Shown in pieces: positions 1 through 64,000 of a stretch of DNA of 64,000 bases. Under the pieces are notes generated by a model. The model was not told the DNA's origin, did not search any database, and saw only the letters and a program-made list of their open reading frames with translations. The stretch comes from Candidatus Aramenus sulfurataquae (GTDB lineage: Archaea; Thermoproteota; Thermoprotei_A; Sulfolobales; Sulfolobaceae): positions 124,001 through 188,000 of the forward strand of contig ASRH01000001.1 of the NCBI GenBank assembly GCA_000565255.1, written 5' to 3'. The position numbers were made by a program, and so were the translations under genes. Position 1 is the stretch's first letter. Each line of letters opens with the position of its first letter.

Positions 1-2694
<2,694 letters not shown>

Positions 2695-3288
2695 ATTACC
2701 TTCCAGTCATTTATATATGGTACGTGGATGGAGTAAAGGGAATGCCAAATCCCGTTCTCCTGCTCCACGAGATCCTTCGTTATTCCCTGGGAGAAGAGGA
2801 CTGGGATGAGGCCTATCGTGTGCACCACGGAGTTCTCTACGTCGCTCCTAACCTCTATCGGGTAACTTGCTATTTTCCTCATGCGTATTTCTGCGAAGTC
2901 AACTGGGACTGGTTCTTCGTTGTCCCTGTAAAGCAGGCTCACGTTAAGGCGTTGTGCCGCCCTGAGAGCCCTTATGAGCCTTGAGTCAAAAAGGGCGTCG
3001 TCTATGAGCCTCAAGGTCTCAAATTTCTCGTCCTCGTTAATCGGTATGTCGCACTTCTCTATAGCTCTATCAACCAAGAGCTTACTCACAAGGACGTAAT
3101 AGGAGGAGAAGGGGATGTCTCCCTCAACGTCTAGGTCGACCTTACATTCAAACCCCGTAGCCTCCTTAAACAACGAGGATATATCGACCTTAGGTCTACC
3201 GCTTTTTACTGTTACTTTGACCTTAGCTAAAACCGCGAGGATTGGGCTATTAACGCCAACCGCTACCCCAGAAAAAGGGATGGGCAGC

Positions 3289-4140
3289 TTAACTTCCAAA
3301 TCTCGCTGCAAGATAGCCCACTACTGAACTCTTGTCCCCTGAGGTATCTCCGGAGGTGGCGTGCTTTAAGATGTAAGCCTTCTTACCTAGCTTCCTAGCC
3401 AGTATCATTGAGACCATTATTGGTCCAAAACCACACAAGGTAACGTCCTTGTCCTCTACTACCTCGTAAAGCCCCTTGTAGTCAAGGCTTTCTATTTTCT
3501 CTATGGCCATTTGGTCCTTCTTGTAGGTTACGTCGTATGGGTCGTAATGGTTCATGTCGCTACTCGAGAGAACTACTATGTCCATGTCTGGATGCTTCTG
3601 CATCACCTTGAGGATTCCCTCAGCGATGAACTCGGAGATCTCAGGGGTCTGAAGCCCTATGACAATTGGGACAATCTGAAAGTCCTTGAAAAAGTACTGC
3701 AAGAAGGGAATCTGAACCTCGATTGAGTGCTCGTACAAGTGGGCGCGCTCGTCTATGTCTATCACTTGTCCGTATTGCACGAGTTCCATGGAGATTTCCT
3801 TGTTGACCTTGACGTCACCTAAAGGGGTCTCCCACTCCCCCTCAGGCCATATTGACACGTAGGAACCAAGGCCAGTGTGATTTGGCCCGAGGATTATTAC
3901 GACGTCTGGTTGACCCTCCGACGCCAAGTAGTAATAAGAGTGAGCGGCCACCGGACCGCTGTAAATGTAACCAGCGTGAGGAACCACGAAAAACAAGTTG
4001 TCCCTTTTTCCCTTAACCTTAGGAAGTTCGGGTAGTTTACCTGGACCCACAGGGTGCTTAAAGCTCCACTCTATTCTCTTCCTCAGCTCATCAGCGTCGG
4101 ACTCGTAAAAAGAGCCTGCCACCGCAGGCATTCTTTTCAT
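3289..4140 (-). CDS. MEMO1 family protein (AmmeMemoRadiSam system protein B-like)
   Basis: 283 aa, usual length for the archaeal MEMO family. The N-terminus RMPAVAGSFYESD is the family hallmark, followed by HAGYIYSGPVAAHS near residue 56 and GPNHTGLG near residue 84. A conserved SSDMNHYDP segment lies around residue 193. These His and Asp residues line the metal-dioxygenase-like pocket of the fold. The biochemical role in archaea is not settled. The start codon overlaps the rps2 stop by one base (TAATG), so it is translated with the ribosomal operon and leads into the isoprenoid genes. Alternative names used in annotation are UPF0103 and AMMECR1-linked MEMO. Confidence 0.9.
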   Translation of the reverse strand: MKRMPAVAGSFYESDADELRKRIEWSFKHPVGPGKLPELPKVKGKRDNLFFVVPHAGYIYSGPVAAHSYYYLASEGQPDVVIILGPNHTGLGSYVSIWPEGEWETPLGDVKVNKEISMELVQYGQVIDIDERAHLYEHSIEVQIPFLQYFFKDFQIVPIVIGLQTPEISEFIAEGILKVMQKHPDMDIVVLSSSDMNHYDPYDVTYKKDQMAIEKIESLDYKGLYEVVEDKDVTLCGFGPIMVSMILARKLGKKAYILKHATSGDTSGDKSSVVGYLAARFGS

Positions 4141-4820
4141 TAAGATAGTTTCACCTCAAACTCTTCTACCTTCACTGGTATGTCTCCGTCCGGAGGTATC
4201 TCCTTCCTCTCCCTGAGCACCTGCCTAGCGAGGATCCAGTAAAGTAGAGCCAACGACTTTCTTCCCTTGTTGTTAGCGGGGATTATCAAGTCTACGTAAT
4301 CGATTTTAGCGTCTGTATCTGCGAAGGCCACTATTGGTATTCCCACTTCTGCAGCTTCCTTAATTGCTTGGACATCAGTTCTGGGGTCGGAGACCACTAG
4401 TACCTCTGGCTCCATGTAGTGCGAAAGGTAGGGGTTTGTTAAAGTGCCTGGTACAAATCTCCCAGTTATGGATCTGCCACCAACTACCTCGGCGAACTTC
4501 TGAACTGGAGTGAACGCATAAGGCCTAGCAGCTGTGGCCAAGATTGCGTTACCAGGGAACCTCGAAAGGAACTTCGCAGCAATTCTAAGTCTTTCGTCTA
4601 TTTTCCTTACGTCTAAGACGTAAAGGCCCTCAGGCCTTATCCTGTAGATGAACTTCTCCATGTACCTTGTGCAGCTGTGGGTACCTATGTGTATACCCGA
4701 GGAAAGGTAGGTCTCTAGGGGCACTAACAGCTCGATCTCAGTGCCCTTCTCGGACCTCTTAAGCTCAGACTTCTCCTCCTCGGATAATTCCGTGCTCCTG
4801 TTCTCCTCTTCCGACGACAT
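4140..4820 (-). CDS. rps2: 30S ribosomal protein S2
   Basis: 226 aa. Typical S2 core with the [12 protein letters not shown] segment near residue 43, the [13 protein letters not shown] region and a ...[21 protein letters not shown] run characteristic of archaeal/eukaryotic S2 (SA). It has an acidic, charged N-terminal extension of about 30 residues ([17 protein letters not shown]), common in archaeal S2. Eleven bases separate it from rpoN upstream; downstream it overlaps the MEMO gene by one base. Part of the long minus-strand ribosomal/RNA polymerase operon. Confidence 0.96.
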
Positions 4821-4831
4821 GAGCTAACCAC

Positions 4832-5032
4832 CTAAATAGGTCTCGTATAGTTTATAACTTCTTTTATTATATCCACGTGGCTAATTAGCATTCTCCTGCA
4901 ACAGTATCTCCTTACCCCTAAATCGTCCAATACTTTCCCAGGATCTTCTCCCGCAGTGACCCTGGTTATAAATGGATCCCACTTGTCTGCAATCAGGGAG
5001 CCACAAGTGAAGCATCTCACCGGGATGATCAA
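4832..5032 (-). CDS. rpoN: DNA-directed RNA polymerase subunit N (Rpo10/Rpb10)
   Basis: 66 aa, the normal size. It shows the Zn-binding signature CFTCGSLI near the N-terminus and the paired cysteines in [13 protein letters not shown], the atypical CX2C...CC zinc bundle of Rpb10. RpoN binds next to RpoD/RpoL in the polymerase assembly platform, which fits its place in an operon that also encodes RpoD. It sits 6 bp after rps9 and 11 bp before rps2. No rpoK gene is squeezed in here, although some other archaea have it at this position. Confidence 0.96.
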
Positions 5033-5038
5033 GTTACG

Positions 5039-5455
5039 TCACCTATAGGACTTCTGCCTCCACCTTCTTGCACTGTACCTCATCCACTTCTCCGATTCTG
5101 TCTGCCTTGGGTCTCCTGCCAACATGGTCCTGTCGTATGCCTTGTATATGTTTTCTATTTCCTTACTTCCAGTGAACTTAACTATCGCTCTAGCTATTGC
5201 CATTCTCGCAGCATCTGCCTGCCCCATTATGCCTCCGCCCTTAGTGAAGACATAGGCGTCTATTTTTGAGGCAATGCTCTCTCCAGCTAACAATAACGGC
5301 TCCATAATCTTAAGCCTCACTACCTCCACTGGGATGAGCTCAACGGGTACGTTATTCACGAAAACCCTGCCCTTGCCTGGATAAAGATAACAAGTGGCCC
5401 TTGCCATCTTTCTCCTTGCACTGGTAATTATTGTGTTACTTTGCTGGTTTGACAT
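5039..5455 (-). CDS. rps9: 30S ribosomal protein S9
   Basis: 138 aa. Recognised by the N-terminal SARRKMARATCYLYPGKG segment, the GGGIMGQADAARMAIARAIV helix and the conserved basic tail ending RRWRQKSYR, which in S9 reaches towards the tRNA anticodon loop in the P site. The start overlaps the end of rpl13 by 20 bp, implying translational coupling within the operon. Length and tail are complete. Confidence 0.96.
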   Translation of the reverse strand: MSNQQSNTIITSARRKMARATCYLYPGKGRVFVNNVPVELIPVEVVRLKIMEPLLLAGESIASKIDAYVFTKGGGIMGQADAARMAIARAIVKFTGSKEIENIYKAYDRTMLAGDPRQTESEKWMRYSARRWRQKSYR

Positions 5456-5894
5456 ACGCGTTCCACCCCATCTCTTTAGCCAATTCCTCTACAGTTATGT
5501 ACTTACCTTTAAGTCTTTTCACGTCGGCGTCCTCAAACCTTAATGTCTGCTTACCTTCTAACTCCTTCGGTACTCCAATGTATACTTTAACGTTTTTGAG
5601 CATCCTCAAACCCTTGGGTGTCTTGGGCAACATGCCCCTAATAGTCCTCTTAACTATGTTAATTGGACTTCTGGGTCTCCTTATCCCCTGTTTATAGGGG
5701 TTAAACAAGGTTCCAACTGTAAACAGCAACTTGTAGCCCTCAACTACCCTGGCCTTGGGACCGCTTATGACTGCCTTCTCGGCGTTGACTATGTAAACCT
5801 TCTTTCCCTCCTTAAGCAAGTTAACAACCTTACTGCACATTCTCCCCAAGATCTGATTAGTCGCATCTATTATTACTACGTCAGCTTGGCTCAT
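5436..5894 (-). CDS. rpl13: 50S ribosomal protein L13
   Basis: 152 aa. Family features seen are the N-terminal [19 protein letters not shown], the [13 protein letters not shown] strand and the [21 protein letters not shown] segment, typical of uL13. It overlaps rpl18e by 4 bp at its start and rps9 by 20 bp at its end. The order L18e - L13 - S9 is standard in archaea. Confidence 0.96.
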
Positions 5895-6241
5895 CCCTTC
5901 ATCAACCTCACGTTCTTAAACTCCTTTACCTCTTGGAGCGCCTTATATAAGCTCATTACCTTCCCTCCAGATTTCTCGATCTTCGCTCTTGCCTGCTTGG
6001 AAAAGTCAAGAGCTGCCACGGTGACAGGATGATCCAAGCTACCAACACCAAGCACCTTACCAGGAACTATTACTACGTCACCGCTCTTCGTGTACTTGTT
6101 TATCTTGTATAGATTGACGTATGCCCTTTTCCTAGAAGGCACGTCTAACTCCTCAGCGACAGCCCTCCAGATGTTCTTCTGCGACTTGAGCTCGTCTATC
6201 AGTTTCCTCAACATCACGTTTGTACTTCCAGTCCTCTTCAT
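5891..6241 (-). CDS. rpl18e: 50S ribosomal protein L18e
   Basis: 116 aa, eukaryotic/archaeal eL18 family with an L15-like fold. Diagnostic stretches are [21 protein letters not shown] and [24 protein letters not shown]. It overlaps rpoD by 4 bp upstream and rpl13 by 4 bp downstream. Complete, no unusual features. Confidence 0.95.
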
Positions 6242-7026
6242 AACGCCTTCACCTTCTCCTCAAGCTCTTCAAGCTTACGGGCTATACTTTTATTGGCCTC
6301 TATTAAAATTCTTTCCACCTTCAAGCTGCCCACTCCCTCTACTTCCAAGATATACTTGTTTTCCACGCTACTTATCTTAATGTTCTTGCAGTACTTTAGG
6401 CACTCCTCGCACAACGTACAAGCCTGTTCGTTTGCAACTACAACCTTCCCGTCCCTTAGCTCAAAAACCTTCTCTGGACATACCTTTACTGCTTCCTCGC
6501 AGTTCCCTTCAACCACTACCTCTGGGTAATACCTCACAACGGCTACCGATACTGGGCTATACTTGATATGCTCCTTGCCGTAACCTAACCTCAGCTTTGC
6601 CTCTAGCGTCAACTTTTGGTTCTTGCCTAGAAGCACTATTGGTATGTTCTTGCTTATTGGCACTACGTTAGGATCGTCACCCTTGATGTCCCCAGTGTAG
6701 ATCATTTTAGGCGAGTCTCCGGCCTCGACGTCTATGTAGATCTTCGTGAAGCACCTCTCGCAATTTTCCTTGCAGTCCTCGCACTCTTCAGGGCGCCTAT
6801 AGAAGTCAATAGCGTCGTCTGAGGAGAATGGTATAAGCCCCAGCCTATGGGCTAGCACTTCATCGTAGAGAGGGCTATTGTTCTCTATAATGTAAACCTC
6901 GTCTATAGCCATCACTGGAACGAAGAGAATGGATGACCTCCTCAACGAGTTGACAAACTCCAGCGGATAATCCTCTAGGACTAAAGAAATGAAGTTGCCT
7001 TCCTTTTTCAGGAGCCTTATTGGCAT
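6238..7026 (-). CDS. rpoD: DNA-directed RNA polymerase subunit D (Rpo3/Rpb3) with iron-sulfur domain
   Basis: 262 aa. The alpha-like assembly domain is recognisable by [22 protein letters not shown] near the N-terminus and HRLGLIPF about residue 60. A ferredoxin-like insert follows with cysteines in [14 protein letters not shown] and [12 protein letters not shown] (roughly residues 170-215), the region that binds a Fe-S cluster in Sulfolobales RpoD. An additional cysteine group [12 protein letters not shown] lies near residue 80. The protein pairs with RpoL/RpoN to nucleate polymerase assembly. It abuts rps11 (1 bp) and overlaps rpl18e by 4 bp. Confidence 0.96.
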
Positions 7027-7978
<952 letters not shown>

Positions 7979-7988
7979 TTAACCCACC

Positions 7989-8498
7989 TCACTTCTTTGC
8001 CTGTCCGCCCGAGGAAGAGGAGGCGGATGATTGCTGCTGTAGTTGTGCCCCTTTAGATCTCTTTACACCCACGGTGGTGCCAGTCCTCCCGGTAGTCCTA
8101 GTTCTCTGCCCCCTCACCTTCAAGCCGTACATGTGTCTAATACCCCTCCAGCTCCTGATCCTCTTCTCTCTCTCAATGTCGTTCCTCACGTAAAATATGA
8201 GGTCGGAAGTCACCAAATGCGTGTCCCTCCCACTCTCGTAGTCCTTCCTCCTGTTGTACATCCAGCTGGGCAAGTACTTTATTGCGTGGTCTGACAAAGC
8301 CTCCTCGATCTTCTTCAGCTCCGAGTCTGAGAGCTCCCCCAGCCTCTTGTCCTTGTCAATACCAATCTTCATCAGTATTCCTCTAGCAGTGTTGTAACCT
8401 ATGCCCTTCACCATGGCAAGAGCGTACGGGGTCTTCACAGTCCCGTCTACGTCTTGTCCAAATAGCCTGACTATGTACCTAAATTGTTGTTCAGACAT
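7989..8498 (-). CDS. rps13: 30S ribosomal protein S13
   Basis: 169 aa from the ATG at 8496-8498 (an in-frame TTG two codons upstream is less likely, since relatives start MS-QQF). Typical S13 features are [13 protein letters not shown], the HhH segment [13 protein letters not shown] and the basic [22 protein letters not shown] tail that contacts tRNA and 23S rRNA. A Ser/Gln-rich low-complexity tail of about 20 residues follows. It opens the ribosomal/RNA polymerase operon, and a TATA-like box lies 33-42 bp upstream within the end of the preceding gene. Confidence 0.95.
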
Positions 8499-8518
8499 AG
8501 TCAACTCAACTGTAAGTG

Positions 8519-9787
8519 CTATACATTACCCCTTTTTAAGTTTTTCAATGTCTCCTCTTTCCTCTTGATTGCAACACGGCTAGCCTCGTCTAGCGCTCTC
8601 TTGAGTTCCTCCATGGAGTAAGGAGAGTAGTTGCCTATTACCTTCTTCACAGGAGTGTATGGACTTTCCCTGAACCTCGGCTCCAGCCTCTTCCCGGAGG
8701 TGGTGAGTATTGGGTAGTCCTTGAAGCGATCCACGTACCCTATTTCCTTCACCTCCACTCCCGCCTTCCCAAGCTCCTCCTCTAATTCATCCAATGTGGA
8801 GAAGATGAGCAGGGAGTCTATTGACACACCAAAGGGATCTACGTCAAGTTCCCTGAACATGTCGAGTACTTTCCTGTTTATCATAGATAGGAACTCGTCC
8901 TCGTCTATGACGAAGCTGACCTTGGATACTTCGGAGACCTCAAGGGCGTCACCTCTAATCCCGCCATTTGTCACGTCCGTCATCGCCTCTACCTTGTCTA
9001 TAAATCTCTCGTTCACCACCTTAGCTACAAGTAGCTCTTCTACCTTCAAGGTCTCCTCTACTACCTCTGGAAAACCACCGTAGATTGCGGTAGCGCTTAC
9101 CGTGCCTCCTCCGTTTCCCCTGGTCATGTATATCTTCATCCCCTCCCTAATCTTAGCCCTAGACAGGAACTTTTTCCCCAGCTTACCTATTGCCCCCACG
9201 CCTCCGCTTATCCTCTCCCCAATTACCACGTCCCCGCCTATCCTCAAAGTACTACCAGCTAGGACGCTTACGCCCAACGCCTCAGCTACCGTGGAAACCC
9301 CTGCCTCAAAGTCGAACAAGTACGACAGGTCTGCGTCGTCGGCTAAGTGAACGTCGACGATGACGCCAAGAGGGTTAGCTCCCTTGACCATGACGTCCCT
9401 GAGGCACGCCTTTGTAGCGTGAAAACCAGCAAGGAATGGAAAGTACGATAGCCTAGAGTGAATGCCGTCAACCGCTACGACGACATCTTCCATAACCCCA
9501 GCATCGTCGAAGGTTGAAGGCTTCCTACCGCTTATCTCAAAGAGCTTGAGATGGATCAAGTGATCCCCTATACCCCTTGAGCCGAGACCTGCGTCTCCAG
9601 CCCTTATACCAGAGGACTTTGGCTCATACTTGGAAGCCTTCCTCGAGTTCTCCACCTCCTTTATAACTGCGTCTGCAAGCTTCTCGTTTAAGTCCCCCCT
9701 CTTACCCTTGTAAAAGTCCAACCACTGCACTATTATCTCCTTTGCCCTCTCCCCTTGTACCCTCCTGGCTATTCCCTCCAAGTCCAT
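8519..9787 (-). CDS. PurM/ThiL-like (AIR synthase-related) protein
   Basis: About 422 aa from the ATG at 9785-9787 (MDLEGIARR). The ATG at 9830-9832 is in frame but would overlap the divergent gene. Related to the PurM superfamily of ATP-dependent enzymes (AIR synthase, thiamine-monophosphate kinase ThiL, SelD). Seen are a glycine-rich N-terminal segment ([15 protein letters not shown]) followed by DDAGVMED, then [23 protein letters not shown] and a [15 protein letters not shown] hinge as in ThiL. A C-terminal extension of about 90 residues is not part of the core fold. The substrate is unknown. The neighbouring divergent gene encodes a YjbQ-type protein, whose family has been linked to thiamine phosphate synthesis, which supports but does not prove a thiamine role. 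Confidence 0.72.
8531..8540 (-). promoter_or_regulatory. TATA-like box for the rps13 ribosomal operon
   Basis: CTTAAAAAGG on the minus strand, centred about 37 bp upstream of the rps13 ATG. It predicts a transcription start near 8509 and a short leader. The box lies in the last codons of the PurM-like gene, so the ribosomal operon has its own promoter as well as possible read-through. Confidence 0.5.
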
Positions 9788-9798
9788 GAGGTGAATAG

Positions 9799-9806
9799 GT
9801 TTTTTA
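9799..9806 (+). promoter_or_regulatory. TATA-like box for the YjbQ gene
   Basis: GTTTTTTA-type AT stretch 25-32 bp upstream of the ATG at 9831, the spacing expected for a leaderless Sulfolobales transcript. It lies in the 43-bp gap that remains if the divergent gene starts at 9787. Confidence 0.45.
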
Positions 9807-9830
9807 ACAAAAAGAGTTTTAGTGTAAGCC

Positions 9831-10235
9831 ATGAAAATTCTCTCCAAGGAGTTCAAGGTAGAGACTAGGAGCAGGTTCGAGAGCATCGACATCACCGACG
9901 CTGTGCAAGAGGTAGCAATGGGGGTAAAGGACGGGGTAGCCTACGTTTTCTCCAAGCACACTACTTGCGCCGTAATAGTCAACGAGGGGGAGAGCGGGCT
10001 CATGCAAGACTACTTAGACTGGGCTAAGAAACTAGTCCCTCCCAACGGGGAGTTCAAGCATAACGCCATAGACAACAACGGTCATGCTCACATTATCTCT
10101 TCTATAATAGGAAATTCCAGAGTTGTGCCAGTTAAAGATGGAAAATTGGATTTAGGTACTTGGCAAAGGATAATTCTGTTGGAATTTGACGGGCCTAGAG
10201 TTAGGACGGTTTATGTAAAAGTTATGGGAGAATAA
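9831..10235 (+). CDS. YjbQ/UPF0047 family protein (secondary thiamine-phosphate synthase type)
   Basis: 134 aa, normal length. Family hallmarks are AYVFSKHTTCAVIVNEGESGLMQD (about residues 38-61), an HNAIDNNGHAHIISSIIG stretch (about 81-98) with the conserved histidines of the trimer interface, and GTWQRIILLEFDGPR near the C-terminus. Members can substitute for thiamine phosphate synthase in bacteria, but the physiological role in archaea is open. It is divergently arranged with a ThiL/PurM-like gene. No signal peptide. Confidence 0.88.
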   Translation: MKILSKEFKVETRSRFESIDITDAVQEVAMGVKDGVAYVFSKHTTCAVIVNEGESGLMQDYLDWAKKLVPPNGEFKHNAIDNNGHAHIISSIIGNSRVVPVKDGKLDLGTWQRIILLEFDGPRVRTVYVKVMGE

Positions 10236-10275
10236 TAACTTTTTTAGTAGTTCTGTAGATAATTTATCGGTAGAA

Positions 10276-10593
10276 TTGCCACCCGGAACCTTCTCAATTC
10301 TCGAAAAGATAAATTCCTGCGAAGACAAGAGGTGCATAGAGAGAGTAGTTGACGAGTACATAACCTCGCTAGTAAGGGGTAAGAGAGAATTCACTCCCAA
10401 GTTCAAGCTCTTCGAGGAGGAGAGAGACGTAGACGAGAAGGCGGTCGCAAACTCTTACGTGTTCACCGAGTTCCTCATAACCAGGTTGGTCTCTGCAGAC
10501 GTGGACGTAGAGGTGGTAGTTAAAGACCTTGAGGAAAAATTGGGAAGAGACCACCCTGTAATTCTCTTCCTCAAACACATCAAGGACGAATAG
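10276..10593 (+). CDS. Hypothetical protein, small, charged
   Basis: 105 aa from a TTG start; no ATG or GTG is available before residue 60. Not recognised. It is a mostly helical, strongly charged protein containing a SCEDKRC segment near residue 14, whose two cysteines could form a disulfide or bind metal, and a GRDHPVILFLKHIKDE tail. The gene lies 40 bp after the YjbQ gene and just before tyrS on the same strand, and codon use resembles its neighbours. No membrane segment is seen. Confidence 0.6.
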   Translation: MPPGTFSILEKINSCEDKRCIERVVDEYITSLVRGKREFTPKFKLFEEERDVDEKAVANSYVFTEFLITRLVSADVDVEVVVKDLEEKLGRDHPVILFLKHIKDE

Positions 10594-10638
10594 GAGTTTT
10601 TTAACTTCCTTTTGCCTTTTTATTTTGGGGAAGATTAC

Positions 10639-11712
10639 TTGCAAGATAGGCTCTCTCTTATCGCGAGAAACACCCAAGAAATTGTGACGCTAGAGGAGCT
10701 CCAGAAAAAGCTTGAGGCAAAGGAGAAGCTGAAAGGCTACATAGGGTTTGAACCCAGCGGTCTATTCCACATAGGGTGGCTGATCTGGGCCCAGAAGCTA
10801 AAGGACCTCGTTGAAGCGGGAGTGGAGATGTCGGTTTTAGTGGCGACGTGGCATGCGATGATTAACGATAAGCTTGGAGGGGACATAGAATTAATAAGGC
10901 TAGCCGGCAAGTACGCCATAGACGTGCTCTCAGCTTACGGCATAGACATGGGCAGGGTCAGAGTAGTAGACGCCGAAGAGCTCGTGAAGGACAAGGACTA
11001 CTGGGCCTTGGTAATCAAAGTGGCTAAGAACACTAGCCTTGCTAGGATGAAGAGAGCCCTAACTATTATGGGCAGGAAGTCGGAGGAAGCTGAGCTAGAC
11101 ACGTCTAAGCTCATTTACCCTGCAATGCAGGTAAGCGATATATTCTACATGGACCTGGACATAGCGCTGGGAGGGACTGACCAAAGGAAGGCACATATGC
11201 TAGCTAGAGACGTGGCGGAGAAGCTGGGCAGGAAGAAGGTAATAGCCATCCACACCCCCCTCCTAGTGGGACTGCAGGGCGGGCAGAGGATGGAGGGCCC
11301 AGTAGAGGAGGACGACTTCCTCTCCGAGATAAAGATGAGCAAATCAAAGCCCGAGACCGCCATATTTGTTAACGACTCTCCAGAGGAAGTTGAGGAGAAG
11401 ATAAGAAAAGCTTACTGTCCAAGGGGAGTAGTGGAGAACAACCCAATACTGCAGATCAACAAGTACATAATCTTCGCCTCTCCCTCCGCTACGCTAAAGG
11501 TGGAGAGGGACATCAAGTATGGAGGAGACGTGGAGTTTAAGTCATACGAAGAGCTAGAGAAGGTCTTCGCTGAAGGTAAGCTACATCCAATGGACTTAAA
11601 ATCTGCCACAGCTAGAATGTTAAACAAAATCCTAGATCCTCTTAGGAAAAAAGTTCAAAACGAAGAATACGAAAAAATGATAATAAGCATATCCAAAAAG
11701 GTGACAAGGTGA
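10639..11712 (+). CDS. tyrS: Tyrosyl-tRNA synthetase, archaeal type
   Basis: Charges tRNA-Tyr. I prefer the TTG at 10639 (MQDRLSLIARN), because archaeal TyrRS proteins begin about eight residues before this LSLI segment; a TTG at 10612 would add nine residues. The HIGH-like site is GFEPSGLFHIGW and the KMSKS site is KMSKSKP. The YPAMQVSDIFYMDLDIALGGTDQRK block carries the tyrosine and adenylate contacts. The compact catalytic domain with a short C-terminal anticodon-binding region is the archaeal/eukaryotic form. It is followed 6 bp later by dnaG. Confidence 0.93.
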   Translation: MQDRLSLIARNTQEIVTLEELQKKLEAKEKLKGYIGFEPSGLFHIGWLIWAQKLKDLVEAGVEMSVLVATWHAMINDKLGGDIELIRLAGKYAIDVLSAYGIDMGRVRVVDAEELVKDKDYWALVIKVAKNTSLARMKRALTIMGRKSEEAELDTSKLIYPAMQVSDIFYMDLDIALGGTDQRKAHMLARDVAEKLGRKKVIAIHTPLLVGLQGGQRMEGPVEEDDFLSEIKMSKSKPETAIFVNDSPEEVEEKIRKAYCPRGVVENNPILQINKYIIFASPSATLKVERDIKYGGDVEFKSYEELEKVFAEGKLHPMDLKSATARMLNKILDPLRKKVQNEEYEKMIISISKKVTR

Positions 11713-11718
11713 AAAGTC

Positions 11719-12930
11719 TTGAAATACGTGATTAAGTTAACCTTTGAGGTTTCCGGAATAGTAGACAAGCCAGACGTTATAGGGGCCATCTTTGGCCAAA
11801 CTGAAAACTTATTTGGCGAGGAGTTTGACCTCAGGGAGCTCCAAGATAAAGGAAGACTGGGCAGGATAGTAGTGGAGATGAAGACCAAGGGAGGGAAGAG
11901 CGAGGGAACCATAGAAATACCTTCAAACCTCGACAGAGTGGAGACTGCCCTTATTGCAGCGATGGTTGAAAGCGTGGAGAAGGTAGGTCCTTACGAGGCT
12001 AAGTTTGAGCTCAAGGAGATACAGGACGTAAGGGAGGAAAAGCTAAAGAAGATCATAGAGAGGGCAAAAAACGTATTGTCGACGTGGAGCAAGGGCAAGA
12101 CGTTGGACATAAAGGAGGTCCTCAACGAGATAAGTAGCGCAGTCAGGACTGGGGAGATAACCGAGTACGGAGTAGATAGGTTGCCTGCAGGCCCAGACGT
12201 GCTGACAGATCCCAACCTCATTATAGTAGAAGGAAGGGCAGACGTAATTAACTTGTTAAGGTACGGCTACAGAAACACAGTTGCCGTGGAAGGAGCAAGC
12301 GGTAAGATACCGCAAGACCTCATCACGCTATCGAAGGAGAAAAAGACCGTAATTGCTTTCCTGGATGGAGACCACGGTGGAGACCTAATACTAAAGGAGC
12401 TCTTAAGCGCTGGCGTTAAGATAGACTTCGTAGCTAGGGCACCCGTTGGAAGGGAAGTGGAGGAGCTGACTGGAAAGGAAATAGCTAAGGCCCTCTCCAA
12501 CATGCAACCTCTTTCCCAGTACTTGAAGAAGCAACAGGAGGTACAGACGACGATCAAGGAAGCCCAACAAGCAGTAGTAGTGGTCGAGCCCACTGTAGCG
12601 CAGAAAGAGGCTAAGCCCCAGTTGGAGATAAACGTCCCCCAGAACGCACTGGAGGAGATCAAGAAGCTACCGGGAACCTTAGAGGGGATAATGTTTGACG
12701 ACAAGTGGAATGTAGTAGAAAAAGTACAAGTTAGGGACATTATACCTAAACTAGAGGCACTGCAAGACAACAAAGTGTCTTACATAGTATTTGACGGAGT
12801 AATCACGCAGAGGCTGTTGGAGCTAGCTGCGTCAAAGGGTATAAAGATGCTGATTGGAGTGAGGATTGGCGGTATATCTAAGAGCTTAGACAACGTAAAG
12901 ATATTGACGTTCCAGGACGTTCTAGTTTAA
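11719..12930 (+). CDS. dnaG: Archaeal DnaG primase-like protein (exosome-associated)
   Basis: 403 aa from a TTG start (KYVIKLTFEV), as in close relatives. The N-terminal domain contains GAIFGQTENLFG and DLRELQDKGRLGRI. The TOPRIM domain follows with LIIVEGRADVINLL (catalytic Glu) near residue 175 and AFLDGDHGGDLILKEL (DxD) near residue 215. A Gln-rich linker about residues 265-300 leads to a C-terminal domain. Archaeal DnaG is a subunit of the RNA exosome and has been reported to have primase activity in Saccharolobus. Co-directional with tyrS; converges on the DNA polymerase gene. Confidence 0.95.
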   Translation: MKYVIKLTFEVSGIVDKPDVIGAIFGQTENLFGEEFDLRELQDKGRLGRIVVEMKTKGGKSEGTIEIPSNLDRVETALIAAMVESVEKVGPYEAKFELKEIQDVREEKLKKIIERAKNVLSTWSKGKTLDIKEVLNEISSAVRTGEITEYGVDRLPAGPDVLTDPNLIIVEGRADVINLLRYGYRNTVAVEGASGKIPQDLITLSKEKKTVIAFLDGDHGGDLILKELLSAGVKIDFVARAPVGREVEELTGKEIAKALSNMQPLSQYLKKQQEVQTTIKEAQQAVVVVEPTVAQKEAKPQLEINVPQNALEEIKKLPGTLEGIMFDDKWNVVEKVQVRDIIPKLEALQDNKVSYIVFDGVITQRLLELAASKGIKMLIGVRIGGISKSLDNVKILTFQDVLV

Positions 12931-12940
12931 GGATTCACCT

Positions 12941-12954
12941 TCTTTTTCTTTTTT
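12941..12954 (+). terminator. T-rich termination tract after dnaG
   Basis: TCTTTTTCTTTTTT lies in the 33-bp gap between the convergent dnaG and DNA polymerase genes. Pyrimidine/T-rich runs of this type are the usual terminators in Sulfolobales. No hairpin is seen. Confidence 0.5.
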
Positions 12955-12963
12955 AGAAAAGTA

Positions 12964-15309
12964 CTATTTCTTATTAAAGAAGCTCATTATATCGAATCCG
13001 CTGCTCTTTAGCGTGCTTTCCTTTACGCCAAATGACTCCAGTATCCTCATAGCTGCTGGCACTATTTGCTTGTCTATGTAGTAGTCGACGTCAATCCTTG
13101 AGGGATCCTTAACCGTGAAGTATGGCTCTGCTCTATCTGAGACCTTCCCAGCCCCCTTTACGATAACGTAGCCTATCTTTCCTCCTTTGAAGATGGCGTA
13201 GCCTGCCTTTATTGCCTTCTTCGCTGCCACAACGTGAGGGGCGTCAACTTCGTACTCGTCAAGGCCCTTGTCCAGGGACTTCCAAATTATTAGCTCCTCT
13301 ATCTTGAACTCCTTCCTCCTCAGTCTCATTACCGCTTCCCTGACGAGCCTAATCGCGTCGTCAACGCTGTACAAAAGTATCTTCTCTATTACCTCCCTCT
13401 GTATGTCCTTTGCAAGCTCACACCAGTCTCCCCTAACAGCCTCAAACCCTACTATGTCTATCTTACCGTCGAAGGTGAGCCCCGCGTACCTCTTCTTATT
13501 CTCGGTGAAGAAGACCTTCTTGTACTTCTTGTCTACCTTGATCTCCAGCTCAAACTTGGAACTTATCTCCTTCACAAGCTTGTCCACCTTTTCCTCGTTC
13601 CCCTTAACGAAGATGGAGTCGGTGTCCCCATAGATTACCTCAAACCCCTCCTGCTCGGCCAACTTCGCTGAAGCTGAAATTATCTCCCTACCCCACGCTG
13701 TAACTGCCTCCGCTCCCTCCTTGCTGTACCACCTCGCTCCTAACCAGCCCATGTAACCGTAAAAGGCGTTTGTCATTACTTTGATTGCCCTCTGCCTCTC
13801 GTCTAGTTTCCTCTTTGTGAACTCATCCTTTGCCTCATCCATTGCCTTCTTAACTTCCCTCCTCTCTTGAATGAGCCTCTGCAGGATCCTCTTGTAGAAC
13901 CCCTCTGGGCTCTTGCGGAACTTGTGTCCAACTTCTGGGGAGACCCAGCAGTCCTCGCACTCGCCCTTAACTAGGGTGTCTGGGCCGATGTTGTACTTTA
14001 TCATGATAGAGGGGTACATTGACGAGAAGTCGAGCACATAAACGTTCTCGTGAACGCCCTGCTTAGGAGATATCACTAGGCCACCCTTATAGCCCTCGTA
14101 CTCCCTCTCGACCCTGTTTGGGATGAGCTCGTTGAACTTGAACGCCTCCCTCATGAGCAACCACTCTACCCTGTAACCAACGCTAGCCATGGCCAACTGG
14201 TCAAGAGGTAAGCCAGTGAGCATGGTTAACTGTTCCCCGAAGGGTAGGAAGACCTCCCCCAGCAAGTAGGTCGACTTGGCGTCGTCCATGTTGTATTGTA
14301 TTACCAATTTTCTCTTTTCCTTGTCGTTCCAGTACTCCGGTATCTGATACCATTCCAAGTTGACCCTCTTGCTCTTAGGCATTACGCCCAAGTAGTCGGC
14401 CACGTTGTCTAAGCTCTTTACTTTAACTTCCTCTACGCTGTAAGCAAACCCCATGAGGTCCACGTTAAGTCTACCAACCACGGAGAAGTGGCCGTAAGTC
14501 CCCTGGCTTGGCTCAGAGTTTACCTTTCTCCCTATTTCAAGCTTTACGTTCCTGGCCTTCACCCTCTCCAGAAGGTAGGGCCAGTCGAAGCCAGTGGTGT
14601 TGTAGCCCAGGATAACGTCAGGGTCGTACTCCTTGACGAACTTGATGAAATCCCTTATTATCTTCAGGTCGTCCCCGTCCTCGTTGATGAACTGCCTTCC
14701 ACCCTCTTCTGTCCATACTCCTATCAGTATCACTGGATCCCTCCTTGGGTCTGGAAAGCCGTACTTGTTGTAGACCTCTATGTCGAACGCCATTACCCTA
14801 AGCCTAGGTGGCTCGTCCTCAAAGACCTTAAGCAACTTCACTAGGTTGTAAACGTGCTTTACCCTAAACTTGTTATCCTTTACCTCTTCCACCTCAGCCT
14901 GGAACCAATAAAAGGGCCTGATTCCAGAGTCTATGGAGTACCTCATGTAAAACCTTATGTCAGCCTCTAGCACTTCCCTCACTCCCTTTACCTTCGCGAC
15001 GCTATCTCTGTAGGTTCTCACGTAGGCCGGGATTACAGTTTCTATCCTTAAGGCTTTGACTGGCTCGCCATAGTACTTCTTCTCAACTGGTTCAACCCTC
15101 GTTATGGGAGACTCTGGCTTACTCAGTCTCCTCACTTCTTCAGCTATTGTCTCCACCTCTCCGTCGATGACCGCGTAGAAGTACGGCCTAAAGTTGCGCT
15201 CCAGCACGACTACCCTGTTACCCTCCCTATCAACGCTCCAGATGTATATTACGGGCTTTCCCTCCTCTACGTCATAGGAGAAGTCCAATACGTAAAAGTC
15301 CTTGATCAT
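12964..15309 (-). CDS. Family B DNA polymerase, PolB3/Dpo3-like
   Basis: About 781 aa from the ATG at 15307-15309 (MIKDFYVLDF). A longer reading starting 12 codons upstream would overlap the promoter-like AT region. The N-terminus resembles the third B-family polymerase of Sulfolobales. All catalytic motifs are intact: exonuclease DIEVY at residues 176-180, NTTGFDWPYL and YNMDDAKSTYLL; polymerase DFSSMYPSIM, KVMTNAFYGYMG and YGDTDSIF. It should therefore have both proofreading and synthesis activity. The N-acetyltransferase gene ends immediately upstream on the same strand, so the two are probably co-transcribed. Assignment to PolB3 rather than PolB1 rests on remembered N-terminal similarity and context next to dnaG/pelota. 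Confidence 0.9.
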   Translation of the reverse strand: MIKDFYVLDFSYDVEEGKPVIYIWSVDREGNRVVVLERNFRPYFYAVIDGEVETIAEEVRRLSKPESPITRVEPVEKKYYGEPVKALRIETVIPAYVRTYRDSVAKVKGVREVLEADIRFYMRYSIDSGIRPFYWFQAEVEEVKDNKFRVKHVYNLVKLLKVFEDEPPRLRVMAFDIEVYNKYGFPDPRRDPVILIGVWTEEGGRQFINEDGDDLKIIRDFIKFVKEYDPDVILGYNTTGFDWPYLLERVKARNVKLEIGRKVNSEPSQGTYGHFSVVGRLNVDLMGFAYSVEEVKVKSLDNVADYLGVMPKSKRVNLEWYQIPEYWNDKEKRKLVIQYNMDDAKSTYLLGEVFLPFGEQLTMLTGLPLDQLAMASVGYRVEWLLMREAFKFNELIPNRVEREYEGYKGGLVISPKQGVHENVYVLDFSSMYPSIMIKYNIGPDTLVKGECEDCWVSPEVGHKFRKSPEGFYKRILQRLIQERREVKKAMDEAKDEFTKRKLDERQRAIKVMTNAFYGYMGWLGARWYSKEGAEAVTAWGREIISASAKLAEQEGFEVIYGDTDSIFVKGNEEKVDKLVKEISSKFELEIKVDKKYKKVFFTENKKRYAGLTFDGKIDIVGFEAVRGDWCELAKDIQREVIEKILLYSVDDAIRLVREAVMRLRRKEFKIEELIIWKSLDKGLDEYEVDAPHVVAAKKAIKAGYAIFKGGKIGYVIVKGAGKVSDRAEPYFTVKDPSRIDVDYYIDKQIVPAAMRILESFGVKESTLKSSGFDIMSFFNKK

Positions 15310-15345
15310 AACTAGAATATCGTGTGGAAAATTAAAATGTTTCAC

Positions 15346-15798
15346 TTACTCTAGGTTTTTGTTAATAAGGGGCTTTACCATTACGAAGGCGTGCTTTCCC
15401 CTCCCGTAGTAGTTCTTCCGCGTGTAGGTAACTAAGTACCCGTTCTTTCTGTAAAACCTTATTGCTTCCTCGTTATCAACCCTTACCTCTAAATAGGAGT
15501 AAGTGCAGCCCCTCTGCTTATATGCCTCTTCCAGGGACCTCAGCAGGGCAGATCCGATTCCTTTTTTCCTGTAGCCTTGTGCCGTTGCGATAGACACTAC
15601 GTGTCCCCTCACCCTGTGCTGTATTATCCCTATGGCGTACCCCACAACTTGGCCATTCTCCTTTGCGACAACGTAAACGCTTGCCAAGTAAAGGTAGGCC
15701 TTAAGTAAGGACAAGGGATAAGGGTTATCGAAACTCTCCAGCTCTATCCTGTAGATCTCTCCTAGGTCTTCTTCTGTCGCATCAGATATAATTACCAC
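15346..15798 (-). CDS. GNAT N-acetyltransferase, RimI/Ard1-like
   Basis: 150 aa from a GTG start. Single GNAT domain. The acetyl-CoA pyrophosphate loop is seen in [16 protein letters not shown] (Q-x-x-x-x-G-x-G type, about residues 71-86), followed by the [19 protein letters not shown] segment typical of RimI and of archaeal N-terminal acetyltransferases. It probably acetylates protein N-termini. It ends next to the DNA polymerase gene and is divergent from pelota, separated by about 24 bp once the pelota start is placed at 15823. Confidence 0.85.
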
Positions 15799-15822
15799 AG
15801 GTTGGTTAGAGTGTACATAATA

Positions 15823-16851
15823 ATGAAAGTTTTGGAGTTCGACGAGAAGAAGGGGTCACTTAAGCTCCACATAGAAGACGAAGACGACCTCTGGCTCCTT
15901 CATTTGATCCTCCACAAGGGGGACGTGGTGGTAGCCAGGACAACCAGGGACGTGAGCCTGGGAGACGAGGGCAGAAGGATACCTATGGTAATAGCGCTGA
16001 GGGTTGAGCACACGGAGTTTCAGCCCTTCACTTCACGACTGAGGATACACGGCATAATAGAGGACGCGCCTGAGAGGTTTGGAATAAAGGGGGCGCACCA
16101 CACGGTCAACTTGGACATAGGAGATGACATAGTAATAGTTAAAGAGCAGTGGCCTAAGCACGAGCTCGAAAAGATATACGCCCAGGCAGAAAAGAGAAGC
16201 AGAGTGCTCATAGCCCTGGTGGACTTCGACGAGTACTTAATAGCCATCCCAATGGCGCAGGGCATAAGAATACTCGCAGAGAGGAGCCTCCAGACTCCCA
16301 ACAAGGAGGACGAGGGGATAATAGAGGGGAACGCGGAGGAGGTCTCCAAGGAGATAGAGGAGTACGCAAGACAGTTCTCCTCTGACGCCGTGATTCTAGC
16401 AGGTCCAGGGCCTTTCAAGGAGATTGTAAGGGCAAAGCTCAAGTTCAAGAACGTCTACGTGGACAGCGTGTCCTCTGCGACTAGGGCAGGGCTGTCGGAG
16501 ATCTTGAGGAGGGACATCATAGACAAGGTGATGAGGGACTACGAGATCTCGCAATCCGTAAGGGAAATGGACAGGGTAATGGAGCTCCTCTCAAAGAACA
16601 CGGGACTCGTGGCCTACGGCCTCGAGGAGGTAAAAAAGGCATCGCAGTACGGAGCTGTGGAGACCCTCTTAGTAACCTCAGACTTAGTCTCCGCTTATGA
16701 CGAGGAAAAGAAGAGGGAGGTCGAGGAAGTTATGGAGGAAGTGGGGAAGAAGGGAGGAAAGGTTATGATTGTACCTGAGGACTCCCCGGTGTACTTCCAA
16801 GTGAAGAACTTGACCGGGCTAGTGGCTGTCCTTAGGTTTAGGATAGAGTGA
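15823..16851 (+). CDS. pelA: Pelota/Dom34, mRNA surveillance protein
   Basis: 342 aa from the ATG at 15823 ([15 protein letters not shown]), which matches relatives; a GTG 21 bp upstream is unlikely. The order of domains is N-terminal Sm-like domain ([14 protein letters not shown]...), central eRF1 domain 2-like region ([38 protein letters not shown]) and eRF1 domain 3-like C-terminus ([20 protein letters not shown]). In archaea it works with aEF1A or ABCE1 to rescue stalled ribosomes. Its 3' end overlaps the convergent radical SAM gene by 33 bp. Confidence 0.95.
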
Positions 16852-17841
16852 CCTCTCGGAGATCCTAAGGCCATATGGCAATTCCTCCACTATTCTAACC
16901 TCGTCCACGGGGAAGCTCTTTGCTATCTCCTCTACTACCTCGTCTGACACCACATAACCTTCCTCCATCCTTTCGCCGAACTCCTCCAAGTTAGCGTTGG
17001 TTTTGACTATTGCTCTAACAACCGTTCCCTCTCCAGTGTACCTCTCAAAGGGCTTGGCCGTGTATCTGAGAGTCCTCAAGAACCTTGTCCTCGTCTCTAC
17101 TACGTCCTTGTATACTGAACTGCAGTAGTGTACTAGGACTTTGCTCTCCTGGAACTTCTCGACTACTTTTATTGCAGTCTCAGCGCTCCCTCTAGCTCCA
17201 GCTAACCCATGGGAGACCCTAAGCCCCCTGGCGTTAAGTGCTAGGGCGTTCCTCTCGGTTATCTCTAATTCATTGATGTTGACGAACTTTACCCCGTGCA
17301 ACTCAGCCCACTTGATTATCTCCTCGAGCTCCTTTTCGTTGCCGGGTATGGAAGGTACTTCTATTCCAACTTCGAACGAGTAGCCTAAAGCCTTTTCCAC
17401 TGCCCTCAAGTACTCCCTATTCACCGGGTGGAACCTTATCTCGTCGACCCCCGCCCTCTCTAGCTCCCTTAGCACGTCGTGCGTAACGTATCTCCCAGAT
17501 GTGTACAAGTGAACGTGGAAGTCCTTCCCAAACTCGTCCTTGAGCGCCCTCGTGACCTCAACGACCCTGTCAATCCTCAGTATAGGATCTCCTCCGGTAA
17601 TCCCCGCGCCCAGCGCGTTCATCTTGTATGCCTCGTACACGAAGTCCATTACGGAGGTCGCCTTCCTCTCGTTAGCGTAAGCCACGTCCTTGGAGAACCT
17701 GCCCTCGCTTACGGGGCAGTAGTAGCAGGAATCGCCGCACTCCCCTGTAATAAATACCACTAGCTTACCGCCAAGCCTGCAGAGCTCGCAACCCTTAGGA
17801 AGGCCGTTGTAAAGCGCGATATCCCTATTTCCCTTTAACAT
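16819..17841 (-). CDS. Radical SAM protein of unknown substrate
   Basis: 340 aa. The [4Fe-4S]-SAM motif is CGDSCYYC (CX3CX2C, about residues 35-42), followed by the GGDPIL S-adenosylmethionine-binding segment near residue 83. CELC near residue 18 may contribute an extra metal site. The central region keeps the barrel strands ([37 protein letters not shown]). Family membership at superfamily level is clear, the reaction is not. The gene lies downstream of two minus-strand genes (DUF1122-like and nucleotidyltransferase), overlaps the former by 17 bp, and converges with pelota. Confidence 0.82.
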
Positions 17842-18349
17842 GTTCCAATATCCACCTTCTTACTTCCTCCCTTTTAACTTCTTCTAACGCCTCCTCTAGT
17901 TCCCTCCTGGCCACTTCCTCGTTCAAGGGCCTATTCCCCTGCAACTTCGGCGCCCCCTCGTTACCTCCCTCAGGGTAGTACCAGACCTTGAACCACGTGA
18001 AGCCGGCCCTCAACATGGAGAAGCCTAGAGGAGTGTCCATGGCGTGATAGCCCTTGAATATCATTTCCTCCGTCTCCTTGTCTTTTTCGTACGTGACGAA
18101 AAGCCTGCCCATAGGAGGGAGGAGGTTGTAGAAGAACTTGAAGAGCTCTACCTCTGTCCCCTCCTCTCTAGGCCAGGGATCGTAGTCTATCTCTATCCAA
18201 GGAACGTACTCCCCCCTCCCAGTGAAGTAGTTACACCACCCCACGAATCTGTCGCCCAGGTACAGCTCGAAGTAGTAGAGCTCCCTTATGTGTGACTTCC
18301 TCAAGTTCTTGTAGCTAAGCTTGTACCCCGAGACTTCCCCCTCAATCAT
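17825..18349 (-). CDS. Conserved archaeal protein, DUF1122-like
   Basis: 174 aa, aromatic-rich and soluble. It carries [18 protein letters not shown], an [12 protein letters not shown] acidic stretch and [21 protein letters not shown] associate this composition with DUF1122 from memory, and have no independent check. The last 35 residues form a charged helix ([23 protein letters not shown]). It overlaps the nucleotidyltransferase gene by 8 bp and the radical SAM gene by 17 bp, so the three form one operon. Function unknown. Confidence 0.6.
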
Positions 18350-18998
18350 TTACCATCTTCCTGAAGAACTTGTTGTTCTTAGATAATAAAACGATGGAGG
18401 ACTCAAAGTTCTCCTCTTCGCCCAAGTCGTACCTCAGGAAGACCCCAGTTCTTCCCTTTTCCATCCTCTTAGTCAATAGCTTCTCCCTTTCCATGATTGT
18501 GGAGATAGAGACCTTGAGTAGCTTCGAAGCCAGGCCCTCGTTACCCTTTAAGGGCATTTCCTCGTGACCCTTTTCCGTTGGGATTATTAGCTGTAGCCTC
18601 TTGTTAACCCCACTTACTCTCTCCTTTCTCAGAATTCCCTCCTCGTCTATTAGACCGCCAAAGCGGAAGAACTCCTCCTCATCCCTCTTCAGCTTGCCTA
18701 GGGGAAAGGTTATAACTTCCTTTTCCTCTGGATCCAGGGAGATGTACGCCTTGGGCGTAGAGAAGGGAGTGGCTTGTATTACAAAACGATGATCCGCCTC
18801 TATTAAGTCCAAGTTGAGGACGTTTGGGTTGAAGACCACGACGTCGACGTCGCTCTCCTCCCTGACATCTCCTCTGGCAACGGAGCCGTAAACGTATCCG
18901 ACCATTCCCAGCGTCCTCAGCCTCCTGAGGACGGAAAGGGCAATTTCCCTCTTCTTGTCAAGTAGCTTCCAGTGGGCCTCCGTGTACTCTACTTCCAC
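18342..18998 (-). CDS. Predicted nucleotidyltransferase
   Basis: 218 aa from a GTG start. The polymerase-beta-type nucleotidyltransferase motif [18 protein letters not shown] (about residues 38-55) has the GS, RGD/D-x-D metal residues in place. The C-terminal half ([28 protein letters not shown]) is helical and may be a helix-turn-helix-type substrate-binding domain. It is larger than MNT-type antitoxins and has no HEPN partner nearby. First gene of a three-gene minus-strand operon and divergent from the site-2 protease gene. Confidence 0.75.
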
Positions 18999-19003
18999 AA
19001 CTG

Positions 19004-19013
19004 TTTTATTTTT
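19004..19013 (+). promoter_or_regulatory. TATA-like box for the site-2 protease gene
   Basis: TTTTATTTTT centred about 25 bp upstream of the ATG at 19033, which supports this start over longer readings that run back into the divergent gene. Confidence 0.5.
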
Positions 19014-19032
19014 ACAGCGTGCTTTAATCTTA

Positions 19033-20112
19033 ATGGTATCATCAATAGAGTGGTTTGGAATAGGAGTACTCGCTTTCTGGGCTGTAATCTACGCCTTTAA
19101 GGGAAAACTGGAGAAGAGGGGGTTCAAGGTATACCCCTTCTTCCTCATGTGGAGAAAGGGAACTAGAAGCGAGTGGTTCCCAGGGGTAGCCAACAGCAAC
19201 GCCTACAAGGGTTTCGAGAAGGTAGCCATAGCCTTAGGGATCGCGTCTATGGTGGGAGGTATATTCCTCATTTACTACGTTATCTCCGGTTTGTTAGTTA
19301 GACCAACCGAGACTGGAATAAGGCTTGAGCCCATAATCCCTGGGGTTACAATTGGGCTAAACGAGGCGATTTACGTGCTGTTTGCGATTGGGGTCTCTGT
19401 AGTTGTACACGAGCTAATGCACGCCATCTCAGCTACCTCAAACAAGGTAAACGTGAGAGGAGGTGGTTTCATTCTCATAGGCATATTCCCAGGGGCATTC
19501 GTGGAGCCAGACGAGGAGGAGTTCCAGAGGAGCCCAACTAGCGCGAAGCTAAAGATAATTGCCTCGGGAATAGCTATGAACCTGATCCTCGCTGCCGTCT
19601 TTTTCCCCATAGCCACTTACCTCCTCAGCGCCCTGTCTCAAGGCATAGAGATAGTTGGAGTGCTGCCACACTCCGAAGCATACAACATATCACTACAGCC
19701 TGGGCAGGTGATAGAGGAGATAAACGGACATGAGGTAAGGACCTATACTCAGCTAAGCCAAGCCCTAGACAGCTCCACGCATTACCTCATCGTGGTAAAG
19801 AACCCCAACGGAACAATCTCTTACTACAACGCCACCGCTGAAAACCACTTCTTGGGCGTTGAGGTCACCTACAGCATACCGCCGTCAGCCTACCCCTTCC
19901 TCGAGTTCTCAACATGGATGTTCGTGGTAAACTTCAGCCTAGCCCTCTTTAACGGGGCTCCGTTATTCATAACCGATGGGGGAAAAATATTCACTGAACT
20001 CGTGAAGAAAATAAGCTCTAGGTACGGGGAAAAAATATCGTACTATATCCAGACGTTACTTCTGATGTCCTTCGTGTTCGCCATACTACTGTCTATTAGT
20101 CTTCCTCAATGA
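19033..20112 (+). CDS. Site-2 protease family zinc metalloprotease (M50) with PDZ-like domain
   Basis: 359 aa from the ATG at 19033, which begins with a hydrophobic segment ([16 protein letters not shown]). Zn ligands are in [10 protein letters not shown] (HExxH at residues 126-130) and the second metal motif is [12 protein letters not shown] in a later helix, both typical of intramembrane S2P. Between them lies a soluble PDZ-like domain ([28 protein letters not shown]). About six membrane segments are visible. The likely role is regulated proteolysis of membrane-bound proteins. Its 3' end overlaps the convergent lysS by 17 bp. Confidence 0.87.
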
Positions 20113-21580
20113 CCTTGGAGCTCAGTATTGGGAACGGAATTACTTCCTTTATGCTCTGGTTGTTGGTGAAGAGCATCACTAGCCTGTCTATGCCTATGCC
20201 AAGCCCTCCAGTGGGGGGCATACCATAGGATAAGGCCCTCACGAAGTCCTTGTCGTATGGGTGAGCCTCTTGGTCTCCCCTGCGCATCATCTCCTGCTCC
20301 TTCCTGAAGAGCTCGTCTTGAAGGACTGGGTCGTTTAGCTCTGTGTACGCATTAGCGAACTCCATCCCTGCTATGAATAGCTCGAACCTCTCCACAAACC
20401 CCGGCTTGCTCCTGTGAGGTTTACACAGTGGCGTTGTCTCTATTGGGTAGTCCGTGATAAAAGTGGGCTGTATCAAGTTGGGGGAGACTAACTTGTCAAA
20501 TAGCTTCTCTATCATGAGCCCCCTAACGTAGGAGTTGCCCCTTGGAGTTAGCTGGTATTTCTTAAGCAACTCCTTGAGCTCGTCGTCGGTCATCGCCTCA
20601 ACGTTCTTGCCAAGGGCCTCGCTCAAGGAGTCCAACATTGAGACCCTCCTGAACTGGGAGAGCTCTATTTCGTACTCCTTGTCCCCAGCCTTGTACTTCA
20701 CCTTGGTGTCTCCAAGCACGGCCTTCGCAACAGTTGATATCATCTCCTCAGTTAGCTTCATGATGTCGTTGTAGTCGGCGTAGGCCCAGTAAAGCTCAAG
20801 GAGCGTGAATTCTGGGTTGTGGGTAACGTCTATGTCCTCGTTCCTGAAGACCTTGCCTATCTCGAACACCTTGTCAAAGCCTCCCACTATGTACCTCTTT
20901 AGGTAGAGCTCCAAGGAAATCCTGAGGTACCACTCTTCGTCAAGGTAGTTTATCTTGGTCTTGAAAGGCTTTGCCAGTGCTCCACCATAGACTGGCTGTA
21001 GGATCGGCGTCTCCACTTCCATAAACCCCTTGGAGGATAGGAACTTCCTGATCTCGGCTATGGTCTTGAATCGAACCTCCATGGCCCTCCTAGCGCTGTC
21101 GTTGTAGAGGAAGTCCACGTAGCGGTGTGCGTATCTGAACTCGGGCGAGAGCTTAGTCCAGTCTGGGGGCTCGATTAGGGCCTTTGCCAGCATTACGTAG
21201 TCCTTGACGAGAAGGGAGAGCTCTCCCTTTGCTGTGTAGAATAGGTCTCCTTTAACGCCTATTATGTCGCCCCTCCCAAATAGGTCGAAGAACTTGTTGT
21301 ACTTGTCCCCTAGCTCGTTTACCCTTAAGTAGAGCTGGAGCCTCTCGCCCTCGTCGAATATGTCCACGAAGGATGCCTTGCCGTGCCTCCTTATGTTGGC
21401 TATCCTGCCTGCAGTTGAAATATTGAACATGAAGGGATCGTGAGGCTTGTCCTTCATATCCTTTACTAAGTTCCTTATGTCAACGATGGTGTGGGTGATG
21501 TCGTACTTCTGGGGGTAGGGGTTTACGCCGTTAGCCTTGAGCTCCTCGACTATTTTTAGCCTCCTTTCGTCCCATTTCAC
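20096..21580 (-). CDS. lysS: Lysyl-tRNA synthetase, class II
   Basis: 494 aa from the GTG at 21578-21580 ([14 protein letters not shown]). This start is preferred because an AT-box lies 26 bp upstream; a TTG five codons earlier is possible. The N-terminal OB-fold anticodon domain includes [21 protein letters not shown]. Class II motifs 1-3 are visible: [40 protein letters not shown] and [17 protein letters not shown]. Class II LysRS is the form in most crenarchaeotes, whereas many euryarchaea use class I. Convergent with the site-2 protease gene. Confidence 0.95.
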
Positions 21581-21600
21581 ACCATGAAAACGCAATTCTC

Positions 21601-21611
21601 AAGTTATATTT
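21601..21611 (-). promoter_or_regulatory. TATA-like box for lysS
   Basis: AAATATAACTT on the minus strand, centred 26 bp upstream of the GTG at 21580. This spacing fits a leaderless transcript and decides between the alternative starts. Confidence 0.5.
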
Positions 21612-21778
21612 CTTTTTGCCAAGCCGCGAGTCATAAGGTTTCTTGAGGCGCAGTTGAAAAGGGTAAAGTGAATTCTCTAGAACATGGATAATACAATCTC
21701 CGTACTTAACTACAAGGTCGTTGAGCAAATCCTTTCTTCTTAAAGATAAAGTAGAAATAGTTTATTCTTGAAGTATAA

Positions 21779-21912
21779 TGGGCCCACGGGGACTCGAACC
21801 CCGGACCACTGGGTCTCTCCGATTTCCAGATGCCGCTCATCCCCTTTCGGGTCTCTAGACCCAATGTTTTTCATCTGGAGCCCAGCACTCTACCTAGCTG
21901 AGCTATGGGCCC
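21779..21912 (-). tRNA. tRNA-Trp (CCA anticodon) with 60-nt intron at 37/38
   Basis: Acceptor stem GGGCCCA/TGGGCCC with discriminator A, D-arm GCTC...GAGT, anticodon stem CTGGG/CCCAG, T-arm CGGGG-TTCGAGT-CCCCG. Exon 1 is 21912-21875 and exon 2 is 21814-21779; the mature tRNA is 74 nt. The intron (21874-21815) interrupts after position 37 of the anticodon loop CTCCAG|A. CUCC in the loop pairs with GGAG near the intron 3' end, with AGA bulges at both splice sites, which is a bulge-helix-bulge-like substrate for the archaeal splicing endonuclease. CCA is not encoded. Confidence 0.95.
21815..21874 (-). other. Intron of tRNA-Trp
   Basis: 60 nt. It contains two stretches complementary to the surrounding exons. 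CAUUGGGUCU (21866-21857) pairs with AGACCCAGUG across the 3' splice site. CAUCUGGA (21832-21825) pairs with UCCAGAUG across the 5' splice site. A GGAUGAG element resembles box C'. This recalls the box C/D guide function known for euryarchaeal tRNA-Trp introns, but canonical D boxes (CUGA) are not seen. Confidence 0.8.
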
Positions 21913-22112
21913 ATTAGACGTCATCTAAATTACAATATCTGAGGAAGAGTAATAAAGTTTTTTCGCTCATCGTGGCATCTCAAGAGCGTTTTGATAGGGA
22001 GACTACAAAGGTGAATGAAATTCTTGTCCACGCTCAAACGCTATAACGTAAAGCTTCACATAACGTCGGCGTAATACGCGTGGGCTTGAAGATCAAGGAG
22101 TATACAATACAG

Positions 22113-22198
22113 CGCCGGAGCGAGGATTCGAACCTCGGACCGCCCGGTCTCTGCCGAATATTAACAGCCGGGCGCTCTTCCAGCTGAGCTACTCCGGC
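22113..22198 (-). tRNA. tRNA-Asn (GTT anticodon) with 13-nt intron at 37/38
   Basis: Acceptor stem GCCGGAG/CTCCGGC with discriminator G, D-arm GCTC...GAGC, anticodon stem CCCGG/CCGGG, anticodon loop CTGTTA|A, T-arm CGAGG-TTCGAAT-CCTCG. Exon 1 is 22198-22162, the intron 22161-22149 and exon 2 22148-22113; the mature tRNA is 73 nt. CUGU in the loop pairs with GCAG near the intron end, next to an AGA bulge, giving a small bulge-helix-loop typical of short crenarchaeal introns. CCA is not encoded. Confidence 0.95.
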
Positions 22199-22223
22199 GT
22201 TTATGACCATATCCTTGGGATCC

Positions 22224-22234
22224 TAAAAAGTTTT
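22224..22234 (-). promoter_or_regulatory. TATA-like box for tRNA-Asn
   Basis: ACTTTTTAGG on the minus strand, centred about 31 bp upstream of the tRNA 5' end, a usual distance for an archaeal tRNA promoter with a short leader. Confidence 0.45.
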
Positions 22235-22812
22235 CTCTGCCTCTTCAGAGATGAGGAAAAATCCAGCTTTAGGTTTGCATTAGGGCAAAAAGAAAATGTA
22301 AATCAGGATTAACTGGTCTTCACACCCTTAAATCACCGGTTCAAAAATTCCATCCTGTACTACTAAATTCGTGATAAAATTTCAGTTAAGAAGGAGAGCG
22401 TGACCCGTTTAGTGTGGGTACTATGATAGTCATCTTCTGAACGTTGCCATGCTACTAGGTAGCTTAAGAACGTTATGAAGGAGTGAGGTCTACATTTCCT
22501 GCCTGGGCGTTTAACGCTGACAAGGTAGTTATTACTCACTCGATGGCCTATCGTTGACCTCATGTCCGAGAGTTCACGTCCATGATACTGTTCATGCATG
22601 AAAGGCAAATAAGAAGTCTGTCTAGATAGACCTTTTCACCTCGACCGCTAATACGAGTTGCCGAAGTCTATTTGAGCTACTGCTGCACACTGTTAACTGA
22701 TGATTCAAGCGTTTTCTTGAGGCACTAGAAGAGCTACACGTGAAATGCCCTTTATAGACATAATACCAAAACCAAGAACGGCTGAAAAGTAAAACTAGAC
22801 AAAAAACTCGAT
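22235..22812 (-). other. Gene-free stretch of about 580 bp, content unassigned
   Basis: No convincing gene or RNA was found. The longest open stretch (22363-22608, minus) would encode 81 residues rich in His, Arg and Ser with no recognised motif. Short protein-like stretches also appear in neighbouring minus-strand frames upstream of it, interrupted by stops. Base composition looks lower in G+C than the surrounding genes. It could be a decayed gene or mobile element, or contain an unrecognised RNA. I saw no terminal inverted repeats and no partial tRNA copy marking an integration site. Confidence 0.4.
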
Positions 22813-23193
22813 TTACTTCGACTTCCCAGTGACTTCGGCTATTCTCTTCACGAGTTCGTCTAGCTCGTCCTTAGCCTGACCCGGGTCAACAATAGCCGCT
22901 GCTGCTGCGCCCACTTGTAGCCCGCACGCTTCTCCAATCTCCTTCTTAGATGGTACGTATATGTAAGGTACCTTTTTCTCGTCGCAGAGGGCGGGCAGGT
23001 GGGCAACTATCTCCTCTGGTTGAACGTCCTCGGCTATTATCACTAGCTTTGCTTGGCCCCTCTCTACTGCCTTAGTTGTCTCGTTTGTGCCCTTCTTTAT
23101 CTTCCCAGTTTCCTTAGCTTTTTTCAAAACCTCCAACGCCTTACTAGCTAAGTCCTGTGGAACTTCAAATTTTACATAAGACGGCTTGGACAT
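22813..23193 (-). CDS. rpl7ae: Ribosomal protein L7Ae (kink-turn-binding protein)
   Basis: 126 aa. L7Ae signatures are [34 protein letters not shown] (about residues 39-72) and the RNA-contact loop [13 protein letters not shown]. In archaea it binds kink-turns in 23S rRNA, box C/D and H/ACA sRNAs and RNase P. The ATG is preceded by GAGGAGG about 10 bases upstream, and a TATA-like box lies at about 23245-23255, so it can be transcribed independently of gltX, which ends 61 bp upstream. Confidence 0.96.
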
Positions 23194-23244
23194 GCGCGTT
23201 CATCCTCCTCTTATTCGTCACGCAACTAGAGATATGATGGGCGG

Positions 23245-23255
23245 AATTAAAAAGT
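23245..23255 (-). promoter_or_regulatory. TATA-like box for rpl7ae
   Basis: ACTTTTTAATT on the minus strand, predicting a transcription start near 23224 and a leader of about 30 nt that carries a GAGGAGG ribosome-binding site. One of the few leadered genes in the window. Confidence 0.45.
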
Positions 23256-24946
23256 TAATCATGTGCGAATATTGCCACCACTCCTTCCCTCGAATTGGCG
23301 TCTACCCTAACGAAACCGTACCTTATAAACTGGACCACTTCGCCCTCCTTTAAGTCGCCTATTGCCCTTTCTCCCTTACCCCTCTCCTCCTGTAGATCGC
23401 CCTTAGGGTCTGCCTTTATGACCTTGACGTCAACTGCTTCGCTTGACTTCACCCACTGGACTATCTTCGCGTTGAGCTTCTTCGCGTCGTCAATGCCCTT
23501 GCTGATGAAAACCAGGGCGCCATCCTTAACCTCTACGTTGCAGAGCTCCAAGAGCCTCAGCTTCGTCCCGTCAGTGGCATCCTCCTTGTTTAGGAGTAAC
23601 TTGTCTCCTGGCTTTACGTGTATCTCCCTGTACTCGTTAGAGTTGGGCCTTATAGGTATCCTAGCTACCATCTCCTCTGGTATCTCCAGCTCAAACTCCT
23701 TGTAGTCTTTGACGAACATAAGCCTCTTGGCAACTTGGTCTAGCTTCTTCCTGTTAATTGCGGCTAAGTTGTCGAAGCTAATTGTCGCATCGGAGCCCTT
23801 CACACCTACCTCAAGGATTACCTCGATTACGGTTTCCGGTAAGATACCCCTCCTCCTGAGCCCCGCAAGCGTAGGCAGTCTGGGGTCGTCCCTGTCCGTG
23901 CCCTTCTCGAGCATTCCCCTTATCTTAGACTTGCTCATCATAAATCCCTCTAACTTAAGCCTGCCAAACAAAGTGACCTCAGGCACATCCCAGCCCATGT
24001 AGTTGAATATCCACCTCTGCTTCTCGCCGTTGGCCATGTGCTCCTTTGCCCTAAGTATGTGGGTCACGCCAAAGTCGTGGTCGTCGACAGCGGAGGCAAA
24101 GTTGTACGTAGGCCATATAAAGTACTTAGAGCCGACTAGGGGGTGAGGGTTCTTCTCGGTGTCGACTATTCTAAGCATTACCCAGTCCACCTTTGAGGGA
24201 TCAGGATCGTCGAGCCTAGTTTTCACCCTAACCACTGCCTCGCCCTCCTTGAAGTGGCCTGACAGCATTTTGTCCCAGAGCTCCAGGTTGTCCTCCGGCG
24301 ACTTTTCCCTGTTTGGACAAGGCCTCTTTGCCTCCCTCATCTTCTTGAACTCCTCCTCAGTACACAAGTCCACGTACGCGTTGCCCTTGGATATGAGCTC
24401 TTTTGCCACCTCGTAGTACCTCTCCAACCTGCTGGAGGCCGAGAACTCCACTTTCCAACTGAATCCCAGCCACCTCAAGTCCTCCCTTATCCATTCGTAA
24501 GCCTCTTTAATTGGCCTCTTTACCTTTGGGTCTGTATCGTCAAACCTAAGGATAAAGTCGCCTTTATATATCCTCGCGTACTCGTGGGACAGAACAGCAG
24601 CCCTAGCGTTGCCCAAGTGTAACGGGCCATCGGGATTGGGGGCAAACCTGGTAACCACCCTCCCTTTAACGTTTGGCAGAGGGGGTAAGGTCTTCTTTTC
24701 CTCCTCCTTCTTTTCCTCCAACATCTCCGGGTACTTTTCCCTCAACTCCTTGAGCTGTTCCTCCAACGTCATCGAGTTTACCTTCCCTATTACCTTCTCT
24801 ACTTCCTTTACCAGTTGCTTGGCGTTTGACTTGAGCTCAGGCCTTTCTCCCAAAACCTTACTGACCACTGGGCCCACCTGCGCCTTACCGCCGTGTTTTA
24901 CCGCGTTGGCTAGGGCGTGTTTGTATATGAGCTCCTCTAGTTCCAT
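23255..24946 (-). CDS. gltX: Glutamyl-tRNA synthetase, archaeal type
   Basis: 563 aa, the normal length for the archaeal/eukaryotic GlxRS form. An N-terminal helical domain of about 100 residues comes first, then the HIGH-like motif in [17 protein letters not shown] and the KMSKS-like motif in [13 protein letters not shown] beta-barrel anticodon-binding C-terminus follows ([23 protein letters not shown]). In most archaea this enzyme is non-discriminating or supplies Glu for transamidation; which applies here cannot be told. It overlaps the phosphatase gene by 10 bp upstream. Confidence 0.94.
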
Positions 24947-25620
24947 GTCCCATCATCCAGGAGAGAGCTAATGAATTCTTTTACGCCTTTCCCGCTCTTA
25001 AGGTTAAGTACAACGTCCGCGTTTTCCTTCAGTTTTTCATCAGCATTGCCCACAGCCACCTTCAGACCCACCTCCTGAAACATCTCCAGGTCAGTCATTG
25101 AGTCGCCTAGGGCAGCTACCTCGTCGCGTCTGACCCCGTGGAGTTCTATGAGCTTCCTCACTCCCACCCCTTTACCCGCTGGCTTCATAGCCACGTGGAC
25201 AGCGTAACCGCTGCTGTTTACGTAAACTCCCCTGTCCTCTGCCCACTTCAGCATCTCTTCGTTTAGGACAGCTGGAGTGAAGCCAAAGTCGCAACACCTA
25301 AACTCGTTCTGCCAGCTGTCCTTGAGCTTGAACCTTTGCCTAAACTCCTCAAGGATTTCCCTGTCCATCCTCTTACACACCTCCAACCTCTCTTTTCCGT
25401 AAAAAACCACGCACCCGTTCTCGGCAACTAGCCCTCCGTTTAACCCCAAGTAATTGTATAGCCCCCTTAAGACGGGGTAAGAGTTGCCGCTCACCAATGC
25501 AACCTTTATTCCTGCCTCCTGGGCTCTCCTAATGGCCTCTATTGCCTCCAAGTCAACCTTGTAAACTCCCCTGTCCTCAGTTAAGGTGCCGTCTAGGTCA
25601 GTCAAAATCAGTTTTATCAA
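24937..25620 (-). CDS. Phosphoglycolate phosphatase-like HAD hydrolase (Cof/TA0175 type)
   Basis: 227 aa. HAD motif I is [11 protein letters not shown] (nucleophile Asp near residue 8), motif [16 protein letters not shown], and motifs [19 protein letters not shown] and [13 protein letters not shown]. The inserted cap domain is of the small alpha/beta type of archaeal phosphoglycolate phosphatases. Substrate identity is inferred from the family. It overlaps the HD-domain gene by 4 bp upstream and gltX by 10 bp downstream. Confidence 0.85.
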
Positions 25621-26798
25621 CTTAGTACTTCCCTCGCCTTTCTGGAGTACTCGTAGTCAACGTATACCTTTTTCATTACTATGTACTCTGGGAGGTCGTG
25701 GAGGAGGGTGGACGTGTAGTCCTTGAGTTTCTTCTCCTTGTTTTTTGAGATTATCCTTATCTTGCTCTTGTCTATGATGGAGATCTTTTCCTCAAAGGCG
25801 TATATGGACTCTTGTGGTATCCCTATCCTCTGGAGCTGGTCTACTATCTCGCTTATGTAACTGGTCTCTCCCTTGTAGGCGACCTCCTCGTACACAACCT
25901 TTGGCCCTTTCCTGTCCAAGAAGTTCCTTATCTTTGTCGTTACCGCTTGAGGCACAGTAGAACTGCCAAGGCACTCGTACATACTGCTGTAAACCCACTC
26001 GTCGTCCCAGTACGCTATTAGACCGTTGTCCACCATGTCCCTTATGTAAGAGGGGTCCTTCAGCTCAGGCTTACAGTACTCCACTACGCTGGAGTATATA
26101 TTCCTTAGGAATAACTCGTACCCTAATATGGTCTTGTGGTAGTAAACGGCTTGGTACATGTGCAACCTAGATATGTAGAAGTTCTCCAAGCTGATTATTC
26201 CCTTGTCCAGCACTTCTATGCCGTCCTCTCTGTAGGTAATTGTGTCGAGTAACCTCTCTAGGTCGATGTTGCCCAGCTGGACCCCTGTGTGCCTAGAGTC
26301 CCTCACTAGGTAGTCTAGCCTATCAACGTCTACCTCGCTGTCTATTACGGAGGAGAGAATGGAATTACCAGTGTATATGTCTAGTATCTTTCGCGGGTCG
26401 TATCCATGGTCGTTAATAACGTCCCTTAGGTCTGACCTAAGTATTACGTACTCTCTTAGGTCCTTGTTGCCAAATTCCTTTGGCAGGTAATAGCCCTCGA
26501 TCGAGTGACTGAAGGGAAACTGTCCTACGTCGTGGAGGAGAGCGGCAAGCCTCAAGTACTCGTATTCCTTATCGCTCATGTAACTTGCCCTAAGTAGCCT
26601 CTGTCCCAATTTGTCAGCCAAATAGTACGTGCCTAAAGAGTGGCTAAATCTAGAGTGAGTGGCCCCAGGGTACACGATGAATGCCAAGCTGGTCTGCTTA
26701 ACCCTCCTAAGGCGTTGGAAAACTGGCGAATCAACTATTCCAACTTCAACGTCCCCAAGCTCCACGTAGCCGTGGATTTCGTCGTATATCTTTTTCAT
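25617..26798 (-). CDS. HD-domain phosphohydrolase (dNTPase-like)
   Basis: About 393 aa from the ATG at 26796-26798 ([15 protein letters not shown]), chosen because a TATA-like box lies 26 bp upstream. HD signature residues are H in [17 protein letters not shown] in [17 protein letters not shown], and D in [14 protein letters not shown]. The family hydrolyses nucleotides such as dNTPs, but no substrate can be fixed here. It leads the operon HD - HAD - gltX. Confidence 0.85.
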
Positions 26799-26818
26799 TA
26801 TGAGAAAAGTATCGGAAG

Positions 26819-26827
26819 AAGTATAAA

Positions 26828-26828
<1 letters not shown>
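26819..26828 (-). promoter_or_regulatory. TATA-like box for the HD-hydrolase operon
   Basis: ATTTATACTT on the minus strand, 26 bp upstream of the ATG at 26798. It touches the 3' end of the 5S rRNA gene. Confidence 0.5.
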
Positions 26829-26952
<124 letters not shown>

Positions 26953-26973
26953 ACTTACTCTAAGACGAATTGG

Positions 26974-26982
26974 TATAAAAAA
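26974..26982 (-). promoter_or_regulatory. TATA-like box for 5S rRNA
   Basis: TTTTTTATA on the minus strand, centred 26 bp upstream of the predicted 5S 5' end and immediately beyond the stop of the small zinc-protein gene. Confidence 0.6.
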
Positions 26983-27183
26983 TTATTTCTTCTGCTGCGC
27001 GGTACTCTCGGCGTAAATTCCAGCTATGTAAAGCTGGCCCCCGTCCTTGGGGCACTGACCTACGATCTTTGGCACGAAGTCTCCCTGCTGAAAGTCCCTT
27101 ACTATCTTGTAATCGCAAGTCATGCACCTTATCTCGGTCTTGACCTTAAGTTGCTCCTTTGAAGATTCAAATCCCATTGCCAT
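26983..27183 (-). CDS. Small cysteine-containing (possible zinc ribbon) protein
   Basis: 66 aa, not assigned to a named family. It has CMTC near residue 20 and a single further cysteine in GQCPKDGG near residue 43, so only three of the four ligands of a standard zinc ribbon are visible. The termini are Lys/Gln-rich. It follows the DUF1512-like gene by 6 bp and is probably co-transcribed with it; the 5S promoter starts directly after its stop. Confidence 0.65.
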   Translation of the reverse strand: MAMGFESSKEQLKVKTEIRCMTCDYKIVRDFQQGDFVPKIVGQCPKDGGQLYIAGIYAESTAQQKK

Positions 27184-27189
27184 TTTCTA

Positions 27190-28344
27190 TCACTGGGCAA
27201 TTCCCGCCGTGTTCCCAACTCCTACTAGTACCACGGTGTCCCCTGGCTTAGTTCTCTCTAGTATTAAGTTCTTGACGTAGTCCACTACCTTGTCAGCTGC
27301 CTCGTATACCTCCTTTCTCATCTCAGTTATAGCCTCCTCCATGCTCATCTTAACAATTACTGCGTCTATTGGTATGTTGTACTTTACAGCTACCCTTTCT
27401 ATGGCTATCTTCTCCGGACCCGGATCGCCCATCGCCACTCCCATGCCTTCTGCTATTGATCCTGTCTCCTCTCCCTCTAACTTTAGAGCAGCGTCAACGG
27501 TTATTATCCTCGCCACTTTCCCTTCCTCCTTCTCAATCACGTTTTGGACCGCCTCCCCTGGAGTACCCACGGTGGCCATGGGGCCCTCGGCCTTCACAAC
27601 AATAAGCCTCCTCTGCTCGAACTCCACTATCCCAGCAATAGTGTCCTGACTAACGGTCCACTTGTGACTTGCCTTCATCAAGAACCTAGACGCTACCAAG
27701 GGGCCCAAGCCATCTCCTACGGGTATACCTTGGAGGAACACCTTCTGTGCTTTGTCGTAGGCCTCTGCTAGCTTCACGTATATAGGGGCAACCATCTGTA
27801 ATTGGTACATTATCATTATGCTGTTTAGCTTCTTAGCCATTAACAGGTAGTGCCTTATTATCTTGTATATTTGATTTAAAGCCATTGTAACTTCTGCAGA
27901 TATCTCTATCTGGCTCCTACTCACTGGGTCGATGTTGGGGTTAAGCCTAGTTATCATCTCCCTCACTGTGTTCTCGTTGCTCCTCATGAGGAGCTTCATC
28001 CTAGATATTATGTCGGTGGGCTCTATGCTCACAGGGTCTATCACGAACCTCTCTATTACTCTGTTAAGGAAGGCCTTTGGGTCGGGTATTCCCTTGTCCT
28101 TTAACAGCTTCTCGCTAACGCTTTTGGAGTCCTTTAGGTAGTTTTCTATCATAGACAGCTTCTGCTCCACATCCCTGCTGATGAACCACAGCTGAGACCT
28201 CTGTTGAAATCCGGGGAAAAAGGCCAAGACAAAAGACCCAAGGAACAATATATATATTATGAAATACAGTAGATTCGCTCCAAGACTGTTGGAACTACTC
28301 GAAGATTGGGCTAGGGCTATTATGCCAAATATATCTAAACCCAT
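27190..28344 (-). CDS. Membrane-anchored DUF1512-like protein
   Basis: 384 aa. An N-terminal Ser/Asn-rich stretch is followed by one transmembrane helix ([19 protein letters not shown], about residues 25-43). The large remainder is cytoplasmic, starting with a helical region ([20 protein letters not shown]...) and ending in an alpha/beta domain with [13 protein letters not shown] at the C-terminus. I connect it with DUF1512, found mainly in Sulfolobales and relatives, from memory. Function unknown. Confidence 0.7.
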
Positions 28345-28456
28345 GCTACTCCTTCAATATAGTACCGATTTCCTCCAAATTAAACTTTTATCCAAACACC
28401 GTTACTTCGCGCTAAAATATATGTACCTTAAAAACGTATTTAAGGTAATTGGCTCA

Positions 28457-29350
28457 TTAAGTTACCACAATAGTCTGGTCCTTTCCCACGTAAACTGTGT
28501 GCTCAAATTGGCTTACTATTCCCTTCTTTACCTCTATTAGAACAGGGTAGGAGATCAAGACCTTTTTCCTCACAAGGGCCCTTAAGATACTTTCCACCTC
28601 CTCTTTGCTCCCCATGTCTGACAACCACCTCTCAGAGAAGGGCAATGTACTAAACCTCTCCCTAATCGCTTCTAAGTACTTGGCCTCGAGTTCGCTGAGA
28701 CCCTTCACGGAGGGGTTCCTAAGGGAAAAGATTGTCTCTACCTTTCCGTCAACTACCATTCCTCCTCCATCTGTGGCGAAGGGCTCTATGGCGTACACGT
28801 TATCGCTCATTATATTGCCTACGTTTCTCTCGTAGACGTTTGGAACAAAGACCCCCGCGTGAAGCTCGTATTTCCTTATTAGATGACCCCCTAGATTCCT
28901 TATAGGTTTGTAGCCATTCATCTTTATCACCCTCTCTATAACTTTCCCTATTTCGCCTAACGCAGTCCCCGGTCTGAAGTTCTGGATAGCAGCGTTGAGA
29001 GCGTCCCTCGCCGCCTCGAGCAACCTAGCGTACCTGTCGTTAAAGCTCACAGTCACAGCTGTGTCCGTTATTATACCCTCTATGTGAGCGCCGATGTCCA
29101 ATTTTACCACTGCGCCCTCTGGTATTATCTTCTCGTCGCCTATAACTGGGCTGTAGTGAGCAGCCTCCTCGTTTATGGACAAGTTACAAGGGAAAGCCGG
29201 CTTGGCTCCCATTTCAATAATTGCCTTTTCCACCGCCTCACAGACGTCAATGACCTTTGCCCCGGGCTTTATGAGCTTGGCCCCCAGATCCCTGGCCTCC
29301 GCGGCAATCTTACCAGCCTTTAGAAGGATCTTCAGTTCGTCCTCTGTCAT
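28457..29350 (-). CDS. map: Methionine aminopeptidase, type II
   Basis: 297 aa from the ATG at 29348-29350 ([10 protein letters not shown]), which is 26 bp from an AT-box; an ATG three codons upstream is the alternative. Removes initiator Met. Metal ligands can be placed in [17 protein letters not shown] (two Asp), [14 protein letters not shown] (His) and [10 protein letters not shown] (Glu), with a final Glu in [10 protein letters not shown]. The type II helical insertion is present in the C-terminal half. Divergent from the UPF0173 hydrolase gene with a shared AT-rich region. Confidence 0.94.
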
Positions 29351-29370
29351 AAGAGGCAATGGTTAGTGGA

Positions 29371-29385
29371 AATTTTTATTTTTAC
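29371..29385. promoter_or_regulatory. Shared AT-rich promoter region of map and the UPF0173 hydrolase
   Basis: AATTTTTATTTTTAC lies about 26 bp from the map ATG (29350, minus) and about 25 bp from the hydrolase ATG (29403, plus). One AT tract can therefore act as TATA box in both directions. Confidence 0.45.
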
Positions 29386-29402
29386 TTACTAACAAATTAC
29401 CC

Positions 29403-30083
29403 ATGCCTCAGTTAAGGTGGTTAGGTCACGCAGCAGTCGAGCTAAACGTGGCCGGGAAAAAGGTAATAATAGACCCGTTCATAAAGGACAACCCTTCAGC
29501 CCCCGTGAAGGTGGACTACGCGTACGACGCTGACGTTCTCGTAGTTACCCACGATCACTACGACCACTTGGGAGACGCAGTAGAAATAATGAAGAACTCC
29601 ACTAGACCGCTCTTGGTAGCTACATACGACCTAGAGCTCTACCTAAACGAGGAACACAAGATACCGTGGGAAAGGATGGTTCCAATAAACGTTGGGGGAT
29701 ACGTTAACCTAGATGGAGTAAAGGTCGCCCTCACCCAAGCAGTGCACTCGAGCAGGTACAGCGATCCAACAGGAGTGGTAATCAGCGGAGGAGGAGTGAC
29801 AGTGTACCACGCTGGAGACACTGGCCTATTTGAGGGAATGAAGACAATAGGCGACGTGTTCTCCCCTGACTACGTACTCTTGCCCATAGGCGGTAGGTTC
29901 ACCATGGATCCAGCTCAAGCTTCCATAGCAGTGGAGATGCTAAGGCCCAAAAAAGCTGCCATACCTATCCACTACAATACGTGGGACCTCATAAAGGTAG
30001 ATGCAAAAGAGTTTGAGGAACTCGTCAGAAAGAGGGGCTTTAAGGCGATAGTGCTTTCGCCGGGACAAAGCCTAGAGCTCTAA
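29403..30083 (+). CDS. Metal-dependent hydrolase, UPF0173 (metallo-beta-lactamase fold)
   Basis: 226 aa. The Zn signature [12 protein letters not shown] (HxHxDH, about residues 49-60) is present, with the N-terminal [10 protein letters not shown] strand typical of the UlaG/UPF0173 branch, [12 protein letters not shown], and a late [11 protein letters not shown]. The substrate is unknown. It is 15 bp upstream of pheS on the same strand, so probably co-transcribed with the PheRS genes. Confidence 0.87.
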
Positions 30084-30098
30084 AGGGAGTAGTTTAAG

Positions 30099-31508
30099 AT
30101 GCTGAGCGAGCTAGAGTTAAGGGTCCTATCTTTTATAAAGGACAAAGGTGTTACCTCCTCTACCGAGATTTCAGCAAGCCTTGGGTTGCCCAAGAGCTCC
30201 GTCTTCAGCGTGGTCTACCACCTCGCCTCAGAAGGCTACGTAAGGATAGTGAGCACAAAGAAGGAGAGAAAGCTAGTGCTCACGGAAGAGGGGGAGACCA
30301 GACTAAAGGCGGGTTTCCCAGAGGAAAAGTTGCTAAAGATCCTTTCTAGGGGCCCAGTGAAGGTACAAGAGGCAAAGGACGTGTTAGGGAAGGACTTTGA
30401 GATAGCCATGAGCTGGGCGAAGAAAAGGGGGCTGATTAACATACAAAGGGGTGAAATCACTTCCCTAGTGCAGACCTACAAGGCCCCGGAAAGGGAACTC
30501 TTGGAAAAGGCTAAGAGAGGGGAAAGGCTTGGAGTTGACGAGGTTTCGCTGCTTAAGGGTAGAAACCTCGTAGAGGAAAAGGAAGAGACCGAGATAGAGG
30601 TGGAGTTCCTCAGGGAGCCCGAATTAAGGAGTGCTCTGTTGTTCCTTACGCCTGAGCTCATAAGGAGCGGGGAGTGGAGGAAGTACGAGTTCAAGAAATT
30701 CAACGTAAGGGCCTTACCTCCTTACGTGCCTATAGGGAAAAAGCACTACTTCAGGGAGTTCATAGAGAGGGCAAAGGAGGTAATGATAAGCCTTGGGTTC
30801 TCTGAGGTCAAGAGCGACTACGTGGAGATGGAGTTCTACAACTTCGATATGCTCTTCCAACCTCAGGATCACCCTGCTAGGGAAATACACGACAGCTTCA
30901 GGGTAGAGGGGAAGGGAGAAATTAAGGACGAGGAACTGTTAAAGAAGGTGAAGGAAGTTCACGAGAAATGGTGGAACTACAAGTGGGACCAGGAGGTCGC
31001 CCTGAGGCTTGTAATGAGGAGCCAGACTACAGCCACCACTGCGAGGGTGCTCTCCACCAGTCCAAAGCCTCCAGCCAGGGTATTTACAATAGGAAAGGTA
31101 TTTAGGCCAGACGCCATAGACGCAACGCATTTGATAGAGTTCCACCAGCTAGACGGGTTGATAGTAGAGGAGGACTTCAACTTAAGGAAGCTTCTTGGAG
31201 TCCTCAAGGAAATATTCGCTGGGCTTGGGATTAAGGAAATAAAGTTCAAGCCTGCCTACTTCCCGTTCACGGAGCCCAGCGTGGAGGTTTACGGTTGGAT
31301 AGATAGGCTGGGATGGGTAGAGATGGCTGGGGCGGGCCTCCTTAGGCCAGAGGTAACAGAGCCCGCTGGAGTTTACTCTCCTGCAGGAGCGTGGGGGCTG
31401 GGACTGGACAGGCTGGCGATGCTCTTCCTTGGTGTAAAGGATATAAGGGATCTGTACTCTGATGACATAGAGTTCCTTAGGAGCAGAAAGGTCGAGGCAC
31501 AATGGTAA
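30099..31508 (+). CDS. pheS: Phenylalanyl-tRNA synthetase alpha subunit
   Basis: 469 aa. The N-terminal part (about residues 1-150) contains winged-helix repeats ([29 protein letters not shown]). The class II catalytic domain has motif 2 in [23 protein letters not shown] and motif 3 in [14 protein letters not shown]. The phenylalanine pocket segment [10 protein letters not shown] is present. The stop overlaps the pheT start by 7 bp. Confidence 0.96.
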
Positions 31509-33127
31509 CCATCACGCTGAGGAAGTCTAGGCTCCTCGAGAAGCTTAAGCTAACTGAGGGAGAGCTAGAGGAAGTGCTGTTTAACCTTAAGTCTGAGATA
31601 GAGCCAATAGACCAAGAGAACATAGCCATAGAGATTAACGCGGATAGGCTTGACATGTTGAGCCTTGGGGGGATAGTGAGGGCAGCCAAGGGGATAATGG
31701 GCGTGGAACTTGGGGAGCCAAAATACAAGGTGGTCGACACAGACTACGTCCTTGAGGTGAGAAGCGTTGAGTCCAGGCGGTATGCCCTTGGAGCAGTTGT
31801 GTACAACGTGAATCTAGACCAGGAGAAGTTAAGAGAGCTCATCCAGTTCCAGGAGAAGCTACACGACACAATAGGTAGAAGGAGAAAGAAGGTAGCCATA
31901 GGGATCCACGACCTAAAGAAGATAGATACCAAGAGGATAATTTACACTACAGTGCCGTTAAACTACAAGTTCGTACCTCTTAACCAAAAGGAAACTATGA
32001 CGGTATCTGAGGTCATTGAGAAGACAGATCAAGGAAAGAAGTACGGAAACATATCGGTTTACAACAACCTCTCTCCCGCAATCCTTCAAGAAGATGGACA
32101 AGTCCTAAGCATTCCTCCAGTGATTAACTCGGAAAAGACGAAGATAGAGGAGGGAACTAAAGACGTATTCATAGACGTCACAGGAACAAACTTGCAGGCG
32201 GTGATGGAGACGCTGGACATACTGGTGACTAACTTGGCTGAGGAGGGCGGAGTCATAGGGAGAGTTAAGGTCTTTGATATCACCTACATGAACTTCTCCC
32301 CAGCGCTAATCCGCAGGGTAGTGGAGGCCAAGGTAGACTACATCTCAAAGAGGATCGGCATTGAACTTGTGGGAAAGGACGTAGTAAGGTATTTATCCAT
32401 GATGAGGATGGATTCGTACCTGGAAGGAGACACGTTAAAGGTTATCGTGCCCCCTTACAGGATTGACATAATGAGAGACGTCGACCTAGCTGAAGACGTG
32501 GCGATGGCGATAGGCTACAACAAACTCGAGCCACTCCAGATAGGGACTATGAACTTTGGCAAGTTCCTCAAGGAGACTTCGCTCTATAGGGCTTTTAGGG
32601 AGCTCAGCATAGGGGCTGGACTTCAAGAGATCTACTCTCTAGTGCTCACTAACTCTAACTACCTAGAGGGAAATTTCGTGAGGTTACTGAACCCAATCTC
32701 GGCCGAGTACGACGCGGTTAGGAACTCCCTAGTCTGGACCACGCTCAAGTTCCTCTCGAGGAACCAGAGGGCTAGGTTCCCAGTGAAGGTGTTCGAAATA
32801 GGGGAAGTCGTAGTACCGTCCAACTCAGACACAGGCTTTAGGAACGACCTGCGCGAAGTAATGGCCGTGATGGACAGTAAGGTAAGCTTCGAACAACTAC
32901 AATCCTTACTCCACCAAGTTATCGTCAATGCCACTGGCATTGAGCCTACATATGAAGAAAACGACGATCGCCTCTTCATCCCCGGAAGAGGGGCTGCCGT
33001 GATGCTAAAGGGGGAGAAGGTCGGGATATTAGGGGAAGTAAACCCAGAAGTGTTAGTGAAGTTCGACGTGTTCTACCCTGTGGTGATAAGCGAGATTTAT
33101 TTGGGAAAGATAGCAAATCTTATTTAA
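31502..33127 (+). CDS. pheT: Phenylalanyl-tRNA synthetase beta subunit
   Basis: 541 aa, the short archaeal/eukaryotic beta subunit that lacks the bacterial EMAP and anticodon extensions. Seen are the B1-like N-terminus ([23 protein letters not shown]), the B5 region ([26 protein letters not shown]) and a catalytic-like C-terminal domain ([31 protein letters not shown]). It overlaps pheS and shares one base with the alpha/beta hydrolase start (TAATG). Confidence 0.95.
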
Positions 33128-33885
33128 TGCCCTTCGCCATTCTAGATGACGTAAAGCTGTACTACGAGGCCTACGGAGAAGGGAAGCCAATAGTTTTCGT
33201 GCACCACCTAGCGGGCTCTTATAAGAGCTGGAAGTTCATAAGCTATCAGTTTGCTAAGGACTACAAAGTAATAGTTTATGACCTAAGGGGGCACGGGAGG
33301 TCGTCTGTACTTCCTATGCCTTACCTAATAGAGGATCACTCAAAGGACTTGAAGGGACTTCTAGAGTACTTGGAGGTGAAGGACCCTATAGTGGTAGGCC
33401 ACTCCATAGGCACCCTTATAGCTTTGGACTTCTCCCTCAAAAACAGCCCCGAGAAGCTTGTCCTCATAGGGGCTCTGTACAAGGCCCCAGACCAAGAGCC
33501 GTACAGACGTTACGTGTCCATAGCCACTAACTTCGGAATGGAGGCCCTAGCCAACTACAGGAGGATGCAGAAAGAGTTTTCTCCCACCCTCACTGAAAAC
33601 CCTCAAGCGTGGAACTCGCTCCTCGAGGTTTACAGAGAGAACACGCCCCTAGGCTACAAGATGGCTGTGGAAGGACTTCTTTCAGCGAGGGACTACAGAG
33701 AGGACCTACAGCGAATAGATGTACCCACCCTCATAGTATACGGTAGTAATGACGGACTTATCAAGAACTTAAATGTCATGCAGAAAATACCAAAGCACGT
33801 AACGAAAACCATAGAGGGCTACGGTCACTTTCTAAACTTTGAAGAACCCCAGTGGCTGACTAAGGTTATTACTGAGTTCTTATAG
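33127..33885 (+). CDS. Alpha/beta-fold hydrolase
   Basis: 252 aa. The catalytic triad is visible: Ser in [12 protein letters not shown] (about residue 92), Asp in [11 protein letters not shown], His in [10 protein letters not shown]. The oxyanion-hole segment [13 protein letters not shown] precedes it. A small helical cap lies between the nucleophile and the acid. Similar enzymes include 3-oxoadipate enol-lactonase-like and carboxylesterase-like proteins; the substrate is unknown. Its 3' end overlaps the convergent CinA-like gene by 17 bp. Confidence 0.85.
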
Positions 33886-34654
33886 TCCCTCCAAGTTCCC
33901 TCACTAAAGCAATTATTTCTTCTTTACACTTCCTAACCTTTTCCACTATTTTCTCCGCACTATCGCTACTGCCAGCTATCTGAATCTCCAGGGTAGGGTT
34001 GGAAAGCTCGTACCCCTTGGGGTGAGTTTTTATGTATAAGTCGTACTTTTTCACTAGTTTAGCTATGTGAGGGGCTATTGTAGACTCCATGACTCCGTCT
34101 ACTACAACGCTGTCCTCTACGTAGGCTACGTTTGGCCTTTGCTTTAAATAACGAGATATAAAGACCTCTAGCACTGCCTCCATTTCCCTGGGAACTCCTG
34201 GAGTAGCCAAGATCTCTATGCCTTGGTACTGCAGGTAAATCCCGGGAGCTATCCCCTTATCGTTCTCCACAGGCATTGAGCCCTTTGGCATTAACGCCAT
34301 CTTTTTCCTTTCCTCTGTCAGATCCAAGTTCAGCTTGTCGTACTTCTCCTTGATCTGCCTCAATGCCTCTTCGTTATAAACCAGGGGAAGACCCACCGCA
34401 TTGGCTAGCCCTTCCGCGGTTCTATCGTCATAGGTGGGACCGAGGCCACCCGTGGAGACAACTAAGTTGGGCTTTCTTGAAAATATTTCCGAGAAAGCTT
34501 GAGAAATTTCCCTTACGTCGTCCATAACAACAGTCATCCTCCTAACTGCAAACCCTAGGGAAGTTAACCTCCTAGCTATGTGGGAGGCGTTGGTGTTGAC
34601 AGTTCTACCACTCAAGATCTCGTTACCGACCGTAAGTATTTCGGCTACGTACAC
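33869..34654 (-). CDS. CinA-like/molybdopterin-binding-domain protein
   Basis: 261 aa from a GTG start. The MoaB/MogA-like domain occupies the first 170 residues: [35 protein letters not shown] and [12 protein letters not shown]. The C-terminal 90 residues match the linker domain of CinA-type proteins, but the nicotinamide-mononucleotide deamidase domain itself is absent. Exact function is unknown. Divergent from the aminotransferase gene by 34 bp. Confidence 0.8.
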
Positions 34655-34688
34655 AAACTAATAAATACCTTTCATCATAATAACAATT

Positions 34689-35888
34689 ATGTCTAAATGG
34701 GAAAGGTTTCTCTCTAAGGAAACGGCCCTACTAAAAACCTCGGAAATAAGGGACCTACTTAAGCTGACCGAGGGGAAAAACGTCATCAGCTTTGCTGGGG
34801 GACTACCTGACCCTTCCACTTTCCCAGCAGAAGACATAAAGAACATATCCGATTACGTCCTATCAAATTACGCCTCTAGAGCTTTACAGTATTCAGCCAC
34901 TGCTGGGATTCCGGAGCTCAGACAACAGCTGGTGAACCTCTCAGCCCAGAGGGGAATAACTGGCATAGACGAGGACAACATCTTCGTAACGGTGGGGAGC
35001 CAAGAGGCCCTATTTATGCTTTTCAATTTGTTTGTAGATCCAGGAGATCACGTATTTGTTGAGTCGCCGTCCTATTTGGCAGCACTTAACATATTGAGAG
35101 CCAGGAGCCCCAACTTCCACGGCATACCCCTTACTGAAAATGGACCAGACCTTGACGTGCTAGAGAGCGACTTGAGAAAACTTAAGTCAGAGGGGAAGAA
35201 GCCGAAGTTGCTTTACATTATTCCTACCGCGCAGAACCCTGGAGGCACAACGCTGTCCCTCGCAGGAAGGAAGAGGGTATTGGAACTCGCTTCAGAATAC
35301 GACTTCCTAGTTGTGGAAGACGACGCTTATGGTTTCCTGGTGTTTGAGGGCGACAGTCCACCTCCAATCAAGGCCCTAGACAAGGAGGGAAGAGTAATAT
35401 ACACAGGGACCTTTAGCAAGATACTTGCTCCAGGCTTTAGATTGGGCTGGATTGTCGCAGACAAGGACATAATCCACGAAGTGGAACTCTACAAGCAAAA
35501 CGTTGACCTCCACACCCCTTCCTTCACTCAGTTTATAGCAGCAGAGGCCATAAGGAGAAACGTAATCCAGAACAACCTCCCCAAGATTAGGTCGCTCTAC
35601 AAGAGGAAAAGAGACGTAATGCTTCAAGCAATTGAGGAGCACTTCCCAAAGGACGCCAAGTGGAGCAAACCAGTGGGAGGAATGTTCGTGTTCACTTGGC
35701 TCTCTAAGCAAAAGGACACGTTAAGCTTGTTGCCGAGGGCCTTGGAGAGGGGAGTAGCATACGTTCCTGGGTCCAGCTTCTACTACGACTACTCTGGCAG
35801 AAACACAATGAGGATAAACTTCAGCTTCCCAACTGAGGAGCAAATTAGAAAGGGAATCGAAATATTAGGTCAACTACTTAAAGAGTAA
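34689..35888 (+). CDS. PLP-dependent aminotransferase, LysN/2-aminoadipate type
   Basis: 399 aa, fold type I. PLP-binding lysine in [15 protein letters not shown] (about residue 240), substrate-arginine motif MRINFSFP near the C-terminus, cofactor contacts in VTVGSQEAL and the [11 protein letters not shown] loop. The N-terminus [14 protein letters not shown] is characteristic of the LysN/ARO8-like group, which acts on 2-aminoadipate and also on aromatic or branched substrates. Sulfolobales make lysine via the LysW route, so a lysine role is plausible. An AT-box lies about 27 bp upstream. It overlaps the convergent gene by 19 bp. Confidence 0.85.
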
Positions 35889-36751
35889 AGCTCCACGGCC
35901 TTTTTTAGAGCCTTCTTCACGTCTACTATGACCCCGTTCTTTGGGGTAGGAATTGCGGAGATTACGTCGTCCGCGTACCCTACGTTCTCCTCAAACAACT
36001 TGTCGGTTACTTCCCTGTTTAGGAAAGGAATAACATCGTCCCTTGGGAGCGGGGGCACAAACAACGGGTTCTTTGGTACTATGGCAGGCCAGGAGTTGAG
36101 AAACTTTGGAATAACTATCTTTCCGTTGTCCTTCACTAGGGAATCGGCTACTGCTCTAGCCCATCCCCTCATTGTAGATACGACTATCACGTCCCATTTC
36201 TTATCGCTTTTCTTTATCTTTTGCGCGTAAGGTAGCCTTACGTCCTCGTCTGAGTATATCCCCAAAGTAGCTGAGTCTTTGAGGGCTAGGTAGGTTAGCA
36301 GTGCCGTAAGACCTGAGCCCAAGATTAGGACTTCCTTTCCCTCTGCATACTCCTTGATCTGCAATGCCACGGAAGCAAATGGGTAGAGCAAAAACTTGTC
36401 AGGCGGATTTTCGGGCAGCGTCACTATAGAGTCCAAAGGCACATTGGCCTTCTCGACCAAGAGGCCGTTAATTTCAGTCCCTATGCCCCCGTACTTGGGG
36501 GAATACGGAAGAACCAAGACTGTCTTCCCTTTCAGTCCCTCGTCAACGCTTAACCCTACTTCATCTACTTTCCCTATCCCTATGCTGCCTATTATTGTCC
36601 AAGGTCTTGCCCAGAGAAAACCCACAAATATAGAGTTTTCTATGGCACTCAGTAGTACCCTTTGGGGGGTGATCGATACAAAGTCCTCTTCTATAGGCCT
36701 CTCCACAACGTCAGCTGGAATAATACCTTGGTTGAACAGAATTGATATCAT
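35870..36751 (-). CDS. MDR (alcohol dehydrogenase-like) protein without zinc ligands
   Basis: About 293 aa from the ATG at 36749-36751 (MISILFNQG). A longer reading would run into the promoter and the divergent gene. The N-terminal half resembles the GroES-like domain of medium-chain dehydrogenases ([32 protein letters not shown]). The second half starts with a Rossmann-like strand-turn ([18 protein letters not shown]). No catalytic or structural cysteine cluster is seen, and the nucleotide loop is unusual. Either a zinc-free reductase or a degenerate paralogue. It shares its promoter region with a helix-turn-helix gene. Confidence 0.6.
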
Positions 36752-36772
36752 CCCTTTGAAATCGATTGGACA

Positions 36773-36785
36773 TCTTTTAAGTTTT
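36773..36785. promoter_or_regulatory. Shared AT-rich promoter of the MDR-like and HTH genes
   Basis: CTTTTAAGTTTTA is about 25-30 bp from both starts, the ATG at 36751 (minus) and the GTG at 36803 (plus). It can be read as a TATA box on either strand. Confidence 0.45.
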
Positions 36786-36802
36786 AAGGGATAAGTTATG
36801 AT

Positions 36803-37156
36803 GTGAAGGCTGTCCATAACCTAAGCAAGGAAGCCAGGGAGGAGATAATATCCATACTTTTGGCCAACAGGAACAAGAAGGTGCTTGCGGAGGAGCTCGG
36901 AGTTAGCCCAGCTGCCATAACCAAATTCGCCTATGGGAGAACTCATCCGAGCGACGAAACCCTACTTAGGGCCTTGGAAATAGCAGACGAAGAGGAAAGG
37001 AGGAAGATACTCCACGTTATCGTGAACGACTTGATTACGAGCTTAATGGAGGTAATTGAGGATAACCCAAAGGTAGCTGAGGAAAAAATAGACGACCTAA
37101 AAAGAGTAGTTAACGAGATAGAGAAGAAGCACCTAACTTCTCTTGGGTTCGTATAA
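36803..37156 (+). CDS. XRE-like helix-turn-helix DNA-binding protein
   Basis: 117 aa from a GTG start. The helix-turn-helix lies in KKVLAEELGVSPAAITKFAYGRTHPSDETLLRAL (about residues 27-60). The C-terminal half is a long charged helix (ITSLMEVIEDNPKVAEEKIDDLKRVVNEIEKKHL), probably for dimerisation. A likely regulator of itself and of the divergent MDR-like gene. Convergent overlap of 24 bp with the next gene. Confidence 0.78.
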   Translation: MKAVHNLSKEAREEIISILLANRNKKVLAEELGVSPAAITKFAYGRTHPSDETLLRALEIADEEERRKILHVIVNDLITSLMEVIEDNPKVAEEKIDDLKRVVNEIEKKHLTSLGFV

Positions 37157-37519
37157 TGGGCAGGCTATGCACAGCCCAGGGAACTTGGAAACGACAACCC
37201 TCTTAGTTCCATCCTGATTGAACGATATCACATCTGTAGGTATGCCAACCTTTTCAGGGTCACTGATATTCCAAGCGTTACAACTGTCGTTGATGACGTG
37301 TTTACATGTCTTTGACTTCCATATTCCTTGAGATTCAGCTATTCTCAGCCAACTTATTGCCTTGTTTATACTGTTTAGCTCCTCCTGGATTTTCTTGAAC
37401 GAGTCTACGTCGAGTTGTTCGTGTGACTTTATTTCCTCTTCTATCTTCTTAATTTCTTCTTCTAGCTCTGAAGGCGACACGAGTATAACGCTTGGTTTCA
37501 AGTTTTCTTCAACGCTCAT
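37133..37519 (-). CDS. Hypothetical protein with coiled coil and four cysteines
   Basis: About 128 aa from the ATG at 37517-37519 (MSVEENLKP). The N-terminal half is a predicted coiled coil (ELEEEIKKIEEEIKSHEQLD...). The C-terminal half carries cysteines in KTCKHVINDSCNAW and LCIACPLY, a spacing compatible with a metal site. Not recognised. Divergent from the DUF2192-like gene. Confidence 0.6.
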   Translation of the reverse strand: MSVEENLKPSVILVSPSELEEEIKKIEEEIKSHEQLDVDSFKKIQEELNSINKAISWLRIAESQGIWKSKTCKHVINDSCNAWNISDPEKVGIPTDVISFNQDGTKRVVVSKFPGLCIACPLYEPKRS

Positions 37520-37574
37520 GACCTCATGCTTATTTGGTATCCTTTTTAAGGTGAAATACATATAGATTCATGGA

Positions 37575-38279
37575 TTGGATATGGTCAAGGAGATCTACAA
37601 GGACAGAGTGAAGACGTTAACTGACATCTGGGGAGTAGTAGTCACCAAGTGGAAAGATTTAAATAGAGAAACACTCGTTGAAATTTTAAAAGAAAGCTAT
37701 GAAAAAAACAACATCAAGCCCCTAAGGGGCTTTAAGTCCACGAACTTGTACGAAAAGGAACTTATTAGCCTTTACGTGGTTGGGAAGGAGGGACTAGGAC
37801 TTTACGATGAGTACATGGAGCTATTTAACACTCTCCTATCTCCAGAAGAAAAGTACGAGGAAATAGCGAAGGTTATCCCAGAGTCACCAGAGAAGTCGTT
37901 TGAGTTAGCTGGACAGGACAAGGATGTTCTGGCGAGAGCGCTTAGGCTGATCTTCACTGAGGTAATATTTTCCTTCGCAGATGAGGAGAAGCTAATAAGG
38001 GCTTTGAAGGCCTTGGGCTCGTCGCAGAACGACGCCATACAACATACTGCGAAAAGCTTTTCACGTTTCTATACTGCGTTTAAGTTGGCGGAAGAAATAG
38101 CTGAGGGGATAATTAGGGACAAGATGAACTACATTGCCATGAAAAAGGCTATATCTATCAAGATAGGGTTTGACTACCCGTTGCCCAAGTCCAATTACGT
38201 GGCGTTGATATCACAGGAAGTCTTCAACGTCAAACCCAAGATTATAAAAAAGATCCTTGAACTGTCCACTATACAATGA
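37575..38279 (+). CDS. Conserved archaeal helical protein, DUF2192-like
   Basis: 234 aa, all-helical, cytoplasmic. It begins [20 protein letters not shown]; an ATG two codons in, at 37581 (MVKEIYKD), is an alternative start. The family assignment to DUF2192 is from memory and uncertain. No catalytic motif is visible. It lies upstream of the CBS-domain regulator on the same strand, separated by 38 bp that contain the regulator's own TATA-like box. Confidence 0.6.
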
Positions 38280-38284
38280 TAGAA

Positions 38285-38294
38285 GTTTTTAAGT
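38285..38294 (+). promoter_or_regulatory. TATA-like box for the CBS-domain regulator
   Basis: GTTTTTAAGT centred 28 bp upstream of the ATG at 38318, fitting a leaderless transcript. Confidence 0.5.
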
Positions 38295-38317
38295 ATTCTT
38301 GCTAATTATAATTTTGT

Positions 38318-39220
38318 ATGCAGAATCTATCGGCTACTCAAAGAGAGATTCTACTGGCGTTGACAGAGCTTTACAATAGGGAAAAGAAAATGATAAAAAG
38401 CAAGGAAGTAGCCGACATGATAAACAAGGACGAGGGGACAGTGAGAAACATAATCCTCAGTCTGAAGGTACTTGGACTAGTGGAGTCTAAGCCTGGGCCC
38501 AAGGGAGGTTACTTGCCCACCCTGAAGGCCTACGAGTTCATAAAGAACCCGTCAGTAGCCCCAATAATGGACAAACTGAGCCTCTACAGGGGAAACGTAG
38601 AGACGGACATAAAGGTGGACAACATAGAGTTGTTAGACATAACTAACCCATCAGGGAATAGGGTGATATTAAAGGTAAATGGTGACTTGAGGAAGATCAG
38701 ACCAGGAGACTCACTAAGGTTTGGCCCAACCCCCTACAGCAGGCTTGTCTTGGAGGGAGTAGTAATACACGCGGACGACATGAGGAAGGAAATTGTAATG
38801 GACGTAAAGAGGATGATAAGTGTCCCCAAGGAGAAGGTAAAGAACATCATAGGTAAAAAGCTAGTTACCTTAAAGCCAGATATGACTTTGAAGGAAGCGT
38901 CCATGATACTGTACAAGGAGGGTATAAGAGGTGCACCGGTCATTTCTGAGGGTGAGAAAATAGTTGGTATAATAACTACGGCAGACATAATAAAGGCCTT
39001 CTTTGAAGATAACAACGAGGCTAAGGTCAAGGACTACATGAAAACCGACGTGATAACCATCAACGAGGACGAGGACGTGTTAGAGGCAATCAGGAAAATG
39101 GTCATCTACAACGTAGGCAGGCTACTTGTAGTGGACTCAATGGGGAGACTCGTCGGAATAGTGACCAGAACTGACATATTAAAGTCGATAGCAGGACTAG
39201 AAGGTCTATGGGGAGTATGA
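38318..39220 (+). CDS. Winged-helix transcriptional regulator with paired CBS domains
   Basis: 300 aa. The N-terminal winged helix (EVADMINKDEGTVRNIILSLKVLGLVESKPGPKGGY, about residues 25-60) is followed by a middle beta-rich domain. Two CBS domains then form a Bateman module (VTLKPDMTLKEASMILYKEGIRGAPVI; VITINEDEDVLEAIRKMVIYNVGRLLVVD). CBS pairs usually sense adenosyl compounds, so DNA binding may respond to nucleotides. Overlaps the JAMM gene by an ATGA. Confidence 0.87.
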   Translation: MQNLSATQREILLALTELYNREKKMIKSKEVADMINKDEGTVRNIILSLKVLGLVESKPGPKGGYLPTLKAYEFIKNPSVAPIMDKLSLYRGNVETDIKVDNIELLDITNPSGNRVILKVNGDLRKIRPGDSLRFGPTPYSRLVLEGVVIHADDMRKEIVMDVKRMISVPKEKVKNIIGKKLVTLKPDMTLKEASMILYKEGIRGAPVISEGEKIVGIITTADIIKAFFEDNNEAKVKDYMKTDVITINEDEDVLEAIRKMVIYNVGRLLVVDSMGRLVGIVTRTDILKSIAGLEGLWGV

Positions 39221-39549
39221 AAGAAAGGTGCGGAGTGATTATAGGCGACTCGTTTTACGAGGTCAAAAATGTCTCTGACAGAGAAGACGAATTTGAAATG
39301 GATCCTCAACAACTTTACTCCCTTTTAAGTAAGGGAGAGCTTAGGGCGATAGTGCACACTCACAGCTTTTCTTGCATGCCGAGCGACAAGGACCTTCAAG
39401 GGATGAGAGCGTGGAAAGTGCCGTGGATAATAGTGTCTAGGGAGTGCGTGAAGACTTTCCAAGCTTCAGACCTCGGTGTATTTGAGGTCGATGTTAATTC
39501 CCTTCTCTTTAAGAAACTCCATGACCTTGCCGTGAAGCTTCTTAAGTAA
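39217..39549 (+). CDS. JAB/MPN (JAMM-type) metalloprotease-like protein
   Basis: About 110 aa from the ATG at 39217, which overlaps the preceding TGA (ATGA); an ATG three codons upstream is possible. The JAMM-like zinc signature HTHSFSCMPSDKDL (HxH...S-x2-D) is present near residue 47, with the spacing of the short prokaryotic JAB proteins. Such proteins cleave isopeptide or peptide bonds, for example after ubiquitin-like modifiers. No modifier gene is adjacent. The last 84 bp overlap the convergent helicase gene. Confidence 0.72.
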   Translation: MKERCGVIIGDSFYEVKNVSDREDEFEMDPQQLYSLLSKGELRAIVHTHSFSCMPSDKDLQGMRAWKVPWIIVSRECVKTFQASDLGVFEVDVNSLLFKKLHDLAVKLLK

Positions 39550-42090
39550 CTCTCTCTTATCCTCTGCTAACACCACATCCGCATACTCCTTGATTATTAT
39601 CCCATGAGCAAAGGGACTCGGGATCCTGTTTGGCCCTATTACCTCTACCTTCACGTTACCCTCTTGAACGTCCCTTACTATCTTAATTGCGTTTTGAATG
39701 TCCATGTAATCCTCTAGGATCTCCCTTATCGTCTCCTTCAGGACAGGAAAGTCCTTGTACTCCCTCACTACCTCAAGGAGCGCCTCAGAGTTAAGTTGTC
39801 TCCTGTCGGGGTTAGTCTCCTTACCTTTATACCTCTTCAATAACATGAAAGAGCGCTCAGCGGTCTGCCTAAATCTCCTCTTCAACATTTCCGTCCTTAC
39901 GATAACCTTACTGAGCAGGTCGTACATCTCCTCTGGCTTTATTTCGTTAAATATGTTACCTATATCATAATTTACTATACCTGGGAGAGTTAAGATAAAG
40001 CCGTTGTCGGTAACAGAGACCCTTACATCTGTGTTAAGCTTGTCGCTGAGCACAGACGCCAGTGCCCTAGAGAGCGCGTCTAGCGCTCTCCTACCATAGA
40101 GGGTGTGGAAAATGAAGTTCCTCCTATCCTCTTCATCATCATATATCTCAATAAGTATGGTCTTCTCGTTGGGAACTTTGCCCCCAGTGAAGTAAAACTC
40201 CTCAAGTACGTATTCGTAGACCGAGTAAGCCACGTTCCTGTTAACGTCATAGTTCTTGACAATATAATCGATTATCTCTTCCTCCCTTTTGCCTTCCCTT
40301 ATCATCTCCGCTATTTTACCCCTAAATGCGCTAACTTGGATTGCTGAATCAATAGCTAAAGGCAACATCTCGGAGAACCAGCTTGGCACTGTGGGTCTCT
40401 GACCTTCAGCTGGTTTAACTATCACCTTGTTCCCTCTGCTACCAATGAACTCAAACGTCCTGCCTCCAAGAACGAAAATGTCGCCTGGAGACAATATCTC
40501 TACAAATTCCTCTTCCAAGTTTCCTACGTACTTGTTCTCCTCCGTAAAGACGGGTATGAGGGGCTCATCCGGTATTGTACCGCTGTTTGTGTAGAATATC
40601 ATCCTCGCCCCCCTCTTTGGCTTTAGCGTTTTTCCGTCTTCCCTTACCTTGGAGTAAACGTTCCTGCTCTCCAACTCGTACTTACCCGTAAGGTAGTTTA
40701 AGACGCTCTCGTAGTCCCCCATGCTCAATTCAGAGAAACTGTAGGATTTCCTCAAAATGTTGTACAACTCGTCCTTGCTCGTCTTGCCCATTAGCGTTGA
40801 GGCGACAATCAGCTGAACCAGAACGTCCAGAGAGTTTTTGGGTATGTGGACCTTATCGATTTTCCTCTCTCTTGCTAGCTTGGCTAAGACCGTGCACTCG
40901 ACTAGGTCGTCCCTGTCCACCACTATTATCCTACCCTTACTAGTGCTCCTTATGTGATGCCCTGCCCTACCAAGCCTTTGTAAGAGCCTACTCACGCTCT
41001 TTGGACTTCCCAGCAGAAGGACTAGGTCTATGTATCCAATGTCTATCCCCAACTCCAGGCTGGTTGAGGACACAACTACCTTCAATTTCCCTTCCTTTAG
41101 CTTACTCTCGATCTCAAGTCTGAGGTCCCTGCTTAGGCTACTGTGATGTGCACCAACCATGTCTGCGTCAAAGAGCTTCTCTTGTTCTATGATCTTTCTG
41201 AGCTTATAGGACACCCTCTCAGCAGCACTCCTAGTATTTGTAAAGACCAAGATAGTTCTGTGCTTGTTTATCTCAGAAATCATGGTCTTGTATATCCCCT
41301 CGCTTATTTCGCTTTCCGAAGCGTGAACTAAGTCCTTTACTGGAGAGATTACCTTGATGTCCAGCCCCTTTACGAACCTCGCGTCCACAATCTTACACTC
41401 CCTCTCATTTCCTACCAAGAACTTCGCTACTTCCTCCAGAGGCGATATCGTTGCGCTGAGTCCTATCCTAACTACTTCGTTCTTAGCAAGGAGGTTCTGG
41501 TAAAGCTCTAGGAAACCGGATAGGTAAGCTCCACGCTTGGTATTGGCTAGTTCGTGTATCTCGTCGACCACGATCCATTTAGCCTCACTTAACCTTTGGC
41601 TAAACTTGGGTGAAGTTAACGATATGGCGAAGGACTCTGGGGTGGTTATCAAAATATGCGGTGGTTCCTTGAGCATTTTCTGCTTCTGGTAAGAAGTAGT
41701 GTCGCTCGTTCTTATGCCAACCCTGATCTTTTGCGGTATGTTAGCCCTTTGGTAGATTTCGTTAAGGGGTTCCATTAGGTTCTTGTACATGTCGTTGTTT
41801 AACGCCCTCAATGGCGATATGTAAATGACATATACTTTGTCCTCTAGCTCCCCCTTTTCTGCTAGCTCCAAAAGGGTGTCTAAAATGCCAAGGAAGGCTG
41901 AGAGGGTTTTCCCTGTCCCGGTGGGGCTGGAGATGAGGGTATTTACTCCCCTTTTTATGAGTGGGATTGCCCCCCTCTGGGGAGGAGTAAACGTCTTGTA
42001 CTTTTCCTTGAACCACTCGGCTACGTAAGGCCTCAGAAGGGAGAAGATATACTCGTCGTTGTACTGCTCCTTGACGTACTCAATCATCAC
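39466..42090 (-). CDS. Lhr-type superfamily 2 helicase (Hel112/aLhr2-like)
   Basis: 874 aa from a GTG (ATG is the next codon). Helicase motifs: Walker A SSPTGTGKT (about residues 54-62), motif Ia ISPLRALNND, DEIH box VVDEIHEL, SATISP, and motif VI QRLGRAGHH. A winged-helix and Lhr-specific C-terminal domain follow. Orthologues sit next to the ups pilus genes in Sulfolobales and have been linked there to DNA processing after UV damage. It is followed on the same strand by the glycosyltransferase, ParB-like and endonuclease III genes. Confidence 0.9.
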   Translation of the reverse strand: MMIEYVKEQYNDEYIFSLLRPYVAEWFKEKYKTFTPPQRGAIPLIKRGVNTLISSPTGTGKTLSAFLGILDTLLELAEKGELEDKVYVIYISPLRALNNDMYKNLMEPLNEIYQRANIPQKIRVGIRTSDTTSYQKQKMLKEPPHILITTPESFAISLTSPKFSQRLSEAKWIVVDEIHELANTKRGAYLSGFLELYQNLLAKNEVVRIGLSATISPLEEVAKFLVGNERECKIVDARFVKGLDIKVISPVKDLVHASESEISEGIYKTMISEINKHRTILVFTNTRSAAERVSYKLRKIIEQEKLFDADMVGAHHSSLSRDLRLEIESKLKEGKLKVVVSSTSLELGIDIGYIDLVLLLGSPKSVSRLLQRLGRAGHHIRSTSKGRIIVVDRDDLVECTVLAKLARERKIDKVHIPKNSLDVLVQLIVASTLMGKTSKDELYNILRKSYSFSELSMGDYESVLNYLTGKYELESRNVYSKVREDGKTLKPKRGARMIFYTNSGTIPDEPLIPVFTEENKYVGNLEEEFVEILSPGDIFVLGGRTFEFIGSRGNKVIVKPAEGQRPTVPSWFSEMLPLAIDSAIQVSAFRGKIAEMIREGKREEEIIDYIVKNYDVNRNVAYSVYEYVLEEFYFTGGKVPNEKTILIEIYDDEEDRRNFIFHTLYGRRALDALSRALASVLSDKLNTDVRVSVTDNGFILTLPGIVNYDIGNIFNEIKPEEMYDLLSKVIVRTEMLKRRFRQTAERSFMLLKRYKGKETNPDRRQLNSEALLEVVREYKDFPVLKETIREILEDYMDIQNAIKIVRDVQEGNVKVEVIGPNRIPSPFAHGIIIKEYADVVLAEDKRELLKKLHGKVMEFLKEKGINIDLKYTEV

Positions 42091-42140
42091 AAAGAAAATA
42101 GCTTACCAACCGAATAAAAAGACTTGTATCAACGGTATTT

Positions 42141-43517
42141 TCACTTATTAAGAAGCTCTGAAAAGAACGCGAAAAGATACCCAGCGGAATAGTAGGCAAG
42201 CCAGAGGCCACTTATAAACTCTTGCTTGAGGAAAAAGGAGACTGAGGCAAGCAGGAAGTAGAAGCCAAACACACCTATGATGTAAATTGCCTTTGTTTTT
42301 GTTATTTTCCCCTTTGGCGTTACAACGTAAGTCCTCCTCCCGCTAAAGGCCTTAAATATACTGATCAAGATAAAGGGCGATATGGCAACGCTATATGACG
42401 ACAATTTTCCTAGGCTTCTCAAGCTCTCTACTAACTTCATGCCTAGCTTCCTAGCGACATATACGAAGCTATAAACGTAAGACCCTAGAGCCAGGAGCCA
42501 TATTACAATTATTGGCGAGTTGAGGGGATCACCTTTCCCTATAAAGCCGTAGACCGAGAGGACAAGGGCGGACACAAACGTTATGGCGAAGGGAAAGTAC
42601 TGCATGAGGAAAAGGAACATATCTACCTTTCTGAGTAACCCTACGTTACTCTTAACTAAGTCCCTGAACCTCCTTATGAGCACTTCCGTACTGCCCATGG
42701 CCCATCTGGTCTGTTGAACGTAAAAGGCGTAGAAGTTGTCCGGCACCTCAACTTGCACAGGGGAGTTTGAGGAACATATCCTCTTCCCCCTCCGTATTAG
42801 CCTTGCGCCAATCTCGAGGTCGTCTTGAATCATGGTGTAGTCCCACTCGCCCACCTCTTCTATAGCCTTTCTCTTGAACATTGTACCACAACCCACAGGG
42901 AAAACCTTGAACCCTACCCTGTCCCTTCCGTTGAGAATCGAGTAGTCTGCCACCAGCGTCGAGACAAGAAGCCCCTTGGCTAACCTCGAGTAACTGTTCT
43001 TAGTGTAGCCAATCCAGTTCATAGTAACTGCGTCGCAACCGTAGCCCAGCATGTGAGCGTAAGCCCTCTTAAGCGAGTCCTTGTCCAGTCTGGCGTCGAC
43101 GTCTAGAGTTATGACTAGTTCTCCCCTGGACTTCTGAAACCCATAGGCAAGTGCACCGCTTTTGTATCCCTTCTTTTCCTTTCCTTCTCTATTGTACAAT
43201 CTCACTTCCAATCCCTGTGGGATCCTCAACGAGTTTAGCATCTTGTTGAAGTACTCCCTATCGTCATCCGAGATGATTATTACCTCCATTTTGCTCTTGT
43301 CCCACTCCACTTGGCTTAGATTGTCAAGCAGCCCTTGTATGACGTCAACGCTTTCTCCCTTGGTGGGCACCAGTATCGATATGAAAGGGTAATCCTTAAT
43401 GGTAACAGAGTCGTAATACCTACTTTTTCCCAGATAGAAGAAGATAAATTGATACAAAAGTACTAGAGACGGAATTATAAATAGTAGGACCTGCAATATT
43501 ACGTCAAATAAGCTCAT
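42141..43517 (-). CDS. Membrane glycosyltransferase, family 2 (cellulose-synthase-like)
   Basis: 458 aa. One N-terminal membrane helix (DVILQVLLFIIPSLVLLYQFIFFYL) is followed by a GT2 domain with SILVPTKGE, IISDDD, LDVDARLD (DxD metal site), QDDLEIG, and QQTRWAMG (Q-x-x-R-W acceptor/processive motif). Four to five C-terminal membrane helices follow. It belongs to the block next to the ups genes, where it may help make the cell-surface glycans recognised during species-specific aggregation. It overlaps the ParB-like gene by 14 bp. Confidence 0.87.
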   Translation of the reverse strand: MSLFDVILQVLLFIIPSLVLLYQFIFFYLGKSRYYDSVTIKDYPFISILVPTKGESVDVIQGLLDNLSQVEWDKSKMEVIIISDDDREYFNKMLNSLRIPQGLEVRLYNREGKEKKGYKSGALAYGFQKSRGELVITLDVDARLDKDSLKRAYAHMLGYGCDAVTMNWIGYTKNSYSRLAKGLLVSTLVADYSILNGRDRVGFKVFPVGCGTMFKRKAIEEVGEWDYTMIQDDLEIGARLIRRGKRICSSNSPVQVEVPDNFYAFYVQQTRWAMGSTEVLIRRFRDLVKSNVGLLRKVDMFLFLMQYFPFAITFVSALVLSVYGFIGKGDPLNSPIIVIWLLALGSYVYSFVYVARKLGMKLVESLRSLGKLSSYSVAISPFILISIFKAFSGRRTYVVTPKGKITKTKAIYIIGVFGFYFLLASVSFFLKQEFISGLWLAYYSAGYLFAFFSELLNK

Positions 43518-44094
43518 CTAGAGTTACTAGACGTGAGGGGATAATAAATTCATACATATGTCTGGTAGTCTTAGGAGGAAATCTCAGACCTCTCTTGGCA
43601 ATATCCACCACGTAGTCTTTAGATAGGGAAGGTGGTTCAAACCCCTTTTCGGGGTTTTTCGTTACCCTTATTCCTAGTTGGGCTAGACTTTCCTCGATCC
43701 AGTGCATTTTCCACAGCAAAGAATAAGGAGAAAACGAGCACACCCTATGGCCCAAGAAGTCGATGCAAACTTCTCCCTCACCCTCAAATTTAGACATGAA
43801 ACCGTTAGGAACCTTACCGTACACTTCCCTGAACCATTTACCTACTCTTATTCTCTCGTCCTTGTAGTCCAACAATATTGCCGGGATCTTCCTTATGCCT
43901 AGGATTTTCGCTGAGTAGTACCTATGATGACCATCTAAGATGACTAAGGAGTTCTTATCCACTATAATTGGGTGCATCGCCTTGTGGTTTTTCATATTGG
44001 AGATGGTCTGTAAGAGCTTATTCCTTATAACGTCCTCATGGGGAACTAGGCTATCTACCTCTAAACTCTGTATTGTAATATCGGCAGCACTCAC
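43504..44094 (-). CDS. ParB-fold protein resembling free serine kinase SerK
   Basis: 196 aa from a GTG start, 44 bp inside the end of the endonuclease III gene. Usually called ParB-like. PHE at residues 18-20 (catalytic Glu position in SerK), DGHHR at 54-58 and PPKTTRH at 173-179 match the archaeal ADP-dependent serine kinase family, as does the C-terminal LDELI. There is no helix-turn-helix of a true ParB partition protein. Possible roles are O-phosphoserine synthesis for cysteine or serine metabolism, or a nuclease-like function in the ups context. Which is correct is open. Confidence 0.75.
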   Translation of the reverse strand: MSAADITIQSLEVDSLVPHEDVIRNKLLQTISNMKNHKAMHPIIVDKNSLVILDGHHRYYSAKILGIRKIPAILLDYKDERIRVGKWFREVYGKVPNGFMSKFEGEGEVCIDFLGHRVCSFSPYSLLWKMHWIEESLAQLGIRVTKNPEKGFEPPSLSKDYVVDIAKRGLRFPPKTTRHMYEFIIPSRLVTLDELI

Positions 44095-44743
44095 CTATAA
44101 CGCACCTCTCGCACAGGGGCTTCCTAGCCTTGCAAGTATTTCTGCCGTGAGCTATTAATAGGTGATGGGCCCTCAGATAGTCCTTAGGCTGGAAGAGTCT
44201 CATGAGCCCTTTAGAGATCTCTTGGTACGTCGAACCCTTTATTCCTAAGCGCTCGGATATCCTCTTAATATGTGTGTCAACAGGAAAGTACTCGTAGCCC
44301 TTACAAGTTAGGAGAACTACGTCAGCAGTCTTCTCTCCAACCCCTGGCAACGCAAGGAGAGTCTTCCTGGCCTCTTCCTTCTGGAGGTTAAGTACGTGTT
44401 CTAAGGAACCGCTGTATTTCTCCAAGATTATGTTGGAGATCTCCTTTATCCTCTTGGCCTTAACGTTGTAGATCCCAATGTACCTTATCGCCTCCCCTAT
44501 CTCCCTTTCGTCGGCCGCGGCCAGCTTCTTGGGGGTCACCCCTACTCTCTTCTCAAGCTCCTCAAATGCCCTGTAGGTTCCCTTGTCCGTAGAGTTCTGA
44601 GAAAGGAGTGTGGCTATTAGTACCTTAAAGCAATCCCCAGTGTTAAGCCAAACGTCGTAGGCTACGAAGTCCTTTGGGTCTATCGTGTACTGCGACGCGA
44701 GCTTCTCTACAATGTAGTCTCCGCTACACCTTGGCCATTCCAC
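44051..44743 (-). CDS. nth: Endonuclease III (DNA glycosylase/AP lyase)
   Basis: 230 aa. Helix-hairpin-helix LPGVGEKTADVV with the catalytic Lys, catalytic Asp in FPVDTHIKRISERLG, and the C-terminal Fe-S loop CKARKPLCERCVIGECC (C-X6-C-X2-C-X5-C). Repairs oxidised pyrimidines. It is the gene that borders the ups cluster in Sulfolobales. Here the next gene on the far side is a small plus-strand HTH gene and then the UpsE-like gene. Confidence 0.94.
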   Translation of the reverse strand: MEWPRCSGDYIVEKLASQYTIDPKDFVAYDVWLNTGDCFKVLIATLLSQNSTDKGTYRAFEELEKRVGVTPKKLAAADEREIGEAIRYIGIYNVKAKRIKEISNIILEKYSGSLEHVLNLQKEEARKTLLALPGVGEKTADVVLLTCKGYEYFPVDTHIKRISERLGIKGSTYQEISKGLMRLFQPKDYLRAHHLLIAHGRNTCKARKPLCERCVIGECCRYYNTEFRGR

Positions 44744-44799
44744 GACAGAAATATAGTGCCCACTGACTTTTAAGGTGAAGGTTCAAAAAGTGTTATCAA

Positions 44800-45060
44800 A
44801 TGTACGAGATCAAAGTGGTCCTTGAGGCAATTAGGGAGGGGTCAGTTAATCCGGGCGAAGTAGTAATAAAGACTAAACTTCCTAGGTATGAGGTGTTGGC
44901 CCTATTTCACGTCCTAGAGGGTTTAGGGCTAATTGAGACGATCTATTCCAAGGGCTCTCATAAAGTGTATAGGCTCACAAAGAAAGGGGAAGAGATTCTA
45001 GAAGGACTAGAGAAAGGAGACGTAATCGATGTAGTAACGAGAGAGGCAACACAGACTTAG
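44800..45060 (+). CDS. Small winged-helix DNA-binding protein
   Basis: 86 aa. A single winged helix: VVIKTKLPRYEVLALFHVLEGLGLIETIYSKGSHKVYRLTKKG (about residues 21-63), with the wing at SKGSHKVYRLT. It sits between nth (divergent) and the UpsE-like gene (convergent, 7 bp away), in the place where pilin genes would be expected. Target genes are unknown. Confidence 0.78.
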   Translation: MYEIKVVLEAIREGSVNPGEVVIKTKLPRYEVLALFHVLEGLGLIETIYSKGSHKVYRLTKKGEEILEGLEKGDVIDVVTREATQT

Positions 45061-45067
45061 TCAGCCC

Positions 45068-46297
45068 TCATTTGCCTAGGTATTCTCGAAGAATTTGCCG
45101 TATCTGAATTTCGTCGCTCACGTTGTCTTCTACCACTCTTTCTAGGAGCTCTCTTCTGCTATGTAGCCTTTCACCAATATCGTTTAACCCGCCTTTATTA
45201 CGTAATGCAAGAGCCTTTGGCGATAGGTTTAATCTCCTCACAACCGTCTTTCTCCTAAGCTTATCCACAGAGTACACTCTCAAGTCCTTATCGTATATGG
45301 CTATGCCAGAGAGCCTAGCCAGGAACAAGTGCTTGTACCTTTTTCCTAAGTAGCTAACTATAAGGCTCATGATATCCCTGACGCTCCTCAGATCAGTAAA
45401 GAGTATCATACTATTACATGGACAACTAAGGAGGCTCTTGAGGAGGTTAAGACGCATGTCGGCTAAGACTACGTCAGGCTGAGAAGCAGCTAAGAAGTTC
45501 GAGAGGTCCTCTGAACTTATCCTCGCGTCTACCTTTAACCAGTTCCTTCCCTCGAAATTGAACTTAGGCGAGCTTTCGATAGTGACTATCTTTAAGTCAC
45601 TCTTGGACAATAACAAGATAGAGTTCATTAGGGCTTTAGTAGCGTAAGGGTTGCCGCCAATTACGTAAAGACCACCTTGCTCCATACCTTCCCATAGATA
45701 GGCTAAAGCGTCGAAATTGCATTTTAAATCTCTGCACACCTTAGATATGGAAGGAGTAGTGCTAAACCTCTTAATTACCTCTAGCTGGAAACCTTCTTCA
45801 GACTTGTATTCTACCACCTTGTGTCCTTCTGGAGTATAGGACTCCGCGTAAACGCCATCCTTCCCAAGGTTAAACCTATCCTGAAGGTCCTCCAACTCCC
45901 TTTGGTCAACAAATATTAAGTTGCTTGCCAGTCTAAGATAGTTTTTAAACGTCGTATGAACCACTTTTACGGGAATCCCTAAGCCATAGCATTCCACTCT
46001 TTCTACTTTCTCGTCGTAAATAGGAATTGTCAAGTCGCCGTACTTGACCTTCTTGAACACGTAATAGCTTAGGAGCTCTGGATCTCCCTCAACCTTAGAC
46101 TCGCTAACCATCCGAAGTACTCGTTCGTAGGTAACGTTTACCTTTGACTTAAGAAGGGATTTTGCAAACTTTTCCACAGTCCTCTTAAGCTCGGGGTTAA
46201 GGTAGGGCTCTTGGACTAAGTAAAGTCCAACCCCATCTACGTCCTTTATAGTTACCGTGGCCGAGTACACTTTGTACTGGGCTAGTATTCTCTCCAT
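45068..46297 (-). CDS. UpsE/GspE-like type IV pilus ATPase, catalytically degenerate
   Basis: 409 aa. The whole length follows the archaeal secretion ATPase pattern. YxV-x-EPYLNPEL is in the N-domain, VERVECYGLGIPVKVVH about residues 98-114, EVIKRFSTTPSISKV at 173-187, and DALAYLWEGMEQGGLYVIGG before the P-loop. Catalytic parts are lost. GGNPYATK (214-221) replaces the Walker A GGTxxGKT, IVTIESSP (237-244) stands for IVTIEDTP, PDVVLADMR (274-282) replaces a Walker B ending in GE-x-R, and no His box is present around 288-305. It is shorter than typical UpsE. It follows the UpsX-like gene by 25 bp. Most likely an inactive remnant or a repurposed scaffold. Confidence 0.72.
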   Translation of the reverse strand: MERILAQYKVYSATVTIKDVDGVGLYLVQEPYLNPELKRTVEKFAKSLLKSKVNVTYERVLRMVSESKVEGDPELLSYYVFKKVKYGDLTIPIYDEKVERVECYGLGIPVKVVHTTFKNYLRLASNLIFVDQRELEDLQDRFNLGKDGVYAESYTPEGHKVVEYKSEEGFQLEVIKRFSTTPSISKVCRDLKCNFDALAYLWEGMEQGGLYVIGGNPYATKALMNSILLLSKSDLKIVTIESSPKFNFEGRNWLKVDARISSEDLSNFLAASQPDVVLADMRLNLLKSLLSCPCNSMILFTDLRSVRDIMSLIVSYLGKRYKHLFLARLSGIAIYDKDLRVYSVDKLRRKTVVRRLNLSPKALALRNKGGLNDIGERLHSRRELLERVVEDNVSDEIQIRQILREYLGK

Positions 46298-46322
46298 ACC
46301 ACTCTTAGCAATTTAAGAGAAG

Positions 46323-48317
46323 TTACGCGAGTCCGAAACTACTCAGTATCTCCCGGAGCTTTACTGAGTCGAGCAATGCCTTCTTAAGGGCCGTATCCAT
46401 TGTTCCAAGCTTAAAATCTTGTGTCACTGTTCTTACCCCTATGTAACTCCTGATCCTTATCGTATTCCACGAAGGATCAAAGGGAAACAGTATCTTAGCA
46501 GGAAAACCCCTGTAGACATTTAGGCCGTAGAAGACCTCCATGGGAAACGTGAAGAAAGTGACGGGTTTTACGATCAAGTAATTCTCCTCGAGGGTTACCT
46601 CTAGCCTTATGACCGGCCTCTTCACGCCTAGAACGTCGTAGCATACTTCGTCAAAGCCACGTGAGAAGCAAACGCTCTGAAAACCATTCTTTACCTCTAT
46701 TTCCCTGCCTTCAAGAGTGACATTCTCGCCAGAAACCCCGATTATCAGTCCCCTGAAGTAGTTGGGGTAATGCCTTACTCTTTCCCAAGTAAATACCCCA
46801 TCATCCCTCAAAAAGCTCAACTCTCTAACGTGACCGCGGTTCCTGGCCAGCTTGACTACCTTGATTGGCGGATTCACCAACTTAACTGGAACGACGAAGT
46901 CCTTAAGAAAGGAAACGCCTTTACCCCTAATTAGGTACGCCGAGACCACCACGTTATCCTCAGGATGACTGAGGCTTAATGGTTGGACGACGTTAATAAC
47001 GCCCTTGGTGTTTTTCACTTCCAACCTAGCCTCTTGGTTGCCTACCTTTAACGATATGCCCGTAGGAAGCCTAGTTGGAATTTCGTATGCTAATACGCCC
47101 TTGAGTAGCGCGTTGTGCTCAGTGCCCTTCACTTTGCCCTCTGGAGAGTACATAACCTCGCCATCAAAGCTTACCCTAGGTTTTTCCGAGGAAAACTTCA
47201 GTATCCTACTTTCGGAGTAAAAAGGGTTCCAGAGCGCGATCTCAACTTCGGCGTTCTCAAAATGTTCTGGCTCTAGCTCTACGATTCTGTAATCATCCAT
47301 TTCCTCCTCGCTCACCACAACCAGAGGTTTGCTAAAACTAACGTTAAAGTATTTATCGTACGCTATCCTTATTTTCGAGGTTGCGCTATTTTTGTCGTTA
47401 ATCACCCTTAGAATCCCCCTGCTGATTCCGCTATCCACAACTCCAAAGTAATTGGTTTCCGACAAGGCAAAAAGCCTCCTGTTGTCAGCTACGACGCTGG
47501 AGGGCTTTAGGGAGAAGATGGGGTTGAGCTCCGAGTCGTACACAGACGTATTTTCCATGGAACCCAAGATTAGAAAATTAGAGTTAACGTAGCTTCTGTC
47601 CTCTGTCGCCTCGGCCTCGATTTGCGTCCAGCTCCAGTTGCTGAAGATTTTCGCTGAGGAATCGCAGAGGAACACAATTTTATCTAACATTTCGCCGAGA
47701 AAATAGGAAGAGCCGTTGCAGAATCCTATTAGCCTATCTTCAAGGTAAATCCTATTTCCGCGCTTAAAGACCTTTCCTCTAGAGGTTAAGCCTAGGAAGT
47801 AACCCTCTCTTTTGAAGGAAGTCACGTTTAGCTTTTCGTCTATCACCTTAGTTTCTCCCTCAAATACTAATGAGGTAAACCTTCTCGTGACGTAGAAGTC
47901 TAGAGGGGCTTCTAGCTCCAACATCTTGCCTTGAGCAAAGAGCAAAGCCCTCCGCTTTCCCGCTAGCAGCGTCCTTCCCATGTACCTTATTAGTTTAAAG
48001 AACTGCTCCCCTTCAAACGAGTACCAATCCCCCACTCTCACAATCTCGTAAAAAGAATCCTCCACCCTCACGAAGACTACATCTGCGTGGTTGCTAGTTC
48101 TCATAACTTCGCTCTTGCCCTTGGAAAAGGAGATAATGGAGTTACCCTTCTGGTAAATCCACTTTCCTTCTCCTAGTTGGAGTTCAGGGTAGAGTGAGGC
48201 CCTAGGCTCTTCCAATGCCTCTGAGTTTAACTTAACCTTGGAGTCCTCAAAGTCTAGCCAGAAATTTATTGGAGGTAGCTCTAGCTTAGTAAGGTACGTA
48301 AATACTGGATGTTTCAT
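46323..48317 (-). CDS. UpsX-like protein of unknown function
   Basis: 664 aa, predicted mostly beta, no signal peptide and no membrane segment. Many short strand-turn units with W/Y and G (for example YFLGLTSRGKVFKRGNRIYLEDR and VVDSGISRGILRV) suggest a beta-propeller-like first half followed by immunoglobulin-like segments. Identification as UpsX rests on size, on position directly upstream of a UpsE-like gene, and on the surrounding ups-associated block; sequence similarity to UpsX could not be tested. In Sulfolobus UpsX has no known function. It lies 25 bp after cbiE, with its own TATA-like box. Confidence 0.6.
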   Translation of the reverse strand: MKHPVFTYLTKLELPPINFWLDFEDSKVKLNSEALEEPRASLYPELQLGEGKWIYQKGNSIISFSKGKSEVMRTSNHADVVFVRVEDSFYEIVRVGDWYSFEGEQFFKLIRYMGRTLLAGKRRALLFAQGKMLELEAPLDFYVTRRFTSLVFEGETKVIDEKLNVTSFKREGYFLGLTSRGKVFKRGNRIYLEDRLIGFCNGSSYFLGEMLDKIVFLCDSSAKIFSNWSWTQIEAEATEDRSYVNSNFLILGSMENTSVYDSELNPIFSLKPSSVVADNRRLFALSETNYFGVVDSGISRGILRVINDKNSATSKIRIAYDKYFNVSFSKPLVVVSEEEMDDYRIVELEPEHFENAEVEIALWNPFYSESRILKFSSEKPRVSFDGEVMYSPEGKVKGTEHNALLKGVLAYEIPTRLPTGISLKVGNQEARLEVKNTKGVINVVQPLSLSHPEDNVVVSAYLIRGKGVSFLKDFVVPVKLVNPPIKVVKLARNRGHVRELSFLRDDGVFTWERVRHYPNYFRGLIIGVSGENVTLEGREIEVKNGFQSVCFSRGFDEVCYDVLGVKRPVIRLEVTLEENYLIVKPVTFFTFPMEVFYGLNVYRGFPAKILFPFDPSWNTIRIRSYIGVRTVTQDFKLGTMDTALKKALLDSVKLREILSSFGLA

Positions 48318-48330
48318 TTGGCCTAGGTGT

Positions 48331-48340
48331 TAAATTTAGA
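48331..48340 (-). promoter_or_regulatory. TATA-like box upstream of the UpsX-like gene
   Basis: TCTAAATTTA on the minus strand, 14-23 bp upstream of the ATG at 48317, slightly closer than ideal. An ATTTTC hexamer, matching the A(N)TTTC element of UV-induced Sulfolobales promoters, lies further upstream at 48355-48360 (minus), inside the end of cbiE. Confidence 0.35.
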
Positions 48341-48342
48341 AC

Positions 48343-48978
48343 TCACGGTTTCACGAAAATAACCGCAAGCCCTTTGAGGTCTAGGCTAGCTAGCTCAGAG
48401 GCCTTCCCCCTTATAACCTTTTCCGTAGGAAGGCTAAGGTCTAGGCACACTCCCACTTCTGCATCCCGTCTAACCCCGTGAGCGATTAGGTTCCTTATGT
48501 TATCCCCTACGGAGAGATATGGATTAGGTAAAACGTAAACCCCTAGCCCTAGATTGAGCGCTTTCGACACCTTATCTGCCTTGTTATCGTACCTAAGCGA
48601 AATAATCGCGGAGTCGTCTAACCTTTCCCCAAGACGAGAGGCGCAAAGTTGAACTGAGCTCACTCCGGGCTCCACATAGGGGGTCTTTATCACCTTCCCA
48701 AGCCCCGCCAACATTGGATCCCCCGTGGACAGGAATACCTTAGTCCCCTCCAGCTTCTTTGCCTCCTCTAGTTGGCTGTAGAACTCCGAGTCTGACCTAA
48801 GGTAAATTAGCTCCGCGTCAGTTAACGCTTTCAAGCTCTCTAGAATCCTCTTGTCGCCTATCACGTAATCCGCTACCTTGATCTCCTCGATTAACTTTAG
48901 GGTGAAGTAGCTGTAATGGCCTGGACCGGCCCCTATAACCTTAACGTAAGTACTTTTCGCTTCCTTTCGAGTAGCCAA
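48343..48978 (-). CDS. cbiE: Cobalt-precorrin-7 (C5)-methyltransferase, CbiE
   Basis: 211 aa. SAM-dependent tetrapyrrole methyltransferase. The N-terminal VKVIGAGPGHYSYFTL, LSTGDPMLAGLGK and PGVSSVQLCASRLG segments are the standard CbiE/CobL-N signatures. It methylates C5 late in corrin synthesis; the decarboxylating partner CbiT is not in the window. It overlaps cbiD by 38 bp, and no better start is available downstream. Confidence 0.87.
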   Translation of the reverse strand: MATRKEAKSTYVKVIGAGPGHYSYFTLKLIEEIKVADYVIGDKRILESLKALTDAELIYLRSDSEFYSQLEEAKKLEGTKVFLSTGDPMLAGLGKVIKTPYVEPGVSSVQLCASRLGERLDDSAIISLRYDNKADKVSKALNLGLGVYVLPNPYLSVGDNIRNLIAHGVRRDAEVGVCLDLSLPTEKVIRGKASELASLDLKGLAVIFVKP

Positions 48979-50092
48979 CTATATCTCCCTTCATGTTGAT
49001 GAGGATGGTGTAAACTTTTGACCTTTTTTGCACTAGCTCCTCGGCGTTCTGGGATATCTTGTCTGCAATGTCGCTAAAGATTTCGAAGTAGTTATAGTTT
49101 GATAGCAGGTCTATTGCCTCGTCTGTGGTCTTGCACTCAAAAATCTTCCTGATCACATCGCTCCCTACTCCGTGCTTCGCTGCGTACGCCGCTATGGTCT
49201 CTATCCTTCCATCGCCATACTTATAGTGGGTATTCCAGATCTTGATGGCGTTTTTGACCATTTTCCCCACGTGACCCATGAGGACAATTTCCTTAAAACC
49301 CCTTTTAGCTGCTGCCTTAACCATTCCTCCCACGAAGATCGCCATTTGGACTATGGACCCTGGGTCTACGTTGAGCAACTTCCTTGCGGCGGTTTCGCCT
49401 ATGTTTCCTGGCACCATAACAACCGTGGTATAGCCCTTCTCCTTTACAACGTCCAGCTGTTCCACCATTGAGGCGAACCACGAGATTAAGCTCATAGGTT
49501 TCACTATACCACTTGTGCCCAGTACTGAAACCCCTCCCTCTATTCCAAGCCTCGGGTTGAAAGTTCTCTGGGCTATCCTCTCTCCATCTGGTGCATCTAC
49601 TACAACCTCTGCCCCAAACTTATCCCCTAAAATCTCCTTTAGGTTGTCTATCAACTGCTTCCTCGGCACTGGGTTTATTGCTGGCTCGCCCTCTTCTACG
49701 GGAAGCCCTCTAGTCCTTGCAACCCCGATGCCCTTACCTGCTATTAGTGTAACGTAACCAACGTCATCGTTTAACCTCATCCTAACCCTGAACTCCATTC
49801 CGTTTGTATCGTCAGGGTCGTCGCCCCCGTTCTTGGTAACGCTAGCCTCAGCCCACTCGCCCTCAAGCTTTACGTAGTTTACAGGGATCTCTATCCTTAA
49901 GCCAATTGGCGTTGACACAACTACGGCGTTTACTAGTTTGCCGTACTTCAAGGCTATCGCGCAAGCCTTAGCCCCCGCAGCTATGGTGCTCCCAGTCGTG
50001 TAGCCGAACTTCATAATCTGTCTCTTGGCTACTTTAGCGTTGGAGAGGGAAGGGCTCTTGGGATTGTAATCCAGGGGAATCCTTACGCTCAT
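48941..50092 (-). CDS. cbiD: Cobalt-precorrin-5B (C1)-methyltransferase, CbiD
   Basis: 383 aa. CbiD signatures include KFGYTTGSTIAAGAKACAIAL near the N-terminus, VTKNGGDDPDDTNGMEF, and GTSGIVKPMS in the middle. CbiD marks the oxygen-independent (early cobalt) route to cobalamin. It overlaps the upstream methyltransferase gene by 4 bp and cbiE by 38 bp. Confidence 0.93.
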   Translation of the reverse strand: MSVRIPLDYNPKSPSLSNAKVAKRQIMKFGYTTGSTIAAGAKACAIALKYGKLVNAVVVSTPIGLRIEIPVNYVKLEGEWAEASVTKNGGDDPDDTNGMEFRVRMRLNDDVGYVTLIAGKGIGVARTRGLPVEEGEPAINPVPRKQLIDNLKEILGDKFGAEVVVDAPDGERIAQRTFNPRLGIEGGVSVLGTSGIVKPMSLISWFASMVEQLDVVKEKGYTTVVMVPGNIGETAARKLLNVDPGSIVQMAIFVGGMVKAAAKRGFKEIVLMGHVGKMVKNAIKIWNTHYKYGDGRIETIAAYAAKHGVGSDVIRKIFECKTTDEAIDLLSNYNYFEIFSDIADKISQNAEELVQKRSKVYTILINMKGDIVGYSKGSEKYLR

Positions 50093-51171
50093 CTTAGTTT
50101 CTCTAGTTTTACCTTGGTTATAAAAAAAGATTCCGTAAAGTGAACGCTAGAGAAAAACCTCACAGACGAGACCCTTGGACTGTAACCGTTAGAACCAACG
50201 TTTAGAGGCCTTTCAGTAGCGTGTCCTATCTTCTCAAAGTGGGCCTCTCCCTCTTCATAGAACAGGGAACAGACCGCGTAAACCATTTCTTTGGCCTTGA
50301 TTTTTAGCGCCTCCCTTAGGATGCCCCTTTGCAGTTCGGCGTAATGCTTTACCTTCCTATTGTCCTTAAGGGTTAACAATATTGAGGGCTCGTTGTTTAT
50401 CATACCGGATGAGGAACACGGGGCGTCTAAGAGTACCTTATCTGCCCTCAACTCCGGAAGGTATGAGGAGTCCTGGCGCACGAATTCGACCTTGTCCATG
50501 TTGACGCCGAACTTCTTTAGCAAGAACCTCTCCTTTTCTAACCTTCCTATGTCGATATCAGACAGGATCATTTTAGCCTTGTTATCCGTGAGCTCAGCTA
50601 TTAGTTCAGCCTTAATGCCAGGAGCCGAGGCTAGGTCTATCACAATTTCCTCCCTTGACGGGTTTAAGGCCATCACTACGGCTACACTGGCCTTATCTTG
50701 GATCACTACCTCGTATTTATTAAACTCCTCGGTCTTGGTTAGATCCCCCTTTAAGAGTCTATAAATAAATGGGAAGTCCTTATCCCTCTCAAATTCTATC
50801 CCCCTCTCGGCTAACCTCTTGAGAACCTTATCCTCGTCAGCCTTAAGCGCATTTACCCTAAACCAAGTGAACTTATTTGGCAAAGACCTCTCTAGAGCAT
50901 CAACGTCTAAGTACTTCGAGAGCTCCTCCCTCATCCACTCGGGGAAAACTGGCCTTGAACTTGCATATAGGAACTGCCTTACCTTTTGCGACCTCTTCTT
51001 GCCATTGAGAGAAAAGTAACTCAAGATCAGCAGCCTGGATTTCTCGTACAGCTCGTCGTAGTTTGCCCTTACCTTATGCTTTTCCTTGGCCCGCTTAAAC
51101 GCAACAGGAAGTGGATATCCCCTTTCTGCGTAGTAAAGGACTGAGGTTAGGAACTTCTCAAAGCTCACCAA
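50089..51171 (-). CDS. NOL1/NOP2/Sun-type RNA m5C methyltransferase
   Basis: 360 aa. An N-terminal RNA-binding-like helical region precedes the Rossmann methyltransferase domain: DLASAPGIKAELIAEL (SAM), LSDIDIGRLEKE, DAPCSSSGM (motif IV Cys) and YAVCSLFYEEGE (motif VI Cys, catalytic). The target, tRNA or rRNA, is unknown. It sits inside the cobalamin run, overlapping cbiC by 14 bp and cbiD by 4 bp. This may reflect only a shared transcript. Confidence 0.87.
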   Translation of the reverse strand: MVSFEKFLTSVLYYAERGYPLPVAFKRAKEKHKVRANYDELYEKSRLLILSYFSLNGKKRSQKVRQFLYASSRPVFPEWMREELSKYLDVDALERSLPNKFTWFRVNALKADEDKVLKRLAERGIEFERDKDFPFIYRLLKGDLTKTEEFNKYEVVIQDKASVAVVMALNPSREEIVIDLASAPGIKAELIAELTDNKAKMILSDIDIGRLEKERFLLKKFGVNMDKVEFVRQDSSYLPELRADKVLLDAPCSSSGMINNEPSILLTLKDNRKVKHYAELQRGILREALKIKAKEMVYAVCSLFYEEGEAHFEKIGHATERPLNVGSNGYSPRVSSVRFFSSVHFTESFFITKVKLEKLR

Positions 51172-51715
51172 GCTCCACCAGTGCCTTTACCAACGAAATG
51201 CCTAAGGCTACTCCTCCCTTCACGCTTATGTTAGTAATGAACTCTACCGGTAACTTTGTAAGCTCTATCTTGGCCTTTAGGGCATTAACGAATCCTACCG
51301 GCACTCCTATGACTACCGCAGGTTTTACTTCCTCCCTTTTGATCATCTCGTTAAGGGTGAGGAGCGCCAAGGGGCTGGTACCTATCATTACTACCTTTCC
51401 GTCCATTTCCTTTCCCATTTCCTCTATTAAGTCAATTGAGTAGTAGTTGTTCCTCCTAGTTTTCGGTTCCCTGTATATAGCTAGATCACCTAGGCCTGTC
51501 CTGGCCATCTTAGTGTCAACAATCACTCCCCCCTTAACGAGCCTTTTACCCAAGGATATTGCGTTTTGGGAAAACCTGAGTGTACCAATTAAATCTAGGT
51601 CCCCTGTTGCCCTTATTGCCCTCATTATCACCTTGGCTTTTTCGGGGTCGTCTAGAGGTAGAATTTTTCTCAGTATTTCCTCTGCCTGCCTCTCAATATT
51701 ACTAAAGTTGCCCAC
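51158..51715 (-). CDS. cbiC: Cobalt-precorrin-8 methylmutase, CbiC
   Basis: 185 aa. CbiC/CobH features are IERQAEEILRKIL, RAIRATGDLDLIGTLRFS, GGVIVDTKMARTGL and AVVIGVPVGFVNALKAK. It moves a methyl from C11 to C12 to make cobyrinate. The conserved His of many homologues is not obvious in the RATGD segment, so activity should be confirmed. First gene of the minus-strand run CbiC - m5C methyltransferase - CbiD - CbiE. Confidence 0.85.
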   Translation of the reverse strand: MGNFSNIERQAEEILRKILPLDDPEKAKVIMRAIRATGDLDLIGTLRFSQNAISLGKRLVKGGVIVDTKMARTGLGDLAIYREPKTRRNNYYSIDLIEEMGKEMDGKVVMIGTSPLALLTLNEMIKREEVKPAVVIGVPVGFVNALKAKIELTKLPVEFITNISVKGGVALGISLVKALVELGEL

Positions 51716-51744
51716 TTGGGGGTCATATTAAACGTTATTGTAGG

Positions 51745-51755
51745 TTATAATAAAA
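51745..51755 (+). promoter_or_regulatory. TATA-like box for the 54-aa membrane protein gene
   Basis: TTATAATAAAA centred 28 bp upstream of the ATG at 51778. Confidence 0.5.
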
Positions 51756-51777
51756 CCATACTTTGCCAATAAATCAT

Positions 51778-51942
51778 ATGATTGAGGAGGTTGTCTCACT
51801 CATCTCAATCGCCTCTTCCATACTCCTTGCCATTTACTTCCCCTCTTATTTCGAGGTTTTGTACCTTCCAGCAGCCTACCTGCTGTTCAAGGCTTTGAGG
51901 CTACTAAGCACCAGCAAAAAGGTCAAAGTAGGTCGTAAGTGA
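51778..51942 (+). CDS. Small membrane protein, 54 aa
   Basis: Reads MIEEVVSLISIASSILLAIY and on to a basic end (STSKKVKVGRK) before a TGA. Two short hydrophobic stretches (about residues 5-20 and 28-38) suggest one hairpin or one long membrane segment with the positive tail inside. A well-placed TATA-like box supports expression. It is divergent from cbiC and overlaps the next minus-strand gene by 20 bp. No family recognised. Confidence 0.55.
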   Translation: MIEEVVSLISIASSILLAIYFPSYFEVLYLPAAYLLFKALRLLSTSKKVKVGRK

Positions 51943-52552
51943 CCTCACCGCAAACCCCCCTTTTCTTACAGAGCTTGAAGAAGCAGTCGAGAGCTTCTCT
52001 ACCCTTGAGCCCTAGTTCCTTAGAGTAGGACTTTATTTCTCCCTTCCTTTCCTGTATTGATGCCGACTCCCTTATCACCACCTTTAGCTTGAGCAAATCG
52101 TCAGTTGAGAGCCTCGTGGAACCAATTAGGCTGATTACTATTGGCAGATCTCCACATTCTTCTTTCCACAGCTCAGACAAGTTTCCCTTTTCCCTAGAAA
52201 TCCTAGAGCAGTCCCCTGACCTCTTGGGTATAGCCTTTGGGTTCAGCAATAACTTCACGAGGTAAAACTCTGTGGAGGAAGAACTATCCACACATACAGA
52301 ACTATAGTTATCGCCCTCTATTCCCAAGCTTTCCAAGACGTAGGCTCCGTTGGAGATTACCTTTACTCCCTTGACGTAGAGGAAGAGAGGTAAGTGTATG
52401 AAGAAAAGGTCAAAATCGCCGTGGTTGAACTTGACCTCATCTACGCTAACCTTCTTTGGTTCCAGTTCAACTCCCCTTGCTACCTCCCCGTTTAACAGGG
52501 GGAGCAAGGGCTTGAGCTCGTCTTCTGCGGTGTACGCGAGGAGTAGCCTCAA
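51923..52552 (-). CDS. Uncharacterised protein, possibly DUF3834-like
   Basis: 209 aa from a TTG start. It starts MRLLLAYTAEDELKPLLPLLNG, followed by FDLFFIHLPLFLYVKGVKVISNGAY, and has Cys-rich segments in the second half (SGDCSRIS; EECGDLP; CFFKLCKKRGVCG). The layout resembles solute-binding or MqnA-like folds, and I link it only tentatively to DUF3834. No signal peptide. Shares a promoter AT-box with the divergent flavoprotein gene. Confidence 0.55.
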   Translation of the reverse strand: MRLLLAYTAEDELKPLLPLLNGEVARGVELEPKKVSVDEVKFNHGDFDLFFIHLPLFLYVKGVKVISNGAYVLESLGIEGDNYSSVCVDSSSSTEFYLVKLLLNPKAIPKRSGDCSRISREKGNLSELWKEECGDLPIVISLIGSTRLSTDDLLKLKVVIRESASIQERKGEIKSYSKELGLKGREALDCFFKLCKKRGVCGEVTYDLL

Positions 52553-52574
52553 TGCCTAAAATCATCTGTTTTCA

Positions 52575-52585
52575 GCTTTTTATGC
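52575..52585. promoter_or_regulatory. Shared AT-box between two divergent genes
   Basis: GCTTTTTATGC (GCATAAAAAGC on the minus strand) is centred 26 bp from the GTG at 52606 on the plus strand and 28 bp from the TTG at 52552 on the minus strand. It decides the start of the flavoprotein gene and could serve both directions. Confidence 0.55.
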
Positions 52586-52605
52586 ATTTCCGCGTAATTA
52601 CCCTC

Positions 52606-53478
52606 GTGAACAGCTTAGTTTTAGGAGCAGGATACGCGGGGCTCAACGCGTATTACAACATAAGGGGAAGTAAAACGTTGATATCAAGGGCAAGGACTTT
52701 CACCTTCTACACCGCAATGCTGAGAAACCTAGTGAGACCAACCAAATACACTACGAGCTTAGGATTCGTAATAGAGGAGGAAGTTAAGGAAATAGACGTA
52801 GACAGCAAGACGGTTAAGACAGACAGGGGCAAGTACGAAGCAGACAACATAGTGGTTTCCCTGGGTTGCGTTAGGGAGGGAATGGAGAAATTGCTGGAGA
52901 AGGCTAAAAACGAGGACCACTTGGTTATAGGCTCAGAAGACATGTTAGACGAGTACTTAGCCCTTCAGATAGCATTCTACGCAAAAAGACTCGGCAAAGA
53001 TGTAAAATACTCTGGCTCTCCTCTTTCCTGGCTTGGGAAGAACGTGGAAGAGAAGGTGACCCATCTTCTAGGGAAGTACGGGATAAGTGCATACGAGAAG
53101 GCTAACCTAGTAGTGCCTAGGTGTAGACCACCAGACTTCTTCAATTTCGCCAAGGTAAACGAGAACCTGGAAGTTAAGGAGGGTGTTTACGTTGTAGGAG
53201 ACTTGATCTACGGATGGCCAAAGCTAGGAGAACTTGCAATGAGAACGGGCAGATTTGCCGGAAGGAGGATAAGCGGATACAAAGGAAGGTTTGAGCCAGT
53301 GTTCATCTTCATCCTAGATACTGGAATGGGCGAAGGGCTCCACATAAGGTCCAAGGTTCCTTGGGGTAACCCATGGAACGTCGCTAAGGTCTCAAGAGTA
53401 AGGTCCTTGATGAAGAGGTTTATAGAGAAGTATTACATTTTGAGAAAGGGCAACATGGGATTTCTGTTTTACCTGTAG
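52606..53478 (+). CDS. FAD-dependent oxidoreductase, NDH-2-like and reduced
   Basis: 290 aa from the GTG at 52606 (MNSLVLGAGYAG); an ATG 54 bp upstream is disfavoured by the TATA position. FAD-binding GAGYAG at the N-terminus and the second FAD contact VYVVGDLIYGWPKLGELAMRTGRFAG near residue 215. The NAD(P)-binding GxGxxG expected in the middle is absent: LVIGSEDMLDEYLALQ occupies the place. The C-terminus carries basic membrane-facing residues. A neighbouring UbiA gene suggests a quinone-related role. The stop touches a GC-rich inverted repeat. Confidence 0.75.
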   Translation: MNSLVLGAGYAGLNAYYNIRGSKTLISRARTFTFYTAMLRNLVRPTKYTTSLGFVIEEEVKEIDVDSKTVKTDRGKYEADNIVVSLGCVREGMEKLLEKAKNEDHLVIGSEDMLDEYLALQIAFYAKRLGKDVKYSGSPLSWLGKNVEEKVTHLLGKYGISAYEKANLVVPRCRPPDFFNFAKVNENLEVKEGVYVVGDLIYGWPKLGELAMRTGRFAGRRISGYKGRFEPVFIFILDTGMGEGLHIRSKVPWGNPWNVAKVSRVRSLMKRFIEKYYILRKGNMGFLFYL

Positions 53479-53545
53479 ATGCCCAGGGACCCGGGGGGCG
53501 TCCGGGGGAAAACCTCGTCATTCTTTGGAGTCCCTGAGCACCTCG
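53474..53545 (-). ncRNA. Candidate structured small RNA (GC-rich inverted repeat ending in ACA)
   Basis: Between convergent genes. On the minus strand the 14-nt arms 53544-53531 and 53490-53477 pair without mismatch if G-U is allowed; on the plus strand the same arms have two mismatches, which argues for transcription from the minus strand. ACA follows directly at 53476-53474, as in archaeal H/ACA RNAs. A TATA-like TTTATTTAA lies at 53569-53577. No target or kink-turn could be assigned. It may instead be a terminator or an inert repeat. Confidence 0.35.
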
Positions 53546-53585
53546 CTAAATTATATACAAAACGGGGTTAAATAAATTAATGTCT

Positions 53586-54506
53586 CTAGAGTCTAGGTAT
53601 CCCTAGAACTACGTCAATATCAATACCCAGCCCTAAAACTATTGAGGAATATATATTGTAGTAGAAGGCCCTGCCGAAGTCGTTCCTCGTTGCCAAGTAG
53701 TAGGCGTAGGCCATTATGAGGCCGTGAAGCACAGTTGCTATGTAAGAAAGAAAACCTAAACCATAGGTAAAGTCTGCCATAAGGTCAATGATTACCGAGA
53801 TTAACTGGTTTAGTCCAGCGAAGCTGAGTGCCAAGTTGCCTAGGGCTACCGCAAAGCTATGCAGACCCATCTGCCTGTCGTACTCCATGTCAGGAATATG
53901 GTTATACAGATCGAATCCAACGGCCCAAAATATTGTAGCTATCACGAACAACCACGGGACTCCCTCTAATACCTTTACGAGGGAATCGTAGTATAGGCCT
54001 AGGGCAGCGACGGCGCCACTAAATATGGCCAAACCTTGGATGGAGGCTAAATGATAGTTTGCAAAAGCCGTGTACCTCTTCATGTAAGGGTAAGTCATGA
54101 CCACAAGTGCCACTATAGGGGAGAGAACAAAGGCCCAGAAATTGACCAAGTAGGCAGACACGAAGAACCCTAGAAGGCCTATCGCTATCATTACCTTTGC
54201 CTCCGTTACCGTAATGGCTCCAGTAACTAGAGGCCTTGTCCTAGTCCTAGGGTTTTTAGCGTCTATCTCCCTGTCGGCCAAATTGTCGTTGGTCATTCCG
54301 GCTATTCTAAGGAAGAAGAGAGCAAAGAAAATTAGGATAAGAACTGGGACTGGCGGAATCTTCTTTAACGCTACGAACGCCCCTAGGTAGGCCATTGGAA
54401 GGCTGAAGAGTGTTTGCTCAATCCTTAAGAACCTCATTATAACGTAAAGTTTTCCCTTACCTTGACTAGCTCCTCCTGGATCCCAAGACACAGAAGTATT
54501 AAGCAA
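53586..54506 (-). CDS. UbiA-family prenyltransferase
   Basis: 306 aa, eight to nine membrane helices. Two Asp-rich motifs, NDNLADREID (near residue 73) and YNHIPDMEYD (near residue 201), bind the prenyl diphosphate via Mg. Closest in length to 4-hydroxybenzoate/menaquinone-type enzymes; digeranylgeranylglyceryl-phosphate synthase is another member. In Sulfolobales a role in caldariellaquinone synthesis is plausible, but the substrate is unproven. The start overlaps the end of cimA by 8 bp. Confidence 0.84.
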   Translation of the reverse strand: MLNTSVSWDPGGASQGKGKLYVIMRFLRIEQTLFSLPMAYLGAFVALKKIPPVPVLILIFFALFFLRIAGMTNDNLADREIDAKNPRTRTRPLVTGAITVTEAKVMIAIGLLGFFVSAYLVNFWAFVLSPIVALVVMTYPYMKRYTAFANYHLASIQGLAIFSGAVAALGLYYDSLVKVLEGVPWLFVIATIFWAVGFDLYNHIPDMEYDRQMGLHSFAVALGNLALSFAGLNQLISVIIDLMADFTYGLGFLSYIATVLHGLIMAYAYYLATRNDFGRAFYYNIYSSIVLGLGIDIDVVLGIPRL

Positions 54507-56064
54507 GTAACGGTTTTAATTTCTTGCTAGTCTGAATGAAATAGTCGAAACCACTAACCAAGGCCTCAACAGACGCCTCGATGACGCTGTTTGAGACGCC
54601 TACTGTTCTCCAAGTTCTCTCTCCGTCGCTGAACTCTATTGTTACTCTAACTACACTCTCTGTGTTCTTTATTTCCCCTGGCAGAACTACCCTGTAATCG
54701 GTAAGCTTTACCTTACTTATTTCAGGGAATATGTTGTTCAAGGCCTTTCTGATGGCCAAGTCGATGGCGTTTACTGGTCCTACTCCCTCGGATGCCTCCA
54801 AGTAGTTGTTAACCTTAACTAAGGCCACTGCTAGTCCGTTCTCGTTTATTACCTTCCAGTACTTCAGCTCGAAGACCTTCTCGTAAAGCCCCAATTCCTT
54901 CAATGCTATTAGCACAGCTGAGGCTGGAGCTATATCGAAGCTATATCCCTTGTTTTCAAGTTCCTTAATTTTCTGTAGAACGGACTTGAGCCTTGGATCC
55001 TTTTTGTCAACCTTTATACCCACATGTTCCAAGTAACTTGAGATGTTGGAAGTGCCAGCGACCTCAGATATGACTATTTTCCTGGAGTTGCCCACGAGTT
55101 CTGGGTCTACGTGCTCGTAAGCCCTTGGGTTTTTCATCACGGCGTCTGCGTGAACTCCTGCCTTATGTGCGAAGGCGTTGTCTCCAACGTAAGGCTGGAA
55201 GGGATTCGGAGGAAGACCTGCCAGCTCGTAGACTAATCTAGATAACGGTTTTAGCTCCTTCAATGACTCTGGCCCCTTAAGTGCCCTAAAGCCCAGTTTG
55301 AGAACGAGTGTCGGTATTATCTGTATTAAGTCGGCGTTCCCAGTCCTCTCGCCTATTCCGTTAATGGTGCCTTGTACATGCCTTGCCCCAGCTAAAACGC
55401 CCATGATGGTATTGGCTACCCCGCATCCTATGTCGTTGTGCATATGTAGCCCTATTTCAGTCTTAACGTTCCTAACAACGAAGCTCGTAATGTCATAGAC
55501 CTTATCTGGAGTTGTACCCCCGTTGGTGTCAGCTAACGCTATTACATCGGCCTTAGCCTCCTCTGCAGTCTTCACGACTTGCATCGCGTACTCTCTATCC
55601 TCGAGGAACCCTTGGTAGAAGTGCTCTGCGTCGAAGATAACGTAAAGTCCGTGGTCTTTTAGGTAATCTATGCTCTCCGCTATCATGTTCAAGTTTTCCT
55701 CTTTAGTTACCTTTAATACGTCGTTAACGTGGAGAGTCCAAGACTTACCAAAGAGGACTGCAGTGTCTACTCCCGTCTCTAGGATAGAGTTTAAGCTGAC
55801 GTCATCCTTCACAGATACTCCCTTCCTCCTAGTGCTACCGAATGCAGCAACTCTTGCGTGCTCTAGAGAATACTCCTTTATCTTCTTAAAGAACTCGTAG
55901 TCCTTGGGATTGGAGCCAGGCCAACCTCCCTCTATAAAGTCTACTCCTATTTTGTCAAGGTATAGGGCTATCCTTATTTTATCGTTTAAGGTAAAGGAAA
56001 CACTCGAGGCTTGAGACCCATCCCTTAAGGTGGTATCTAGGACTTTAACTAATTTCTTGTCCAC
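54499..56064 (-). CDS. cimA: Citramalate synthase
   Basis: 521 aa. HMGL-like barrel with KVLDTTLRDGSQ (catalytic Arg-Asp), ADTNGGTTPDKV and GLHMHNDIGCGVANT (metal His). The FAHKAGVHADAV segment of the IPMS/CimA communication domain and an allosteric C-terminal regulatory domain follow. The spacing resembles the citramalate (isoleucine) group more than leucine 2-isopropylmalate synthases. Condenses pyruvate with acetyl-CoA. Confidence 0.86.
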   Translation of the reverse strand: MDKKLVKVLDTTLRDGSQASSVSFTLNDKIRIALYLDKIGVDFIEGGWPGSNPKDYEFFKKIKEYSLEHARVAAFGSTRRKGVSVKDDVSLNSILETGVDTAVLFGKSWTLHVNDVLKVTKEENLNMIAESIDYLKDHGLYVIFDAEHFYQGFLEDREYAMQVVKTAEEAKADVIALADTNGGTTPDKVYDITSFVVRNVKTEIGLHMHNDIGCGVANTIMGVLAGARHVQGTINGIGERTGNADLIQIIPTLVLKLGFRALKGPESLKELKPLSRLVYELAGLPPNPFQPYVGDNAFAHKAGVHADAVMKNPRAYEHVDPELVGNSRKIVISEVAGTSNISSYLEHVGIKVDKKDPRLKSVLQKIKELENKGYSFDIAPASAVLIALKELGLYEKVFELKYWKVINENGLAVALVKVNNYLEASEGVGPVNAIDLAIRKALNNIFPEISKVKLTDYRVVLPGEIKNTESVVRVTIEFSDGERTWRTVGVSNSVIEASVEALVSGFDYFIQTSKKLKPLLA

Positions 56065-56090
56065 CGTTCATGTGTGAAAATGTATTCAAT

Positions 56091-56103
56091 AGATATATAA
56101 ACC
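56091..56103 (+). promoter_or_regulatory. TATA-like box for the small membrane protein
   Basis: AGATATATAAACC, centred about 27 bp upstream of the ATG at 56124, which fixes that start in preference to an ATG at 56070. Confidence 0.5.
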
Positions 56104-56123
56104 TTCCAGATAATACACCCTAT

Positions 56124-56633
56124 ATGAATTTTAAGGCGATTGTTGCAGGCGCTATAATCTTTCTAATTGGGTTGTCTGCTTATCTGACTATTCCACTTTA
56201 CTACCCCAACTATTCCGCAATCAACCAAGTTTATAAAGAGAACGAAGCCACAGCAACCGTGCCTCCAACTTCCACTCAGATTGTGAAGACGATCGAGATA
56301 ACTCCTACCAATAACTCAGTGATCTTCTTCGTGAATGATTCCAACTTCAATGTTACTATTATGAATGCTACAAACGAACACGTTCTCGGAAACCAACAGG
56401 GAGAAATAGGCCTAGCACTATCCCCGGGAAAGTACCTGCTCGGAATAGTGAACCCAAAGAACGTCACCCAGACAGTAACCTACTCTTATGGAGTGTTTCC
56501 GTCTAATTATATAAATGGATTCTACTATGGACTGAGCATTTACGAGACTGTGCTGGAGATAGTGACCCTAGCTGGAGCCGCTATTGCCTTCATAGCCTTT
56601 TTACAGCAAGTGGCCTCTAGGAGGAAAAAATAG
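56124..56633 (+). CDS. Membrane protein with extracytoplasmic beta domain
   Basis: 169 aa. N-terminal membrane helix (FKAIVAGAIIFLIGLSAYL), an external domain of about 100 residues with many NxS/T sequons (NNSVIF; NVTIMNATN; NVTQTV) and a C-terminal helix (LEIVTLAGAAIAFIAFLQQ) ending in basic residues. This is typical of small glycosylated cell-surface proteins of Sulfolobales. No class III signal peptide motif is obvious. Its end overlaps the convergent BtuF-like gene by 17 bp. Confidence 0.68.
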   Translation: MNFKAIVAGAIIFLIGLSAYLTIPLYYPNYSAINQVYKENEATATVPPTSTQIVKTIEITPTNNSVIFFVNDSNFNVTIMNATNEHVLGNQQGEIGLALSPGKYLLGIVNPKNVTQTVTYSYGVFPSNYINGFYYGLSIYETVLEIVTLAGAAIAFIAFLQQVASRRKK

Positions 56634-57423
56634 ACCTCAGCCACGGTATTGCCTCGAGGATGAAACTTGGACCTTGATGTGCCAGGAAGTCCCCCTTGGT
56701 GAAGAAAACTCTTTTGTTAAGTAGGAAGTCCAGTCCCCTGGATCTCAGCGACTTAGCAAATCTCTCCTTCTCGTACTCAGTGAGCCTTTTAGGTTCGTAA
56801 ACTACCACGTCTGGGTTCTTCCTTAACACTTCTTTTGGGTCTGGCTCAAAGTAAGCCTCGTGCCTATCGTCAAAGACGTTCCTCCCTCCTGCGATCCTTA
56901 TAGCATCGCTAACGTGGGTAGGAAAGCCTGGAGTTATGGGTCCTCCTAGGTCGAACTCTACGTATACCTTCACGTTGGCGCTAGTCGAGAGGTTTTTGAG
57001 AACTTTTAGCAATAAGCTTTGGTAAAGTTCCCTGGCCTTTTCGTACTCCCCCATTACCTCTCCCACCACTATTACGTTATCCAGTATCTTTCCAACGCTC
57101 GTTGCTACTGGCATTGGATACACAGTGTAGCCCTTCTTAATTAGAACTTTGGTAAGCTCCTTTTGCGCCCCCATGGTTGTGAAAATAACGTCAGGCTTGT
57201 TTTCCTCTAAGAACTCCTCCTTTACGTGAGTGTAGCTACCTATTTTGGGAAGTCTCCTGGCCTCCTCGGGCCTATAGCTAAAGGCGTCGGTTGCTATTAC
57301 CTTGTCTCCGTGACCCAGCATAAATATGGTCTCCGTTGACGCCGGGTCAAGGCTCACTACCTTCCTCACAGGCCTTGGAACTTCGACGTAATCATCTAAG
57401 ACCTCGCTGTAGACCTTCACCAT
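56617..57423 (-). CDS. BtuF-like cobalamin/metal-chelate-binding protein without signal peptide
   Basis: 268 aa. Periplasmic-binding-protein type II fold (helical backbone): RKVVSLDPASTETIFMLGHGDKVIATDAFSY, PDVIFTTMGAQ, and SDAIRIAGGRNVFDD match BtuF/FhuD-like proteins. It begins directly with the mature domain, and its start overlaps cbiH by 7 bp, so no signal sequence can be added. No permease or ATPase gene is adjacent. It may act inside the cell or bind corrinoid intermediates. Confidence 0.75.
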   Translation of the reverse strand: MVKVYSEVLDDYVEVPRPVRKVVSLDPASTETIFMLGHGDKVIATDAFSYRPEEARRLPKIGSYTHVKEEFLEENKPDVIFTTMGAQKELTKVLIKKGYTVYPMPVATSVGKILDNVIVVGEVMGEYEKARELYQSLLLKVLKNLSTSANVKVYVEFDLGGPITPGFPTHVSDAIRIAGGRNVFDDRHEAYFEPDPKEVLRKNPDVVVYEPKRLTEYEKERFAKSLRSRGLDFLLNKRVFFTKGDFLAHQGPSFILEAIPWLRSIFSS

Positions 57424-58055
57424 TTTTTGACTATTAGTATAGAGTCCATGTCCACGTTATTTATGTTTAACTTCGCTACTTTTCCCCTTGTGACGCTTTG
57501 GTTTTCCTTCCACGCGTACCTCACTAGGTAAAACTCCCAGTCTCGAGCCATCTCCTTCAGTACTTCCTCTACCATCTTTGCAGAGTCCCGCCTAACCCTT
57601 GGATTTACGTTGTATAAAACAATCGTAAATCCAGCGACAATCGATGTCTCAATCTTTCTCCTTATTTCCTCAAGGCTCCTAGAATATGTGCTCAAACTTA
57701 TGGTTACGAAGTCGTCCAACGGCACCTTTGCTACGCTACTGGCCAAGAGGGCTGCAGTGACCCCGGGTATCACTTCCACGTCGAGGTTGTACATCCTTGA
57801 ACCCATGCCGTAGACCATTGGGTCGCCGGAACTGAGGACAACTACCCTTTTGTCCTTGAACTCCAACGAAGCCAAGACCCTCTTCTCAATTTCATGCACC
57901 TCTGACTCGATCACTACTGCGTTGGGGTTCAAGTATTCCTTAACCATTTCCACGTATTTGCTGTAACCTATAACTATCTCAGCCTCCCTCAAGGCTTCTA
58001 TTGCCGCCAAGGTCAGCGTCTTTCCCCCAGCCCCTATCCCAACCACTTTTATCAT
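57417..58055 (-). CDS. cbiH: Cobalt-precorrin-3 (C17)-methyltransferase, CbiH
   Basis: 212 aa from the ATG at 58053-58055 (MIKVVGIGAGG), which overlaps the cbiG TGA (ATGA). Tetrapyrrole methyltransferase fold with GIGAGGKTLTLAA, SSGDPMVYGMGSRM, PGVTAALLASSVAKVPLDDF and VLYNVNPR. CbiH catalyses the ring contraction step. Followed by the BtuF-like gene. Confidence 0.88.
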   Translation of the reverse strand: MIKVVGIGAGGKTLTLAAIEALREAEIVIGYSKYVEMVKEYLNPNAVVIESEVHEIEKRVLASLEFKDKRVVVLSSGDPMVYGMGSRMYNLDVEVIPGVTAALLASSVAKVPLDDFVTISLSTYSRSLEEIRRKIETSIVAGFTIVLYNVNPRVRRDSAKMVEEVLKEMARDWEFYLVRYAWKENQSVTRGKVAKLNINNVDMDSILIVKKW

Positions 58056-59002
58056 GGTTGAAACCCAGAAGCTTCCGTTATTTGCTTTACGCCCAAGCAA
58101 GTGACTACGCCGTACGCCCTTCTTGTCCTCTTTAGGACGAGGTTCCCCCCAAGTGCTTCGATGGAGGGTTCGCACACCCCGTCAACCCCAAGGTACTTTC
58201 GGGCTACCTCCGACGGCGTAGATTGCTTCCTCCCCCTTATATCGTTCACTGGCACGTAGATCACCGAGGAATTAAAAGTCCTTGCCACCTCCTTTATCTT
58301 TTGATCATCCTTCTTCACCTCTGGGACGACGATGAAGTCAAGCCTTGTCTCAGAAATAAAGATAGACTTTAACGTGGCCTTAATTGAGTAATAGAGGGCC
58401 TCCTTTGGAGCGTTAGACGAGTAACCTAGTCCAACCATTACCGAATAGGGTCGCATGTTGAGCTTTTCAGGGTCTCCACACCCGTAGCCCACTACTACGT
58501 CAGCTTCCTTACAATCGTTGACAAATTCATAGCCGTCAACCCTTTGTAACCTCACTTGCGAGTAGACCTTTAAAGTTCCCTCCTTAATTAGCTTCTTATC
58601 AGCCTCCAATATCTTCTTTGGGTTTACTATCTTTAGGGCGTTAATCCACGCGAACTCCTCAACGCTATAGAGGCCCAGTTGGGCAGTCCGGGAAGTAAGG
58701 ATTAGTTGAGACCCAAGCAAGTCCGCAATTATGCTCCCCAGAAACGACCCGCCCCAGTGTTCCTTGATCACTGGAATAACGTAACTACCGTCATCGGTAA
58801 CTGAAATAACCACTGGATCCCTCAATTTTTCCCTCAACGTGTTCTGTATTCTCCTCACCGTTATCCCTAGAGGGTAGAAGAACACGAGGGCTTCAGCCTT
58901 TTTGTCAACTATAAAGTAGCCTAATTCCTCCAAACTGCTCGAAAGCTCCTCGGCGAGCTTGTTCCCTGAGCTCGCTATTATCTTAATTCTAGAAACATAC
59001 AA
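58052..59002 (-). CDS. cbiG: Cobalt-precorrin-5A hydrolase, CbiG
   Basis: 316-317 aa from a TTG at 59000-59002 (MYVSRIKII). An upstream reading would overlap pibD, and an AT-box lies 26-32 bp before the TTG. The central domain contains LVFFYPLGITVRRIQ, SVTDDGSYVIPVIKEHWGG and TARLG-like SRTAQLGLYSVEE. The C-terminal domain ends with PSIEALGGNLVLKRTRRAYGVVTCLG. Removes the acetaldehyde fragment from the corrin precursor. Confidence 0.86.
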   Translation of the reverse strand: MYVSRIKIIASSGNKLAEELSSSLEELGYFIVDKKAEALVFFYPLGITVRRIQNTLREKLRDPVVISVTDDGSYVIPVIKEHWGGSFLGSIIADLLGSQLILTSRTAQLGLYSVEEFAWINALKIVNPKKILEADKKLIKEGTLKVYSQVRLQRVDGYEFVNDCKEADVVVGYGCGDPEKLNMRPYSVMVGLGYSSNAPKEALYYSIKATLKSIFISETRLDFIVVPEVKKDDQKIKEVARTFNSSVIYVPVNDIRGRKQSTPSEVARKYLGVDGVCEPSIEALGGNLVLKRTRRAYGVVTCLGVKQITEASGFQP

Positions 59003-59024
59003 CTCAATATGATTTTGTCGATAA

Positions 59025-59036
59025 GGAATTATATTC
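59025..59036 (-). promoter_or_regulatory. TATA-like box for cbiG
   Basis: GAATATAATTCC, about 26-32 bp upstream of the TTG at 59002 (minus). Lies just beyond the end of pibD. Confidence 0.45.
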
Positions 59037-59043
59037 TTTTTAT

Positions 59044-59754
59044 TTATATTGGTATACCGGAGATTAAGCTTATGACGTAGCCCAGAGTTATGTAAGGCAA
59101 AACTGGAAGCCCGTAGGCTACCCATATTACAGTGTCCTTAGTTATAACTCCCTTCTTGACTAATTCTGCGTACCTTTCCCTCCACTCCTTGTCGTCCTCG
59201 TCAACGTAAAACGTTAGCCTGAGCTCCTCCTTACCGCTTTCGTCAATTACGGTAAGTGGAAAGAGGAACTTGGAGTTTAAGAAGTCCCTAACCTTTACCT
59301 TCCTTCCTGACATTGCTAAGACAAGCCTCTTGGAGAGCGGTAATCCCTTTGTGTGCCTGTAATTCCTTACGAAGTTAACCAAGACTGAGAGGGATATCAC
59401 TATCGAGGTATATAGTATTACGGTTATTGGCTCTAGGCCGACCACGGAGAGCTTGGGAAAGAAAAAGGGCCTAACGCTGGAGTTAGCTAGGCCCAGGATG
59501 CTCATGGCAAAGACGTCGGCTCCTCCCATTAGCGAGTACTTATAGATCAAGAGCAATACTACTACTGTAACCGAGAACGAATATGCGAAAAGGAGCACGT
59601 TTATGTACTTATAGTCAAACAAGATGAACACAACAATGGGGGAGAAGTAAAGCCATATCTTTTCGTCTATCTCCCTGGATTTGAGGTCCAACCAGGAGAC
59701 GTAGGACAACATAATTAGAGAAAAAACTACTTGCAGGACATACACTAAATTCAC
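59044..59754 (-). CDS. pibD: Prepilin peptidase PibD (class III signal peptidase)
   Basis: 236 aa from a GTG. Six or so membrane helices. Catalytic aspartates are Asp23 in SWLDLKSREID and Asp80 in LMGGADVF, the same positions known for PibD of Saccharolobus. It cleaves class III signal peptides of archaellin, pilins and sugar-binding proteins. Upstream is a GC-rich leader of about 57 nt, unusual for this genome. No pilin gene is found in the window. Confidence 0.9.
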   Translation of the reverse strand: MNLVYVLQVVFSLIMLSYVSWLDLKSREIDEKIWLYFSPIVVFILFDYKYINVLLFAYSFSVTVVVLLLIYKYSLMGGADVFAMSILGLANSSVRPFFFPKLSVVGLEPITVILYTSIVISLSVLVNFVRNYRHTKGLPLSKRLVLAMSGRKVKVRDFLNSKFLFPLTVIDESGKEELRLTFYVDEDDKEWRERYAELVKKGVITKDTVIWVAYGLPVLPYITLGYVISLISGIPI

Positions 59755-59811
59755 GGCAGGAAACCCTCTTCATTCCGCCCTCTACGGGGCTGTCTGGGGC
59801 TAGATACCCCA
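59755..59811 (-). promoter_or_regulatory. GC-rich structured leader of pibD
   Basis: From the TATA box a transcript start near 59809-59811 is expected. The leader can fold into three short hairpins: GGGG-loop-CCCC (59810-59796), GCCC-CGUAGA-GGGC (59790-59777) and GGAA-loop-UUCC (59776-59759). Most genes here are leaderless. The first stem-loop also contains GGGUAUCUA, antisense to a universally conserved 16S rRNA segment. Confidence 0.4.
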
Positions 59812-59830
59812 AAACTTCATGTTTGTCTGC

Positions 59831-59840
59831 ATATTTAAGC
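59831..59840 (-). promoter_or_regulatory. TATA-like box of the pibD leader
   Basis: GCTTAAATAT on the minus strand, about 26 bp upstream of the predicted leader start. Confidence 0.45.
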
Positions 59841-59880
59841 GTTTCAGTGAAATTTGATATATGGATAGACTAACCAAATA

Positions 59881-59891
59881 TTTTTATATTT
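59881..59891 (+). promoter_or_regulatory. TATA-like box for cobN
   Basis: TTTTTATATTT centred 25 bp upstream of the GTG at 59911; supports a leaderless start. Confidence 0.55.
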
Positions 59892-59910
59892 CCTCCTTGT
59901 CTACTCTATT

Positions 59911-62900
59911 GTGAAACTTTCCGTACTCATTGGATGGAACGGTTCAGTGGTTAAGACCTTCGTTGAGGCCTCTAGGGAGCTTGGGGTTCAGTTGGCGATA
60001 AAGTACCCAAGGTTAGACCCCATCGACAATGAGTTTGTGGAGAGCTTGAAGACCTCTGACGCAATCTTTATTCACCACTTCTCCAGCGAAAACTTGTACA
60101 GCGAAATAATTGACAAAATCAGCGGGATTCTGGAAAACAAGGACGTGGTTGCAGTTATTGATCCCGCGCTTTCCAAGTTTAACAAGCTCCCACCAGACGC
60201 GACAAAGAAGGTGATGGAGTACTACAATTACGGGGGCAAGGAAAACATAAAGAACTTGATTCTTTACCTCCTCTCCTTCAAGTACGAGGGGATAAAGTAC
60301 GAGGAGCCAAAGCCCTTGCCCTTCAGCGGAATATACTCTAAGGAAGGTGTGTATCAAAACATATGGGAGTACCTAAAGAAATACGACTCTGGAAAGAGAG
60401 TCAGCATACTCTTCTATAGATCGGAGTGGGTTGACGGGGACCTAGAGATCGTAGACAAGTTGGTCGAGGAACTAAAGAGGGAGGGGATCACACCTATTCC
60501 CGTCTTCGTTCAGGGGTTCGGAGACAGATCTAGGGGGATCGAGAGCAACGAGGAGGCGATAAAGAGGATATTCGCCCCAGATGGGAAGCCTATAGTTGAC
60601 GCAATAATTAATTTGCTCTCCTTCTCCTTGATCAAAGATAAGGAGAGCCCCATCCTCAAGGACCTCAACGTACCCATCTTTCAGGGGCTCATAAACTACT
60701 TTAGGTCGGAGAAGGAGTGGTTGGAGTCAAAGGGGCTCGACATAGTTTCGACTATAATGAGCGTTTCCCTCCCTGAGATTGATGGGACCACTCAACCGAT
60801 TTTATTAGGAGTAGTGGAAGTAAAGCAGGACGGAAACTTCAAGTACAGGGTTCTCAGGGGAGTTGACTACCAAATAAGGTACATGGTAAAGAGGGTCAAG
60901 AGGTGGATCGAGCTAAGACGTAAGAGTAACAAGGAAAAGAAAATAGCTATAATACTTCACTCAGCCTCTGCCTTTAAGGACCTAGAGGCAAATATAGGAA
61001 CCGCTACCGGACTTGACACGCTCCAGACGGTAGTTAACTTAATGCATGACATGAAGAGGCTCGGCTTTGAGGTTGAACCTCCCAGGGACGGGGAAGAGTT
61101 AGTGAGGCTCATTATATCGAGGAAGGCTATACCGGAGACCAAATACACGAGTCTTGAAGAGATCTTGGAGAAAAAGGGCTTCGTTGGCTTCCTTAGCCAC
61201 GAAAAGTACGTTGAGTTCTTCAATTCTCTAGCTAAAGACGCGAGAGAGGCAGTAGTAAAAACGTGGGGAACCATTAAGAAGGGAGAAAGGAATTACATGT
61301 TCGACGGAGAGAAATTCGTTATACCCGGAGTGAAGCTTGGAAACGTGCTTGTCGCCGTTCAACCAAAGAGGGTCACGTGGCAGGACGACGAAAACGCTAT
61401 TAGGCTCATCCACAACTCCGACTTGCCGGTCCACCACTTCTGGTTGGCTTTCTACAAGTGGATAGACGAAAACTACGACGTGTTAATACACGTGGGAACC
61501 CACGGCACCCTGGAGTTCACTCCAGGAAAAGGAGTGGGCCTATCACCCTCCTGCTTCCCGCAGATATCGATAGGAACTATACCCCACCTCTACATTTACG
61601 CTATCAACGTCCCTGGGGAAGGGATAACGGCCAAGAGGAGGAGCTACGCTGTGCTCATAGACCACTTATCGCCACCTACAATTGACGAGGTCCCAGACGA
61701 AATCAAGAAACTGGAGGACTTGATCGAAGAGTACGAGGAGTCGGAAAAGGCCCAGAACGAGGCTAGGCAGAAGCTTGTTCTACAACAGATAATGGAGACC
61801 AGCGAGAACATAGGCCTAAAGGTAGACTTTTCCGACCCGGACAAGGCAACGCACGAAATCGAGCATAGGCTAAACGTATTTAAGGACAGTAGCGTCACAA
61901 AGGGGCTCCACGTTCTAGGGGAATTGCCGGACGAGGAGGACCTAGCAGAGTACGTCTTGGCGCTAACCAAGTACGACGAGGACTCCATGGTCAAGACCTA
62001 CGGAAAGGAAAAGGCTAAGGCATTAATACTAGAGGCGCTCAACGGTAACTTCAAGTTACCGGAAAAGGAGAGGCTAGTTCTATCTAAATTGATCGAGTCC
62101 GTTCACTTAGAGAAGGTAAACTTGATCAACGCACTATCCGGGGGCTACGTTGAGCCAGGGCCCTCTGGGTCGTTGAGTAGGGGAAGGTACGACATCCTTC
62201 CAACGGGGAGGAACTTCTTCGCTGTAGATCCCTCTAAGATACCCACTTTCTCAGCTTGGCAGATAGGAACGTTAATGGCTGAAAGGCTTATTCAAGAGTA
62301 CCTAAAGAAATTCGGAAAGTATCCTAGAGCCATAGGCTTCGTCCTCTGGTCTACGGACGTTTTTAGGTCTGACGGCGAGTTGGTAGCTCAAATCCTGCAC
62401 ACTATGGGCGTTAAACCGAAGTGGCACAAGGTAACTAAGAAGGTAATAGGCGTTGAGCCAATAGCTTTGGAGGAGCTCAATAGACCAAGGATAGACGTAG
62501 TCGTGACCATAAGCGGAATTGTCAGGGACAACTTAATGGGGATCGTAGAGTTGATAGACGAGGCGATTGAACTAGTGAAAAAGCTACCAGAAGACGAGTC
62601 TCAAAACTACGTTAAGGGCGATTTTAATAGGATATTCTCGGCAAAGCCAGGAGCTTACGGCTCTGGTACAGACAAGGCAGTCGAGTCCTCTGCGTGGAAG
62701 ACAGAAGAGGAACTGGCTGACGTGTACTTGAACTGGATGGCGTACGCATACGGAAAGGGAAAGAGGGGAATTAGGGCTGTGGATGACTTCGTGAAGGCCA
62801 GCGGAAAGGTGGACATGATAGTCCACAAGAGGGAAATAGACGAGATAGACATCCTAGACGACAGCTGTAACTACAGCTACGTAGGAGGGTTCTTCCTAAC

Positions 62901-63339
62901 TTGTAAGAAGCTCGGAAAGACTCCTGAGCTCATGTTTGAAGATACCTTCAATCCTAGGAACCCAAGAATAAGGATAATGAGGGAAGAAATAGAGAGGGTT
63001 AGCCTAATGAAGCTGTTGAATAACGCTTGGATAGAATCGCAGAAGAAGTTGGGCTATAGAGGAGCAACTGAAATCCTCAAGAAGGTTGAACACCTTTACG
63101 GCTGGGGTGCAACTACTAGGATGGTAAGCGACGAAATCTTTGAGAAAGTGGCTGAGAAGTTCGTCCTCAATAAGGAGATGAGAGAATGGTTCCTGAGAGA
63201 AAACCCGTGGGCCCTGGAGGAGATAACTAGAAGGCTAATAGAGGCAGAGAAAAGGGGCATATGGAAAGCAAAAGAGGAGACCAAGGAGGCCCTTGAGGAG
63301 CTATATGCGCAGATAGAGGGTGAGTCTGAGGAATGGTAG
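59911..63339 (+). CDS. cobN: Cobaltochelatase large subunit CobN
   Basis: 1142 aa from a GTG. Typical CobN/BchH large subunit, with LVAVQPKRVTWQDDENAIRLIHNSDLPVHHFWLAFYKW, VLIHVGTHGTLEFTPGKGVGLSP and the conserved GRNFFAVDPSKIPTFSAWQIG, followed by a SRGRYDILPTGRN metal-insertion region. Inserts Co (or Mg in BchH) into the tetrapyrrole with an AAA+ partner. The stop overlaps the next gene by 7 bp; that gene encodes a ChlI-like subunit, so the two form a chelatase operon. The other archaeal candidate, CobN-like nickel/cobalt chelatases for F430, is less likely here. Confidence 0.92.
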   Translation: MKLSVLIGWNGSVVKTFVEASRELGVQLAIKYPRLDPIDNEFVESLKTSDAIFIHHFSSENLYSEIIDKISGILENKDVVAVIDPALSKFNKLPPDATKKVMEYYNYGGKENIKNLILYLLSFKYEGIKYEEPKPLPFSGIYSKEGVYQNIWEYLKKYDSGKRVSILFYRSEWVDGDLEIVDKLVEELKREGITPIPVFVQGFGDRSRGIESNEEAIKRIFAPDGKPIVDAIINLLSFSLIKDKESPILKDLNVPIFQGLINYFRSEKEWLESKGLDIVSTIMSVSLPEIDGTTQPILLGVVEVKQDGNFKYRVLRGVDYQIRYMVKRVKRWIELRRKSNKEKKIAIILHSASAFKDLEANIGTATGLDTLQTVVNLMHDMKRLGFEVEPPRDGEELVRLIISRKAIPETKYTSLEEILEKKGFVGFLSHEKYVEFFNSLAKDAREAVVKTWGTIKKGERNYMFDGEKFVIPGVKLGNVLVAVQPKRVTWQDDENAIRLIHNSDLPVHHFWLAFYKWIDENYDVLIHVGTHGTLEFTPGKGVGLSPSCFPQISIGTIPHLYIYAINVPGEGITAKRRSYAVLIDHLSPPTIDEVPDEIKKLEDLIEEYEESEKAQNEARQKLVLQQIMETSENIGLKVDFSDPDKATHEIEHRLNVFKDSSVTKGLHVLGELPDEEDLAEYVLALTKYDEDSMVKTYGKEKAKALILEALNGNFKLPEKERLVLSKLIESVHLEKVNLINALSGGYVEPGPSGSLSRGRYDILPTGRNFFAVDPSKIPTFSAWQIGTLMAERLIQEYLKKFGKYPRAIGFVLWSTDVFRSDGELVAQILHTMGVKPKWHKVTKKVIGVEPIALEELNRPRIDVVVTISGIVRDNLMGIVELIDEAIELVKKLPEDESQNYVKGDFNRIFSAKPGAYGSGTDKAVESSAWKTEEELADVYLNWMAYAYGKGKRGIRAVDDFVKASGKVDMIVHKREIDEIDILDDSCNYSYVGGFFLTCKKLGKTPELMFEDTFNPRNPRIRIMREEIERVSLMKLLNNAWIESQKKLGYRGATEILKKVEHLYGWGATTRMVSDEIFEKVAEKFVLNKEMREWFLRENPWALEEITRRLIEAEKRGIWKAKEETKEALEELYAQIEGESEEW

Positions 63340-64000
63340 AGAGGAACGTAATTCCGTTCTCAGCGATAATTGGCCAAGAAAGGCTGAAAAAAGCCTTAAT
63401 GATAGTTGCCGTTAATCCCTCAGTTGGGGGTCTACTCATAATGGGGCCAAAGGGAGTGGCAAAGTCTACTGCAGTCAGAGCTTTGGCCAACCTACTGCCC
63501 GAGATAGAAGTGGTGGCAGACTGTCCCTTTAGTTGCGATCCCCGTTCCCCGGAGTCCATGTGCGACAGTTGCAGAGCAAGGTACGAGAGAGGCGAGAAGC
63601 TTCCCGTTATAAGGAGAAAAATGAGAATAGTCGAATTGCCCGTGAGTGCCACCCTTGACAGGGTAGTGGGTAGCCTCGATATAAAGAAGGCCATAGAGGA
63701 GGGGTTAAGGGCACTTTCACCCGGACTCTTAGCGGAAGCCAACAGGGGGATTTTATACATTGACGAGGTAAACCTCCTCCCTGACGACATAGTTAACGCA
63801 ATCCTCGACTCCGCTGCCTCAAAGGTAAACGTGGTTGAAAGGGAGGGAGTTTCTGTATCCCACCCAGCGAACTTCATACTCATAGGCACTATGAACCCAG
63901 AGGAGGGAGAACTAAGGCCACAATTGCTGGACAGGTTTGGCATCTCTGTAGTAGCGGAGAGTCCAAAGTCTGAGGAGGAGTTAGTCCAAATAGCTAAGGT
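63333..64000 (+). CDS. Mg/Co-chelatase AAA+ subunit (ChlI/BchI-like), C-terminus beyond window
   Basis: Begins MVERNVIPFSAIIGQERL. Walker A GPKGVAKST near residue 40, a Cys-containing insert (DCPFSCDPRSPESMCDSCR, about residues 65-83), ELPVSATLDRVVGSLDI, Walker B ILYIDEVNLLPDD and GTMNPEEGELRPQLLDRFG. It is the ATPase that drives the CobN chelatase. The ATG lies 7 bp inside the cobN end. About 222 codons are visible; a ChlD-like extension cannot be seen. Confidence 0.88.
   Translation, partial: MVERNVIPFSAIIGQERLKKALMIVAVNPSVGGLLIMGPKGVAKSTAVRALANLLPEIEVVADCPFSCDPRSPESMCDSCRARYERGEKLPVIRRKMRIVELPVSATLDRVVGSLDIKKAIEEGLRALSPGLLAEANRGILYIDEVNLLPDDIVNAILDSAASKVNVVEREGVSVSHPANFILIGTMNPEEGELRPQLLDRFGISVVAESPKSEEELVQIAK

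Follow-up and report, generated by a model that had tools for sequence, protein, structure and literature searches.

A putative pseudo-ATPase descended from UpsE persists beside upsX in Aramenus genomes that have lost upsF, upsA and upsB

The window analyzed here is a stretch of 64,000 nucleotides from the genome of the hot-spring archaeon Candidatus Aramenus sulfurataquae (AZ1), and it contains what is left of an ups cluster. The upsX gene (46323-48317, reverse strand; 664 aa; NCBIfam UpsX NF046072, E 1e-166) is followed, after a gap of 25 bp, by a gene that we call upsE' (45068-46297, reverse strand), which encodes a catalytically degenerate UpsE orthologue of 409 aa in a frame that runs from ATG to stop without interruption. 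The order upsX-upsE is found throughout the Sulfolobaceae, mostly with identical flanks. In place of the upsF, upsA and upsB genes of the relatives there is a gap of only 7 bp (45061-45067), so that upsE' directly meets a converging winged-helix gene of the SSO5209 family (44800-45060, forward strand; NF053658, synteny). Next comes a retained downstream block with the DNA-repair genes (39466-44743, reverse strand; ORFs, Pfam and synteny), whose genes have omega (dN/dS) values of 0.07-0.22 and encode an endonuclease III (EndoIII, 44051-44743), a ParB-like protein (43504-44094), a glycosyltransferase (42141-43517) and a helicase (39466-42090). Together with the SSO5209 gene, these make up the syntenic flanks of the cluster.

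An earlier note, made from the sequence alone, had described UpsE' as aligning along its whole length with GspE, FlaI and UpsE proteins. Indeed, the UpsE homologues of other Sulfolobaceae align with it from end to end, at 22-29% identity, while their own mean pairwise identity is 50%. In the profile search that the note had proposed, NCBIfam BasE (E 2e-13) and FlaI (E 3e-8) match the first ~264 residues of UpsE'. Among the 27 members scanned with Pfam T2SSE (PF00437), the 25 that match are all 25 canonical UpsE proteins; UpsE' lies outside this group and matched 0 Pfam families. In a maximum-likelihood tree, UpsE' and the copy from a second Aramenus species fall within the UpsE clade, apart from the GspE/FlaI-type paralogues, with SH-aLRT values of 87-95 at the relevant forks in what was a quick search with no bootstrap. 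Their neighbors are a group whose named members are Metallosphaera, although the stem branch of the Aramenus copies is so long (3.14 changes per site; sister group, 0.17) that the exact sister group is less certain. The position behind upsX supports the same origin independently of the tree, and UpsE' descends from UpsE. The description of the frame as full-length holds for its openness and for the predicted fold, but not for its length: canonical UpsE proteins mostly measure 460-487 aa, ~50-80 residues more than UpsE', which is short because of in-frame internal deletions and the loss of the last ~8-10 residues, the region where canonical upsE runs into upsF.

All four catalytic motifs of UpsE' are degraded in the alignment. 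The Walker A loop (residues 214-221; 45635-45658, reverse strand, as are the other motifs) reads GGNPYATK where the canonical sequence is GxTGSGKT; the Asp box (residues 240-245; 45563-45580) reads IESSPK rather than IEDTPE; Walker B (residues 279-282; 45452-45463) reads ADMR rather than GEVR, with the catalytic Glu changed to Asp; and the His box (canonical HASASGHGSLxTFH) is missing from its site at residues 291-304 (45386-45427), which reads SCPCNSMILFTDLR. UpsE' therefore fails the patterns for Walker A (GxxGxGK[ST]), for a Walker B with the catalytic Glu (GE-x-R), for the Asp box and for the His box. The earlier note had read the Walker A, Walker B and His box changes correctly; its statement that every catalytic signature was lost goes a little too far, since four canonical residues survive: G215, which is the first glycine of the P-loop, K221, the Walker A Lys, E241, with which the Asp box's two acidic positions begin, and R282, the Arg of GE-x-R. 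The sister-species protein, 86% identical and from an independent assembly, is in the same degraded state, with GGNLNATK as Walker A, VESSPK as Asp box, ADMR as Walker B and no His box. The other 29 UpsE copies examined in the family all carry an intact Walker A and the GE-x-R end of Walker B, and the strict Asp- and His-box patterns missed one or two of them by a single conservative change each, so that all 29 are, to judge from their motifs, catalytically intact. No intact upsE copy was found in the two genomes of the genus Aramenus.

The losses are unevenly distributed along the protein. Of the positions whose conservation in canonical UpsE reaches 92% or more, both Aramenus species keep 5/6 in residues 1-94, 15/42 in the second N-terminal part and 20/63 in the ATPase domain. 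Within the C-terminal part, motif residues were kept less often than other conserved residues (5/26 against 15/37, a split counted by hand), but not significantly so (Fisher p = 0.10).

We then compared a predicted structure of UpsE' with solved folds, including FlaI, as the earlier note had suggested. The AlphaFold2 model (mean pLDDT 82.6, from a 27-sequence alignment) has an N-terminal domain and a RecA-like C-terminal domain, and its top Foldseek matches are GspE 2oap and FlaI 4ihq/4ii7 (E 2e-22 to 4e-24, TM 0.63-0.75), which rules out a different fold. In the model, one strand ends at residue 215 and a helix already starts at 217, so that helix takes the place of the phosphate loop. Because the alignment consists mostly of canonical relatives, the method is in part predisposed to return the retained fold; the missing P-loop runs counter to that bias. 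In other words, UpsE' is predicted to keep the FlaI/GspE fold without its P-loop. The note had named a different fold, or orthologues with intact Walker motifs, as evidence that would speak against its proposal; the modeled fold is that of the secretion ATPases, and the other orthologue found in the genus is in the same dead state.

What the earlier note left out is the loss of the pilus itself. The UpsF profile matched strongly in 4/4 control genomes and in neither of the Aramenus genomes, and the UpsA profile has a single match in AZ1 (E 0.02), which is located in the archaellum operon; relocation of upsF or of a pilin gene to another part of the genome was rejected on these grounds, and upsF, upsA and upsB are absent from both genomes. 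In the sister genome, a query with one UpsA sequence returned one weak, pilin-like match (E 0.009; contig C1, 140281-140505). Among the family genomes compared, complete loss of upsFAB occurs only in Aramenus. The sole other genome without adjacent pilins is that of Sulfolobales archaeon HS-7, where upsA and upsB (contig C1, 988563-989337) lie ~870 kb away from upsXEF; its UpsE is intact and has upsF alongside, the match to which holds one TAG in the profile alignment. The loss of the pilus genes and the loss of catalysis thus coincide in one lineage, and the absence of the pilus explains why ATPase activity would no longer be needed.

Other machinery is still present. CedB is retained in Aramenus, CedD is retained in AZ1, with a matching DUF87 protein of equal length in the sister genome, and both genomes have one T2SSE/T2SSF pair (in AZ1 on contig C3; 574 and 617 aa) with an intact Walker A. 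AZ1 also has a complete-looking archaellum operon (contig C15, 10986-17017); in the sister genome, the search for an archaellum ATPase gave no match. An assembly labeled Euryarchaeota CPBay_Spr30G08_79 carries, on contig C69, a second and diverged fragment of an ups cluster, possibly as a result of contamination or strain mixture.

The upstream neighbor, UpsX, is found in 30/31 Sulfolobaceae genomes and in 28/28 of the good ones, including those where pilus genes were lost or moved. Its omega of 0.25 is near the normal range (0.15-0.2 in most comparable pairs). Pfam gave no match in any of 27 UpsX members; the AlphaFold2 model (pLDDT 89.4) shows an N-terminal beta-propeller, Ig-like beta domains and a C-terminal helix. 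Foldseek returned many beta-propeller and Ig matches, but with low TM values, which support a fold class and not a function; the predicted make-up is one typical of a scaffold. In Sulfolobus acidocaldarius, deletion of upsX left pili unaffected and halved DNA transfer (PMC3892339).

In UV-inducible ups promoters, an A(N)TTTC box occupies positions -44 to -39 relative to the start of transcription (PMC5817253). On the reverse strand of the window, the box AGTTTC (46335-46340) lies 43 nt upstream of the upsE' start codon and is followed after 16 nt by the AT-rich TCTTAAAT (46311-46318), and the box ATTTTC (48355-48360) lies 43 nt upstream of the upsX start codon and is followed after 16 nt by the TATA-like TAAATTTA (48331-48338). 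Both boxes are kept in the sister species. In a scripted count, only 2 of the 61 ORFs in the window have an A(N)TTTC hexamer at -50 to -36, namely upsX (with the full motif) and upsE'. As far as their sequences tell, upsX and upsE' therefore fit the pattern of DNA-damage-inducible ups promoters, a box ~15 nt ahead of a TATA element, although the conservation could be partly coding, since the upsE' box overlaps the 3' coding end of upsX and the upsX box overlaps cbiL. The cobalamin genes cbiL-cbiD (48343-50092) directly precede upsX in Aramenus, as they do in the majority of the Metallosphaera group, which places the upsX box in the 3' end of cbiL. Many Sulfolobaceae, a wider set than the species tested in PMC5817253, have this layout ahead of upsX, upsE or both, with the A(N)TTTC box at roughly -43 to -47 relative to the start codon, then 15-16 nt and an AT-rich, TATA-like segment.

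The earlier note had suggested selection for a non-ATPase function rather than decay, and had proposed a comparison of dN/dS across relatives. Between the two Aramenus species, UpsE' has a dN of 0.080, a dS of 0.223 and an omega of 0.36, a pairwise average from one species pair (two genomes) that is significantly below 1 (2dlnL 27.6, p = 1.5e-7). The most constrained part is formed by residues 1-100 (45998-46297, reverse strand; omega 0.12-0.15), which lie below the rest of the protein (p = 0.004), yet the C-terminal domain is also below 1 (omega 0.44, LRT 10, p = 0.0016). In neutral simulations at the observed dS, ~7 stop codons are expected across both lineages, and both frames stayed open in 0.02% of the runs (P ~0.0002). 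Since the dead state is common to both species, catalytic loss predates their split, and upsE' has been under real purifying selection since then. This selection is relaxed: close species pairs of canonical UpsE have omega values of 0.05-0.12, so that UpsE' evolves at 3-7 times the canonical value, and the ratio of dN(UpsE) to dN(UpsX) is 1.34 in Aramenus against 0.24-0.46 in canonical pairs. The part of the proposal that concerned selection therefore stands, on the omega value and on open frames in two species, while constraint is weaker than in canonical UpsE and a positive function follows only by inference.

These numbers also bear on whether upsE' is a relic in slow decay, which ceased to function when the pilus was lost and is not yet fully eroded, its low omega reflecting constraint that lingered early after the species split or a cost of misfolded protein. 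The raised omega and the raised UpsE/UpsX ratio are what such decay would give, as is the loss of about two thirds of the otherwise conserved residues beyond NTD1. However, the C-terminal domain has stayed below an omega of 1 in the time since catalysis was lost, the frames are open despite the stop codons expected, and the promoter box is kept. A plain pseudogene is already contradicted by the open frame and the omega value, and we consider slow decay unlikely.

We favor the reading, with a probability of roughly 0.55, that UpsE' is a pseudo-ATPase which has been retained to work, independently of ATP, as a scaffold, most probably together with UpsX, in a DNA-damage function that does not involve a pilus. 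A motor that selection has kept while its ATP site was destroyed suggests a second, energy-independent job for this motor and for its neighbor UpsX. The Aramenus ancestor would have lost the pilus platform (upsF) and the pilins (upsA, upsB), and the catalytic site, no longer needed, would have been erased afterwards; that the two losses occur together comes from the comparison, and their order is our proposal. UpsE' would have kept the two-domain shape of a secretion ATPase, as modeled, and would act through protein-protein scaffolding without ATP, its N-terminal domain docking on a partner, most plausibly the UpsX encoded immediately upstream. The UpsX-UpsE' pair, made on DNA damage, may then support DNA exchange or processing beside the retained Ced import proteins.

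UpsE' might instead be an accessory, non-catalytic subunit that joins the hexamers of the remaining T2SSE/T2SSF pair, as PilU assists PilT. The presence of that pair in both genomes and the predicted retention of a hexamer-forming overall fold fit this idea; however, upsE' is not genetically linked to the pair, and the domain that forms the contacts within the ring, the C-terminal one, is under weaker constraint than residues 1-100, making such a role quite improbable. We give still less credit to a divergent ATPase that continues to bind nucleotide through K221 and D280, the former Walker B Glu: although K221, E241 and R282 are invariant in the alignment and D280 is common to both Aramenus species, UpsE' has lost both later P-loop glycines, the Ser/Thr that follows the Lys and the entire His box, its loop is not the same in the two species (NPYATK and NLNATK), and the model already enters its helix at residue 217. 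The AZ1 genome was assembled from a metagenome of 36-bp reads (PMC3945513), which could suggest a sequencing or assembly artefact; this can be dismissed, since the same degraded gene, at 86% identity, and the same upsFAB loss occur in the separate assembly of a second species.

A wider version of the scaffold reading, which we offer tentatively and regard as rather doubtful, is that a DNA-damage module made up of UpsX and UpsE works independently of the pilus across the Sulfolobales, and that Aramenus has been stripped down to this module alone, with the secretion-ATPase fold serving as a purely structural adaptor. If this were true, pilus assembly would normally mask a second role of the Ups ATPase, one that needs no ATP. 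Aramenus is in any case a natural pilus knock-out that retains just these two genes, upsX and upsE', and it makes testable what roles UpsE and UpsX, the latter universal in the family, have beyond pilus assembly.

Among kinases and proteases, pseudoenzymes are a familiar phenomenon. The literature that we searched contains no description of an assembly ATPase, of a type IV pilus or secretion system, that is naturally dead and fixed in a lineage; from its sequence, UpsE' appears to be such a lineage-fixed pseudo-ATPase, one that has outlived its pilus. It resembles UpsE, the ATPase that assembles the UV-inducible pili of Sulfolobales, in its position behind upsX, its place in the tree, its fold and its N-terminal domain, and differs from it in that none of the four motifs (Walker A, Walker B, Asp box, His box) is usable, in being about 65 residues shorter and in having no UpsF, UpsA or UpsB as partners. 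FlaI/ArlI and archaeal GspE (PDB 4ii7, 4ihq, 2oap) are the closest solved folds, but they bind and hydrolyze ATP, while UpsE' has no P-loop and only 17-19% identity to them. The degenerate ups cluster of Acidianus hospitalis (PMC3892339) likewise shows partial loss of pilus genes with upsX kept; no loss of UpsE catalysis was reported there, whereas in Aramenus upsF is wholly gone and UpsE is to all appearances catalytically dead. A precedent comes from Myxococcus, where an ATPase-deficient PilB (a Walker A mutant) supports exopolysaccharide signaling without pili (PMC5544727): as we propose for UpsE', a pilus-assembly ATPase works there without hydrolysis or pili, although that protein is a bacterial laboratory mutant of an active enzyme, and UpsE' would be a natural pseudoenzyme.
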